From Oidiodendron maius Zn (taxonomy: Eukaryota; Ascomycota; Leotiomycetes; Myxotrichaceae): 64,000 bases of DNA. The stretch lies in contig KN832876.1 of assembly GCA_000827325.1 (NCBI GenBank), positions 992,001-1,056,000 on the forward strand. Reading direction: 5' to 3'. Below, piece by piece: positions 1 through 64,000 of this stretch (positions are counted from its first letter, which is position 1; each line of letters starts with the position of its first letter). The translations under genes and the position numbers were made by a program. Under the pieces are notes generated by a model. The model was not told the DNA's origin, made no database searches, and saw only the letters and a program-made list of their open reading frames with translations.

Positions 1-161
1 ATTGTACCAAGGGCGAGCAGCGGAGATTGCATGAGCTGGTGTGCTGCATAAGGGGCAAGGAAGTAGGACGTCGGATTGTCTTGTTCAGGTACGCGGAGAA
101 GTCGGTGCATCTCCTCCTCGCCCTTGTGCCATTGCGATTCGGCTGCCTGTATCGTCGCCAT
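1..161 (-). CDS. 5' end of a gene leaving the left edge; possible flavin/PNPOx-like oxidoreductase
   Basis: An open frame starts at an ATG whose A is base 161 on the minus strand and runs without a stop to the window edge (53 codons). The visible peptide begins MATIQAAESQWHKGEEEMHR and continues with a 'VPEQDNPTSYFLAP' stretch and 'SPLLALGT'. From memory this start (W-x-GE-x-x-M-x-x-LL-x-VP ... NPT ... SPLLALGT) resembles fungal proteins with an N-terminal pyridoxamine-phosphate-oxidase-like domain fused to a reductase. Only about 53 residues are visible and no catalytic motif is included, so the family is a guess. The TATAAA on the plus strand at about 183-188 is on the wrong strand to be its own promoter element. 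Confidence 0.5.
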   Translation of the reverse strand, partial: MATIQAAESQWHKGEEEMHRLLRVPEQDNPTSYFLAPYAAHQLMQSPLLALGT

Positions 162-1234
162 TGCCCGTGACCCTCCACTGATGCTATAAAGTCGAGGTTG
201 TTGGGATCGAATTCATTGTAGGAGTCAGCACAAGGCAAAAATGAAGTTTCAGGACATAAGTCTTATATAAGTCCACAGCAGCCACATACATAAGGAGGAA
301 GGTAATATCTGTATTTATAAGCCAGTCGCAGCATAATTGTTGCGTCACTTGATTGCGGGTTGCTGGTCTAGCTGACACATCACTGCAGATATCCCCAATT
401 CATGCATCGCCGAGAAATCTCCATCAATCTCAGCATCATGCAGTGGAGATGAGTTTCATTCTTTCGCCTTCTAAGTATTGTAACCTTGTGCCGAGAGTTC
501 GGCACTTGAGAATACTGGACATGGTATCCATTCAACTTACAGGGGATTCTGCTCTCTGTAAGAGTTTGCGCCATTACTTGTTGGATCAGTAGCCGGAAAC
601 CGCCATTTTCACTATTGGTTATTTGACTTAAATCTAGCTATAAATTATAAAGGACTACATTATTCAAAGAGAATTTTACTTCCAATTATATGTTTAATTA
701 TTATTTAAGAGTTCAATTACATACTATGGAATTATAGGGCATTTAATTTCTGTATGGTGTAAAATTACCAAAATTAGCCAATTTTACTCTAGACTTTATA
801 AAACTATATATTATTTATACCTCAACAAGAAAACTTCTAGAAAAAATTGATATAAAAGAAATAAAAGAGTAAATTTAATGTACTTTATAATATTAGATTT
901 CTTTTATATTAATAATAGAGAGTGTGGTGAGTGCAAACTCTTACAAAAACTGTGGCAGATAGAACCTGGCCGGAGGCTATAGTATGCTGTTAAACCCACG
1001 ATGTCTCCACATCCGGCTCTTTGTGATATATTGCAGCACTTGGTCGTGTACACCCCACGGGTAATCCATTTAACCTCGCTCACCTATCCCCGGCACCCAG
1101 GAGACCACATCACACCTACGCCTCAAAAACGCCATTGATACGCCATCCCGCTCCACCCCCGCAATATTTTCTCCTGCTCCATAGTGGGCCTCCCTGCTAG
1201 GCGGCACATGTGGGAGATATGTGGCGGGCAATAT

Positions 1235-1241
1235 GGCTAAA
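1235..1241 (+). promoter_or_regulatory. GGCTAAA, possible XlnR/Xyr1-type site upstream of AA9
   Basis: The heptamer GGCTAAA, the classic binding motif of the fungal (hemi)cellulase activator XlnR/Xyr1, sits about 530 bp upstream of the AA9 start codon. A 7-mer is expected by chance in a promoter of this length, so this is only suggestive. Confidence 0.25.
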
Positions 1242-1655
1242 TAAATAAATATATATATATATATACGCGGTGCGGTGCTAGGAAGCCCGGCAGACGGGCC
1301 AGCGCTGAAAGTTTAGCCGGGAGGAAGGATCACATAGGTCGATCTGGATTACTCTCTATTATACGGAATTAGGCGGTGAAGTGTTTGAAACAAGTGAAGG
1401 AGTGCATGATTTTGAGGTGAGATGGTATGGGCCTGGGGTTGGGCATATTAACATATATAAAGGTGACTAGGGTTTGCGATGGAGGATAGGCAGAGCGCGG
1501 CCATGGTTTGCGCATGTGGCTGGAGAGAATACGGATAGGGTAGGAAGGGGAAGGGTTAATATGGAGATATATAGCCATTTAATATCTAGTGATCAGTAGG
1601 ATCTGTGAAATTGCCGTGTTTCCGGGGTAATGGGCATAGCCTGTGGGATGGCGGA

Positions 1656-1662
1656 TATATAA
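1656..1662 (+). promoter_or_regulatory. TATA box of the AA9 gene
   Basis: TATATAA lies about 107 bp upstream of the AA9 ATG, followed by a pyrimidine-rich stretch ('cctttccctttcc', about 1669-1681). This is the usual layout of a strongly expressed secreted-enzyme promoter in fungi. Confidence 0.5.
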
Positions 1663-1768
1663 GAGGGTCCTTTCCCTTTCCAGAACGGATGAGTAGTTCT
1701 GGCTCTTCATACTCGTGCTTGCTGTCCTCTCTTTCTGTTTCTCTCTTGTACGTGATACCATTCAAGCA

Positions 1769-2574
1769 ATGAAGACCATCACATCTCTGCTCGCGCTGGC
1801 TGGCGTGGTGAGTGCCCACTACACTTTCCCTGCGCTGATCTATGGTGGCACCACGACCACGGACTGGCAGTACGTGCGTGACTGGACGGGATCGTACACA
1901 TACGACCCCGTCACGGATGTGACCAGCCTAGACATCCGCTGCAACGTCGACGGCACAACGAACTTGGCCCCGGACACCCTCTCCGTCGCCGCTGGCCAGA
2001 ACCTTGGCTTCACCGTCAACCCAGATATCTACCACCCTGGCCCGCTGCTGGCGTACATGGCCAAGGTGCCGTCGGGCAGCACGGCGGGAACCTGGGATGG
2101 CGACGGAACGGTGTGGTTCAAGGTGTACCAGGACGAGCCGACGGTGGGCGCGTCGGCGCTCGAGTGGCCGTCAAACGGTTTGTGTGTCTTGCATGTCTCC
2201 CGACTAGCCAGGCTAACAAGATTGTTGCAATAGCGGCGACGACGGTCACGTTCAAAATCCCCGCCGGCACGCCCAGCGGTGACTATTTGTTCCGCGTGGA
2301 GCACATCGGACTGCACGTGGCGCAGAGTGAGGGCGGCGCCCAGTTCTACATCTCCTGCGGCCAGATCACAGTCACGGGAGGGGGGAGTGGAACGCCGGGC
2401 CCACTCGTAGCCTTCCCAGGTGCTTATAGCCCGACCGACCCTGGAATCCTGATCGATATCTACTACCCGATTGTAAGTCTCCATTCAGCTGCAATGAAGC
2501 GTGGAGGACGATGAACTGATGATTGGCAGCCCACGAATTATACCCCCCCTGGCCCCGCGGTGTGGTCTGGATGA
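1769..2574 (+). CDS. AA9 lytic polysaccharide monooxygenase (three exons)
   Basis: Secreted copper enzyme of the AA9 (formerly GH61) family, which oxidatively cleaves cellulose or related beta-glucans. Exons 1769-2177, 2234-2472 and 2530-2574 join in phase (introns 56 and 57 nt) to give 230 aa. Residues 1-16 are a signal peptide ending VVSA, so mature residue 1 is His17, the histidine-brace residue. The second brace histidine is His89 in '[15 protein letters not shown]'. The distal-face residues are seen as His164 ('RVEHIGLH') and the axial Tyr175 ('GGAQFYISC'). The protein ends with the typical '[12 protein letters not shown]'. There is no CBM1 or linker, so this is a catalytic-domain-only AA9. 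The sequence around the first junction (SN|AATTVTF) is slightly short compared with many AA9s, so the donor could be a few codons off. Whether the substrate is cellulose, xyloglucan or mixed-linkage glucan cannot be read from the sequence. Confidence 0.93.
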
Positions 2575-5500
2575 GTGAGAAGCGGTGCGCAGTCGGAGTG
2601 AAGGGAAAGTGGAAGGATGGACTGTATATAGGGAGCGGCAATTCGATGAAGCGTGTGGGAATCAATCAGGTATTCATTCGTTTGAGGCTGATCTGGCTAG
2701 GCAGAGCTAGACGACAGGTGGACGCTGAGATATTGTTGAAAGTAGACATATAATTATATCCTGATATCTCAAAATCTTTTCACACTGGTGACGGCTTACA
2801 ATGCACTTGCAATGAGCTCAATGGAGTGAGACTTGAAATTTTAAATTAAAAGAAAACGGAATGCGCCAGCATTGAAACACACTGTTTGCACCGTCCCCAG
2901 AACTCAGAGGACGGTGAGGAATGCTGAGCTGCCTGTGACCGCACTCGGGTCGAGCCGACATAGAAATTACTCGAAAATAAATGAAAAATAATAAATTATA
3001 TTCGAGGCTGGTAGGCCATTAGTAGCGCGAGAGAATAAAAATGGGAATTAAACATGCCGAAATGATCTGCCGTCATAGTGAAATGTAATGCAAATCATGA
3101 AAACTGCCGTGGAGCGGGGTCACGAGGTACCCCTCGCGTGGCAGCGCTCTCTCACTTTATGAAAGTCTAGTATACTTACGAGGTATACGAGATATGTCGT
3201 CGCACTGACGTAGGCGGATATCTCACGTCAAAGGACCAACATGTCTTCTTTCGGTCCAGCCGAGAGGCGGCGGAGTAGGGCCATATTTGTGCCATAACCT
3301 CAAGCGGGAGCTTCCTTGCTTATCGCGCGAGAGCATGGAGGGGATGATTGGAGGGCGCATGGAAGGGGGGGGGGTAGTGATGGGATTAAAATCCTGAATA
3401 GGTGAAAGGTGAAAGGTTGATTATTTGATTTTTTGCTTATATTGCATCCCGTCTTTTGAGATTGCTGAGTGTGGTGAGGAAGGACCGAATGTCCCGGATA
3501 CCGGATATGAGGGGGCAGTCGAGATGATCTCACCAGCACTGTAATTGATGATTCTGCAGATGATGGAGTAGAAGAATGCTCGACTGCAATCATCATATCG
3601 CGTGCGAGGAGCCATGTAGAGGGGAAGGAGAGAGACAGACAGAGAGAGATCGTATAATGCGGGGGCGGGGAATGGGGCTCTGAGCCCTTGCCCACCCGCT
3701 GGCATATGCCACTCAGCACCTGCACGAGAGTTCGACAACGGTGAGGACGGCTGGCGGGTGAGACCGACGCGTCTGGATGATTCAGCCGCTGTCTGGCATG
3801 GAAAGGGGGAAAAACCGGCTCCAACGCTGGCTTTTTTTGTCCCCTGTGGCCAGGGAAATATGTCCATGAACATGACCATGGATTTCCATGTGCAGCAGAT
3901 GGCCGTCCATGCCTCTTCCCCTTCTCTCCCTAGGTCTCGCAACATCCCAATGCAACATACGTACATGCAATTCCTCTCTGCGCGACGATGTCATTGATGG
4001 ATAATCCACGTGACGGACTGACGTCGTGATCTGCCCCGTCGGTTCCTGCATCGGAGAGAGGTGCCAGCCAGGAGAAAGAAAGTCCGCCAATCGTTGGGTG
4101 GAGATCGCACGTGTGGCTGCTACGCCCACTCAGGCATGAATAATGGGTAATGAATAATGAATAATGATAAAGTGTGGGAGGACAGGTAAGCTGAAACAAA
4201 ATAATCAAATAATAATACAGGGAATAAAAATAATCAGCTGGGCTCGTGGTCCAAAAGGGACACGGAAAACTGGGGAGTCAGCCCTCTTTTCTCGCCGATT
4301 GACCGACAGAGTTTTCCATGGCTGTCGGCTTAAAACCCCGCCTTCGCACCTCCCCCGACAAAGACGTGCTTCCTCGGCCAGAAAGGGCATTGCGGTCTCG
4401 CAGGACGATGCGGTGTGGTTTGTCGCAGTCTTGTTCGCGTGCCCGTTTGAATTTTTCTTCGCCCGTCGGCCTGGGTCCGTGATCAATCATGCTTCATGCT
4501 TTCATGCTCATGTTCATGCCGGATCGACACCGGATCTGTCGAGGGACCTGGCTGGAGATCAAAGGCCGGCGGAGAAGACCGAGGTGGACTGGTGAGTGGG
4601 GAGGTCAGAGAGACGGACCTCTTCCTCTCGTGCCATCTCTCGTGCCATAGGACAGGATATCATTCTCCACCACTCAGCCTTGTGAAAAGAGGAAAGGGGG
4701 GAAATAAGTTCGGAACCGCCCCGTGGAATTTCCGAATATCTCAGTGTCTCTCAGTCGCTGTCTCGCGGGCTCTCCGCTACGATATCTTCCGATGGTGGTC
4801 GGCGAGTCGGCCGACGCGCTATTCCCCTCTGGGAATGCAAGCCGCCAGGCTGCCGAGAGCTGGTGAGGGCGGTCTGGAGATCCCGTTTCTCTCGTTGGGC
4901 CTGTCATTCTGGAAGTCTTCTGGAGCGGAAAGCGGAGCAGCGGAGCAGTGGAGCAACAGAATTTTGGAAATTCACCCTATTCACCCCCATTCACCCCCCC
5001 AGTTGTTACGCGCTGAGGGAAAGAAAGGTCAGGCGGCACTTCTGTGTCTCGCCACCCAGCCGCTGTCAAGAGGCGCCGAGAGGGCAACTCAGCCTGTCAG
5101 CCATCTCCAGCCTGGCATTGAGCACCGCGCGCAATCAGGCTAATTGGAAGGGGGGAGTGTTCGGCGCTTCTGAACCTGACACATGGGGAACACATGGTAT
5201 GCTGCCCTTTCTGGAACCGTTGTCATCGTAGCTCAGTTGCCGTCTCGTAATTCCGTGTGTGACATTCCCAGACGGGTTTGACACCCCCTTCCCCGAGAGT
5301 TACTCCGAGAGCACGATGGCTGGCCGTTACAGGGCAAGTCAGGTGGACCAGCCTTACAATTGCAACGTCGACACCCGGGTCGCAACAGTTGGAAGGACTG
5401 GGTATGGTGGACACCTCGAGATTTCCGGCCGTTTGACCGGAATATCATTGGTCGCCGGACACGAGCCGGCGAAAAGGCCGGCGGGTTTTGCTTGTCAGCG

Positions 5501-8153
5501 ATGACCGTCCAACATGTGAAAGGAAGAAAGTCAAGAGTAAGGTCACTTAGTTAAACTCTTGTGCCACTTGGCGGAGGACTTGACTTGGATCCTCGTCCGA
5601 AGTGAAGGAGCGAGAAGGGGGGGGAGTAAGATCCGGCAGTGCCCAAACGAGCAATAAAGAAAATAATAAAGTCGTGCCGTGGGCAGAATAATCGAGATAT
5701 TCAGCAGAAATAATGTGCAGCGAGTAAGAATCCCCCCGACCTAAATATATCACACACCGCAGCCAACCACCTGCGGTGAGAGACCGCCCACCGCCACAGC
5801 CTGGCCACCCTCCTCAGCCTCCTCACCGCCGTTATGCATGCACAACTCACCATGTTGAGCCTATGGAGGTCAACAAGCGCTTGCTGCTGTTTGTTCTTTT
5901 GCGTAGTGTCTCTGCTGTACTGTAAGATGACCGTAATCCCTTGATAATAAGACCATAATCCCCAAGTCAGGCATCCAAGAGATGCTCCCGCCTCGCCCTA
6001 CCTACCTAGAAGAGTAATTCACCCAGCCAGTAAGGACCAAACGCAACTTCCACGTACAAAGTACGGTGCTACCAACGAATGCGACCTTATCGATACGACA
6101 CGCGCGCGATACGCACGATACCGCAGCGGGCGCGTTTCATGGGGGGGTGGGGGAGCCAGTACGACGTGTAGATCATTAAGTATTGTACGCGCCGCTCGTT
6201 TTTGTGATGGAAAGAAGGCGGTGGTCAGAGGAAGGAGCATGTCTGTGTTTCCTGCCTGTGTATGGCTGGGCTGGGGAGAATGGTGAGTACGACGTGCGCT
6301 CACACCCATCTGACCTCAGCTCCGCAGGCGCAGTATCGGAGGACCGAAAGTTCCTGTGTTTCTTGGACGTCCTTCACACTCTTGGCTGCTCATTCTCCGC
6401 GCTTCTGTGCCTCTCTCTCCTTCCACAGGAGGGGGATCCGTGGGGAAAATGGAAAATGGTGTGGGCACGAAAGGATGCAGACGTCCCTGAACTGGCCAGT
6501 CTCCCGACATGACGGTAGGGTTTCGTATGTCTATAGTGGTCAAGCCCACCCGACAATGTGCATTTCCCCTCTCCGTTTCCCCAACCTTCGGGAGTCTGCA
6601 AGTAATTGAGCACAGGTACCCGTTTCTGTAAATGGCCATATCGTATTCTATTCTTGGTGTTCCTCCCCCCCTCGAGCCTGAGTGAGATGGGGGAAGAAGG
6701 GGGACTCCCGAGCTGGGCAAACCTAATCCCTCCCTCCCTTCTGCCGGATGACACCCCATCAGCATCAGCACGGCGATGGCGTGCAGTGCAGCAGCCGCAA
6801 CGGTCCGCGGCGTGCGGTACTTGCAAAAGATGACGCTGACCTGGATAAATGACCAGAGTAGGAGCCGTTGCGAGTCCTGTGCGGCGCGGCTACAGCCAGC
6901 TGATGTCCCTCTGAGGGAGATTCTGCGAGTGGGCCAATGAGGCACCGCGGACCTAATGAGATGCTACGTGAGAGTTGGGTCTCCTCGGTGGGCAGGGCCT
7001 CTGTTTGAGACGAAGTTGGGAGGTGTACGTGTTTGTGCTTGTGCGACCTAGTTGCGGAGATTCGTTCGCTGGAGCCTGGTCGTCGTATGCTGTGTGGTGT
7101 TGTGTTGTGTTGCAGGCGCTGGAGGGGCAAGTGGAGGGGGAAGTCAGATCGCGAAGGGACGCATCGCACCGCTCCGCAACATCCCAGCTCCCTCACTCCA
7201 ATCTCACCCCTCTCCATGCCATTTCTGTAACTCCGGAAGTAGGGTCAGTGGAATTGTAATCTCTATTCCTACTTTTGATTCCATTCTACGCGTGTCAGCA
7301 CGTGGGGGTAACTCGTCTGTCTTGTGTTGTCGTCGGGGCGTTTCTCGCTTGAGCCCCCTTTCCCGTCAGTCTATGCACCACAACAGCACCTCAGGTATCA
7401 AGGCAATTGGGGAAGTGCAGAAGCTGAGCAGTAATGTCAGCTCGTAAAATCCACGACTCACTGAACATTTCATATTAATGACAGTCTCACAGAGCTGAAG
7501 GCGGACTAGGTGTAGTTTTTAATTTTAAGTTTTATTTTGGCAAAGGCATGTGCGAACACACTAGCTCTATCTACCAATAGAAGCCGGCTCGATTTTCCAT
7601 ATCGTAGCAGGATCATGTACAAGCCTGTATAGTTATGCACCTCCTTTAAAGGTATGGGCCAACCAGTGACAAACGTGAATATGTAATAAAAGCAAATATT
7701 CCTCATCCATGGTATCATCCCTAAACGCCATGCCCGGTATCAAACGAATTCTCAATTCTTTTCCAGGCCGCCGGTGGGCCCCGACCGCGCGGTGGCAGAA
7801 GGGAGGCAGACCAAAACGCCACCGAGATGTGTATGTCCCTCGCAACGCAATGATGTCACAAAGGTCGCGCGCAGAATATAAGAGAGGAAATCACCGCTAA
7901 AAAAAAAACGTAAATGCAAAGTGCTATGCCAATGACAAGGTCATCAAGTAACGCTAATCCATTCCGTGACCACACGCCCGGTATCTGTGCCAAGAATACC
8001 AGCGGCGATGAATGCTAAAAGAGGCCGTGAAGCCAGTGGATGTTATAAATGTGGTGCGCGCCGTCCGTAGGATTGTACATGTCTCGTCCGTGTGCCGGTC
8101 GCATTCGATGGATCGATTAGTGCGCCGCGTCCGAGGTGTTCAATGTTGATACA
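2575..8153. other. 5.6-kb gene-free interval
   Basis: No frame in this interval has a recognisable domain or a convincing exon chain. Open stretches are proline/serine/arginine-rich artefacts of GC-rich DNA that overlap in several frames. The segment from about 7,500 to 8,100 contains AT-richer DNA that probably includes the 3' end and terminator of the minus-strand regulator that follows. The content could be long promoters or UTRs, or non-coding transcripts. Confidence 0.5.
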
Positions 8154-9999
8154 CTACCATCCCTTGGAATGGTATTCGCCGAGACCCGAGCTGAAGTACT
8201 CGTTCCAGCTCGCGTTCGCGTCCTTGTCATCCTTGTCCATGTGGACCTTCTCCGGGTACTGCTTGAGGTCGGCCATGTCGTGCGCCGTGTGCCGGCGCTT
8301 CAGCACGGCATTGGCGGTCTGCGACTTCTGCTGGCGCTCCCAGAGGAGGTTCTGGCGGAGACTGACGGTCAGTTCTGTCGCGAGCATGTTGCGACGAGTG
8401 GTTCTGGGTGAGAGGGCAAGTTGATGAGGTATGGTGGTCGCCCGGGCAATGGGCTGAGCCGGCGTCCGAGCGCCCCCGAACCTGGGATTCTCGGCGATGG
8501 GCTTGAGGCCACCAGACTTCATCATCAGCGCACTTCCATCGTCGGACTCGAGCGAGGCGGCGAGCGATGGGCCGTTGGGGGATGCCCGGGGAGACCGCTT
8601 CAGGACCGGCGTCGACTTGGACGCGGCAGTCGCGAGAAGAGCATTGGCGCGGTCGTTCTGGTGGAGCATCGTCGTGATGAGCGACCGGCGCGACGTGAGG
8701 TTCGGCCTCGAGTCGACGCGCTGGAAGAAGGTCTTCTCGTCGATGCTGGCGTTGCCGCTGTCGTTGGAGTCCTCCCAGTCGGAGGAGTCCTCGTCGTCAT
8801 CGATCGCGCTCTCGTCAATGTCGTCGTCGTCGTCACTCTCGAAGACGTCATCGTCGAAGGGCTGCTCTTCCTGGATGGTCCGGGTGGCCACCTCCTCACG
8901 GAACGAGGTCTGCTTCTTCGGTGGGCGCTGGATGCTCTCCGTCAGGGCGCTGCGGGGCTGCGACCTGGAGGGTAGAGACGCCTCGTCCTCGTTGGACGAG
9001 CCACCGAAGGTGAAGACCGGGTTCTTCTTCTTGAGAGGGGGGTGGGCATTCCGTCCCATGGAGCCGGCCGGCTCACTCGACGACTCATCGGTCGACGACG
9101 AGGGTAGGGCGAAGACACCCGACTTCTTCATGGCGGCAGCCTTGGGATTCTCGGCAGCAGCAATGTCGGCAGTGGGGATGGATGAGGGTGCACTGAGGAG
9201 GGGCTTGGTCCTATATGACGAGCTGACATGTGCCGGGGAGAAGCCCCTAACCACGCTCGTGGTGCTTCTCTCGGAGGTGCCACTCATGGAGCCCGAGGAC
9301 ACGGTTTGTGCCGAGGTCGAGGCCACGGCGTTCTCGATGATGGGTGTCTTGGGCGTGGGAGCGGGCGCTGGAGCTTCTTGTGGTTCCGATTGGGGCTTCT
9401 CAGCCACTGTGGGGAGAGGGGAGATGCTGAGATTGAGCGGCTTCAGGTCCTTCTTCTCTTTGATGGTGGACACCATCTTCTCAAGGTCGTCGGGGGTGAT
9501 GTGCCTCTCGCGGCCACGGCTGCGACTGCTGGCAGAGTCCTGTCTTCGGATCTGGGGGCGGGAGATGTCGAGGGGGTTGGAGGTGGAGTGGTGGTGTTGG
9601 TGGTCGAATTCGATGGCCTCCTCGTCGGCGACAGAGCCGGGACTGCTCGAGAGATCTGGAACTTCGGCGGTATAGCGCCCTTCCGACGTCCTCGCGGACA
9701 CGGAGGTTGCGGGGGTGGTGGCGTTGGCTTCAGAGATGGGGTCGCAGCAGAAGGTTTCTCGATTCCATAACCTCCAGCTGAGGTTCTCTAGACGGCGGCC
9801 CTCCTCGAGGGAGCCGGCACAGCGGGAGAAGACTAGACGGGATCAGTATGGGGAGGCCAGACTCGCGAGCACGCCCCACGGCGCGCGGGAGAAGCTCACC
9901 TGTCCACATGCTAAACAGATTCTCAACATTGCGCGTGTCGACCTTGTGGATGAGACCAACATCGACGGTCAACACCGGCGTATCTAACGTGGCGGGCAT
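8154..9999 (-). CDS. GATA_AreA / DUF3295 protein, Mks1-like nutrient regulator
   Basis: Two exons, 9900-9999 and 8154-9832, join in phase across a 67-nt intron to give 592 aa. The join creates 'ENLFSMWTVFSRCAGSLEEG' followed by 'RRLENLSWRLWNRETFCC', the hallmark of the N-terminal GATA_AreA (DUF1752) domain, at about residues 20-60. The middle is low-complexity Ser/Pro with an acidic Asp-rich stretch ('ESDDDDDIDESAIDDDEDSSDWED'-like). The C-terminal about 80 residues are the conserved DUF3295 end: 'LRQNLLWERQQKS', 'AVLKRRHTAHDMADLKQYPE' and the terminal 'GLGEYHSKGW'. In yeast the related Mks1 restrains retrograde/nitrogen signalling; the function in filamentous fungi is poorly known, so regulator is an inference. 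The start at 'MPATLDTPVLTVD' was chosen because conservation begins there; an in-frame extension upstream exists but is low-complexity. Confidence 0.88.
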
Positions 10000-10478
10000 A
10001 CTGCTCGTCTCTCCGCTCGACGGCACGAGCAACGCGGACGGCGGGGAACAAGATGGCCCGCGGGTAGCTCGCGACCGAGTCGCGGCGCGGGAGAGAGATT
10101 CTTTGGTATTTGTATTGGTGTTGGTGGAAGGCCGCTCGAGACGCAGGCGCAGACATTCAACGAGACGAGGACAGGGCGGGGAGCGAAGAACGGTCGACAA
10201 TGGCGGCGTGCAGTCGAGGTCGGCGATACACTGGAGGAGCGTGTGAAAGGGAGATTGAGGGTATCCTCGAGGGGGAGCGTGGTGATGGGAGCTGGTGGTA
10301 GAGGGTGGTTGGTGCAAGGAGGTCGATGGGCGGAGGAAGGAAGTGGACGTGGAAGGGTTGAAGTGATGCGCCATGTATGTATACATACCACATCCGCCCG
10401 CGCTGGGACCGTGGCCCTACCAGACCGACAGGCCAGGACGCCGAACGTGGGTTGTGCGGTAGTGCGAGTAGCGCGATA

Positions 10479-10538
10479 CAGTCAGTCAGTCAGTCAGGTC
10501 GTCAGGTAGTCAGTCCGTCCGTCAAAGTCAGTCAGTCA
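10479..10538. repeat. CAGT short tandem repeat tract
   Basis: About five CAGT units at 10479-10497 continue into degenerate GTCAG/GTCCGTC/CAGTCAGTCA units up to about 10538. Simple microsatellite, upstream of the Mks1-like gene. Confidence 0.8.
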
Positions 10539-13500
10539 CGACCAAACGTCTCCCCCCCCCGGCCCCCAGCCAGACCCGCGGTCCCATCAGCGCCAGGACC
10601 GCGCGCAGTCAAGGCGATGTCCTGGCATGCCATCGTGCGTTCTAGCTACCAACAGGGGCTGATATGCTCCATCGGGTCTAGACGGGCTAGACACTAACTC
10701 TTAGCGTCCAGGGTCCTGCCTCTTTAGGTACTATAGCCACTTGCCTCTTCCGGATCCACGCCAGTCCCGTTCAGGCAGCATCTCGTCCCACCTCGGATCA
10801 TGTCGGGCGGTGTTCCTTGCTCGGCAATCTGCCCTTCACACTCTCCAGACTCACGCACACTACTACAGTACAGTATGGTGCTGTACTGGCTGACTGAGCC
10901 ATGAGGAGAAGCCAGCCAGACGGCGCGGCAAGTAACCACCACGTAACCACACCGCAACCAGCCAGTCGCACCCAGATTGGAATGGTACTTGCGCTGCAGT
11001 CCGCCTCCGCATCCAACAAACGGGTACACGATCCACCAACACTGTTCTCCCAGGCGCGCCTCAATCAAAGAGTAAGCCTTCTATCCCCACAAGATCGCCC
11101 TCCCGTCCTCATCGTCGGATCTCCTCCATCTCCTCGTCCCAACTCTGCCAAACCACCACGCCTCAGACTGTTGCGCTCCCATCCGGCTCCGGACGGCCGC
11201 GGCTCCCACGCTACCAACTGGAGAAGACCTCGGCCGCGCGCACACCTCCCTCTTCTCTCCTCTCCTCTCCTCTCGCTCGGAGATGCGCTCCAATCCCGGC
11301 CCAGGTGCCACACGTGTGTGGCCTGCCCCCTGTGCCGCGGGTGGTGGCAGGATCGCGACCCGCAACCTCGCTCCCCGGGGGGGGGACCTTGGGTAAGGGA
11401 GGATGTTACATGCCACTCGCTCTCACTCCCACGCCTTCAGCTACGCCCGTGTCACACGCCGTCCAGCTCCCCGACTCCCCCGGACCCTCAACGGTGCTGC
11501 ATGGAGCGTGGCAGAAGACGGCCACCGCAACCAGGAGAGGGGAGAGCAGCCTCGTGCCTTGTCCGGGGCGCGCAAGGCATGCCACTGCGTGGGGAGGTGA
11601 CGCTGCCAGCCCCGACTGAGGCGGCCGTGATATTTGATGTCAGAATAATACAGAGGGAGCAGGCGGGTGGGGAAGGGTATAAGGGACGTGGTACGGCAAC
11701 AGGTACCGACAGAGCGTTTCCTCCGACTGTCCTTCATCTGATTGCCATCTCGGCTGTCGCTGAGTGGTGGAGGCTCTCGGGGAGTTAGGCAGAGTCGGTT
11801 AGGAAGCAGCAAACGGGGAGATACTTTGTAGACCGACGCGGGACTCCCCCACCCCAAAGTAGCTGCTCGTATCCGACCGTGACCTCTGCCCTCTGCCCAT
11901 TCATGATTATTTTTTACGCCCAGCGACCGCTAGGACCCTCTGAGGGAGTAGCAGCGAGAATGGGACCGAGTTTTGATGTTGGTGGCGGTCAGCAACCCAT
12001 CCCTCTACTGCATCCCTACCCATATTACATTTGCCGCGCAGTCTCCCTCAAAGGGCATACTTGATACAGGACCACGTACTCGATCTGCCCCTTCATCCGG
12101 CCCCTTGCCGACAGGCGCGGTCGTTCCGCTTCCGGGCGATCATCTATCGTGGGTGAATGTGACCTGTCAAGCCATTTAGCCGCATCGCAAAGGCCCAGAG
12201 AATGGGGATTCCCAGGTGGCCGGAGAGGGGTGCGTACGCATTTCCAGATGGCCCAGGGGAGCGACTTGATGGCATTTCGTATTATTTGCTTTTTCCAATC
12301 CTTTATTCCAGCCTCTCCTCCGGCCTCTCCTCCGCCGCTCCGCCGCCTTTCTTTGCTTTTGTGTGGCGCCCCTGTGCTCCTTCCGCTTTGACTCGAGATT
12401 GGAAAGGGCAAACACGTGCAGCTATCCCCCCTGCTCGCTTCCATCCTTACCTCATCCAATCCACTCTGACGGGTCATGCTGGAGTCAGGTGATACGCGCC
12501 CTCCCCCCACGGCGCCGCAAACGAGCCAAAAAGGCTCGTCCCTTTCCTTCCCTCCCGTCCCGCAGCAGTAAATCCGTCTCTGATACGGCCCATCATACTC
12601 TTATCGTGTCGTTATTTGCAGCGGCACCGTGATACAAGATGAGCCCTTGGTACTGTGATCTCCGTTCCTGCGGGTATTGGCTCTGCGGCCTCATCCACCA
12701 GTTCTATTAATGGGAGCGGGTAATGAAGGACCTTCCGTACGGTACGCACGTTCGATCCATAGGCAGGTTGGGGGAAAAGGGCGCTGGGCCAGTCGCCCCC
12801 TACGACCGCGCGCTCGACAATTCACCCAGTCGCGACAACGAGGTAGATTATCGATACGAAGTACGGTAGTACGCCAGGCAAGGAGATATTAAAAATCGCT
12901 ATCGATTAGATAGAGCATGTCCGGGGTGAATATTTTCATTCGTTCCCCCTCCGGACCTGCGAGCAAAGGGAGGCAGTCATGCGCCCTCCAGGCCCAATAA
13001 AGGGGAACGTCGTCCTTTCGAAGGGAGGCGTCCAGCCACCCAGGACGGGCGAGGGAGCGCATCACATCACGGCGCGGTTGGAGACGTGACGAGCCAGCTC
13101 ATGAAACACGAGTCACTCTGTGAATTGTACATGCACGAATGGACTGCGCCCTGAAGGGCCTGAGAGGCAGCCGGGCGCGAAGCGATACGATCACGCACTG
13201 TTGTTGGCAGTGTCGCGGTGCTCACAGCGAGGAATGCCAGGCTGAAAGCTGAGGTGGACATAAGGCCTAACGGGAAGGCGCATCGCCGTCCATCATGTGC
13301 CCGCGTGAGGGTTTGACAACGCATCTCGTTCAGCCCCTTTTTGCCCCCCGAAACCCCATGTACCCCATGAATGTCCCCCTATGAACCCCCACTGGAACGG
13401 CTCCTCTGTGCTGACGGTCACGTTTTGCCGGCTGCCTCGAGTTGAGCCGAGGGAAGAACGGCTTCGACTTGCCAGTTGCCGACCACGACAACCGCAATGC

Positions 13501-14016
13501 CAGGGGACACTCGTCAGATGACCCCGTGACTTTTTCCTTCTGCGATCAACGGTCACGCGTCAAGGGCCCATTGTAATATTTTCTTTACCTCGGCCTCGGT
13601 CCTCAGGCACAAACGCCTCACTTCTCCTCCTTTTTCCAGGGCATACGTAAGTCTGCTCACGGCGCTGTTGGCCCTCCCGCCCGGAGTAGGAGAACCCCCT
13701 CAAGCAATTGGACCTCATTCCACGCTCGCCCTAAGCTGCGCGCAAGACTCTGTACGGCCCAGCTCACGCCGAGGAGGTTACAGCCATCACAAGGACACTC
13801 TCAAAATGGCCTCGGAGCGGCCCTCCGCCACAAAGCGAGGAGGTACAAAAGGACTTCGCCTCACTGGCGGCGAGGGCGTCGGTTGGCCCAGGGCGACCTG
13901 CTAAGCGCTGGGAGCACGAATCGCGTTGCACCGCAAAGATTGCTGTAGAGGAGAAACGTCGCAGTGAGGGGGGAAGACAAATACCCGCTTTGAGCAACAA
14001 CCTCTAGTCATTATGT

Positions 14017-14060
14017 ATTATTATTATTATTATTATTACAGTAGTATTATTATTATTATT
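14017..14060. repeat. ATT microsatellite
   Basis: Two (ATT)n runs interrupted by 'acagtagt'. A similar ATT run lies at 17370-17387. Confidence 0.85.
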
Positions 14061-17000
14061 TCATTTTATTCGTTGTCCTCGGCCACAAACGATCGCCGTT
14101 GGCAGATCCGCCTTGCTTACCCCAGGGAAATGTCTGCCTCCCATTCCACCGAGCGCAACACACCGCCGACTCCTTCCCCGCGTCCGCCTAACCCCCTTCG
14201 ACGGCTCCGGCCCTATCTCGACGCGACGGGATAAACAAACAATGCGGAGAAATTGGGGGCGAGTCTCGGGTGTTGGGGTCGGCTGAACCTTTTGGGACCA
14301 GTCCGGGCGCCTGGGACGGTAGAGTTGGCGCGAGTCAGCTGGTTGTCTGACCGCGGGGCTGCGGGCCATCAGTTGGATGCACCAGAATGTCGCCGAAAGT
14401 GGCAGTGGCTGAGACAGAGACGTCAGTCGGGGCGGAAGATACCTTTGCCACCCCCCCCGCAAAACCCGGGTTGCGGCAACTGACGGGCGTACAGAGAGGA
14501 GGCACTCCCGTGACAGGACAGTGACAAGAAAAAGAGGTACATGAGCTGGTGAGGACTCGGCGACGGAAGGGACAGCACCAGAGACGACGATGATTGCGAT
14601 TCCCCCACGCTTGAATATCCCAAGCAATATCCAAGCAATATCCCACTGCGTCTGACTATCGCATATCCCCATCAACCTGGCTCCCCCCTTATGTTTTGTC
14701 ACATGCAAGCCCACCCAGCCAGTCGGGTACAGACGCTGCCGCAGCCGGCCCCCCGACCCTGACCGTGCGCAAAACCGAGACTCTGGCACCGGGAAGCCTG
14801 CCCAGGGCGTGGTTGGCTTGAGGGCTGCTCGCCCAAGGTTGGAGGATACGCGCCCTGGCGTCGGGAGGAAGGGGGCCATGTTCCCCGGAGGAAGAGTAGC
14901 ACCGCCATCTCGTAACGAAAAAAAAATCTACCCCAAGTGCTGTAACACTAAGGAGTGATGCTCATTTGGAACGACTCGACGCTATCTATCGCACTGCGCA
15001 AGTACAGGTCACTATCGATGGCTTACTATTGCCAATCGATTTGCGGCAAGACAAAAGTGCAGGATCGGGAGAAAGGGGATGGCGACGGCGGTTCGATAGC
15101 GGGAGGCGCACAACACGACATTAGCTAAAGACAGTCAGAGGTTTCAAAGCTCCCGGCTTCACGATACCCGTATCCGATTGCTCTGTCATGTCTTGGGGCG
15201 TCGTAAGTTCAGACACCACAGACGATCGCTGCCGCCCTGGGACCCGACACTGCGACACGGCGCCACCTGGAAATTCATCGTGAAGCTGCGGGGGCGCCGT
15301 GATATTGTGCTGCTGCGCTGCACCCACCCAGGGGGGTTTTGAAAACTGGCTCCGAAAAGCAGGTACGGTGCAGGCTTTCGCATGTCACTGGGGGTGGCAG
15401 ACCCAGCTGAACGGAAATCCCTGGACGGTGATTTCCAGCAGGTCGAGAGATATGGTCGATACCCACCCGTGCGGGCGGGTCTCGAGAGGCTCGTGCCGCG
15501 CCGAAGGGAGAGAGGAGAGTACTGTATAACCAAAAACCCAAAACCACACCTCAAACTTTCCTCTTTCGCTCTCGCCGGCCCGGTCCCGGTGCGCTGGTTG
15601 AAGACGCCGGCGCCACCTGACTCGTCCCTGGCCAGAGATTTGTCCTCTTCGGTCCTTACGAACTACCTGTTTCGAGCAGGTCCCAGCATGTGCTCGACGA
15701 CGGCGTCTCCGACATAGCGGATCCCCCAATCTCGGAGCGCACCCGCGGCCGTGGTCAACCGTTGCTTTCGTCGTCGTCCCAGGATGGCGGACCAGGCTTT
15801 GTCCGCCCTCGGGATGAGCTATCATGCTAAGGGTGCATGGGGAATGATTATTTGGAACGGGATTTCTTTATCTCTCGCTCATGGATTATTTTATTTGATT
15901 TTATTTTATTTCTAATGATTTTATTTAATATTTTCCGCCTTCGTTCCGGCGTCATTTCCGGGCCTGGAATCATTTGTTCCGCTTTCTGGTTCGTGAAATG
16001 TACCGCAGGCAGCGAGAGATTGGAGCCGCAATGCAGAAACGCCCTCGGCGTCATCGTACTGCATCGTATTCCTCGTACTCCATCGGATTCATCGAGTTGG
16101 CCACACCAATCACCCTTCTTCCTCCACGGAACGAACGCCCCCAGGGCTTTCCTGCCGTACAAAACAATACCTCCGTATCGTTTGTATGTATTTGTGCGAG
16201 GCACAGATGCTGCGTTCTGAAGCAGATATTCCGCGGAAGATCAAAGCCTCCCTAACTCCTCGCTCGCCTCCGGGCCGATTGTGCGCCTCCAGAGTCCCAG
16301 AGGGCCGTTAGAGCGAAGGAATCATTTACGCTCGCACCCCGTGATTTGAGGTGCCACCTGCGACCGTGTTTTTAATATTCCATTCTCTTTGTTTGGACTT
16401 CGCTGTCGGTCCTCCTGCCACCACTGCCGAACATTCTGGTTGGGCAAGATTTACGATTACGAGGCCGCGCCCGGCCCTGCCCCAGCAGCATACCACATTC
16501 TGGAAGGCATATTCAGGCTATATTCATAGGATGCTACATCCCGATGGCGGGGGAGCAAGCAAGACACAATGGCCGTTTTTGGTCATACGATAGATAACCC
16601 GACGACTGCGTTGCTGATTGACAGGCTTGCATACCCTTATTGATACTGACAGGTATTAGCCCCCTCAGTTGTGCTCGGGGATGGGATGTGATGATTTCCT
16701 GTCACAGCGACCGGTACCCAGTGAATAGTACCTATAGGCGTGCCCGCCTCATTCTCCATGGCCGCGTGATAGCGACGCTGAACACAATAGGTATCTCCAG
16801 CAACCCATCACCCACTGCCGTCTGCGCTCGCCGAGTCAGCACTACGACTGTCGGACAATTATTTCTTACATCGTCCCCTCAATTCTGCCTCTCCTCCTTC
16901 CATCCATGCGAAGCTACTAACTCCGGATCCCAGACCTAGGCAACTCGAAGGCACAGGCCCGGACACCGTCGCATTCCTGCTCATGGCCGCCATGTGCGCG

Positions 17001-18441
17001 CGTGGTCGGTTGATTTTCTGGGCCCGAGAACTGCCTCATCAGTCCTCCTTTAGAGGGACACACCCACACTTCGCCCCCGGACGATGTCACCTCGACGCGC
17101 GAGATGCGACAAGGGGAGAGAGACCGTTGCCAATTTAAACGTCAGGAGTCCCCGAGCACGCACGTGGGAAGGACGCTGGCAGCGGACCCAGCATCAGACC
17201 TTCCGCGATAAGAAGGTCGACGGCGACTTGGGAGACTGGGATTTCCAGAAAAACTCGGGCTCTTCGACCGCACGGGATAGGGGTCGGGGTTGGGCGCAAA
17301 AGGAACGGTTCTGGAAGATGGCGACAAAACCTCCCGGGGGGAGGGGGAGGGAGAGGTGTTCTAATTTGATTATTATTATTATTATTTTATTACTCTTGTT
17401 TTTATTTTATTTCGTCCCCCCATCACCACCCCCCGCCCCCCCTTCCCCCCCTTTCACATCTCAATTTCCTGCGACCCTGCACACCACGCCTGCTGGCTCG
17501 GGGATGTATCCTGCCCTCCCTCCCGCGCCCAGCGAGCGGTCGACCAGATCAGACGGGAGATTAGGTATCGGTCACATCACGCTCATCGCCTCTCTCTCCC
17601 TCCCTACGTCTAGCACGCCATCTGGCCGCTCAATCGCCCTTGCCCCTAGGCGCCGGGGAACGACGAGCACCATCCCGCCCGGTACCGTCCTCATGTCTAA
17701 AGCACGTTCTATTCGTGCTATGCAGCACTAGAACCTCCCAATCCACGCCTGGTTTCAAATGATCTCCCACTCATCTGCCGGGTCCCTATCACACTCTGTC
17801 ACAATGGCCAGCACGGCGAACTAAAACGTAAATCACCCCCTCCTCCCTTAACTAGAGTAGGCAGAGTTCCCTTTCCCTCTCTGCTCCAAACCACACGACC
17901 ACGGCACTACACCTCTGCTAAGTAGAACGAGGTGAAAAAGCAAAAAAAGACAAAAAGTAACACGCGAGGTGTCCCTCTTGCTCTTACGGAAGAACTATGC
18001 CACCACTGACCGTCTTGGAATTTCTATGACAAGTGACACTCGTACCGTCTCGCTGCACATGTAACCGACCATCCGAGGGCCCAACACACCCCCACCGCCC
18101 ACGTAGAAGCGAGAATCCCCCTGACTATCACCATACGTGCTGAGCTATGGGGTCCTCCCAGAACGGTAGTAAACAAGTTGCAGAATCACTCACGCGCACA
18201 AGCAGCAGCGGGCACATGGCGGATTTCGCATTGCCGTGTTCTGCAGCGCACGCGGAGGAGAGTCGAGCTGTACGGCACTGCTACTCCTGAAGAACTGGGA
18301 TAGGAGAAGATCCATGCCGATCTGTGCGTACCCTCTTATTCTTTCTAATCCAGGTACGAGACGCAGTAAATATAGTAACAGTATCAGACCCAGAACACAA
18401 ATAAATATGAGAAAATAGTAATCGAAAAATCATATAACCCG

Positions 18442-18463
18442 AAAATAAAATAAAATAAAATAA
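18442..18463. repeat. AAAAT microsatellite
   Basis: Four consecutive AAAAT units, continuing to TAAG. Confidence 0.8.
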
Positions 18464-19405
18464 GATGTGCTTTCTTCCTTCCCCTCTCTTCATCCTTCGG
18501 AAGGGATGCAGCGTTCCGAGACCGGCTAATGGGGAAGAAAGGCACAAATGGCAACCTGCTCCCGTGCCGCCCTGTGTTTGCGCGAGCAAGAGCACATGAG
18601 CTGGACGCGGCTCGGGAGCGGCTTCTAGTGCTCCCGCGGCCGACGTTTTAGCTATGTTTGGATATTTTCGGAGACCGAGGTCGTGATGGGGGTGTGCCTT
18701 TGTGCATGTAGGTGCTTTTGGGTATGGGGTTTGGGGTTTGGAAAGGGGGGGGGTGTGCGTGGGGGTCTTGCGCTGAGAGGGAGAGCAAAGAAGGCGAAGG
18801 AAGGTTGGTGTTACTGCAGGTTCTGCATGGCTTGGCTCTTTTCGTTTCGTTTGGAATCAGAAACGAGTCTTTTGGGGTGCTGCGTGGGGTAAGGGTATGT
18901 ATGGGAATTTGTATAGGTAAGAAAGTGCGGCGAAAGGTTGAAGCAGGTAAGATTTAGGCAGATTTCTGAAACACATGCCACCCGGCCATGTACGTGCTGT
19001 GCTGCGAAGTCAGATTCGAGGTGAGTACCGCGAACAAGACTATACAAGAGGGACAGCGGTGAAACGTGCCTATCCGCGCCGCCGGGTATGTGTTCCATCA
19101 CGGAAAGCAATGCGAGGCTACGTTGTAACAGGAGATGCGTGGCAAACATGGATGGTCTAGATTGAATGCGTCCGTGGGTCTCGGGACTTGGGATTTGGAG
19201 GGAGGCGTTGTATCTCCTTCTTACATTTGCCCCCCAGGAGTCGGTACCTAACCGCCACGGCAGTGTATCTTCATACTATAGTAGGAGTAGTAGTCTCCGC
19301 TCCTGGGCCTTTCGCCACCAGGCGACGCCTGGGTAAACCTTAGCCCCTCCTCAGCCGTCACGATGCTGTACAGCGCCGTGCGTGAAACTGATACTACCCA
19401 CCGCT

Positions 19406-22025
19406 TCAAGCAGCTTTCGCCGCTCCACCGCCAGGTCTCCTGAACTTCCTCTTGTCCTTCCGGCTCATCTTAACCCGGTCCCTCGTGCCCTTGCCTCCCT
19501 CCCAGAAGCCCCCTCCGCTCTTGCCCACCAGCGTCTGATGGCAGATCGCGCAGTCCTCCGGCCGGTAGTTGCTCTCCCTCGAGCACCAGCCGCAGATCAT
19601 GCGGTTTGCCCACTCGTGCGGGTGCTCCTCCTCGTCATCGTGGCACTTGTCGCAAGCATACACCTTCTGGCAGCAGCTGAACCGGAACCACCGGTAGCTC
19701 TTCGAGTAGTGTCGGCACCGCCCGCGCCTGGGGAGTTCGGTGCCGGCCGTCAGGCCCAGAGTCTCCTTCTTGCGGCGCGGTCCGCTCGACGGCGGTAGCC
19801 GCTCTGCGGAGGATATGCGCAAGAACTTGGTCTGAGGGATAGAGAATGTGAATTTCTGGTGGCACTCACGACAGACGTTCCTGGTCGTCTCGCCGCGCAC
19901 GGAGACGATTCCTGGCAGGGGATAAGGGGTAGAGCATCCAGAGCAGGTGGGTACGAAGTTGCTGGGAAAGTTAGCGAGTAAATATATGGCCTGGAAAAGG
20001 GGTAAGTACCTGGGCAGCACATCAACAGCGACACATCCCTCGAGGTCGAGGAATCCGGCCCGGACTGCATTGGCATGTACCAGGTCCTTCCTGTATGTTA
20101 TTCTGAGGGAAGTGGCGCACTTCTTGCAGCTTTCTGATTTTGTAATGCCATTCTTTAGTCCTGCAATCTCCATAACCTCCTTGCATCTCTCGCATTTCAC
20201 TGAGAGGTTTAATGTAACAATTTCCAAGACCTCGATGCCATACAACTCGATAAAGGGAAATGAGATTGCAGTCCCTCGCTCTGGATTTGGTTGTCCTGGT
20301 TGAGATGGTGGCAGATCTTCCATGACTCCAACGCCCCCTTCCTCGCCAGACGACTCATCAGTGTCATATGAGTACACGTCAGAGTCAGAGATCATGGCAT
20401 CATCTGGATCGACGACCGTCCATTCTGGGGGCCGAGCTATATATTGGATATGGCTTCGTTCTGGATCTTGTTGCCCCTCGACTTCCTTGCCCTTGCTGTC
20501 CGAAACCGCTTCCTTTATTTGTGGCGAATCAGTAACAGGCTTGCTCTCAGGAGATAGGACTGTCTTCGCCAAGTGATGCATGTTCTGGGCCAAATAATTG
20601 AGATGGCCCATCAACGTAAACTCTCCCTGCTCTTTGACCTTTTCCTCAAACCCTTTTTCAACAGGTTTTGACTCGCTGCGGTCAATGCCATCCAGACGAA
20701 TCCGACATGGCTCTAGAGGATACAGTAATGGGACGAATAATTGCACTGATTTCAAAGTCTGTAAGACTACAGAAAGGTCGGCCAGTCGTCGTGGCTCCAC
20801 AGGTACTGTATATGCAATTCCATCGCTTGATTTCTTGAAAAGGGGTAACCGCCCCAGACGCGCTTCTAATTGTCTTGTCTCTACTTGCCTTCTTTGTGAC
20901 GCTTGCGTTTTCTCAGCTGCCGTAAACGTTGGGATTTGCTTCACAGTGGGAGCAGCTTCAACTTTCAGTTGCCTGGAAGACGTTTCATCCCGGGTTTTGG
21001 CTGCACTCGCAGCTGGCTCCACGGACCTTGAAGGGAACCCAGATATGTGTCGAGTATCCTTGTTCAGCACTAACTTCACTGTGTCTGCTTTTGGCGCTGA
21101 CAGAAATGTTTCCAAATTTCTGTCAAGGGCTTTCATAAGCTCCAGCAGGGTGGAGGCTGGATGCTCCTGGACTAGGCCGTCAAAACCGGATTCGACATTG
21201 AGAGAAAATCCTCGAGGAATGTCCTGATTTCCAACCTTAAGCCACGGTTTTGACTCTGGGTATCCAGCTGGCACATAGAGCTGACATTGGAGAGTGCTCA
21301 ACTCGAACGGGAAGTCTGGATCTGAGGGAGTGAGGTTGAACTTTAGAAGCGTAGTCCCTTTTTCGGGCACCTGGAGCATCTGTTCTGAAGGAGAGAACCG
21401 CCTCATAATTTGCCCGAGCTGGAACTGACGAGGGCTCTCCATTTGCGCTCCTGGAATTGGCTTCGCAACCACACGTGATGCTGGCACTGGCTTGGTGATG
21501 GCCTGTCGACGGTCCTGCACCGTACCATCCCCACCAGGAAGTGCTCCTGATCCCGAGGCGTCGACAGGCACTCCACTAGGCGTCGTCATGGTTACCGTTC
21601 TTGCGGGAAGCCGGGTGGCGTCGTGCACAAAGGGGCAATCATCGCCAGCCAGGCAGGATCCTGTACCTCTGACCGTCAGCTTCTTTGCTTTGCTTACTAT
21701 CGTGTGAATCACTTCAGCCTGGCCGCTGAAATATGACGTGTATCACTCAAGATTGCCGGCCAGCAGCCTCATGACGGTGGCACAGTGGCAATCTTTCAGA
21801 GAAAGACCTCGGAGCAGAATCAAGTACTCAGCGACATCGTCGTACCACGAGATCCACGCAAACATGCTGCACAACACAGACGTGCATATGCGGGGCCTTT
21901 CACGTCTTCTGTCTCTCCAATGAAAATATTCGCCGGGGCGATATTCCCCAACGCAGCGAGCAGGAAAAATAATGAGATCACATACCGGCTTTGCTGAAAT
22001 AACGACAGACCCTGGACTCCCGCGA
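19406..22025 (-). CDS. CCCH and CHY zinc-finger protein, RWD-like middle (5' end unresolved)
   Basis: The main body (19406 to about 21666) encodes about 750 aa. It shows an N-terminal CCCH finger ('GSCLAGDDCPFVHD'), an RWD-like region with 'CQLYVPAGYP', CxxC-type clusters ('CERCKEVM', 'CKKCATSL', 'CSGCSTPYPLPG', 'CRECHQKF') and a classical C-terminal CHY finger: 'CRHYSKSYRWFRFSCCQKVY', 'CDKCHDDEEEHPHEWANRM' and 'CGWCSRE'. The tail is Lys/Arg/Gly-rich. The first cysteine of the CCCH finger lies in an upstream exon: 'ESRVCRYFSKAG' ends at a GTATGT donor at 21985 and joins in phase to 'GTGSC' at 21666 (intron 319 nt, acceptor uncertain). The true start codon lies upstream of about 22025 and was not found. 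A 48-nt in-frame intron at 19962-20009 is likely: removing it gives 'VDVLPSNFVPTC', which fits the family better than read-through. Probably a zinc-binding ubiquitin- or RNA-related protein; the biochemical role is unknown. Confidence 0.8.
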
Positions 22026-25000
22026 CTGCGGGCGGATTGCGCGTGAGACTGAAGATGTTAGCTGGGGAGCTGCCAACGCATCATCCCGATAGCAGATGAC
22101 CGCCCAGGCATCCCGTCCAGGCCGACGCACTGCAACCCCCTGGGAGCGATGGGCTTTCTCCAGAAGGCAGGCAGAGTGAGGGGCGACCGGGCGGTGAGCA
22201 GAGATGAAGATACGTAGAGAGGGGTATCATGGCTGCTGACCTTGTGGGAGTGGGAGAGGCAGCGTGGGGGAAGGCTGGCTCGATATCATTCTCGAGTTCA
22301 GCTCGGAGTTAGCGATTGGCGGGGTTCGTATTGACCGGAGGGAATGGAGAGAGGTACTGCACTGTGCGGTCGGAGGAGTATGACAGATGCCTCGTGTCAC
22401 AGGGGAGAAACTGGAATAATGGATTTAGTGAGGATGTCCAAATAGGACGCAAGAGCGAGGGAGATGGAGGAAGATTAGACGTCTCTTCTATGAGGTTGGA
22501 CTAGGTCACGTGTGTGCTCATCGCCACTGGCAGCGTGAGTCAAAGTCAACTCATACAGTAGTCGCGATAATTCGCCCGCAAATATAAACAAACGTAACAT
22601 ATGCATGACTCTTACTTATGCGTAGTGCGTCGGCATAGCTCAACAGAAATGACGCAGCTTATAATGGTAATTAATAAAAATATTAATATTAATCAGAGTG
22701 AATAATATTTTCATCCCATCCAATTACCTCTTTCGGCATTTTTATATCTCTCGATGTTCTAGACTTTCGTGCTACCAGCTGCCGGCCACAACATCCTCTG
22801 ATTCCTCCTGATTCCTCCAAGCCCCTATCCATCTCCACCATCCCCGCCATCACCACGGCCTCACCTCTCACTAGATCTCCTCGCCTCTCATCTCACATTT
22901 GCGTCTCTCTCTGTTCTCCACATCCAGCGATGCGGTGTCTGCGCTGTGTGCCCATGGCGGAGCTCCGAGTCGGCTGGGCTGGCTGAACTTTCCGGTCCAT
23001 GGCCTCCCTGGCTTCCCTTTTTGCGCCCCGAGGAGCCCATGGCGCTGCTGCCGTGGCATACGGAGAGAAACGTATGCGGTGGCCGGGCCACTCTTGTCAT
23101 AGTCCCATCTTAGATCTCGGGAGCCTCAAAGACATCGCCATGGCCAATGAAACGTAGCACAGGCCTTCCTTCCCGAAGTCCAGGTTCCTTTTATTTGATT
23201 TCTTTTTCTCGTCTTCCTTTCTCTGCAGAAAATCCTCGAAAGGGGAGTTATGAGGGGCGTGTTTCGCTTTCCTCTCCCGATTCTCGAGATTTGTCATATA
23301 TCTTTCGAGCTTGTTGCGAATTTTGAGGTGACGTACCTTGATGTTGTGCAAGGTGACATTCCCGAGCAAACATGATATATCTCCTTGCACCGGCTTCAAA
23401 TCCTTTTCTTTACGTGTGGCATTTCCAGTGGACGAATAGGATCGAATCTCCAACCCTCGAAAGCGTGAAGATCCAGCCACAAAATTTCTCTTCGCATGCA
23501 TTATTTTGCATGTGATTATTGGCGTGTACGTCGAGTGACAAATCTTGAATACTTCCACATTGATGCTATTGGCATTGAATGTAAAGCACGTTCAGATAAC
23601 ATCTGTTCATAAGTTGCCTGGCATAGTGGCACGTTCCATCCATTGTCTCTTTGAATTCCACGCATCGGGACAGGTGTAACAATACGAAGACAGAGTTATT
23701 GGCCAATATAAGAGCCGCATATCATGCAATGTGTAGAGGGTAGATCGTTCTGATATAAGTTTTCGGTTCGTTTTCTTGGGCCTGACAAAGGGAAAAGGGA
23801 AGGTTGGGGCCAGCTACCTCCCCCCCCCCCCCCCCACGGGTGGCCACAGTCGGACATAACCATGAGTCCTTTTTCCTACATATCCAGACTGTTTGAAAAT
23901 GTGCACTCACCACTGGCTTTAATCACATTTATATTCTATCGAGTGTGATATTTTGGGTATTTTCTATGCAACAACTATTTTTTGGCCGCAAAATATTTCG
24001 ATTATGGCAGAGGTGTATTCAGCATCCGCGACAACAAACTAATCTTGTCTGGGAAGGAGAGTTTTGAGCTATAGGTAAGGGGAAAGGGCGGCCGAATGCA
24101 AGGAGTATCTCAGAGAACCTCAAGGCTTCGTTAAAGTTTGAACGCAAGGCATCTATTGAAGTAATTTCTATGCGGATTCTAGCAGCCATTGCGCCATGCT
24201 TGTAGGATTTCCAGTGCTTTGACTATTTCCAATATCTATAACACCAGTTTCTTTCAGGTCTTTTGAGCTCTTCCATCGACCTTCGCATTATCTTACGACT
24301 GATACATTTTGTTTTCTAGACTTGGATTGCCCCCTGATCCTCTGGATTATTAATTCGTAGTTCCGTCTATCAGGGAATTACCCCCCTCAACTATACGTAA
24401 CTCAGTATAGTCGGTGAAAATTTTCATTCTATGCAGCATATACTACTGTGAAGGATATTCGGGCATTCGGATCTGAACGGATGATTCGTCTATCCGTAAC
24501 GTCACGAGTGGCGGGCACCACATATATTATGTGGTTATATGTAGCTTAGAACTCTAGTCAACTGAATAACAACGATTCCACACACATACTGATGAATCCT
24601 TTGATCCTGTAACCTTTTAACAACTAATTTAGAAATGAAAGCATCCCAGAACGGCCGAGAATGCTGGAAAAAGAAATATGCCAGTGAGTCTATTATCCTA
24701 ATGTAATGCCACGGATTCAAAAATTTTCATTTCGAAGTAAGAGATCTAAGGTACACATAAAATTGATAATTTTTCATGCATAGGGATAGATTATACCTGC
24801 CAAGAAGACACCGAACACAAAACTTTCATCAGGAACTAGAGAACCTAACGAATTCCACTCCGGGTTTAAGCTAACTGTGCCATATTTAAACTGCACACCA
24901 CAAGACAATATCTCAAGATGTGCACAAGAAAATTATATATATAGCATAAGTCTATTCGAAGGTTAAAGGGGAGGGGATTAGGGACGGGCTTGTCGAGAGA

Positions 25001-25353
25001 TTTCTCGATCAGAAACCTGAAGCACTAACATAGCCTAGTTCATGGACGTGAGCTCAAATTGAGATGGTATCCAGAGAGAGAAAATCAGAGGAGCCGAAAG
25101 GCTTATATCGAGAGAATACTCCCCCCATGACCTCAATCCTCTCTTATTGCGAAGCTTGAGGCCTTTTATTGGTCCTTCCGTCTATTTGCAGCCTTCTCAG
25201 AGGCGAGCTGTCAACCAATTAAGCAGCTATGATTCGCCTGGTCTTAAATTGAGGACCGTCCGACCCTGACACTCCAAATATAACAACACCACAACATCGA
25301 GGGTTCTTTGGTATTTGCCCTATGACTGGATTGATATCCTCTCAGAAAGAGTA
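22026..25353. other. Gene-free interval, partly AT-rich
   Basis: It contains the unresolved 5' end of the CHY gene (to roughly 22,300) and then no recognisable gene. A 153-codon open stretch on the minus strand at 23097-23558 has no recognisable domain. A run of 16 C lies at 23820-23835. The right part (about 23,900-25,300) is AT-richer and probably the promoter region of the HET gene. Confidence 0.45.
23820..23835. repeat. Poly-C tract (16 C)
   Basis: An uninterrupted run of sixteen cytosines on the plus strand. Such tracts are prone to sequencing error and slippage. Confidence 0.85.
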
Positions 25354-27039
25354 ATGCTGTCCTCTCGTCCCAAAATCATGTACGATAAGATGATATACGA
25401 ACCGCTTGATCGGTCCGTTGATTGCCTTCGACTCCTCAAAATATTACCCGTGGTCAATCGCGACCTTCAAATTTACTGTGAGCTGGAAACGCGGACCTTC
25501 ACTAGCAAGCCATCTTATCAAGCACTTTCATATACCTGGGGCGCTGGTTCTGCATCTGAGATGATTTATATAAACGGCCAGCCGTTTTTGGTTCGAGAAA
25601 ATCTACATAATGCCCTTGTCCACCTCCGCAACCAAAATGAACCACGACATGTCTGGGTTGATGCCATTTGCATCAACCAGCATGATCTGCTGGAAAGAAA
25701 TTATCAAGTTAGCATCATGACCTTTATATATACCCGTGCGCATCGAGTTATCGTTTGGCTAGGCTCTTCTCCACATGCACTTCCCTCGATATCGGATAGC
25801 AATAGATTGTGGAACCGAGGAAAATTCGATTACGAAAACGGCCTTGCGGTTGCGACCCATCCTTACTGGACGCGAATGTGGATTGTTCAGGAGCTAGTCC
25901 TCGCTCAGGATGTGGGTTTTTGCTATGGCGGTTGGGAGTTTACCTGGGAAATACTCTCTAGTGTTATAGACGGCGAGCCTGAGGACGTGCTCAAGAAGAC
26001 GGCTCATTCGATCATGAAGCAGCGTGCAATCCGGCACTCGAACGAGCATCGGCTAGAGAAACTTCTTCAAACGTTTCAAAGTGCTTTGTGCAGTGAACCG
26101 CGGGACAAGATCTTCGGACTCCTGGGCATGGCTCATGATTGTGACAGCGACGTGCTTGAGGTTAACTACGAGATGCCGTATGTTGAACTGTATTCAAATA
26201 TGGTAAAGCTGCACAAGTCTATGCCAGCAGTGTTCCCTACAGAGAGTCCATTGGCATCCATCGACCGACCTTTAATGCTTATGCGTTTCAGTCGTCTAGT
26301 GCAAAGGACTCTCGGCGGCTTGGTGGAGGAAGAAGCCGAGACTACGGAGCCATCCAAATGGCCTAAACATTTCCACGTAGCAAGAGGGGCTCTTGCTGGA
26401 GTGATATTGCATTTGGGTCCCACATATACCGAAACTGTGTCGTCGTTGCGGGCAAATAGAACGTGGAAGAAAGCATATGAGGCTTGTTATCAGGACGGAA
26501 TTGACAGAGTCAGAGAGGAAGATGAGGCATACTCGAAGGCCATCTTGGAATGGGATGAAAAGCACCTTAAGACGATTCGAGCCGTCCACACGAATACCTC
26601 GTACGGATATCGAGTACGTTGCGACGACGAACCTGTTAACAATTTCCAAGAAGCCCCCTCCAAACCTGACGTCTCGGAGCCCAGACGATTTCTTGCGACG
26701 GGAGTGTTGCTAGGCTTCGCCCCACCCGAAGCCAGAGTAGGCGACCTGATATGCCGCTTCTGGGACTGTGATGTGGCGGTTGTTGTTCGCAGGATTGGAG
26801 ATGAGGACACCGATAGGTGGATGATCGTTGGAAAGGCGGATATATCAACGACGGTGAGGAGACCAGAGGACTATGACGACCAGAACGCGATGCGTTACGA
26901 TATGGGGCGTTTCAATGAATTCCCGGGAGAGACGGAATTGGATAAGGTGCGATTCGCTCTCAAGAGCATGTACACTGATTTCAGGAATGTCATAAACTTC
27001 AGACTTGATACCGAGACATTGCAGAAGCTGACTAGCTAA
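25354..27039 (+). CDS. HET-domain (heterokaryon incompatibility) protein
   Basis: Single-exon gene of 561 aa if the first ATG (25354) is used; ATGs at 25378 and 25390 are also possible. The HET domain occupies about residues 40-190: 'SYQALSYTWGAGSASEM', then 'VWVDAICINQHDLLERNYQV', then 'AHRVIVWLG', and further on 'PYWTRMWIVQELVLA' and 'CYGG'. These are the standard HET blocks. The C-terminal half has a second conserved part found in many HET proteins (a 'LATGVLLGFAPPEARVGDLI' region reporting on hydrophobic/charged residues, ending 'DRWMIVGKADIS'). HET domains are TIR-related and trigger cell death on non-self fusion in known cases; many family members have no known trigger. It has no NB or repeat domain of its own and no neighbouring partner gene is obvious. 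Confidence 0.93.
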   Translation: MLSSRPKIMYDKMIYEPLDRSVDCLRLLKILPVVNRDLQIYCELETRTFTSKPSYQALSYTWGAGSASEMIYINGQPFLVRENLHNALVHLRNQNEPRHVWVDAICINQHDLLERNYQVSIMTFIYTRAHRVIVWLGSSPHALPSISDSNRLWNRGKFDYENGLAVATHPYWTRMWIVQELVLAQDVGFCYGGWEFTWEILSSVIDGEPEDVLKKTAHSIMKQRAIRHSNEHRLEKLLQTFQSALCSEPRDKIFGLLGMAHDCDSDVLEVNYEMPYVELYSNMVKLHKSMPAVFPTESPLASIDRPLMLMRFSRLVQRTLGGLVEEEAETTEPSKWPKHFHVARGALAGVILHLGPTYTETVSSLRANRTWKKAYEACYQDGIDRVREEDEAYSKAILEWDEKHLKTIRAVHTNTSYGYRVRCDDEPVNNFQEAPSKPDVSEPRRFLATGVLLGFAPPEARVGDLICRFWDCDVAVVVRRIGDEDTDRWMIVGKADISTTVRRPEDYDDQNAMRYDMGRFNEFPGETELDKVRFALKSMYTDFRNVINFRLDTETLQKLTS

Positions 27040-28988
27040 CACGACGGAGAAGGAAAGTGAGAGGGGGGAAGTAAGTGATGAGAGAGTCAATGGAAAATGA
27101 AAGAGTTACTTTCATTACAGTATATGGAGGGAAAGGGGGGACCGAAGGAAATTCCGGTGCACTCCAAGCCAACTGTATGCCTCTCCCTAAGAGATGTCTC
27201 TTCCACATATGAAGCGGACTGTCCAACAACCCGGATGGGCCTTATATTAAGATTTGAAGATATAAATTCAACTGGTTTGGGAGAGGGTCAGAGGCCTAAA
27301 ATACCCCCTTTCTTGACTGCCCACTCTAGGGTCCAACTTGGTAGCCCTGAAGAATCTACCCGGAAGCGTGGAAGAAAAATGTCATATTAAACATTGCCGG
27401 GAGGCCCTGAATCTGGTCCGGGTGCGGCAGGGGGGACCTAGTTCTGGGTAATTTGCGGTGATTTGGATCTTCACTATTGTGGGGAGATTGGACCGAGGCT
27501 GCAAGAGTCAGGAGCCGTATTCGACCTGGCAGTGACATATATATCTTGAGAGGATATCCTCCTACAATATATCTGTCATGTACTTTCATACACACACTAA
27601 TAACACTTGTCATATTCAGAACGGGACCTGCCACCCCCTATTAAGACGATCACGGGACCATTACTCCCCTTAAACACACCTCCGTCGGTGCCTTATCAAG
27701 ATGAAGAGAAAGCGAGATTTCCTCTAATCTCTCATCCAACCTCAAATCTCCTAAGCCCACAGTCCAATTTACCCCTATCTGACCCCCGTTTCCTGTTTCC
27801 GCAGCCAGAGTGGCAAGACTGTTTGTTCAGCCCTGTCGGTTCACCTGCGTGAGTACCCGTTCGCCGTTGCGGTGCGACACTGTAATCTTACGTACCTGCC
27901 ACCTCTTGCGAAACGATAGGTACCGCATCGGTCGGCGCGCTCTTGAATGCCAGCGCGGCACATGCATCCCCCTTCCGCTTGCGGCGCCGCTTTTAGCCCC
28001 TTCCCCTGAGAGCGTAAAAATACCTAGGCAAGTTGTAAACGTCCCACGCGAAACCGAGCACATGCCAGTGTGAAGTGAGGGGGCGGCAAGAGGAAAGGCA
28101 TGACAGGAAGAGGGGAAACATCCTCTCATGCCGTAGGAATCCCCGGTCCAAAGCTTCTTATGCTTGTATCAGGTTTCCTTCGCCATGACCGCTGGAGAGG
28201 CATTGGTGTCAGTGCGGGGCGCATCGCGACTTGAGGCTGGGCCGGGCGATCAGTTTCTCAAGGTGGGGACCGCACGAGATGCCTAGGCTCTTTGATATAG
28301 CACGAGCTGCTGCGGCACGGGGTTTGTGTTTGCGGAGAAGGATGGGGATGGGGACTGCTCCAGCCGTAGGGAGCATTAGAGATTGTGGGGAAGATATGGA
28401 GAGGGATGATACTGGTGTCTGGAAGTGAGGTCGGAAGAGGACTTCAAATATACAGGCAGTTCTGATAATGAAATCTTCACGTGATAAGGACCCACGATCT
28501 TCACGTTGCATGGGAGAGTAAAATTATATTCACTATTCATCTGTCTATGGATAAGGAAAGACTCATAGTAGCTAAGTTGGCTGTCATGCAAATGACCTAT
28601 TAAGAAGCGTTTCGCAACGGCACCATAGAAAATCTGCTCGTGAGAGAGGGCTTTATATATTTATTCATTATACAGATGCAAATATGACCACACAGATAAC
28701 TCCATCCATGCCAAAAGGCCGTTAAGCGCCTCGCCTAGGTACCTCTAGATACCGCCGCCTTCTATTATGCGCATAGGTTGCGACCCTGACCACCAGCCGA
28801 GGCCAGGGAGAAAATTTCTATCTACAAGTCGTCTATCGCCCCTCTCAGACCGGTCTCGAGGAGGATCTTCTCTGAGCGGCCAGGACAAATTCGTGGGACG
28901 CAACATTTCCATATACATGAGGGGTGCTTCCATCTTTGGTCCCCCGAATGCAGTGCGCTGGTGTAAGTGCTTTTCCTGTGCCTGATCA
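27040..28988. other. Intergenic region between convergent HET and GT32 genes
   Basis: Both flanking genes end here (HET on plus, GT32 on minus), so the interval should hold both 3' UTRs. No coding sequence was recognised in about 1.95 kb. Confidence 0.5.
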
Positions 28989-30491
28989 TCACGCAGGCTG
29001 AGGTTGGAGAGCAGGAGCAGCACCGGCAGCCGGGGCAGACAATTTAGCTGCCTCTGCTGCCATGGCTTCTAACTTCTGCGCCTCCTTCTCGGATTGCTCT
29101 TTCGCCTCTTTCGCCTCTCTCTCCGCCTTCTCTCTGTCTGCTTTCTCCTTCGCCTCCTTCTTTGATTTCTCCTTCGCTTCCTTGGCCTCTTTCTCCTCCT
29201 TCTCCTTTGCCTCCTTCTCCTCCTTCTCTGCCTTCTCCTTTGCCTCTTTTTCTTCTTTCTCTGCCTTCTCTATCGCATCTTGGACCTTTTTCTCCGCTAT
29301 CTTGTTTGCTTTCTCTTCAGGGGTGAGAAGCTCATATGCCGCTGTGTCTTCATCCCATTTCTTGACGCACTCGGCATTCCAATTGCACGTCTCTACCTCG
29401 CCATACACGGGGTGGTTGTACCGCGGGTGGTTCGTTGGCCATCCGGAAGCGTGGTAGTGGTGCTTAACCAGGGCGGCCCTGGCATCGTGGTTTCCTGAGT
29501 CGGAGTGACCTTGTCCCGCGGCAAATGCTTCCACGGTGAGAACTAACACGCCACCGATGAGCTTGGACTCGGCGATGTTGTGAAAGGAGTTCCAGTCGAC
29601 AGTTTTTTTTGCCTTCGCACTCATCTCTGCTAATATGGCGTCGGTGAACGCAGAAGGGCCAGTGCCACTAATAACCTCGTCAAAATCGAGAACTAGCTCC
29701 CCAATTGGCACATTCTGCTTCTTGGCGACGTCGTTGAGCCAGGCCAAGATGTTATCGACCAGCCGTAGCATGACGGGGAGTCTCGGTTTGCAGATGAAGG
29801 TCCACTGGCAGAAAGACATAGATTTCTGGCCCAGGATGGGGTGGTCTTTGTATTCCGGCTGGTCGATCTCGACGCCAATAATCATGTCCACATCTGCCTC
29901 ATCATATCTGTCTGGGATGAACCGGTCCAGCGGCCTCAGAGCCTCTACATCGATATCGGCATACACTCCCCCGTCAACGTACATGACCAAGTATCGCAAC
30001 AGATCCGCCTTGATGATCTTAGCCGTGAGCGACCTGTACATCTCGACGATATCCGGTCGATTTATGCCATGGGGGCCGAAATGGGACTCGACGTAGTACA
30101 TATCGTTGTCATCGGTCAGCACCTCGTATCGCCATGACGGATTCTTTGCTGTCCACGTCCTGGCGCAGGACAGATCTCGTTCTTCGAAGTCGAGGGGATC
30201 GACCTTCCAGGTCTGCCAGATCTTGCGAGGGAAGCTGGTGCCCGTGCCGACGAGCCTCTGTTGCCCCAGCCCCCGCCTCAACACGTCGGTACTCGTAGAG
30301 TCAAAGGTATCGAGGTTTGAGAGAAGGACGACGAAGAGAATGCAAGCGATGTAGATCGGCAGCGCGCGCTGGATCTGCTTCGGCAGACGGCCTCCCCGTG
30401 GCGACGATGTGGGAGACTGCATCCTCGAGAAGGGCGTTCCTGCTCCAGACTTCACAATGGAGAGTGGAGGAAGGATGATGCGAGGACGCAT
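28989..30491 (-). CDS. GT32 (Och1-like) glycosyltransferase with Lys/Glu-rich tail
   Basis: 500 aa, one exon. It is a type II Golgi-style protein: a short basic N-terminus, one membrane anchor at about residues 44-61 ('PIYIACILFVVLLSNL'), then a lumenal catalytic domain. The GT32 signature is clear: 'FPRKIWQTWKVDP' (about 87-99), 'KADLLRYLVMYVDGGVYADI' and the DXD motif Asp179-Ile-Asp181, followed by 'ALRPLDRF'. The end of the domain is 'HHYHASGW'. The last about 125 residues are an unusual run of KEAKEKAEKEE-type repeats predicted to form a long charged helix or coiled coil, then a Pro/Ala tail. Och1-type enzymes start N-glycan outer chains with alpha-1,6-mannose; other GT32 members have other donors, so the donor is unknown. 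It is divergently transcribed from the acyltransferase gene across a 1.3-kb shared upstream region. Confidence 0.9.
   Translation of the reverse strand: MRPRIILPPLSIVKSGAGTPFSRMQSPTSSPRGGRLPKQIQRALPIYIACILFVVLLSNLDTFDSTSTDVLRRGLGQQRLVGTGTSFPRKIWQTWKVDPLDFEERDLSCARTWTAKNPSWRYEVLTDDNDMYYVESHFGPHGINRPDIVEMYRSLTAKIIKADLLRYLVMYVDGGVYADIDVEALRPLDRFIPDRYDEADVDMIIGVEIDQPEYKDHPILGQKSMSFCQWTFICKPRLPVMLRLVDNILAWLNDVAKKQNVPIGELVLDFDEVISGTGPSAFTDAILAEMSAKAKKTVDWNSFHNIAESKLIGGVLVLTVEAFAAGQGHSDSGNHDARAALVKHHYHASGWPTNHPRYNHPVYGEVETCNWNAECVKKWDEDTAAYELLTPEEKANKIAEKKVQDAIEKAEKEEKEAKEKAEKEEKEAKEKEEKEAKEAKEKSKKEAKEKADREKAEREAKEAKEQSEKEAQKLEAMAAEAAKLSAPAAGAAPALQPQPA
29062..29340 (-). repeat. Lys/Glu-rich coding repeat
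   Basis: Within the GT32 gene, degenerate repeats built from codons for KE(A)KEKAEKEE encode about 90 charged residues. Both the period and the codon choice drift, so this is a purifying-selection-tolerant low-complexity tract and not a recent microsatellite. Confidence 0.8.
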
Positions 30492-31816
30492 TCTTGTAAT
30501 GCGGTGATATTTTTACCAGGTTTTGCTACTTTTAACTACGGCTTGGGGCCATACACCTAATGACTGGCTAGCCGGAGTAGCCCCCAGCGTGTGGAGGCGC
30601 GCCGGGTGGGGGGCGGTTTTGTGAAAAGAATGGCCAGGGCAGGCAGCTTCATCCTACAGCCAGCAGGGTGAGAGCCAAGAGACGCAGAGGTTTCGTACCC
30701 GGCTCGTGCAATTTCCCTGGGCGCAAAGCGATATGGGCTTCTATTCCCATTCTGGGGCAATGTCCAGCTCCTGAACGGAGCAGATGCATGGCCGCCTTAA
30801 GCGGCTCCACCAGCGGGATCCCGCTGGGGATTGGACACTGGGCAGGCAGCCGATAGCCCGAAGACGACTAATCCATCCTCAGTGACGGATGTGGGCAGGG
30901 CATCATCTCGCAAGCATTCGGAGCTGACAAGCAGGGAAAGGGCTGGGTGAAAGCATGGTTCTAAGGCGGCAGGGCAGAGACGAGGCGGGGGCAGTGGAGA
31001 CGACGAGGGCAGCGAGGACAGCTTGAAGGATGGAGGATTACCATGTGAAGAGCCGAAGGGGGGCAAATGTGCAGCCAGGAACCTGGAGGAGGAAAAGGAG
31101 GAAGACGCAGAGGAAGACTGCAGAGACGCCGTGGAGCCGCAAATGCCATTCTCTTGCATGGCCCAGTGCAAGAGAACGGCCCACGGTTCCAATCAGGAAG
31201 TGGCCACTGTGGAACATATCCAGCGCGCTCGTCCCGAATACATCGTTCTTTCGTATGTGGAATCCGGTCTTGTACGCCGTATACGAGCGCTCTCCAGCTA
31301 TCCAGGCTAACACAGGGTATTTGCCACAGGATGTGCACTACGGACGTCGTGCACAATTGGCCCTCGGATCTGAGACTCGCCCCTGCGACGTGCCCCAACA
31401 GGTGGTGCCCGGTTCCTCGCGCCTGGCGCGCAAGGGCAGCACCGGAAACGATTCGGGTACCGGGCTATTGAGCTGAGCTCTTGGCTGTTGGTTCTTGGGT
31501 TTTGGTTTGTTAGGCGCATCTGCTTACCTACACACATGGGAGGGGGGTTCCTCCACATAACGCCGATCCCAACTTCTCCTATCCATTTTTCTTTGTCCTG
31601 TTGTGTGTTCGAAAACCCTCGAGTGTTTCGACAGCCATCAGAGAGGCTGGATCTCGATCTCCCTCGCCGTTGCCGTGTCGCCCATCTCATCGCCAGCGGC
31701 ATCCCACGGCCTCTGGACTCTTGCGGATCCCAGCAGAGAGGGCCACCATCCTCGTTGCCAGCCGCGGCCTCAATATAACCGCCCCGGTCGTGCGCGCTCT
31801 CCGCAGCACATCACCA
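30492..31816. promoter_or_regulatory. Shared upstream region of divergent GT32 and acyltransferase genes
   Basis: 1.3 kb lies between the two divergent start codons. No gene was recognised. It contains a perfect inverted repeat (31149-31176) and a pyrimidine-rich segment just before the acyltransferase start. Co-regulation of the pair is plausible but inferred only from arrangement. Confidence 0.4.
31149..31176. repeat. Perfect 10-bp inverted repeat with 8-nt spacer
   Basis: TTCTCTTGCA at 31149-31158 and its exact reverse complement TGCAAGAGAA at 31167-31176, separated by TGGCCCAG. It could form a hairpin in RNA or be a dyad-symmetric protein site in the divergent promoter. Confidence 0.7.
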
Positions 31817-33280
31817 ATGCCTTCTGCGACACAAGACGGCGGCGTCCTAGAAAATGGCAAATACTGGGAGGACGCCATGCCCGAGAAGAAGCTCTCGCCC
31901 ACAGGCCGTGCAGGGCGATGGGTGATGGATGTAACAAAGCCCATGACCAAATTCGGTGGGCCAAGCAAACAGCTCAGGCGGACCGCATATCTAGATGGCC
32001 TCAGGGGATTTGCGGCCATAGTGGTCTACTGGCATCACCATCAATTGTGGGCGCACCTCACGGCTCCGGTTAACGACGTCTTACAGAACGCCTGGGGCTA
32101 CCATGGGAAATACCACTTCGCAACGATGCCCGGCATCCGAAACTTCTTCACGGGTGGCCACTACGCCGTCACCGTCTTCTTCGTGATCTCTGGATATGTG
32201 TTGTCGACAAAGCCAATGTCCCTGATCCAGGCTGGCGACTATTCCAAGCTGGGGGAGAACCTCGGCTCGGCGCTGTTTAGACGATGGCTTAGACTCTATA
32301 TTCCGGTGATTGTCACCACCTTCCTCTACATGACATCGTGGCATATGTTTGGGATCTGGACTACGGCCAAACATCAGGCCAGCTATCGTGAAGAACTGTG
32401 GTTCTGGTATAGCGAGTTTAAAAACTTCAGCTTCATCTTCACCGGTGGTGGGGAGCCTTGGTTCACCTATAACTTCCACGTCTGGTCCATCCCTGTTGAG
32501 TTCAAGGGATCAATCGTCATCTACACTGCCCTCTTGGCATTCTCGAGGTGTACGCGGAATGCACGCTTGCTGTGTGAGGTAGGACTCATCTGGTACTTTA
32601 TGTACATCGCGGATGCGTGGTACTGCGCTGCGTTCACGGCAGGAATGCTTCTCTGTGACTTGGACCTGCTGGAGATGAGCGACGACCTGCCCAAATTTTT
32701 CTCGATAATGGAGCCGTACAAGGAACTGATCTTCTACAACCTCTTCATCATTAGCTTCTTCCTCGGTGGTGTTCCGTCAATGAACGCAGAGATCGAGACG
32801 CTAAGGGCATCTCCCGGGTGGTATTACCTCTCCTTCTTGAAACCACAGGCAGTTTTCGATTATAAGTGGTTTTATCTCTTCTGGGCTGCCACCTTCATCG
32901 TGGCCGCGACCCCACGGATACCATGGCTTAAAGCGTTCTTCGAGACCAGATTCAACCAGCACCTAGGGCGCATCTCATATGCCTTCTACCTGGTTCACGG
33001 GCCAATCCTTTGGACCCTCGGTGACCGCCTCTATTCTATGGTAGGCTGGGCACACTTGGATCAGCTCCAGAACATCCCCAACTGGGTGGACAGATTCCCA
33101 TTGTCAAAGACTGGGCCGCTTGGCATGGAGGTTGCCTTCCTTGTGCCAAATCTAATCCTCTTTCCGCTCACCCTCTGGGTGGCAGAGATCGTCACGCGAC
33201 TGGTGGATGAACCCAGCGTGAAGTTTGCCCAGTGGTTCCTTTCAAAGGCGAGGGCGGAGGCGCCTTCTGTAAAATCATAG
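31817..33280 (+). CDS. Acyltransferase-3 family membrane protein
   Basis: 487 aa from the first ATG (31817); the open frame extends upstream without an ATG. The acyltransferase-3 (PF01757) signature is at about residues 57-75: 'RRTAYLDGLRGFAAIVVYWH', containing the conserved H. It continues with 'HYAVTVFFVISGYVLS', 'RRWLRLYIPVI' and a series of about ten hydrophobic segments ending with 'ISYAFYLVHGPILW' and 'VARLVDEPSVKFAQW'-like sequence. Such integral membrane enzymes transfer acetyl or other acyl groups to sugars, lipids or secondary metabolites. Fungal members with this 'YLDGLRG' start are common next to glycosyltransferases. The neighbours here (GT32 upstream, a type II membrane protein downstream on the same strand) suggest glycan O-acylation, which is inference only. 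Confidence 0.92.
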   Translation: MPSATQDGGVLENGKYWEDAMPEKKLSPTGRAGRWVMDVTKPMTKFGGPSKQLRRTAYLDGLRGFAAIVVYWHHHQLWAHLTAPVNDVLQNAWGYHGKYHFATMPGIRNFFTGGHYAVTVFFVISGYVLSTKPMSLIQAGDYSKLGENLGSALFRRWLRLYIPVIVTTFLYMTSWHMFGIWTTAKHQASYREELWFWYSEFKNFSFIFTGGGEPWFTYNFHVWSIPVEFKGSIVIYTALLAFSRCTRNARLLCEVGLIWYFMYIADAWYCAAFTAGMLLCDLDLLEMSDDLPKFFSIMEPYKELIFYNLFIISFFLGGVPSMNAEIETLRASPGWYYLSFLKPQAVFDYKWFYLFWAATFIVAATPRIPWLKAFFETRFNQHLGRISYAFYLVHGPILWTLGDRLYSMVGWAHLDQLQNIPNWVDRFPLSKTGPLGMEVAFLVPNLILFPLTLWVAEIVTRLVDEPSVKFAQWFLSKARAEAPSVKS

Positions 33281-33854
33281 AAGCATTTACGTATTGCGGG
33301 ACGGAAACGGTTAGGAGTCGGATAGAATAGCGCCTAATGTATTATGCTGTACATATAATGCAGGATATTTCTGCCATCATATTCATTGTCCTATGTTGAA
33401 TAATACCCTGACCGCATGTGCAATATAGCAGTCGCTTTTTTGTTCAAGCCATGATGCTACAACTGTGCCTGTCCACCGGCGGCGCCATGTTGCCCCCCAT
33501 CTGGCCGCGTACTAACTAACTAGGCCGCGTCCCGAAAGACACTAGCGGATCGATAGCTGCTCCTGAACCCGCACAACGCCAGAAACCGGCTGAGGGAAAG
33601 CATTCACACGGGGGCAGAAGCCTACCACTGCGGTCTTGACTCCCGAGATCATGTTATTTTCGCTCCACCTGAATCTTCTTCACCTCGACTCTCGCGGATC
33701 CTGGATTTGCTGTGTGTGAAAGGGAAAGGGATACCGTTGCCGCCGGCCTAGCCAGCTGAAGGTGACATGTGCTCGCTCAGTATCACGACACTCCGCGCCC
33801 GCCTTTGAAAACACCCTGAACGATTGTGATTGAGTAGCCTCTCGGCCTCCAACA
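33281..33854. other. Short intergenic region
   Basis: 574 bp between two same-strand genes. No gene was recognised; it probably holds the acyltransferase 3' UTR and the promoter of the next gene. Confidence 0.5.
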
Positions 33855-35259
33855 ATGCTGATCAGAGAGGTGAAGCGTCTCATGCCCTTCTTGGGCCCAG
33901 TGCTCGTCCTCCTCTTCTTCGTGAGCAGGTTCTATGATAAGGCCCTGGTGACCTTGCCATCGTTCGACGGCGCGCCGTCAACGCCCTCCAGCAGCGAGTC
34001 GCCGGAGCCAGAGAAGGCAGAAAAGCCAGACAGGCCCCCGCAGGAGGTTGGCCACCCTATCGCTGGCTACACAGAGGGCGCATATGACGAGATATTCTCT
34101 GTCTCGACGCCGGACAAGAAGTACTTTAAGATCGTGTTCGACAAGAAGCAGTCTATCAATCCCAATGCTATTCCGCACCCGTTCTTGGATGACACCTGGG
34201 TCATCGTGTCGCAGCTGCAGAGGAGCGATGTGAAGAACTCGGTCTGGTTCGCCGAGTTGGTCTGCAATGCAGCTTTCAAGGATGGCAACCTGTCCTGTGT
34301 GGAGGCGCCCTCCATCCTGCCTCTTACCAAGACTCCCGTAAGGGAATCCTTTCTCTCAGTGTGCGGCGAAGCTAACTCATCTGCAGGGTGGCGAGAAATG
34401 TCGCGAGAAGCTGGCGTACTTCCAGCTCAGTGTTGGCCCGCACGATGCAAGAGTCTTCTACGGTCCGACGACACCTTATGTTATTTACGGGTCAACTTCA
34501 CAATTCACTTGTTTTGGCGAGTGGATGATGGACTTCAGACTGATGATGGACTGGGGCCTCGAGCTGTTTGATAAGGAGCAGTTCAGATTGCCCACCGAAA
34601 TACAGCGACCTAAGCCATATGGGGTCGTGGAGAAGAATTTCTTTGTCTTCTGGGACAAGAATGAAGAGTTATATGGGCACTACGACATCGCACCAAACCG
34701 CGCGTTTGCGCAACTGTCAAACGACGGATCGGTCGGGCCAGACCTGGCACCGAAGACGGCTGCGAGTGATGAGAAGTGCATGGCTAAGTACTTTCCCAAG
34801 CTGGACCCAGAAACCGAGTCCATCCACCAGGCCACTAACTCCCTTTCCATCACCCTCTGCAAACGCTCCGACCCGGCGTGCAAGCCAGACGATTCCAATA
34901 CCTTTATCATGACCATCTTCCAACACAAGAAGTGGTATAACTGGCACGGCGTCTACGAACCATACGTAATGCTCTTCCAACAGACCGCTCCGTTCGCCGT
35001 CCATGGTATCTCCACAAAGCCGATCTGGATCAGCGGGCGAGGCAAGCCTCACGAATGGGTCGGCGCGAATGTGGGGGGCAAGGACCAGACGCAGATGTTT
35101 TATGTGACATCGATAAGTTGGAAGAAGCACGGGCAGAAGTACCACGGTTATATCGACGATGTAATGTTCGTGCTCTTCGGAATCGAGGATGCGGATACGG
35201 GAGGGATCGACGTGACGGCTGGTGATCTGGTGAAGGGCTTAGGGCTCTGCGCCTCGTGA
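33855..35259 (+). CDS. Type II membrane protein, beta-propeller-like, possible glycan-related enzyme
   Basis: Exons 33855-34337 and 34387-35259 join in phase 0 (49-nt intron with GTAAGG donor, GCTAAC branch and TGCAG acceptor), giving 451 aa. The N-terminus has one membrane anchor at about residues 9-25 ('MPFLGPVLVLLFFVSRFY') and a Pro/Glu/Ser-rich stem, then a lumenal domain. Recurrent blocks such as 'DDTWVIVSQLQ', 'AYFQLSVGPHDARVFYGPTT', 'GVVEKNFFVFWDKNEELYGH' and 'YDIAPNRAF' resemble the layout of five-bladed propeller enzymes and transferases (GH43/GH130-like, GT91-like), where 'GPxDxR' and 'EKNWxxF' motifs line the active site. I do not recognise the family with certainty. An N-terminal anchor next to a GT32 and an acyltransferase favours a Golgi/secretory glycan role (inference). 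Confidence 0.8.
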
Positions 35260-36954
35260 GATGCTTATATAATGTATAATCCTGTACACTGTATATTTAG
35301 ATGGATATAGAGGCGTGTTGGACGGTACCGTTCTATTAGCCTTGTTGGTTGGACATGATTGGAAAATGGAGTAACGATGATGTACGTTTTCACTCTTACG
35401 CCGCTTCCCATGTTCCCTGTTTTCCCATGCAGTACTGTAGTACTGTAGTACCTAGAATAAATACATGCAGCTTCACAACCTACATGCCAGGTTCCAACAT
35501 ACCAGATGTTGTCAAGGTGGAGCATGGCCATATCACGTGTTCTGGGTTGGATTGCGGAGGATGCGAACGCGAAGGGGATCCTCATTTCTAAGAGCAATAC
35601 AACGCCTCCGACCTCCCTCCAGCCACTTTGGTAGGAGAATCCTCCGCGTCTTGGCGATGGCACATCTTATGCATATCGACCGGGGCACAGCTGTGTCCTG
35701 GCGATATCGCGCAAACGAGGAGAAAAGCGGAGTATGTGATGCACTGGCGTAGAGAACCGATCAGGCCCGGACTCTGGGAATTGCAGAAACGTTTCTGGAG
35801 GATGGCATTTGCTGCCATATGAATAGGCCACTGGCTGTTTCTACGGCAAAGCTACAGCTCTATCAGTGCCTCCATCAACGGCCATCGGACTATATCCCCA
35901 ATGTCAGGATGAGATGCTGAAGCTGGGGTGTCAATGTCCGCCTTGCGACCTGCAACTGGGCCACTACACCTATGGCTGGGTCGCGCATAAACCAACACGC
36001 GGCTCCTGTCGCGCCCGTGAGGTTGAAGCTGATGTCATGCACCACCCTCGTCAAATGGAATTATTTGCCTGCTTTCTCTCTACAGGATCATTCAGCCTGC
36101 GTTGCGTGGCAGGGTCATAGTGAGGGCATCTGTGATAAGTTATGCGCGCCGCTTGTTGAATAAACAGGGCGTTTCAGATCATTGTCCTCATCACCAATGA
36201 TCATCAGTTATTGATGAGAACTTCGCCTCGCCTCTCATATGCCCTGCATTAAAAAGCTCGCCGTTTCGAAACATTCGTCTTGGCGAAGGGCGACTCGCTG
36301 TCCGTCCAATGATGCCAGTGATCGTCAGGGCAGCGCGCCGCGGTCCGTGGCTGTGGGCACCAGTCAGAACGCAGGAAGCGGTTGCGGCGACTCGCTACTG
36401 CGGGTGAACAGGTTCCCCCTCTCGAGTAACAATTGAGAATGCCTCCCAGCGCGGTTGCTTCTGCTGGAGCGTCAAGAAGATGGTGAGATGGCAAAGTCTA
36501 AGTGGACCGGCCAGGCCCGTTCTGAAACTGCACACCGCAATTATTCACTGTATCCGAGAGTAGAGAGGGGGCCCATCGCTGCTGAGATCGCCCACAGGAA
36601 AGGTGCTCGTCCTAAGGAAGTTAATATAATAAGGAAGGGATGTCGACCGCCAAGAGTGAATACTTTCCTTCTTCATCGCGTCTGTTGTCCAAAGACTTTC
36701 CTTTCAAACAAAGACCTCGAGGCTTTGAGTTGCTGGCACAATCGCCTTCTTTCCTTCACGAGACAATAGACTTGATCTCTTCCATTCTGTACATTCACCT
36801 TCGAAGGTCTCAATCACGGTCCCTATTGTCGCCACTACCTTCATTATTTTTTTCTTGCACATATCAACGTGAATAAGATACTCACATATACAAAGATACG
36901 CAAAACTACATCATAGAACCCACAGTTCTTCAGCCGGCCTGAAAATACGACAAG
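35260..36954. other. Intergenic region upstream of AA11
   Basis: 1.7 kb with no recognisable gene. A short direct repeat of AGTACTGT units lies at about 35432-35451. The right end is the AA11 promoter and 5' UTR. Confidence 0.5.
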
Positions 36955-38187
36955 ATGCAGTTCATCACTCTCCTTACCACTCTGGTCCTTGGATCTACGG
37001 TGACCGCACATATGGAGCTGGGGTGGCCATACCCGTTCAGAGATAAAGCCAATCCAAATGCTCCGCAGGCACAAATCGACTACAGCATGACCTCGCCGCT
37101 CAACGCTGATGGCTCAAACTTCCCCTGCAAAGGGTACCAGGTCGACATGGACGACTCAAGCGGTGCGGGAAAATCCATTGTTACGTGGAATGCTGGCGGG
37201 TCCTATAACTTCTCATTAATTGGTGGCGCTACCCATGGTGGAGGCTCTTGCCAAATTGCTCTCTCCTACGACAAAGGCACATCTTTCACTGTTATTCACT
37301 CTTATATCGGTAGTTGCCCTCTCAGCTCGGGTGAGGACTTCCAATTCACCGTCCCTGGCGATGCTCCAACCGGTTCTTCGATGTTTGCCTGGGTTTGGTA
37401 TAACGAGATTGGAAATCGTGAAATATACATGAATTGCGCCAGCGTGACCATTGGATCGGGTTCCGGAGCCGCCCCAGCGACGAAGTTCTCCGACCGTCCC
37501 GAACTCTTCATCGCTAACCTTGGCAACGGCTGTACCACAGTTGAGGGCAAAGAAGTTCAGTTCCCGAACCCGGGACCAGCTGAGGATGTCACTACCAAGA
37601 ACTCAGTTGCTGACGACTCGGGATCCTACACTGGAACCTGCGCTGCTGTGAAGGGCATCAGCGGATCTGGACCAGCACCATCTGGGGGTTCTACTGGCGA
37701 GTCAACAAGTCCAGCCACAACCGCTGTGGCAGTACCAAGCACCACAACCGCGGCAGACACCACACCGGCGGCAGACACTACACCGGCTGCAGACCCAACA
37801 ACCCTATCAACTAGCACTAAGACTATGACATCAACAGTCACAGTACAGACCGTGTCTCCCGGGGTCTTTGCTACCGCCACTGCCAGTGGTACAGCTCCAG
37901 CTACCACCGGAACGAGCCCTGCCGACCCAGTTGCAACCGGCACCTCTGGATCTGGCTCCGCCATGGTTGCAGGCTCGCCTTGTAGCACTGACGGGATGTG
38001 GAATTGCGTTGACGGGACCTCCTTCCAGCAGTGTGCCAGCGGCCAGTGGTCCGTAGTTCAGATGCTCGCTACCGGCACTCAGTGCACTCCCGGCCAGTCA
38101 TCTACGATCAATATATCTGCCATCGCAAGGCGTAGGGGTCTTGGACGGCGCATCCCGCGCCGTGCCCCTCGAGACTTCAGGCCATGA
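36955..38187 (+). CDS. AA11 lytic polysaccharide monooxygenase with X278-like C-terminal module
   Basis: 410 aa, one exon. It has a signal peptide of 18 residues ending TVTA and mature His19 followed by Met ('HMELGWPYPF'), the AA11 copper-brace start. The second brace residue is His94 in 'GGATHGGGSCQIALSYD'. Further AA11 blocks are 'NFPCKGYQVD' and 'MFAWVWYNEIGNREIYMNCA'. After about residue 230 comes a Thr/Ala/Pro linker with imperfect 'TTPAAD' repeats. A cysteine-containing module then occupies about residues 342-380 ('CSTDGMWNCVDGTSFQQCAS ...'), matching the X278 module attached to many AA11 enzymes. The protein ends in an unusual Arg-rich tail (RRRGLGRRIPRRAPRDFRP). AA11 enzymes oxidise chitin, so likely roles are cell-wall remodelling, mycoparasitism or recycling. 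Confidence 0.92.
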   Translation: MQFITLLTTLVLGSTVTAHMELGWPYPFRDKANPNAPQAQIDYSMTSPLNADGSNFPCKGYQVDMDDSSGAGKSIVTWNAGGSYNFSLIGGATHGGGSCQIALSYDKGTSFTVIHSYIGSCPLSSGEDFQFTVPGDAPTGSSMFAWVWYNEIGNREIYMNCASVTIGSGSGAAPATKFSDRPELFIANLGNGCTTVEGKEVQFPNPGPAEDVTTKNSVADDSGSYTGTCAAVKGISGSGPAPSGGSTGESTSPATTAVAVPSTTTAADTTPAADTTPAADPTTLSTSTKTMTSTVTVQTVSPGVFATATASGTAPATTGTSPADPVATGTSGSGSAMVAGSPCSTDGMWNCVDGTSFQQCASGQWSVVQMLATGTQCTPGQSSTINISAIARRRGLGRRIPRRAPRDFRP

Positions 38188-38732
38188 AGGAAGTGTTAGG
38201 AGAAACACGAAAATGGAGTTTAGGTGGAAATAAGAAAGTGACGACTTTGGCTTTCTGGCTTTCTAGAATTGCTTGTTACAAGCTAGTCTCGTAACACCTT
38301 GTACATATAATTGACTTTCTTGGGAGGGAAATGGATGGTACAATACTTAGGACGGTGAAGACAGTATGCTTGCACTGTACATCATAAACCTAAGTCGTTT
38401 TAAAATCAGAACCTAGCGCTTTGCCAAGGATGTTCATATTTCGAATTCTCTGAGCCCCCCCAGTCCTCGATGAAATTGATAAGAGATATAGATATGCTTG
38501 AATATCCTTGCTTTTCGCCTATACGTGCTTTCAGGGGTCGGGACTTTAAAGTGAATACCATATCACGTGACAAAACACGGGATTGCCCCGTGCTACTTCT
38601 AGAGCTTTGTCGCGACACCTTCGCGTCACCTTATCTGCGTAGCGCCGACCACTCAACAGGACATCTCACATTTAATCCTTTCTAGCCCACTGGGGTGACT
38701 TTCCTTGAATTTTCTCCAATTCCAACATTGGA

Positions 38733-38756
38733 TAGAGCGCTCTTTCAAGCGCTCTA
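38733..38756. repeat. Inverted repeat upstream of the HP1 gene
   Basis: TAGAGCGC (38733-38740) and GCGCTCTA (38749-38756) flank an 8-nt spacer, ending 55 bp before the HP1 ATG. It could be a hairpin in the 5' UTR or a symmetric binding site. Confidence 0.6.
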
Positions 38757-38811
38757 CGAACAAAGACTAGAAGACAAACAGAAGCTCCGAAATCATTATT
38801 ATATCGTCATT

Positions 38812-39938
38812 ATGCCACCTCGTATGTCGTGCCCTAGAGACTCCTATGTTATATAACGCCTTTCGAAGCTCGAATTTGCAGTGGGGTTATTTCACTTTAG
38901 ACATGCACTGACTGCATACAGAGCTATCCGACGACGAACGCTCTGAGTCTAGCGACGTTGGTGATGCGCCAAGGAAGCGGACCCCGATAACTGATAGCAA
39001 GGGGAAATCGAAATCGAATCCTCCATCTTACGACGATGAGGAGCCATTGATGGTTGGATCGGATCGGAGTGAAGAGGATGAAGAACACGATGAGGAAATT
39101 GGAGAGGATGAGTGCGTTCTCTGTAATGGAGGTTGGAGGCTCTATGCTGACCAATGCTCAGATTCATCGTCGAAGCCATTACAGACCATGCAGTTGATGA
39201 ACAGGTGGGGAATCGCATCCACAATGGTTAATGTGGAAGCTCACTAGATATAATAGGGAAATCTCTTTTTCGAAGTCAAGTGGGAGGGCTTCGAGAAGAA
39301 ATCGGACCGGACAATGGAGCCAGAAGAGAATCTAGCGTATGCCACAGGAGTTGCCCACAAGGCCTTTACTTCTTGCTAATACGCTGTACACAGAGAAACT
39401 GCATCTGAAATCCTAAACGATTACCTCGAGTCGATTGGCGGCCGAGAGGCTCTTCTTGCTGCCTGGGAGGAGAAGAAGGAGGCTGCGAAAAAGGGCAAGA
39501 AAAGAGGCCGTTCTGGTACAGAGACGAATGGCACCAATGGAACGAAGCGAGGACGCAAGACACACCCAGCAAAGTCTCCCTCAGCGAGCGGAAGGGCCGT
39601 CGAGTTTAAGCCCCCTTCTGGCTCGTGGGAAGATGAAGTCGTGAACATTGACGCCTGTGAGGGCGCTGAGGGAAGCGTCGTAGTGTACTTGACCTGGAAA
39701 GGCGGACAGAAGTCACAGCATCCTCTTGTACAAGTGTATAAACGGTGTCCACAGAGGGTAAGCAGCGTTCCTGTCAGACTGCGCTGTGAATCTGTAATGC
39801 TAACTTGTTCTGTTCCAGATGCTGAGGTTCTATGAAAGCCATCTGTTAGTAACCCTTATCTTCCTGCGACACATCGCAGACCAAAGTAGCTAACAACATA
39901 GTAGGGTTTTCAGGAAAAATGATCCAGACGAAGATTAA
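38812..39938 (+). CDS. HP1: Heterochromatin protein 1 homologue (chromodomain + chromoshadow), seven exons
   Basis: Exons 38812-38821, 38922-39111, 39162-39204, 39257-39336, 39394-39757, 39819-39844 and 39905-39938 all join in phase to give 248 aa. An acidic N-terminal region ('EEDEEHDEEIGEDE') precedes the chromodomain (about 67-125): 'EFIVEAITDHAVDEQ', 'GNLFFEVKWEGFEKKSDRTM' and 'EPEENLAAETASEILNDYLE'. The aromatic-cage positions are Phe68, Trp90 and Phe93. The Lys/Arg-rich hinge ('KKGKKRGRSG', 'GTKRGRKTHPAK') is the usual RNA/DNA-binding part. The chromoshadow domain (about 186-246) has 'WEDEVVNIDACEGAEGSVVV', 'YLTWKGGQKSQHPL' and 'RMLRFYESHLVFRK'. HP1 binds H3K9me3 and directs heterochromatin and, in fungi, represses many secondary-metabolite and effector clusters. 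Oddity: the conserved Trp of the 'TWEPEENL' motif is Met101 here. Intron donors are mostly GTATGT/GTAAGC types. Confidence 0.95.
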
Positions 39939-40911
39939 CTAGTTGGTCTCGCTCCTACATACCCCCAACTGTCTCTAACAGCATAGGGGAACGGCAATGT
40001 ATAAGGCGATCTGAACTGGACTGAGCTGGACCTGCATTCGATAGACCTGCGGGATGAGGGCTGTGCACATGATGGAGAGGAGGTTTGGACTTGTTCTACG
40101 CAAAAGGATTCTTCTTACGACTGGTGCTAGGAGGTATTGGAATGGTGGGGAGAGTGGGGATGGAAGTCTACTAGTGCACATTAATACGAAATATAGCCTT
40201 GCTTTTTTACGTTTCGACTGCACATGGACGGTGATATGAAGGAGAGCTGGTGATACTTCATCTGTAGTATACTGTCGCTTTTGAGTAGGCCACTAGATGC
40301 ACTATTAGGCTGCCTTGAGACATTGATCAATCCATCTTATGATGCATGCCCCTACAATGCGGTCGAAGACTTAGGGAGTGACGTGCCGCACATTGCATAA
40401 ACCACAGGCTAAGGTCGGTAATAATAAATCTGATCTATTCATATTTTATAGATGGATGGGTATAGAGCATCTTCTGACTTGCGCAAATGCAAACTTATTC
40501 TTCCTCCCACCCTGCGTCCCGCATCTCGTACACTTTTTTGAATTTCTCTTTGGCTGTTTCGATAGTGTCTGTTATTCAACCATCTGCCTCCCTATCCCAG
40601 GAGACCTTAAAAAGGAAGACCAACTCCAACGCCATTAAAAAGCAAGCTTATCAAAACTCCGATGTTTTGGTACAGTATTCTCCTCTTTCTGTCCAAGCAT
40701 ATGCCCGTACATATACACTATTAATATCTCCGTTTGTAAAATAAAATATTCCACACCAGGCGCTATGCTATGCCCGACTCTGCATCCCACTATACTATGT
40801 CGACCCATGACCTGGTAAAGTATTTGTAGATACCTCGTTAGGAAAAAATTGTGGAGGGATTCCCGCTGGAATTCTTTGGGGAGCTGCCATTGCCAAGTCC
40901 GGTTACGGCCT
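39939..40911. other. Intergenic region between convergent HP1 and GT32-like genes
   Basis: About 970 bp, AT-richer, holding the 3' ends of two converging genes. No gene was recognised. Confidence 0.5.
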
Positions 40912-42794
40912 TTACATGTATTCCCAGCTAGGATCGTAGGGTGATAGTGAAGGGCCATCCCACTTCTCACTGTAAGGATTTAGTCGGCCGTCAGAAAAGA
41001 ATCCATCTTGTGCTCGTTGGATAACGTTGAGCCAAGAGGACGGTTCAGGGAGCTTAAGCCACTGCATTTGTATTAGCAAACGTGCGTTGACTACACTTCA
41101 AGGGAGCCTACTTGATTGTGGACATGGTAAGTCCAAGCGCCCCTAAAGAAGTTCTCCAAAGTCCGGTTTGTAGGTGGGTATCGGTCCTCCTCGATCTTAT
41201 ACTCCGCTTCGCTCAGCAGGTCACGATCCAGTACTTCAACTTCATCATTCTTGCCAGCAACCTTGACTTCCAGGTCTTCCATGCTCCTCCGTGATAGATC
41301 CCAGAAGTGGTGCGTGCTCTCGGACTTAGGTTTCGGGGGCTCTGGTTCGAAACTCTCCCACTCATCATGAAGGGGAAAGGCATTTCTAGACTTGAAGACC
41401 TGGCCGTAGTCGTGGATGCAAGGCACAGTGCAGCGACCCAACCGATCCCAGTTGAATTCTGTCCAAATGGGATCGAAAGCCGCGGTTTCAAGCATGTGGA
41501 ATTCCCGATTTCGGTGATCTTTGACGGCCATGACGCCAATAATTCGAGGGTGGAAGTTCAGACCCATTCTGACACCACCTCTGAGAAGGTATGAGGAGAG
41601 CGAAGAATTGGCGGTCAGAGACATGATAGCGGTGTTGTAATCCCCAGGACTAGGGTGTCCACCCCATCTTTCTGCAAATGAATGTTCCTCCCCTATAAGT
41701 AGAGGGCGCAGGTCTCGCAGCATAATGACATCCATGTCAAAGTAAGCCCCTCCATGAATGTGTAGGACCACGAACCGCACAGCATCAGAGACAGCGACAG
41801 GTAAGAACGTCATCTGCCTCTCTGTCAAGACAAGCCATTCATGGTCATTCGCATCTCTGATGATGCCATCTGCCACCAGCACCTCGTTGTCTGCATTGGG
41901 CTTTCCTGGTGTTTTGTAATACCCGACACCATCTGTATTGTCACCTTTGGGAAGCGGAATTCGGGACGGAAACTTCCAGGCTTTCAGAACAATATCACCG
42001 CGCTCGACAAAGGGTAAGAATTTCGCAAAGAGGGGATCGTGGTGAAGCATTTGTTCAACAGCATCTGGGTTTCGATCAGAATCTAACCAGAGCCATAGCC
42101 TTACGCAAGGCAGGTTCTGCGTGTAGAGGTGGCTCTTGATGAAGAGCTCTACGCGCCAGGTGGCAGGGCCCGTCCAGTAGACGTGGTATGGTACAATTGG
42201 GCCGTTGCATTGGCCAACTGAATGCTTTGACGCAGGCTTGTAGCTTGGGTATTCTGAGAGGGTATTATTATGGCTATCTGAGTTGACGTACTCGGAATGC
42301 TTAGGTGGTTGCTCGCTGGCCCGCTCGCCTGCCGGTGGGGTGTAATAGTACTCGCTCTCGCCATGCTGTAAGTACTGCAGACAGTCGTAGACGTACGGCA
42401 TCTTCTCAATATTCTCGTAGGACCCTCTGCACTCCTCCACAAGCAGTGTCAGGTTGGCAACGGTGTCGACAGGTGGCCGCTTTCCCATGTAATCGTCTTT
42501 GGGCACGACTAGGCTCTCTGGCCTGTTGAACCAGTTTGCATGCGGGTTTATGTTGTCGATATGCTGCAGCTTGGTTGAAGGCAGCGGCACAACCTTCGGC
42601 ACACTCTCGTCGTCCGAAGGAGACCCAGCACCAGGCTTGGTCGGCGAGTCCGTATATAGGTCGGCTGGAGATTTTGGGAAGGAGCCATGGTGGAAGATCA
42701 GAACCGTCAGGTAGAGCAAGCCGTAGAGCATCGCCGCGACAGTGATGCTCTGCAGCACCGCACATAGATTCCTAGCAACGTTTTTCTTGGCCAT
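40912..42794 (-). CDS. GT32-like glycosyltransferase with DXD motif (two exons)
   Basis: Exon 41112-42794 plus exon 40912-41061 (intron 50 nt, GTAGGC donor, ATGCAG acceptor, phase 0) give 610 aa from the first ATG. The second exon encodes 'WLKLPEPSSWLNVIQRAQDG' and ends 'SPYDPSWEYM', a sensible C-terminus; reading through the intron would end prematurely at 'NQVGSLEV'. The N-terminus has a type II anchor at about residues 10-36 ('AVLQSITVAAMLYGLLYLTV'), a Ser/Pro stem, then the catalytic domain: 'VPYHVYWTGPATWRVELFIK', 'VRFVVLHIHGGAYFDMDVIM' with the DXD (Asp-Met-Asp) and 'LRDLRPLL'. This is the Gly_transf_sug/GT32 fold of Golgi enzymes. Acceptor and donor are unknown. It is the second such enzyme within 14 kb. 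Confidence 0.9.
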
Positions 42795-43636
42795 CTTGTC
42801 TGAGGCGGGGTGCTCGCGAGCCACAGGTAGCCGGTTATGTCTCCCCTCCGGAACAGATATAGAATTGGATTAGAGGATGCTGAAGAGCAGTCGACGGGAC
42901 GGGTTACGGATGAACAGCCATGAATGGGGGCCAGGTGCGAGCAAGGGAGAGGAAGAAGGAAGGCAACAGCTGCAACAGAGCTGTGCAAGGTGTTGGAAGG
43001 ATCGTGGAAGCTGGCCGGGGGGTTGGTTGGGCGGATTGATCGTCAGGAGAGTTGGAATAGGCAGCAATTGAGAGAATACGGACTCGCGAGACTGCTGACG
43101 AGCGGGGGGGAGCAGCAGACGAGGCGACGGAGGAGACGAAGGAGAGGAAGGAAACGAAGCAGCAGGATCGAATGGACTGGAGGGGCCAAAGAAGGAAAAA
43201 GGAAAGGGAAGGAAGGGAGATTGAAGCGGCGGTTCAGCACTCAGTGAGAGCCTCCGAGGCGCAAGGTGACGAGCGGCGTTCCAACATTATTATGGGAGAC
43301 CGCGGCCGGCGGATGGATTAGGTAAGGTCGGGCTGATGGTTTTTGCGTAAAAACGCGGCCACGGCACATCTTGCGTATCAGGGGCAAACTGTGGATACCA
43401 TTTGCAGCGTCGGGGGCGAAAACAAAGAAGGCAGTGCTTACTGCTCCACGTCTGCGGTACTCGACCCGGCCGGCTCCAGAAAGACGACACTGCCTGGCCC
43501 CTTGGCAGCCGTCTTGGGGGTTGCGGTTTTATTACCACGGCGCGCGACCCTTTATTACGCTGGGCTGCCGTGCTCCGGCTCCGTCTGCGATGCTCACCTC
43601 TCGCAAACGAAATTTGGCAGTTTACACACGGTGGGG
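42795..43636. other. Short divergent upstream region
   Basis: 840 bp between divergent start codons of the GT32-like gene and the hydrolase-like gene. No gene was recognised. Confidence 0.45.
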
Positions 43637-45552
43637 ATGAGGCTGGGCTTGTTATGCGTCTGGACGTCGCGGCCCCTATTCGCCGCGCGGCCATGGCGCA
43701 CGGAGGGATGGCAGCAAGGCGTGCGAGGCTATGCACTCTCGTCACGTGCGGATGCCAACACAGAGACCTTTGAGGTGAGATGTGGCTCGGCAGGTTCTGT
43801 TACAGTGGAGTGCGTCTTTTCTACTTTCTGATCAGCTTTCTAATTTATGTCTGCCTATACTCTTGGCTGTCAATCTGGGGTTGTAAGGGTGGGGGGCTCG
43901 TGTTTTGTGGGCATGTAATATCAGATTCCTATCCAGGCCTTACCCTCCTGTATCGACCTTACCCACCTTACCTAGTCAGGTACGAGGACTTGCACGATGT
44001 GCCTTGGTCCGTTCTCTCTTTTTCTGGAACCATTCTACAGATTGGGTATTACAGTACCACAAGTCCCAAGCGGGATTGGCGTGCCGATCAAACCATATTC
44101 CTTCTAACACGGATGCTGCAGCATGCCGGGTCTGACAGTTCAGCTCATTTCTCGTGATACCCTACTACCTTGTTTAATCTACGTTCTCGTCAACGCCTCT
44201 ACTTGCCTTGTTGAAATTGACTCTATCCGGATGGCCTCTGCCCGAATTGACAAGGCTGCAGCTAATACCTCTCCAGTATACGGAACACCCATCTCCTAAC
44301 CACTCCCACGACCCCTCTGGTCCTCTACCTCCCCCCTATCGGCGTCAATCTTCAACATGTGTACGCTCCCCGAGTACCTAGACTCCTTTTTGACACCAAT
44401 TCCAGCAGTACCCTTAACGAGCTACCCATTGCACAAATTAATTACCGCTGGAATGTCCCGCAGGGCACATCTCCTGGTGCATCTCCGGGTGTCTCTAACT
44501 CACCAAACTTGGCAACGCATGGATTTCCCACGCCTCTCCATGATACCCTCCATGCCTATACCTGGCTCACGACCTCCTTTCTCCCATCGTTTATCCCTAA
44601 CAGTTCCGATCCCTCACCACTCCGCTCTCCCTCACCCTACGCATCAGCCTTCTCGCAGGCTGCCAGACGCAAGCACGTCCGGCCCCTACTGATTTATGGC
44701 TCTTTTCTTGGTGGTACTCTAGCCAGCTCCCTCTCCTTGACCGAGACACAGATTCGCCCCGTGACATCCTCCATCGAAGGTGTCATTGTCCGCAATGGAG
44801 TCTTCGACTGGTCTCAGGTGGTCACTTCTCGTCCGTCTTCTGCTTTAAACCGCCTCCCAGCCACTGACGAAATAGCCACTGGAAGAGACGTATGGGACAT
44901 TGCCGCTCTCCATACCCTCAAAACCCATCTCTTCACCTCCCCCGCTAGTGCCTTTGACCCATTCGCCTCTCCCGTCTTATTTTTCCGCTCCCCAGGCCTC
45001 TCGGTTCCGTCCTACTTCCCAGGCACCACCCCTTCCGCTCTTCCCCCTAAACCTGACGATCCAGCACTCCTTGATGGCCTTTCCATCTCGGAAGAAGAAC
45101 TCGCTTCTCTCCGAGCACGCACCTCCAATTCCTCAGGCTCCACACCAGAGAACCAGAGCGATGAAGAAGTAGCTGTCTCACGCAGATCAGCTCTGCGCTT
45201 CCCGCCTAAGGACTCTGGCCTGCGAATCCCACATTCGCTGTTCTTGACGACTTCTAGGTCTCTGTCGGCTGTGAAAGCCGTGTCTAAGAAGAGAGGCCGA
45301 GCGAAGGCCGGTCAAAGCCTCCAAGAAGAAATGAATAAGCAGGCGGAGGAAATGGCGAAACTTATGCGTCGGAGTCTAGTGATGTACGAATTTAAAGATC
45401 GGGCGCTTTGGGATGGGGATGGAGACCCGCATGCCCTGAGCGAGGAGCGGGTGCAGGTTCATGAGTTGGGAGTGGACGAGAGTGAGCAGAAAGAGGCAGC
45501 AGTTGTGGAGGGGTGGCTCGAAGGGCTCGGGTTGGGAAGGGCCATAAACTAG
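43637..45552 (+). CDS. Alpha/beta-hydrolase-like protein (two exons proposed)
   Basis: The main exon (44277-45552) has no ATG near its start, so a first exon is needed. Exon 43637-43809 encodes an Arg-rich, mitochondrial-presequence-like start ('MRLGLLCVWTSRPLFAARPW ... RGYALSS') ending 'TFEVRCGSAGSVTV'. It joins in phase 2 to 'DIRNTHLLTTPTTPLVLYLP' to give 482 aa. The intron is long (467 nt) and could hide a further small exon. The core has a strand-helix pattern 'PLVLYLPP', 'INYRWNVP' and 'PLLIYGSFLGGTLASSLSLT', the last resembling the nucleophile elbow (GSxxGG here, not the classic GxSxG). The C-terminal part is Ser/Glu-rich. A substrate cannot be named, and possible mitochondrial location is inferred from the start only. 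Confidence 0.7.
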
Positions 45553-46150
45553 ATATATTTTTTTGCAAAGATGTAAATTTTACTGTAGAATATCTTAAGT
45601 TACTGACGCCAGTCTCACAATTAATACTATACGGAGTTTATAGAATGAGTCAGGTCGAGAAAAGTGTCCATTCTGAAGAAGCAGGCAGAACTACCTGTCG
45701 ACTCACCCAATGCCTGCTCACGAGTTCATGAAGTAATACTTATGAATTTAATGGCGTTAGACCTGGAACTTTTCCAGAGCAACCTTAACCAGATGGATAA
45801 CCCGACAGTCCTTGATTCCTATGGTACTGCGGAAATTGATGAAGCTTCATTTGAATGTCCAGCTTCTCTGTGCATGCGCCTTGAGATTCAAAGAGCAGTA
45901 CAAAATAAGCACAGTCTATGAAGCTCTTGCCTTGAGAAAAGTGTACAACGCAGTCAATTTTACTTTTGTCCCAACCCAAACCAGAATAGCTAAGTTTATC
46001 GACAGCGCCGGGGAAGAAAATATAAATTCGAATAAAAGAGACGAGTTGCAGAGTATGCGAGTTCTGCCAACTTGAGAAATCATGTGAAAGATATCGGTCT
46101 CGCTGAAGTTCAATAATTCGGAGCAAGACGAGGTCCTTCGAGATGGTTCC
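45553..46150. other. Convergent intergenic region
   Basis: About 600 bp, AT-richer, between two converging genes. No gene was recognised. Confidence 0.5.
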
Positions 46151-48058
46151 CTACCAGGGCGATGGCGACAGATTGTCAATCTTTAAGTACTGCGCGAGCA
46201 TCGCTGACATGGTCTGCATGCGGACTCGAGGGTAAGAATGCGGATCATTAAGCCTATACCATGTCTTATAGAGAAAGCGCTCAATATTCTTAGCCAGCTG
46301 TGGGTCACCAGCACGGCATATGGTAACATCTTCAATGCCGTCACCGCAAACCAGGTGGATCTTTTTGACACTCTTAAAGTTGCATAAAGCCTCAGCAATT
46401 TTATGCTCGTCGCCATGGAGGAAGTCGCGCAGCGGGATGGCAAGGGTCTGAACACGTTCAGCATCCTTTGTGGATATATATTTCACGAGCTGGGGAAGCT
46501 CATTGCAATCACAAGTGTGGATGAAGAGTCGGTCTCTCTTGAAGTCGAAGAACGTCTTAGCTGGCGAATATGGTGTTCCAAATGCGAACTCATAGTTGTG
46601 CTTCATAGCAAGTTCCCGAAGCTCGTGGTTCACAAAGAGGAGTCTCTGTTGGTTGTTGGCGTTGATGAAGCAGTTATTTGTAAAATGACCATCTTTACTT
46701 TTATGTTGCCAAATAATACGAACGTCATTCTTTTCCTCTCCCAAGACAAGTAGCCAGATCTGTTCCCGCAACTCATATGGCAGTAGTGAGAAGTATTCGA
46801 ATAATGTCCCGTGAGGGGCTTGCTTTCCCATTCTACTGAACAGAGCGATGGGAGCAGTGCCGTTTTCCAAGTGGTCGCAATAGGTTCTAGCAAGCTTAAT
46901 TGCTGTGGAATCCGTAAGATTACGCTTTGCCCACTCCAAATATTTGCTACGACTCCATATCTTGGGACTGGATCGTTGCTGATCGCTCATGTGCTCATCG
47001 CTCATGTGCTCTAGAGGTTTGGCAACAGATTGCAGAACATGGACATCTACGGTAGAGTGTTCATTGTCTGTAGGAGAATTGATATCTTCCCAGTGCTGTG
47101 AAGCAATTACGACATCTAGATGAGCCTGTTCTCTCTTATTGAGGACATTGGATATTTTCGCAGCTAACAAGAGGTTCTTGTAGCATTCTGCGGCCTGCAC
47201 CACGATCCTCTTATCGTTGATAGAAGTAGGCTTAAGGGTGCCAGAATTAGATTTTAAATCTTGTTTCTGAAAATATTTGAGTGCAGCTTCAGCAACATCG
47301 GAAAGCTGGGAAGTATCGTTGTCTGGCCTTCGAGAGCTTGTGGTAATACGAGGAAGCTTGATCGAGGCAGCGTATATCTTCTTAAAGACTTGAATGCTTA
47401 TCTCATTGGTTTGAGAGAGATGGCAGTCAGTTTCCCATATATCAGTCCCAGCTGTCCGAGTAAAATATGGGGTCGGAGTGTCCCAAGAAGATTGGCTTAC
47501 GGGCCAGTCAGTGATAGTTAATGGTGTCAGTTCTGTGGACTTGGACCAGTCGTTCAATACCAAATTTTCGCCACCAGGAGTTGAGGGCGGAGTGGGGTAT
47601 TGCCCAGTAGTCTGTGTATAATCAGGTTTGAAAGTCTTTGGAAAGACTGTAGTAGTGCGTGAAAGGTATTTCTGGGGTGTGGAGACAGAAATTGCTTGGG
47701 CATAAGTGCGTTTCTGTTTCATCGGGACTTTTGATGGCGCCTTCTCAACGGCAGCCTTCTTCGTAGGAGTGTTCTTCGCGGAAGTCGTATTATTAGTGGT
47801 AGAGTTTTTTTCAGCGAAAGCCTTCCTAACAGCTTTATCGTGCTTCCAACGACACTTGTCTCCCCATTTGCAGCCATTGCCACAATAATCCCAGCAATGA
47901 CCACGAGGTGGAGAGGGATCTGGAGGCGCTCTGAATGTGGTGCTGCGATTGATAGTGCGGGATTTAGAGTGATTGCTTGGAAGGTTCCAGGCGCACTTGT
48001 TCGACATTTTGCTGGATGCCGGATTTTCATGTTCTGATTTGGCCATGGCTGTTAACAT
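46151..48058 (-). CDS. CCCH zinc-finger plus 2EXR-domain protein
   Basis: 635 aa, one exon. Near the N-terminus is one CCCH finger: Cys55, Cys63, Cys69 and His73 in 'HCWDYCGNGCKWGDKCRWKH' (C-x7-C-x5-C-x3-H). A long low-complexity middle follows (Lys/Thr/Ser/Asn-rich). The C-terminal about 230 residues carry a 2EXR-type fold: 'FEYFSLLPYELREQIWLLVL' with the LPxELRxxIW signature, then 'LLFVNHELRELAMKHNYEFA' and 'FFDFKRDRLFI'. 2EXR proteins are F-box-like, fungus-expanded and mostly uncharacterised. A 15-bp tandem duplication (46982-47011) encodes 'EHMSDEHMSD'. The CCCH-2EXR combination suggests an RNA-linked or adaptor role, which is speculative. Two in-frame ATGs (48058 and 48046) are possible starts. 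Confidence 0.85.
   Translation of the reverse strand: MLTAMAKSEHENPASSKMSNKCAWNLPSNHSKSRTINRSTTFRAPPDPSPPRGHCWDYCGNGCKWGDKCRWKHDKAVRKAFAEKNSTTNNTTSAKNTPTKKAAVEKAPSKVPMKQKRTYAQAISVSTPQKYLSRTTTVFPKTFKPDYTQTTGQYPTPPSTPGGENLVLNDWSKSTELTPLTITDWPVSQSSWDTPTPYFTRTAGTDIWETDCHLSQTNEISIQVFKKIYAASIKLPRITTSSRRPDNDTSQLSDVAEAALKYFQKQDLKSNSGTLKPTSINDKRIVVQAAECYKNLLLAAKISNVLNKREQAHLDVVIASQHWEDINSPTDNEHSTVDVHVLQSVAKPLEHMSDEHMSDQQRSSPKIWSRSKYLEWAKRNLTDSTAIKLARTYCDHLENGTAPIALFSRMGKQAPHGTLFEYFSLLPYELREQIWLLVLGEEKNDVRIIWQHKSKDGHFTNNCFINANNQQRLLFVNHELRELAMKHNYEFAFGTPYSPAKTFFDFKRDRLFIHTCDCNELPQLVKYISTKDAERVQTLAIPLRDFLHGDEHKIAEALCNFKSVKKIHLVCGDGIEDVTICRAGDPQLAKNIERFLYKTWYRLNDPHSYPRVRMQTMSAMLAQYLKIDNLSPSPW
46982..47011. 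repeat. 15-bp tandem duplication inside the 2EXR gene
   Basis: Two exact copies of ATCGCTCATGTGCTC, in frame, encoding a doubled HMSDE-type motif. In-frame length change, so it may vary between strains. Confidence 0.85.
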
Positions 48059-48820
48059 ATTGGTCCCTAAGATCTTGTTAGAGTGTTATTAGGGGGCAGG
48101 AATAAAGATATATAGACTGACAGAAGAAATAGAAAGATGACTTATGCTTTCACGTATCTGAGCTGCAGTGGCCGGTGTTGTGGGGAGACCAGCTTGAAGA
48201 ATGTTGGTGGGTGATACGCTGCGGCATCCAACGGCCATGCACAATCGTGCTCTGGCTCCAAAGCTTTGGTAGGGGGAAACAGATTCGGAAACATGGATCT
48301 TGTGTTGGATGTTGTGCGGTGGTTTGACGACGGTTTGGTGATCGGGTTTAGGGGAGAAGAGGGAAGTGGTGCTTGAGAGTTTGGACCTGAAGAGCTCTCG
48401 ACGACGATAATATTGTAGAGAGTGTTACTATTACCTGTTGCTGCATAGGAGACTAACGGGGAATAAAAATAACCTTTGTACAAAGTACAATGGCAACTGC
48501 GTTTGAAAGTGAATTGCACCGCGCGTGCATGGCAGGGAAAATGAGAGAGCAGAGATACAAATTATTCATGAGTGCACAAAGTGAATATGTAAAAACCGAT
48601 GCTAATCACTTCACGTCATTCAATAATACTCATCGACAGAAAACAAGGAGTTGACTTTAGCGAGGGTACGCCATGTGATGCTGGCACCTGAGCTAGAATA
48701 GGGGCTTAAGCGAAAACGATGCACTCAAACTCAGAACAGATATTTGCCAAGTGTATCCCACAGTTGATTCTATTAACAATGTTCCTGGTCTAGACTACAA
48801 AACCTATGGTACACTTTACT
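48059..48820. other. Intergenic region
   Basis: About 760 bp upstream of the 2EXR gene and downstream of CCT5 (both on minus). A 125-codon open stretch at 48142-48519 has no recognised domain; it might be upstream exon material of the 2EXR gene but nothing supports that. Confidence 0.4.
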
Positions 48821-50685
48821 TTAGAACTCATTCTCATCGCTTCCTGATATGATGACATTATTGACCTTCAATACCATGCGGCAAAGTTGTGTGGCCAGCA
48901 TCAGCTGCTGTTTCTTGCCAATTAAGGGATCAATGACAAATGAATCGCGCATGTCATTGCTCCCTAATTGCATGCAATCAACTCCTAAACGTGAGTTCTT
49001 CTCTGTCACTTGCCGGCTCTTGATGCTGGCTAGCGTCTCGATTGGCGATAATCCCGAATTTTCGGCCAGTGCCATGGGGATGGCATCAAGGGCATCTGCG
49101 AATGCTCGCATGGCATATTGTTCTAGACCTGGTGACTTAACAGCAGCATCCTCAACAGCCAAGGAGCAGGCAATTTCAGCAGCACCACCTCCATAGACAA
49201 CACGGTTGTCCCGAACTAGGTTTCGAACAACACATAGAGCATCATGCAAAGATCGCTTAGCCTCATCTATGATCTGCAACAAATTTAGTAATATTCCTTC
49301 AAACTGGCAAGGAAAAGCATACCATCTTATTGCTGCCTCTCACAAAGATGGTAACAGCTCTAGTGTTTGCGCACTCTTCAATGACGAGCATCTTCTCTCT
49401 CGTCGTTCCGAAGGTCATTTCACGAACAATCCCTGCTTCGCCCAGTTTATCTGCCGTTAGATCTTCGAACCTTGGTACAATTCTTCCGTTTGTAGCAATG
49501 GCAATGAGCTCGATTTCGGGGCCACCAACCCACCGTACAGCTGGTAATTTGTTCTGGAGCAACAGATGGTTCGCCTCATCATCAAAGCCCCATTGGCATA
49601 TGACAAGGTTGGCACCGGTATCCTTAATGTGTTGGATCATTTCTTCGAACTTATCCTTTTCGTACGTCTGTAGTTTTTTGAATTCTTCAACTGTGGTAAT
49701 ATCAAGATGATGTTTCGTTTTTGGCTTCGGCGGTTCGAAAGCGCAAGTGAGGATGGCAATCTTGGCATTTTGAACTTCAGAGGGCATTTGGGGATGAGAG
49801 AAGTCCTTATCCACAATCACACCCTGTACCAGGAGAGAATCTTCGAGAGATCCTCCAACCTTTCCATCAACCTTGATCAGATCAAAATCAACATCCTTAC
49901 GCTCAAGATCTGCAACAGATAAGATAGCATCCACCGCAATATTGGCGAACTGATCATGGGCTTTCGACACAATCTTGCTTCCAAGGCTAGTTCTGGCCAC
50001 CTTCACCAAGTTCTCTCTGTGAACCTTGGTGAATTCGATTGTGTCCGCGATCTTGTCCAACTCCGCAACAGCAATATCGCATGCCTGGTCATAACCATCT
50101 GCTATTCGAATTGGGTGGATGCCCTTGTCGATGAGCTCAGCGGCCTTCTCTAATAATGCGCCAGCTAGCACAACTACTCCCGTTGTGCCATCTCCTATTT
50201 CATCGTCCTGGGACTTTGACAGCTCGACTAAGAGCTTTGCAACGTGGTTTGAGATCTCCATCTGCCCAAGAATTGTAGCGCCATCATTCGTAACTGTGAT
50301 ATCGCCATCAGGGGAAATTAGGATTTTGTCGAGCCCGCGAGGGCCAAGGGAAGTCTTGACGATGCTAGCCACAGTCCTTGCAGCCAAGATATGTGATTTG
50401 ACGGCATCGTTTCCATGCTGCCTCTTCTTCTTTCCTTGGCTGGTTTAAGGTGTTAGAACGAACAGAACGGGTAGACTAGCTATCTCTTACTCTCGAACAA
50501 CGATGAATGGCCTGCCTTGCTCATCCTTCACAACTTGCGCTGTTTACAAATCGCATTAGCACTAAAGTAATCTTCAGAGAAGTGGCCGACAATTTATACC
50601 TTCCGACATATCGATATCTGAAAGATCTCTGAATTAGCTTCAGGTCACCATGATAGGAGCTTGCGAGAAACTCACTCATGGCCAT
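48821..50685 (-). CDS. cct5: CCT5 (TCP-1 epsilon) chaperonin subunit, five exons with an 18-nt micro-exon
   Basis: Exons (transcript order) 50676-50685, 50600-50617, 50491-50539, 49323-50439 and 48821-49273, with introns of 58, 60, 51 and 49 nt, join in phase to 548 aa, the expected CCT5 length. The N-terminus reads [20 protein letters not shown], then '[15 protein letters not shown]', which matches the epsilon subunit. Family features are '[20 protein letters not shown]', the ATPase motif '[15 protein letters not shown]', and '[12 protein letters not shown]' and 'EYA'-type positions near the end. It is one of eight subunits of the CCT/TRiC ring that folds actin and tubulin in the cytosol. 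A 10-nt first exon and 18-nt second exon carry the first nine codons, so automatic gene callers may miss the true start. Confidence 0.97.
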
Positions 50686-51831
50686 CTTGCAGGCAGGGCA
50701 GTCTTCGCAGACTAATCTTCTGATGTAGGAAGTTCCTGGCAATGGGCGGGCAGATCAGAACAGAGGCTGAATTACTTTCTGGGCCTCTTCTCTGCTCAAC
50801 GCGTGCAAGATTCTAATCGCGTTTGCAATTTCTCGGCTCTAGAAATTCTCACGCCTCATCGAATTCCTAATCACGTGACTCATCAACAACCTCTCAGTCC
50901 ACTGTCCGCCTCAGGCTGACTCGACAACATCCAATATTGAAAACAATTTGCTAGCCTTTTTAACCTTTACAGCGTTGGATGCCCTTCCTTTGGGATCAGA
51001 AATGACGGAGTAAGCCTCACCCACTGGACAAATCTGGCCATATAACCCGTGCCCGGCACTTGGATATGGGTAGGCAACTGATGGATGCCAAGCTGTCCGA
51101 TTCGAGGATTCTTCAACTCCACAGAGTCGAATGATTCTCCGGGGTGCATAATCTGGGGTCGATTGATGGGGTGCTTCTGACATGGATTCACGCCCAAATC
51201 TTGCACCGAACGAGACACAAAGTTGTGTCCCCAATCCTTGCTTGCATTCAGGCTGAATGGCTCTGGCCAAATGATTCTAGCTTTGCCTACTACTTTTTGC
51301 TATACTCTACGGGCAGAGCATATTTGATAAAGTGTCTATCCAAGACAGGATCCCATCTGCAACTCCGCACTCAGTCTCCCTGTCATGTTTAGTCGGTAGT
51401 TTTCAAGCTAAAATGGATCTTCTCATTTGTATGTGAAACGATGCTTGGGCAACGTCATATCTCACTATACCATGGTTTATGCCTTCCGGCACAAGGGTAA
51501 ATTTCATGTTTCAGAAAGAGGAGGTAACTCGCTAGATCTTCGTCCGATGACGGGCTGATCGCTCCTCTTTTTCAACGCTCCGCTTACCTGTCCAAGGACA
51601 AATATATATTCGATGTTACATGTCATTGGTGGAAGAGCTGCTGTTTGTTCTCAGCCGGCTACAGCCGCCTTGAATATAATCTGGATAGCGGAGAATATGG
51701 CGTTCTACCCGAGCATTCCAGAGGAGGTCGCTAGACTCTCTGGACATAAATTATGGGGAAAGGAATGCACAAAGCCTTCCAGCACACCCAACTGCGCTAA
51801 GCACTAAGTTCTTTCATTATTTACTGTCACT
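50686..51831. other. Intergenic region between divergent CCT5 and GH28
   Basis: 1.15 kb with the promoters of two divergent genes. An 83-codon open stretch on the minus strand (50967-51218) has no recognised domain. Confidence 0.45.
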
Positions 51832-53408
51832 ATGAAGTTCAATCTCTATTCTCTGGTTGCTGCAATCCTGCTGCCGTCATTTGCTGCAGCACAACTATCT
51901 GGTAGTGTAGGACCGCTAACGACCAGGGCTTCAAAGAGGTCAAAAGTCTGTAATGTCCTCAACTATGGTGGTGTTGCCAGCAAGACGTCCGATATAGGAC
52001 CTCCACTTGCCTCCGCATTTGCAGCGTGTAAGACTGGGGGAACTGGTGAGTTCTTTGAGGTCTCCATATTAAATAAATCATCTGAGAGATCAAGTCTACG
52101 TTCCGCCAGGAGACTATGGCATGTCAACATGGGTTACTTTGGACGGCGGGTCGGCTTGGGCTCTTCAACTTGACGGTATTATCTATCGTGTAGGGTAAAT
52201 GGTCCTGCCCGTAAGGTTTGAATTCCTGCTAAATCGTTTTATTTAAAGCACCGCCGGTGGTAACATGATCTTGGTTGAGAGTACAACCGATTTTGAGCTC
52301 TACAGCAGCACATCCAAAGGCGCGATACAAGGCTATGGATACACTTTTCATGCAGGTAGGTACCAATAGTAATTATTGCCCACATTACTCATACCTCAGT
52401 AGCTGGTACGTACGGACCTCGACTCCTGCGCCTGCAAAGCGTTACCGATTTCTCTGTTCATGACATCGCCTTGGTTGACTGTAAGTTATTTGAATCTTAC
52501 ATTATACCAACCTAACCACTATATAGCCCCTGCATTTCACTTCACCATGGATACGTGCACAAATGGCGAGGTTTACAACATGATTATCAGAGGCGGTAAT
52601 GAAGGTGGCCTTGATGGTATTGACGTCTGGGGAACCAACATCTGGGTCCACGATGTTGAAGTAACAAACAAAGACGAGTGTGTAACAGTGAAAAGCCCTG
52701 CCAGCCATATGCTGATTGAGGATATCTACTGTAACTGGTCTGGTGGATGTGCCATCGGTTCCTTAGGCGCTGACACTGGTAAGTGTTGTGTCATCACTCC
52801 CTCTGAACCACCAGTTGCTGACGAAATTAGCCATATCCAATATCGTATACGAGAACGTCTATACATGGGAGAGCAATCAGATGTTCATGATCAAGTCCAA
52901 CGGCGGCAGCGGTTCCGTTAACAACTGCCAATTTAACAACTTTATCGGCCACAGTAACGCCTATTCCCTTGACATTAACGGTTACTGGTCCGACGAAAGC
53001 CCTGCGGCTGGAAACGGCGTACTCTTTGAGAACCTTTCCTTCAATAACTGGAAAGGCACCTGTGCCGATGGTGCCACCCGAGGCCCGATCAACGTCGTCT
53101 GCCCTTCTGGTGCACCCTGTGTAGACATCACGATCAGTAACTTTGCGATGTGGACAGAGACTGGCAGCTACGAGTACTACAAGTGCGAGAACGCGTGGGG
53201 ATCTGGCGGATGCCTAAAAAGCGGCGGCTCCTCGTCATATGCTATTGTGACGCAGACCGTCACATCTGCTCCGTCCGGGTACTCGGCGCCAACGATGCCC
53301 AGTGATTTGGCGTCTGGCTTTGCCCTCACCGCCAGTATCCCCATTCCTGCTATTCCAACAACATTCTATCCTGGAGCTACTCCAGCGAGCACGCTCCTAG
53401 GAGGCTAA
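51832..53408 (+). CDS. GH28 rhamnogalacturonase (RGase A type), six exons
   Basis: Exons 51832-52045, 52095-52194, 52249-52355, 52403-52480, 52527-52778 and 52831-53408 (introns 46-54 nt) join in phase to 442 aa. It has a signal peptide of about 20 residues ('[14 protein letters not shown]'). The right-handed beta-helix body reads '[20 protein letters not shown]', 'NVLNYGG', '[10 protein letters not shown]', '[20 protein letters not shown]', '[18 protein letters not shown]', then the active-site loops '[19 protein letters not shown]', '[17 protein letters not shown]' and '[13 protein letters not shown]'. The NKDEC and GGCAIGSLG loops are typical of rhamnogalacturonan hydrolase and not of homogalacturonan polygalacturonase. 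The secreted enzyme hydrolyses the GalA-Rha backbone of pectin RG-I. The C-terminus ends in a Ser/Pro-rich tail. Inducible by pectin in relatives; regulation here is not evident. Confidence 0.95.
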
Positions 53409-53645
53409 GAGGAGAAGAATGCGATTGACCACAAGACAGGAAAGACTACTATAGTGACAGATGATGTCGTATGAAATGTCTGGATCCTAGCCCTTCTACT
53501 GTACGTACTTTTTAAGAAATTGTATATTCATGGGAAACCCTCAGGTTTCTAGAAGGATTATTTCGTCTAAATCTATCATACGCACACTTCTACAGATGGG
53601 TAGAATGTAATCTCGTTCTCCGCGGTCTATCCCAATAGTCTTCCT

Positions 53646-53957
53646 CTATCCCAGCTTGGCCACCTGATCAGCACCTCTCATCTGACGACCAGTAACAAGG
53701 TTCTCAGCATGAGCCCTCCGTGCCCTACTCTCCTCCGTCTCGATAATGCTCGCATTGGAATCACTCCCAGCTGGATTCGCAAATTCATAGGACCTGTACT
53801 CGGTATTCAACCAGGCGGTGCCACGGACCGGGTCAAATCCATCCCAGTCCTCCGTGAAGTAGTGTAAGAAAGCCCCATGCGTCACCACTATGACCTCCTT
53901 ATCTTCGTCATTCTCCTGCGCTATCTCTCGGAGGACTAGCCTTGCAGACCTCGCTCG
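53646..53957 (-). pseudogene. C-terminal half of a split histidine phosphatase (phosphoglycerate-mutase-like) gene
   Basis: The visible C-terminal half encodes 'RARSARLVLREIAQENDEDK', then 'VIVVTHGAFLHYFTEDWDG' (the second catalytic His region of the family) and 'NTEYRSYEFANPAG', ending at a stop at 53646. The matching N-terminal half lies 4.7 kb away at 58652-59080. The half itself is well preserved and its family-typical spacing continues exactly where the other half stops. The phosphatase is interrupted by the insertion (see the inserted-segment entry), so the gene is almost certainly broken as a whole. Confidence 0.85.
53953..53957. repeat. GCTCG, left copy of a possible target-site duplication
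   Basis: The 5-mer GCTCG occurs at the left edge of the segment that splits the phosphatase gene. A second copy lies at 58652-58656 at the right edge. Each is a single short match, so chance or microhomology-mediated insertion is also possible. Confidence 0.45.
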
Positions 53958-54232
53958 CGAGGTCAACCACGGAAGCAAAAGTAATGCTGGATAACGAAGG
54001 TAACGACTGTTGGGCACACCATAGGGAAATTACTATCTAATATCTTCGTTCCCACTATTGCTTCATGAAGACCGCACTAATCCTGCATTGTCGAATAAAG
54101 CCTTGTTCTATTCTCCAGACTACTGAAACCACTTCATTTCCCTTTCTGGCCGTGGCATCTGCGCTCGAGCTATCTTCGAGACTGAAGAAAGTTCGATATT
54201 GTCTAAAGCCTATGTAAAGCTGCTAACAGCCT

Positions 54233-54376
54233 GGGTTGTCACGGTGAAACCTCGCTGCTGTCTGCATCGTCTTTGCAGCAATTGCAACGAGCGTGTTACA
54301 GATTTGGGAGACACCATCCTGAGTGGCTTTAGGAAAGGGTACCAGTACTGATCAAGACCAGATATTTGACATCGCC
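54233..54376 (-). pseudogene. Decayed patatin-like phospholipase fragment
   Basis: In two short frames one can read 'KYLVLISTGT' and then 'DGVSQICNTLVAIAAKTMQT' followed by 'AARFHRDNP'. This resembles the fungal patatin core (LVSIGTG ... TLVAIATETxxTAExFHRD). Patatin domains are a common N-terminal effector of fungal NLRs, so this may be the remnant of a second NLR. It is short and broken and carries no other recognisable domain. Confidence 0.45.
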
Positions 54377-54513
54377 TGTAAACGGCAGAAACACCCATAT
54401 TAGTTGGGCTTGATTTCCCACATCTTAACGCTTAGGGTCATTGCCACTGCATGTAGCTGGTTGCCCCACACACGAATTGGTACTAATTAGTGATAACATT
54501 CCGAGGAGTAGGC

Positions 54514-55521
54514 TTACAAAGGCTGATAAGACCTGGCTACAAGCAGCTGCTCGGTCTCGTCATACTTGCCCTGACTATAGAGTAGGATGGCGAGGTTGTT
54601 CATGCTTGTGAGTGTACTTGGGTGTTCCTTGCCTAGGACCTTCTCCATCAAAGCGAGCGTCTGTCGGTACACAGGCTCGGCCTCGTCATACTTGCCCTGA
54701 TTTCTGAGCAGGCTAGCGAGGTTGTTCATGCTTGCGAGTGTACTTGGGTGTTCCTTGCCCAGGACCTTCTCTATTAAAGCGAGCGTCTGTCGGAACACAG
54801 GCTCGGCCTCGTTATACTTGCCCTGATTACTGAGCAGGCCGGCAAGGTTGTTCATGCTTGTGAGTGTATCTGGGTGTTCCTTGCCCAGGACCTTCTCCAT
54901 CAAAGCGAGCGTCTGTCGGTATACAGGCTCGGCCTCATCATACTTGCCCTGATTTCTGAGCAGGCCGGCGAGGTTGTTCATGCTTGCGAGTGTACTTGGG
55001 TGTTCCTTGCCCAGGACCTTCTCCATCAAAGCGAGAGTCTGTCGGGACACAGGCTCGGCCTCGTCATACTTGCCCTGACTCTCGAGCAGGCTGGCGAGGT
55101 TGTTCATGCTTGTGAGTGTATCTGGGTGTTCCTTGCCCAGGACCTTCTCCATCAAAGCAAGCGTCTGTCGGTACATAGGCTCGGCCTCGTTATACTTGCC
55201 CTGATTTCTAAGCAGGCTGGCGAGGTTGTTCATGCTTGTAAGTGTACTTGGGTGTTCCTTGCCCAGGACCTTCTCCCTCAAAGCGAGCGTCTGTCGGTAC
55301 ATAGGCTCGGCCTCATTGTACTTGCCCTGACTGTCAAGCAGGCTGGCGAGGCTGTTTATGCTTATAAGTGTATCCGGGTGTTCCTTGCCCAGGACCTTCT
55401 CCCTCAAAGCGAGCGTCTGTCGGTACACGGGCTCGGCCTCCTTGTACTTGCCCTGACTCTCGAGTAGGCCGGCGAGGTTGTTCATGCTTATAAGTGTATC
55501 CGGGTGTTCCTTGCCTAGCAA
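54514..55521 (-). repeat. Eight 126-bp TPR-coding tandem repeats
   Basis: Units of 42 codons with high nucleotide similarity; the last unit is truncated. The HPDT and HPST versions largely alternate, which suggests duplication in blocks of two. The residue just after 'LL' is E, D, R, E, R, S, R, Y in order, so one position is clearly hypervariable, and the K/N/D after 'GKY' and the R/M/I before 'EK' also vary. Confidence 0.9.
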
Positions 55522-58459
55522 ACCACTTCTTCCTTCAAATACACCTCGAAACAGCTCTTCGGCCACCTTATATCGACCAAGATTATTTGAAAAGATAGCT
55601 AATCGAAATATAGCATCTAGTACAGTAGCATCCTGCGCACAACCTTGTTGACCGAAATATTCTTGGCTATTCTGAATAACAGCTTGTAGGTGGGAGAAAG
55701 TTATTTGCCTAGCATCGAAAGTCATCTCATGAAAAACTTGGGTCTTGATAAAATGCGATAGGACCAAAGTTGCCTCGATTGTGTAAGCTTGCCGAGACTC
55801 GAAGCTTATTCGCAGTTTCATCCAATCCTGGATAAGTGGATGCAACGAAAATAAAGCCCCTGATCTTTGAATTCTTAAATTTTGAAGTAGTGAAAGATTT
55901 CTCAGTTCCTGCAGAATGTCTTGAAATCTGTATTTATCCCAGGAATTATCTCTAGTGCATAAACTCATCCAGCTACTATTTCGAGAGCTGTAAGGCTCAA
56001 AGAGCGTGTCAGATATCTCATTCCCGTCAAAGAATGCAGTCAAGGAAAGAATATGCCCCTTATCACCACGAACTTTCTCGTCTCCAGCGATTAGATCGAA
56101 CGATAACTCCCAGGTTGTGAATACTGTTAGCTTCGTTTCAATCTCTTGGCAGGCCTTCAGTTTTCGTTTGTACTCCCATAGCCCGGGCGTCTCGTTGAGC
56201 ACCTCTTCCCGGCGCTTGTCATAATGCTCTAAGAAGAGGTCCAAGTCGAGAGTACGTGCTAGAATATATGCCCCAGCTTGATCGATGGCAAGCGCATGAA
56301 ATCCAAGTCGCCTTACGATTTTCTGAGCTTCTTGTAGTGTTGTGTCACTCCTTATAGTATCACTCCTTCGAAAGAGTAGCTCCAGTGCCTCTTCATTAGA
56401 CATGGTTGATACATCGATAGAGCGACTAAGGCCTTTTGCTGCTCCATCTCTGCTAGTAATGAGGACCGACCCGTAATTGCTTCGTGGGAAATACTCTTTG
56501 ATGTTCTTGTTACCAAACGAGTGTAGATCGTCGAAATTATCGAAAACAAGCAGCCATGGTTCCCGCCATGTGCTTATGGTGGTTAACACATATCGGACGT
56601 TTCCTTCTACATCCGCGACATCAAAACTTGGCTTTAACAATTCTCGTGCAAGTGCAGTAAGGCCCTGTTCAATTGTTGTTGGAGACATCGCATCAATCCA
56701 GAATATAGCCGTGTAGGATTCATCATTTTCACATTGTTGACAGTACTCAAGAGCAAGCTGTGACTTCCCACACCCGCCCATTCCAAGCAAAACAAAAATA
56801 GTAGGCATAGCAGTGGTTCGTGCTGCTTGGAAATGTTTCCGGATCTCATTCTGGGGATGTGCACGTGGTACAAAGTGATTCACCCTGTATGATGGATATA
56901 TAAAGCGACATGGAACATGGTCGGAACATGGAACCGCTCCATCAGTGACTATGAAATGGTGTTAGCGGTCAAATATCGGATGCTATAGGTATAGTAATCC
57001 ATAGTACTGGAGGCTGTAGAGACTACAAACACGGACTTTGGTACAATATAAGGGGAGCCACGTTACTGAGATAGAGAGAACCCTTCTACATACAAAATCT
57101 GTCAGAGATCACCTTCTTCGCATCTTGCTCAAATTGCTTCAGATATCTGATAGTCGTCTTATAGGTATCGGCGTGTCGACTATCGAGTTTCACAATCTGC
57201 GAGTGGTCTGCAGAGACGGGAATCTTAGTCTCTACGCTGTCAGGGAGTTGAAGGAGAGCTGAGTCAGAGTCGACAGCTGTTATATATACTCCCGTTCGGC
57301 CCCAAAGGCCCGTCTTCGGATTCTAGGCTGTATTAGTTGGGCCATAATATGAGCAGATTGAGACATCAAACCATTTCTAGTCGCCTAGTTTGCTGCGTCT
57401 CATAAAAGCTGATGATCTTCAGATCTCGTACCAGATTCTTAAAGTTGGCGAGCTGATATACTAATAGATTGGACTTGCGTCGAATCTCCTCGAGGAGCTG
57501 TCCCCGTGGGTGGTCCTCTCCTGCTAGCATCTGCTGGATATCATCGATAACAAGACCCTTGTGTGGAGTAGCAAAGAACAAGATGCCATAGGTCGCTTTA
57601 TGTAGAGCTGCGATTGCTGCATGGTCACGTTCATCTGTCTGTGCTGCTGTGATTAGGCACTAGGACCATCAGTATTCTTATCTTAATCCAGGCCAACCAT
57701 GCCCTCATCGCCTACGTACATGAGCTAGTATGATGCCCCCAAAGCTATGCGCGATAAAGAATAGCGGCCTCTCTCGAAGCTAGTGGTATATTAGCAGGAT
57801 AGCTGACTACGTAGATCCATTACTACCTACCTCCTTTGTATACCGGATCCTCTTGATCCCCTCTAAGAACTCCCGTCCATAATCCATGATCGTGTCGATA
57901 CCGTGGCTCGAGAGCTTCGAGTTGTAGCCGTAGGTCATCGTTCGACAGTTGGGGAGATCTTTCGAGAGGAAGTCGCGGAGCCACATGCGCCCTAGATTGC
58001 CCTTTCCCCTCCACGACCCATACGCATGTCCGTCCAGGCCCGTGATGGCAATGATGCTATTGACCAATATTAGTATCGCAGCTGCAGAGAGTGGCAGAGG
58101 TCGTACTCAGCCGTGACTGGATTATTAGGGTCCGTTGGATACAGCTGGGTGAAGCCGAAGAAGTGGCGGTCAAAGTTGATGTCCTCACCCCCCATCTCAA
58201 CTTGCCAATCCCCCAGAGGAGTGTGGTCGAGCTGCGATAGGAAGTCTGGATTGCCGCCTTTGAACTCCACCAACGCGCTTGAGGTTGGGCTTTCGTCGCA
58301 TGATGGGATGCATATCACACTCACCTCTACTCGCGGTCGTTCATCATCCGTTAGGAGATCGCGGATCGTCTGGGTCAAGGTTGATTTGACGTCTAGCTCA
58401 GCCTTGTCCACGGGAAGGCCGGTCACTCGGAATACCGTTGATCGAGGACTGCTCGCCAT
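54514..58459 (-). CDS. STAND/NLR protein: SesB-like hydrolase, NB-ARC, eight TPR units (six exons)
   Basis: Exons (transcript order) 58107-58459, 57831-58056, 57720-57779, 57372-57659, 57094-57322 and 54514-56948 join in phase to 1196 aa with introns of 50, 51, 60, 49 and 145 nt. N-terminal part: about 117 variable residues, then a SesB-like alpha/beta hydrolase '[15 protein letters not shown]' ... '[17 protein letters not shown]' with the nucleophile Ser205 in AHSFGG, and '[11 protein letters not shown]'. Then an NB-ARC: P-loop '[11 protein letters not shown]' (from about residue 441), Walker B '[11 protein letters not shown]', 'GSVLITSRD' and '[11 protein letters not shown]'. From about residue 862 come eight 42-residue TPR units, each of the form 'LGKEHPxTLxSMNNLAxLL' plus 'xxQGKYxEAEPxxRQTLALx', the last one ending early. 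The layout is that of fungal NLR immune or incompatibility sensors, in which ligand binding to the repeats releases the effector domain. Confidence 0.93.
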
Positions 58460-58651
58460 GTTAGCGCGCCAGATAGTTCATGTATGAGGCTGCTAGACAG
58501 GATGTTTGAGTGGCGAAGCTGTCGTGGTAGAGGAAGAGACATATATTCGTTGTAAAATGGCGTTCGGCGCGTAGAGCCTTGCTAAATCTCAGCCGCAACC
58601 TTGGGATAAACTATTATGACACCGGTGAGAAAGGGAGTGACATTTAAGCCA

Positions 58652-58656
58652 GCTCG
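58652..58656. repeat. GCTCG, right copy of a possible target-site duplication
   Basis: Same 5-mer as at 53953-53957. Between it and the phosphatase N-terminal half the reading frame is off by one base relative to the C-terminal half, which may reflect later decay. Confidence 0.45.
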
Positions 58657-59080
58657 TCGCCTCGATTGCAGTGCTGTTGGGGCTCCATCGGCCTGTCTTG
58701 ATGTTCCACCCTTCGTGCACGCGCGACAGGTCCACGGTGCCTGCAAATTGGCCTTCCCCAAACTCAGCCTGCAGCACTGATGGCTCCGAACCAGTGTCAC
58801 TCGGCTGATTGCTGTTTTCTTGCAGCTCGGGAACCGCAAGGACGGTCAGACCTCGAGCGACGGCCGAGGGGAACGAGAGCAAGCAAGTATACAGGGTGCG
58901 GCGGAGGGGCGAGGCCACTAGGTGCGTAATCTTGTCAGAAGATGGAAATGTCGTGGCAAGAGCGCTACACTGGGCTACGCCTAGCGGGGTCAGGTCTGGG
59001 TCGGGGAGCTTCTCGTTGGCGACGCTGAGATTGTGGTAACCCTGGGCATGGCGAACGAGAGTTATAATAGTCTTGCCCAT
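58652..59080 (-). pseudogene. N-terminal half of the split histidine phosphatase gene
   Basis: From ATG 59080: 'MGKTIITLVRHAQGYHNLSV' (the RHA/RHG catalytic His motif at residues 10-12), 'DPDLTPLGVAQCSAL', 'HLVASPLRRTLYTCLLSF' and 'VDLSRVHEGWNIKTGRWSPN', running into 'STAIEA' at the insertion edge. This is the usual first half of a fungal phosphoglycerate-mutase-like phosphatase; the missing second half is found intact at 53646-53957. The product would lack the second catalytic region unless transcripts bypass the insertion, which seems unlikely. Confidence 0.85.
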
Positions 59081-60263
59081 TGCACTTTCTTGAGTCTTCG
59101 ATACCAATGTCAAGGTGAACGGCGTTATATCTATATGGCGGGGTCTTTGCCTCAACAGTGGGGTCAATGACTCAAATTCCCGGTGGAGGGGGTAATAAAA
59201 ACAAAAATATCAAGGACAACAAGAGTAGAGAGTGGGAAAGGACAAGAAATTTAGGAGAAGAGCAAGATAAAGAGAGTGAGAGTGACAGATGAGAAAGAGA
59301 AAAATACCGCAAACCAACACAGCGCGACGCAGCGACTCTAACTGATTATGCCGGACACGGGCCAAATCGCGAGAATCTTGTGGTGGCCACCAAGAATGCT
59401 ACAGGAAAATTTAATGTTGCAAACAGGGCAAATGCTTACCTAATCGCGCCCATATCGTTTCGGGGGCATCCGTGACCAAGGGCATCATCAAGTTGATATA
59501 TATACGCGCATTTTGTCACTCTGGGAGAAATATTTCAATAGGCCACTATTTAATTAGTCCCAGCAATGTAGGTTGATACTTAGAGAGAGAAGCTATTGGC
59601 TATACTGGAGTCATCGCTTGACAAAAGACTCGGACGACCGGAGGTCGCCGATGATATTGAGCTTGTGCAGGCCATAGCTCCTGCGGCTGGGCTCTTGGAC
59701 CTGAGCTCCCTTCCCCTACAAGTACATAGATGATTCTCTGCCCGGGTGTTTGTTATGCAGTTTATTATGGCAACTGAGTATGGTACTGTATCCTTCATCC
59801 ATTGTAAGTAGAGCGTTGTCTCAAGACTCGCGTCCAGCATTCATCGTCACAATACGATGATACTAGATTCTGAAATACATGTGAACCTTGCGCGTCTACC
59901 TCCAGGATGATAGTTCACGCTCTAAGATGAGGTGGGAAGTTCTGCCGAGGAGCAAGATACCGGAACTTAAATAGGGAAAGAGAGACGTTGGTGACGAATT
60001 GTGTTCCGCCTGATATTTTATATACTTTATACTTGGACTACTCTCGCAGTCCTTTACTGCCTTCATAGGCCAAATGACAGATGCAAGACACACTCAATAC
60101 TGTGTATACACTTGAATACATGCCAAAGAACTCCTCTGCTTCCTGAAAATTCTACCATAGCTGCTGAACACTAGCCACGGACCAGTTAGACGCCACCTAG
60201 AGCCCCAGTAACTCTCCCAGTCCCGTATGCCGGTGACTCAATCCACCAGCTGTACAAAGGCCC
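59081..60263. other. Intergenic region
   Basis: About 1.2 kb between the interrupted phosphatase start and the end of the HECT gene (both on minus). Two short open stretches have no recognisable domain. The part next to the phosphatase start is A-rich on plus. Confidence 0.5.
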
Positions 60264-63200
60264 TTATGCAAACCCAAATCCCATTGAATTTTCCAACGCC
60301 GTTGTCAGATTTTTCCTCAGTACCTCCTTGCTAGAATACTCCGGAAGCAACAGAATCCCAAAGCAAGTATAGCTACTTGGCAAATGCTCATCACCCACCC
60401 CGTTCTTCTGCAGTGTGAATTGTAGGTTCCTCATGCCGCCCACTGGCACGCGGTCGCTCGCTGTCACGAACTCCAGAAGTTTTTTCTTTTGCTCCAAGTC
60501 AAACTTCTTGACGATGCTCCAGAAATCCTTTACGGTGCGATTCGTCGCCTCCCATCCCACATAACGCGCCGCTCGCCGCATCTCCGAGATGTCGATCTCT
60601 TGGACCCCTTCGACAACAGACTGGAGGGTATCGGGATCAAAGAGCGTGGTTGACCGTTGGTCGATGCACGTGAAGAATCCACGCTTGAACGCCTCAAATT
60701 GAGGCTGGATGGAAATGTCAGTCAGCCAACGGATGTAGTCGCTCACATATTTGTTGCGGGTTGCGTTGGTGACTAAGGGTACGTCGGTGTGACTAGGGAC
60801 ATAAGAGTCTGCGAATTGGCGCCACGATTGAATTTCGGTCCCCATGTCGACACTTATGTGCTGGCCAAGCAGCTCCACGCTGTATTCATACGTTCGAGTA
60901 AACACATCTTCTACCGATCCATTCTTCTCATCCCACTCTAACAGTGAGGTTAAACCGTTCGCCAAATCGGGCCAGCCGTCAGCAATGTGATGAAGTTCAG
61001 AGACGCTTACGCCGAGGAGCTTCATGTACAGCGCCTTCGGGAAAGTGACAGGCAAGTTAAGTCCATTGTACACGGCCAGCGAGACAATCATACCGATCAG
61101 TTGAAACTTCCAAAGAGGTTCCGGGGATCCAGGCTGGAACCATGTCATCTTTGTACGAGCATCGATGGTGAACGCGCCTGGATATTCGGGTTAGTTCAGC
61201 TATGGATAGAGTTTGATAGAATATACCATATGCTGGATTCAGAGCCTCTGCGATTGCAAGTCGGAAGAATTCCTGCTGAACGCCACCAATATCCATGCCC
61301 TGCTCCCCGTCCTCTTCACCGAGGCGAACTTTTAAAGGCCGCATCAACTCCCGCTCCTCCCGTCTCCATATTGAATTGAAAGTATCCTCAAGTACTTGAC
61401 TCCGTCGGATCTCGAGCATCATAAACTTTGAGGTGGCTGTTTTCAGACGAGTATGGAGTTTTCGCTGGCTATCCTCATCGGCCATCAAACGAGATTCTCC
61501 TGAGCGATTTTCTCCGACCATATGTCGAATAAGAACTTCTTTATCTCGGGCGCTTTCATACGCCTGATTCATACGGGAGTAGTTGATCGCACGAAAGTAC
61601 GTTACCAGAGTAGATGGATTGAAGAGATATGGGTAATCCAGTAAATGAACTGTCCTTCTATTGGATGAAAAGTTCAGCCATTCGATTGGCATCTCGATGG
61701 GATCAAGTCGTTCAGCGAAGTACTCGGTTCGGAAGTGGATATCACCCAGAAGGAGTGACTTTCGGTTTTCATCTATAAATCATTAGCCATGAATTCAATA
61801 TAGAGTAAGCGAACTGACATATGGCGGTGATCATTGCCAAGGCTCCACCAAAAGGTCCGTCACTGGGCACTTCAGCTGATGCTTCCCAGTCCTGTAACAT
61901 AACAGTTCTCGCCCAATCAAGAATCAATGTTGGAATCCTTTTTTCGTGCAACTCCCTCTCATCATCCGGAAAGGTGAGAATTGGCGACGTGCCCAAATCA
62001 ATACATTTCAGAGTATCAAGAACTGCGTCCAAAACGTCAGGCTCACGCTTTTCGCCAGAGCGAAGATCTCGTTGGAGTTCTTGTAATTCCGCATATCGAC
62101 GTCTAGTTGGAATGGCTGCAAATAATCTCTTTGCTAACCTCAATGCAGGATCGTTTGTGAATGCATCATCATATTGGAGACATAAAACCACTGGTTCTAA
62201 AGCGGAGGACGGTTCTTTGCCAAGAGTCGTTAAGCCGTAGGATCGTATTCTGGACATGTTCGCCAATTGCCTAGCATCAGACACAAGGGGTGTAGCTGCA
62301 ATGAGAGCATGTAGACAGATGTTCATGATTTGTGCTGCGTCAGTGCCCGATAGAGCTTTGCTGGAGAGAAGTCCAAGAGAGGCGGCCTCCTTTGCCCAGT
62401 CGTGAGTACTCTCCAGTCTTTCCGGAGGCTGGAACAGAATGCCTGCTACAATCCATAAGCTGTGGAACACCAAAGATGGAGCAACTCGAGTCATCCGAAG
62501 CATTAAGTACCAGAGCGTTTGGGTATCGAATAGATTTTTCTCCTCATCCCGGAAGGATTGGAGGATTGATTCGGGTTTACAAAGTGCGTCAAAAATTGCT
62601 TGTTCGGCAAATGCGAGCCACTGGCGCTTCAGCGCAGACGGATATGAGTCAGATCCAAACTGCTCCGCTATACGTTTCAATGGGATTGTGTTATTTCGAC
62701 TTCGTTTAAGTTCTGCGCCTATGTCGTACGGCTGCAGAAGGTGTTTCTCGCATGTGCCATCATTCTGAAGTACATCGCAGATAAACTCAATCACCTCGAT
62801 TGTTAGTCGCCTGAGTGACTGGGGTAGAGCAACGTTTTTCACAATGCGATGTTTCTTAATATCAGGGCTTTGCTTAGATGGACTTTGTAAGGACTCCCCA
62901 ATCCCACGAATGCCGTGATGATCTTTGACCATTGATTTCTCGTTGTCGTGGCTCTCAGACACCTTTGGCTTTACGCTTGTGGTCTCTTTAATAGGCTGAG
63001 CCTGGATGGAATGCACAGATGCAAGTTGGCCAACTCGCATTGTGGGGCTTGTAACCAAACTTGGCCGTGACATTCTCCGTTTAGGCTTAGAGCTTGAGCG
63101 TTCCCGAGAGAGGGGTCTGATATCAGAGGCTGTTTCAGAAGGTTTGGGCGATGCAGAGACATTTAAAATACCTTTAGGTAGTTGAGATTCGATGGGATCA

Positions 63201-64000
63201 GGCCACTTGCGATGATTCGATATCGGCACGGGGGTTATCGTCGGACTGGAAGCCGATCTGGTTTCTACAAACGCAGCAGCTTTTGTCTCTCCGTTTACAG
63301 CTGCGACTGGCTTGGGTGAGGTGACTTTATGAGGTGCAGGAATATGTCCGATGGTTGCCTTACCTTCTTGGACGTCGGATTGCGTATCGAACCCTGAAGG
63401 TTCTTGTTTCGTCTCCACGGTTGTTGAGGTTCCTGAGATGCTTTTATGACGACTAGGAAAGGAGGGTAATGGCTCTGTTGATTTTGTATACGCATCTCCG
63501 GAAATGTTATCTTTCGCTGCTGATCGGGCCAGAATGTCAAGGTTTCGCGGTGTGAGCCACTCGAGCATTTTGAAGGCGGCTGTACCAAATACATTCTGTA
63601 CAAAAGATCGGTGATCTATGGTTGTTCGCTCGTCCAATGCATCAACTATTGATGGAGATTTAGTGGGAATTATCTCTTTCTTATCCACCTTAGCTTGGGT
63701 GTCGGTGGATGATTCTCGTGACGATGCAGGTGTTACCCGACTTCCGGACCTGGGAGAGCTCTCCGGTATTAAATTCTCACCCTGCAACCCATTCCTAATG
63801 GAGGCATCCTTCCCATCGATTGGTGCGGGACTTCTCTTTGTAGGCTTTGTTGCAATGTTCTTAATAAGAGTGGTAGGTATCTCAGCGCTCGGATTATGGC
63901 AAAGACTCTGCTCGGGGTTATCTTGAGATGCGAGGTAGACAGCTAACGTTCTTGCACTCATCGCATTGTATCGACGGACCGGTGCGCCGACACTAGCTGC
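60264..64000 (-). CDS. HECT-type E3 ubiquitin ligase, Hul4-like; 5' end beyond the right edge
   Basis: In-window exons 61819-64000, 61227-61772 and 60264-61177 (introns 46 and 49 nt) join in phase. From the first in-window ATG (63961) this gives 1200 aa, but the frame stays open to the edge, so the gene probably starts outside. The N-terminal half is low-complexity Ser/Thr/Pro/Lys with short conserved blocks ('ARTLAVYLASQDNPEQSLC', 'FVQNVFGTAAFKMLEWL'). The HECT domain is at the end: 'RLGEEDGEQGMDIGGVQQEF', 'FRLAIAEALNPAYGAFTID', 'FQLIGMIVSLAVYNGLNLPV', then the catalytic Cys 33 residues from the C-terminus in 'LPSSYTCFGILLLPEYSS'. The family resembles yeast Hul4, a nuclear ubiquitin ligase; substrates in filamentous fungi are unknown. 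All catalytic features are present. Confidence 0.94.

What the first reader, a model, noticed from the sequence alone, without database searches (positions are those of the whole stretch)
53646..59080. An NLR immune-type gene has split a histidine phosphatase gene with almost no loss
Two pieces of one phosphoglycerate-mutase-like gene, on the same strand, are separated by 4.7 kb. The N-terminal half stops at 'STAIEA' and the C-terminal half starts at 'RARSARLVLRE', which fits together without a gap compared with the family. The segment between them carries a complete-looking NLR gene, and the same 5-mer GCTCG stands at both edges. If real, this is a recent-looking insertion of a whole NLR locus, with the same orientation as its host gene. 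No transposase or LTR was seen, so the vehicle is unknown.
Basis: partly seen in the sequence, partly recalled or inferred. Interest (0 to 1): 0.8.

Follow-up and report, generated by a model that had tools for sequence, protein, structure and literature searches.

The report
Fungal NLR gene inside a phosphatase
In a fungal genome, a complete-looking immune-receptor-type gene sits inside, and has very probably broken, an ordinary phosphatase gene; the event looks fairly recent, but how the gene got there is unknown.

Summary
Two parts of one histidine-phosphatase gene lie on the minus strand (59080-58658 and 53957-53646), separated by 4,700 bp. Joined, they read in frame as 244 aa with one Pfam PF00300 match of 59.5 bits (37.9 and 20.0 apart), gap-free across the junction in one of two paralogues that span it. 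The insert holds an open 1,196-aa NLR model in six exons: probable sesB-like hydrolase, NB-ARC, TPR, a common fungal architecture (PMC12258605, passages). Neither phosphatase part has a stop or frameshift, so if neutral the split is recent (roughly 5% divergence or less).

I found no terminal repeats, transposase, captain on this contig, or retrocopy signs. No donor was found; the longest non-self match above 80% is 317 bp at 87%. No other fungal genome was available, so the empty site was not seen.

Best reading: a gene-disrupting, DNA-based insertion of an NLR, perhaps by break repair; a modestly surprising instance of known kinds.

The parts
58658..59080 (-). N-terminal part of a histidine-phosphatase (phosphoglycerate-mutase-like) gene, 141 codons, ATG to ...STAIEA; holds RHAQG, SPLRR and PELQE (catalytic roles recalled)
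53646..53957 (-). C-terminal part of the same gene, 103 codons + TAG, RARSARLVLRE... to ...VAKLG; holds the second catalytic His, VTHGAFLH (role recalled); its only Met codon is 11 residues from its end
53958..58657 (-). Inserted segment, 4,700 bp, placed by the join that keeps the host frame (GCG|CGA); CG is shared at the junction, so the edge is ambiguous by 2 bp
54514..58459 (-). NLR gene, model of six exons: 58459-58107, 58056-57831, 57779-57720, 57659-57372, 57322-57094, 56948-54514; 1,196 aa; GT-AG introns chosen by frame, not by RNA data
57372..58056 (-). Probable sesB-like alpha/beta-hydrolase domain of the NLR (exons 2-4; AHSFGG motif, role recalled); DUF676 19.0 bits, under the 20.3 cut-off
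56344..56805 (-). NB-ARC domain (PF00931, 32.3 bits, cut-off 23.5; residues 53-206 of the last open frame); Walker [10 protein letters not shown] (motif recalled)
54628..55509 (-). Seven full 126-bp (42-aa) TPR units, averaging 85% aa and 89% DNA identity to each other; repeat similarity runs on to either side
58652..58656 (+).
53953..53957 (+).
53948..53965 (-). Palindrome GACCTCGC-GA-GCGAGGTC across the right junction; arms of 8 or more at 0.3% of 20,000 random sites of local GC 0.55-0.70
53988..54055 (-). 68 bp, 91% identical to C1:73250-73317, with near-inverted ends: MITE-like scrap 30 bp inside the right edge

Best explanation
A histidine-phosphatase gene of a filamentous fungus, uninterrupted over the part seen here, was broken by a 4,700-bp DNA segment that carries one NLR gene (probable sesB-like hydrolase, NB-ARC, TPR) with 198 bp of upstream and 556 bp of downstream sequence. 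SHOWN: the two halves fit in frame, the NLR has an open gene model with introns, the phosphatase motifs (roles recalled) are divided between the halves, and searches of this assembly found no intact copy of the phosphatase and no close donor of the NLR. INFERRED: the phosphatase is dead. The segment came in by a DNA-based, non-transposon route, most simply capture of a fragment during double-strand-break repair with 0-2 bp of microhomology, from a locus now lost or from another strain or species. The NLR keeps working as a receptor of the usual fungal kind: the TPR array senses, NB-ARC oligomerises, and the lipase-like N-terminus is the effector, in allorecognition or antimicrobial cell death. 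Because the segment brings only 198 bp in front of the NLR start codon, its transcription may rely partly on the host gene's promoter, which points the same way.
For: Joined halves: one PF00300 match of 59.5 bits over profile 1-167 against 37.9 and 20.0 bits apart. Gap-free alignment across the junction with paralogue L042. The flank join reads ...STAIEARARSARLVLRE.... NLR model 1,196 aa, five introns, no internal stop. Own-genome DNA search: 32 matches including self; 23 of the 31 others are TPR-region similarity at 64-73%, and the other 8 are pieces of 68-433 bp at 72-91%, the longest above 80% being 317 bp at 87% (that search skips very common words and scores only the best candidates). A 231-bp query over the left edge matches only itself; a 306-bp query over the right edge matches itself and 68 bp on C1. 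No terminal inverted or direct similarity above shuffles at 40, 100 and 190 bp. No stop or frameshift in 423 + 312 nt of host sequence; with 10% indels among mutations the chance of that is 0.21 at 2% divergence, 0.10 at 3% and 0.02 at 5%.
Against: The empty site was not seen in any relative. The break-repair route rests on the absence of other signatures plus a 2-bp match. A recent insertion ought to have a nearly identical source and none was found, so an extra assumption is needed: donor lost, polymorphic or foreign. The second paralogue (L041) has a one-residue gap two residues from the junction. The palindrome at the right edge (0.3% by chance) is unexplained. No RNA data support the NLR gene model, and the hydrolase domain is below Pfam's cut-offs.
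Confidence: 0.55

Rival explanations
1. The NLR was carried in by a DNA transposon or Starship-type element whose ends or recombinase have been lost, leaving GCTCG as a target-site or direct repeat; the host gene either was already out of frame or the left edge changed by one base later.
For: GCTCG at both edges; the genome has 22 DUF3435 (captain-family) matches; one NLR is reported as Starship cargo, and Starships are flanked by direct repeats (PMC12134995, passages); a MITE-like scrap lies 30 bp inside the right edge.
Against: 0 of the 22 DUF3435 matches are on contig C7; the insert is 4.7 kb, while Starships are given as 15 to about 700 kb; no terminal repeats; no transposase over cut-off in the 4 insert open frames scanned (for the largest, 25 of 42 listed families were shown; one sub-threshold TniB hit, 14.9 bits, lies in exon 4); the 5-mer is near chance level (2.4%) and one base out of register with the reading frame.
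Confidence: 0.2
2. The split is old and the two parts are kept by selection as two separate genes or as a complementing pair.
For: Both parts are free of stops; no close donor was found.
Against: The only Met codon of the C part is 11 residues from its end; the second catalytic His is apart from the other motifs (roles recalled); Pfam and both paralogues have the halves in one polypeptide.
Confidence: 0.07
3. The NLR lies in a giant intron of a still-working phosphatase (nested gene).
For: Same strand; frame kept across the gap.
Against: The frame-keeping edges are ACGAGC...CCTCG, not GT...AG; 4.7 kb is far beyond the 49-145 bp introns of the NLR model; reading through the left edge meets a stop after 22 codons of insert.
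Confidence: 0.03
4. Assembly chimera: two unrelated sequences were joined by error.
For: The NLR has 126-bp repeats of about 89% identity, which can mislead assemblers; no reads are available.
Against: Two independent wrong joins would have to fall at matching codons of one gene; the contig is 2.0 Mb long; no other place in the assembly matches across either junction.
Confidence: 0.04

Closest known systems
Fungal NLRs of the sesB-like / NB-ARC / TPR architecture (e.g. Podospora anserina Pa_2_10340, as listed in PMC4986451, passages)
   Same: Probable N-terminal lipase-like domain, NB-ARC, internally similar TPR array
   Different: Sits inside another gene's coding sequence; nothing unusual in the protein itself was found
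Histidine phosphatase superfamily branch 1 (PF00300, phosphoglycerate-mutase-like)
   Same: Joined halves match the profile in one stretch and carry the catalytic motifs (recalled)
   Different: Split by 4,700 bp; no intact copy found in this assembly
Starship cargo-carrying elements (DUF3435 captain)
   Same: Can carry NLR genes and are flanked by direct repeats (PMC12134995, passages)
   Different: No captain match on this contig; 4.7 kb is below the stated size range; no terminal repeats
Gene-disrupting DNA insertions by non-homologous repair (recalled as a general class; numts, PMC2820518, search listing only)
   Same: Clean insertion with 0-2 bp microhomology, no terminal repeats, introns kept
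   Different: Source sequence not identified, so the class is assigned by exclusion

Membership tests
Fungal NLR (sesB-like/NB-ARC/TPR) | NB-ARC or NACHT nucleotide-binding domain | tested here: met
   PF00931 32.3 bits, cut-off 23.5
Fungal NLR (sesB-like/NB-ARC/TPR) | C-terminal superstructure-forming repeats (TPR) | tested here: met
   TPR_12 451 bits, TPR_10 409 bits
Fungal NLR (sesB-like/NB-ARC/TPR) | N-terminal sesB-like (alpha/beta hydrolase) domain | tested here: inconclusive
   DUF676 19.0 bits (cut-off 20.3), Abhydrolase_6 17.7 (26.3), Hydrolase_4 13.8 (27.0), all under cut-off; no sesB HMM was used
Fungal NLR (sesB-like/NB-ARC/TPR) | High internal repeat conservation (>85% over 100 aa; a feature of some members only, PMC4986451 passages) | tested here: inconclusive
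   7 full units: mean 85.1% aa, range 76-98%
Fungal NLR (sesB-like/NB-ARC/TPR) | Triggers non-self recognition or cell death | not testable with these tools
   needs genetics
His phosphatase branch 1 | Match to PF00300 over the cut-off | tested here: met
   joined protein 59.5 bits; N part alone 37.9 (met), C part alone 20.0 (not met; cut-off 21.7)
His phosphatase branch 1 | Encoded by one intact gene in this genome | tested here: not met
   only the two halves at this locus, plus two paralogues at 40% and 36%
Starship | DUF3435 captain in or near the element | tested here: not met
   0 of 22 matches on C7
Starship | Size of 15 kb or more | tested here: not met
   4,700 bp; size range from PMC12134995
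TIR DNA transposon | Terminal inverted repeats at the edges | tested here: not met
   ends no more alike than shuffles; none at the edges in the repeat finder
TIR DNA transposon | Target-site duplication | tested here: inconclusive
   GCTCG at both edges, 2.4% by chance, one base out of frame register
Retrocopy | Introns lost, poly-A tract | tested here: not met
   five introns in the model; no poly-A in the last 300 bp

The most novel reading that the evidence does not exclude
The locus is a two-state (idiomorph-like) polymorphism: strains carry either the intact phosphatase or the NLR in its place, and the exclusion itself matters because the phosphatase or its product is what the NLR senses or would be harmful with it.
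Probability: 0.06. Interest if true: 0.75.

Novelty: new member of a known kind. Interest (0 to 1): 0.36.

Why it matters
Fungal NLR repertoires vary greatly, but the papers whose passages I saw do not describe how a single NLR gene moves to a new place. An NLR locus with both edges placed to within a few bases, because the host coding frame marks the empty site, would let strain comparisons show directly the size of the moved unit, the repair or transposition signature and the cost to the host gene. It is one instance, without the sister-genome comparison that would settle it.

Tried and rejected
Target-site duplication: GCTCG is real but near chance level and out of frame register. Terminal inverted or direct repeats: no excess over shuffles at 40, 100 or 190 bp. 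Starship: no captain match on C7. Retrocopy: introns kept. Nested-intron reading: edges are not GT-AG. RIP decay: no consistent RIP signal (TpA/ApT 0.68-1.08 and (CpA+TpG)/(ApC+GpT) 1.14-1.28 over the halves and insert segments, whose edges in that script were up to 8 bp off the final ones; thresholds recalled). Telomere test: an exact four-unit TTAGGG pattern found no match in the assembly, so contig ends cannot be called telomeres. External relatives: scans of genome contigs and viral contigs with the joined phosphatase matched 61 and 8 stretches by pattern, none confirmed; both are prokaryote or viral collections. PDB: 10 weak matches for the joined phosphatase at E <= 1, best 0.0016. tRNA and Rfam in the whole window: none (ARAGORN ran with the bacterial code). 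A bacterial-type promoter/terminator scan of 58400-59400 found nothing and is not suited to fungi. Literature: searches with NLR/fungi/transposable element (20 of 82 listed), NLR/SesB/TPR (15 of 42), phosphoglycerate mutase or heterokaryon incompatibility with NLR (15 of 676), idiomorph/NACHT (3 of 3), NLR/presence-absence/disrupt (1 of 1) and break repair/microhomology (6 of 6): no listed title or abstract start describes an NLR inserted into a gene. These were listings; of the papers I opened passages of three only (PMC12258605, PMC4986451, PMC12134995).
Full report
WHERE IT IS. The window is C7:992001-1056000 of a 45.9-Mb assembly in 58 contigs. It is a eukaryote, by inference a filamentous ascomycete: DUF3435 captain-family domains occur (22 matches; their restriction to such fungi is from PMC12134995 passages and recall), an open frame at 50444-49299 is CCT-epsilon, and a HECT ubiquitin-ligase frame lies at 61190-60264. 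The species is unknown to me. The finding sits between a GH28 frame (52767-53408) and the HECT frame, near the middle of a 2.0-Mb contig.

THE OBSERVATION. On the minus strand the N part of a phosphoglycerate-mutase-like gene runs from 59080 to 58658 and the C part from 53957 to 53646. PF00300 matches the N part over profile 1-79 at 37.9 bits and the C part over 126-167 at 20.0 bits, the latter just below the cut-off of 21.7. Joined, the protein of 244 aa gives one match over profile 1-167 at 59.5 bits. Two paralogues were found in the genome, at 40% and 36% identity. L042 aligns with no gap for 26 residues before and 10 after the junction. L041 also spans the junction but has a one-residue gap two residues before it and gaps of 5 and 6 residues farther out. 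So the halves belong to one protein, and at most about a residue is in doubt at the join. No intact copy of this gene was found in the assembly.

THE EDGES. The join that keeps the frame is GCG|CGA, which places the insert at 58657-53958, 4,700 bp. Only CG is shared across that join. A 5-bp duplication would therefore imply an empty site one base out of frame. In 200,000 random site pairs from 46-64 kb with local GC 0.55-0.70 (real edges 0.53 and 0.67) a shared 5-mer with at most one base of offset appeared in 2.4%, and with no offset in 0.9%. It is not persuasive. Separately, a palindrome with 8-bp arms and a 2-bp centre straddles the right junction; arms this long appear at 0.3% of 20,000 such sites. 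I looked at several features, so this is a lead and not a result. The two ends of the insert are no more alike, directly or inverted, than shuffles.

THE INSERT. One gene fills it. A model with six exons and GT-AG introns of 49-145 bp gives 1,196 aa without an internal stop; of the 16 combinations tried for introns 4 and 5 it was the only one open to the end, introns 1-3 having been set by hand. The N-terminal 411 aa reach DUF676 at 19.0 bits, under its cut-off, with an AHSFGG motif (role recalled), which fits the sesB-like hydrolase class but does not prove it. NB-ARC scores 32.3 bits and TPR_12 451 bits. Seven full TPR units average 85% identity. In Sordariales 287 sesB-like NLRs have NB-ARC, and NB-ARC goes most often with TPR (PMC12258605, passages); a sesB-like/NB-ARC/TPR gene is listed for Podospora anserina (PMC4986451, passages). 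The protein is ordinary. The insert has 198 bp before the start codon and 556 bp after the stop.

THE SOURCE. Searching the genome with the insert DNA gave 32 matches including itself: 23 lie in the TPR region at 64-73%, and 8 are other pieces of 68-433 bp at 72-91%, the longest above 80% being 317 bp at 87% (exon 1) on C13 (the search skips very common words and scores only the best candidates). The nearest in-genome relatives are mostly broken: the C13 exon-1 copy has 3 stops and lies 7.7 kb from a contig end; an NB-ARC piece on C4 at 57% has 4 stops and lies 70 kb from an end; a TPR-end plus 3'-flank piece on C21 (77% over 303 bp, 87% over 124 bp) lies 21 kb from an end, with no NB-ARC match beside it. 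A fuller relative on C5 shares the N-terminus (50-79% by piece, one piece with a stop) but has a different NB-ARC (30%), and is not near a contig end. Contig ends could not be shown to be telomeres. A 231-bp query over the left edge has no second copy, and a 306-bp query over the right edge has none apart from 68 bp at 91% on C1:73250-73317. This stretch has near-inverted ends and looks like a tiny MITE; the strict pattern occurs twice in the genome.

AGE. Neither host part has a stop or frameshift. In a simulation with 10% indels, the chance of staying clean is 0.46 at 1% divergence, 0.21 at 2%, 0.10 at 3% and 0.02 at 5%; with 20% indels it is 0.06 at 2%, and with 5% indels 0.08 at 5%. If neutral, the split is younger than roughly 2-5% divergence. 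Against that, a young insertion should have a near-identical source and none was found, so the donor was lost, is polymorphic, or is foreign; alternatively the halves are not neutral.

HOW IT MOST LIKELY CAME ABOUT AND WORKS. By exclusion I favour a DNA-based capture during break repair: introns are kept, there are no terminal repeats, no transposase over cut-off in the 4 insert open frames scanned (where 25 of 42 families were shown for the largest), no captain match on this contig and 0-2 bp of shared sequence. This step is inferred. The effect on the host gene is clearer: the catalytic motifs (recalled) are divided between two pieces, and the only Met codon of the C piece is 11 residues from its end, so the phosphatase is very probably null. 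The NLR should act as other fungal NLRs do (inferred from architecture).

WHAT COULD NOT BE DONE. No other fungal genome could be searched. One scan each of prokaryote genomes and viral contigs confirmed no relative. The decisive empty-site comparison remains open. I therefore rate the insertion itself as very likely (about 0.85), the break-repair route as the leading guess, and the whole as a modestly interesting instance of known kinds.

Noticed in passing
53948-53965: Palindrome GACCTCGC-GA-GCGAGGTC across the right junction; chance about 0.3% at GC-matched sites; could be a repair scar or coincidence.
   Followed up: partly
53988-54055 and C1:73250-73317 (L043 4951-5018): 68-bp MITE-like stretch with near-inverted ends, 91% identical; only two copies found with the strict pattern.
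   Followed up: partly
L045 4535-5116, L046 4845-5277, L044 4698-5273: Broken relatives of different parts of this NLR (exon 1, NB-ARC, TPR end plus 3' flank) lie 8-70 kb from contig ends, while the open gene is mid-contig.
   Followed up: partly
C5:1746380-1749100 (L047): An NLR sharing this gene's N-terminal domain (50-79% by piece) but with a different NB-ARC domain (30%): likely domain shuffling.
   Followed up: no
whole genome G000: 76 matches to this gene's NB-ARC region at E <= 1e-5, self included, a lower bound: an NLR-rich fungus.
   Followed up: no
whole genome G000: 22 DUF3435 (Starship captain family) matches, 14 of them with stops inside, none on contig C7.
   Followed up: no
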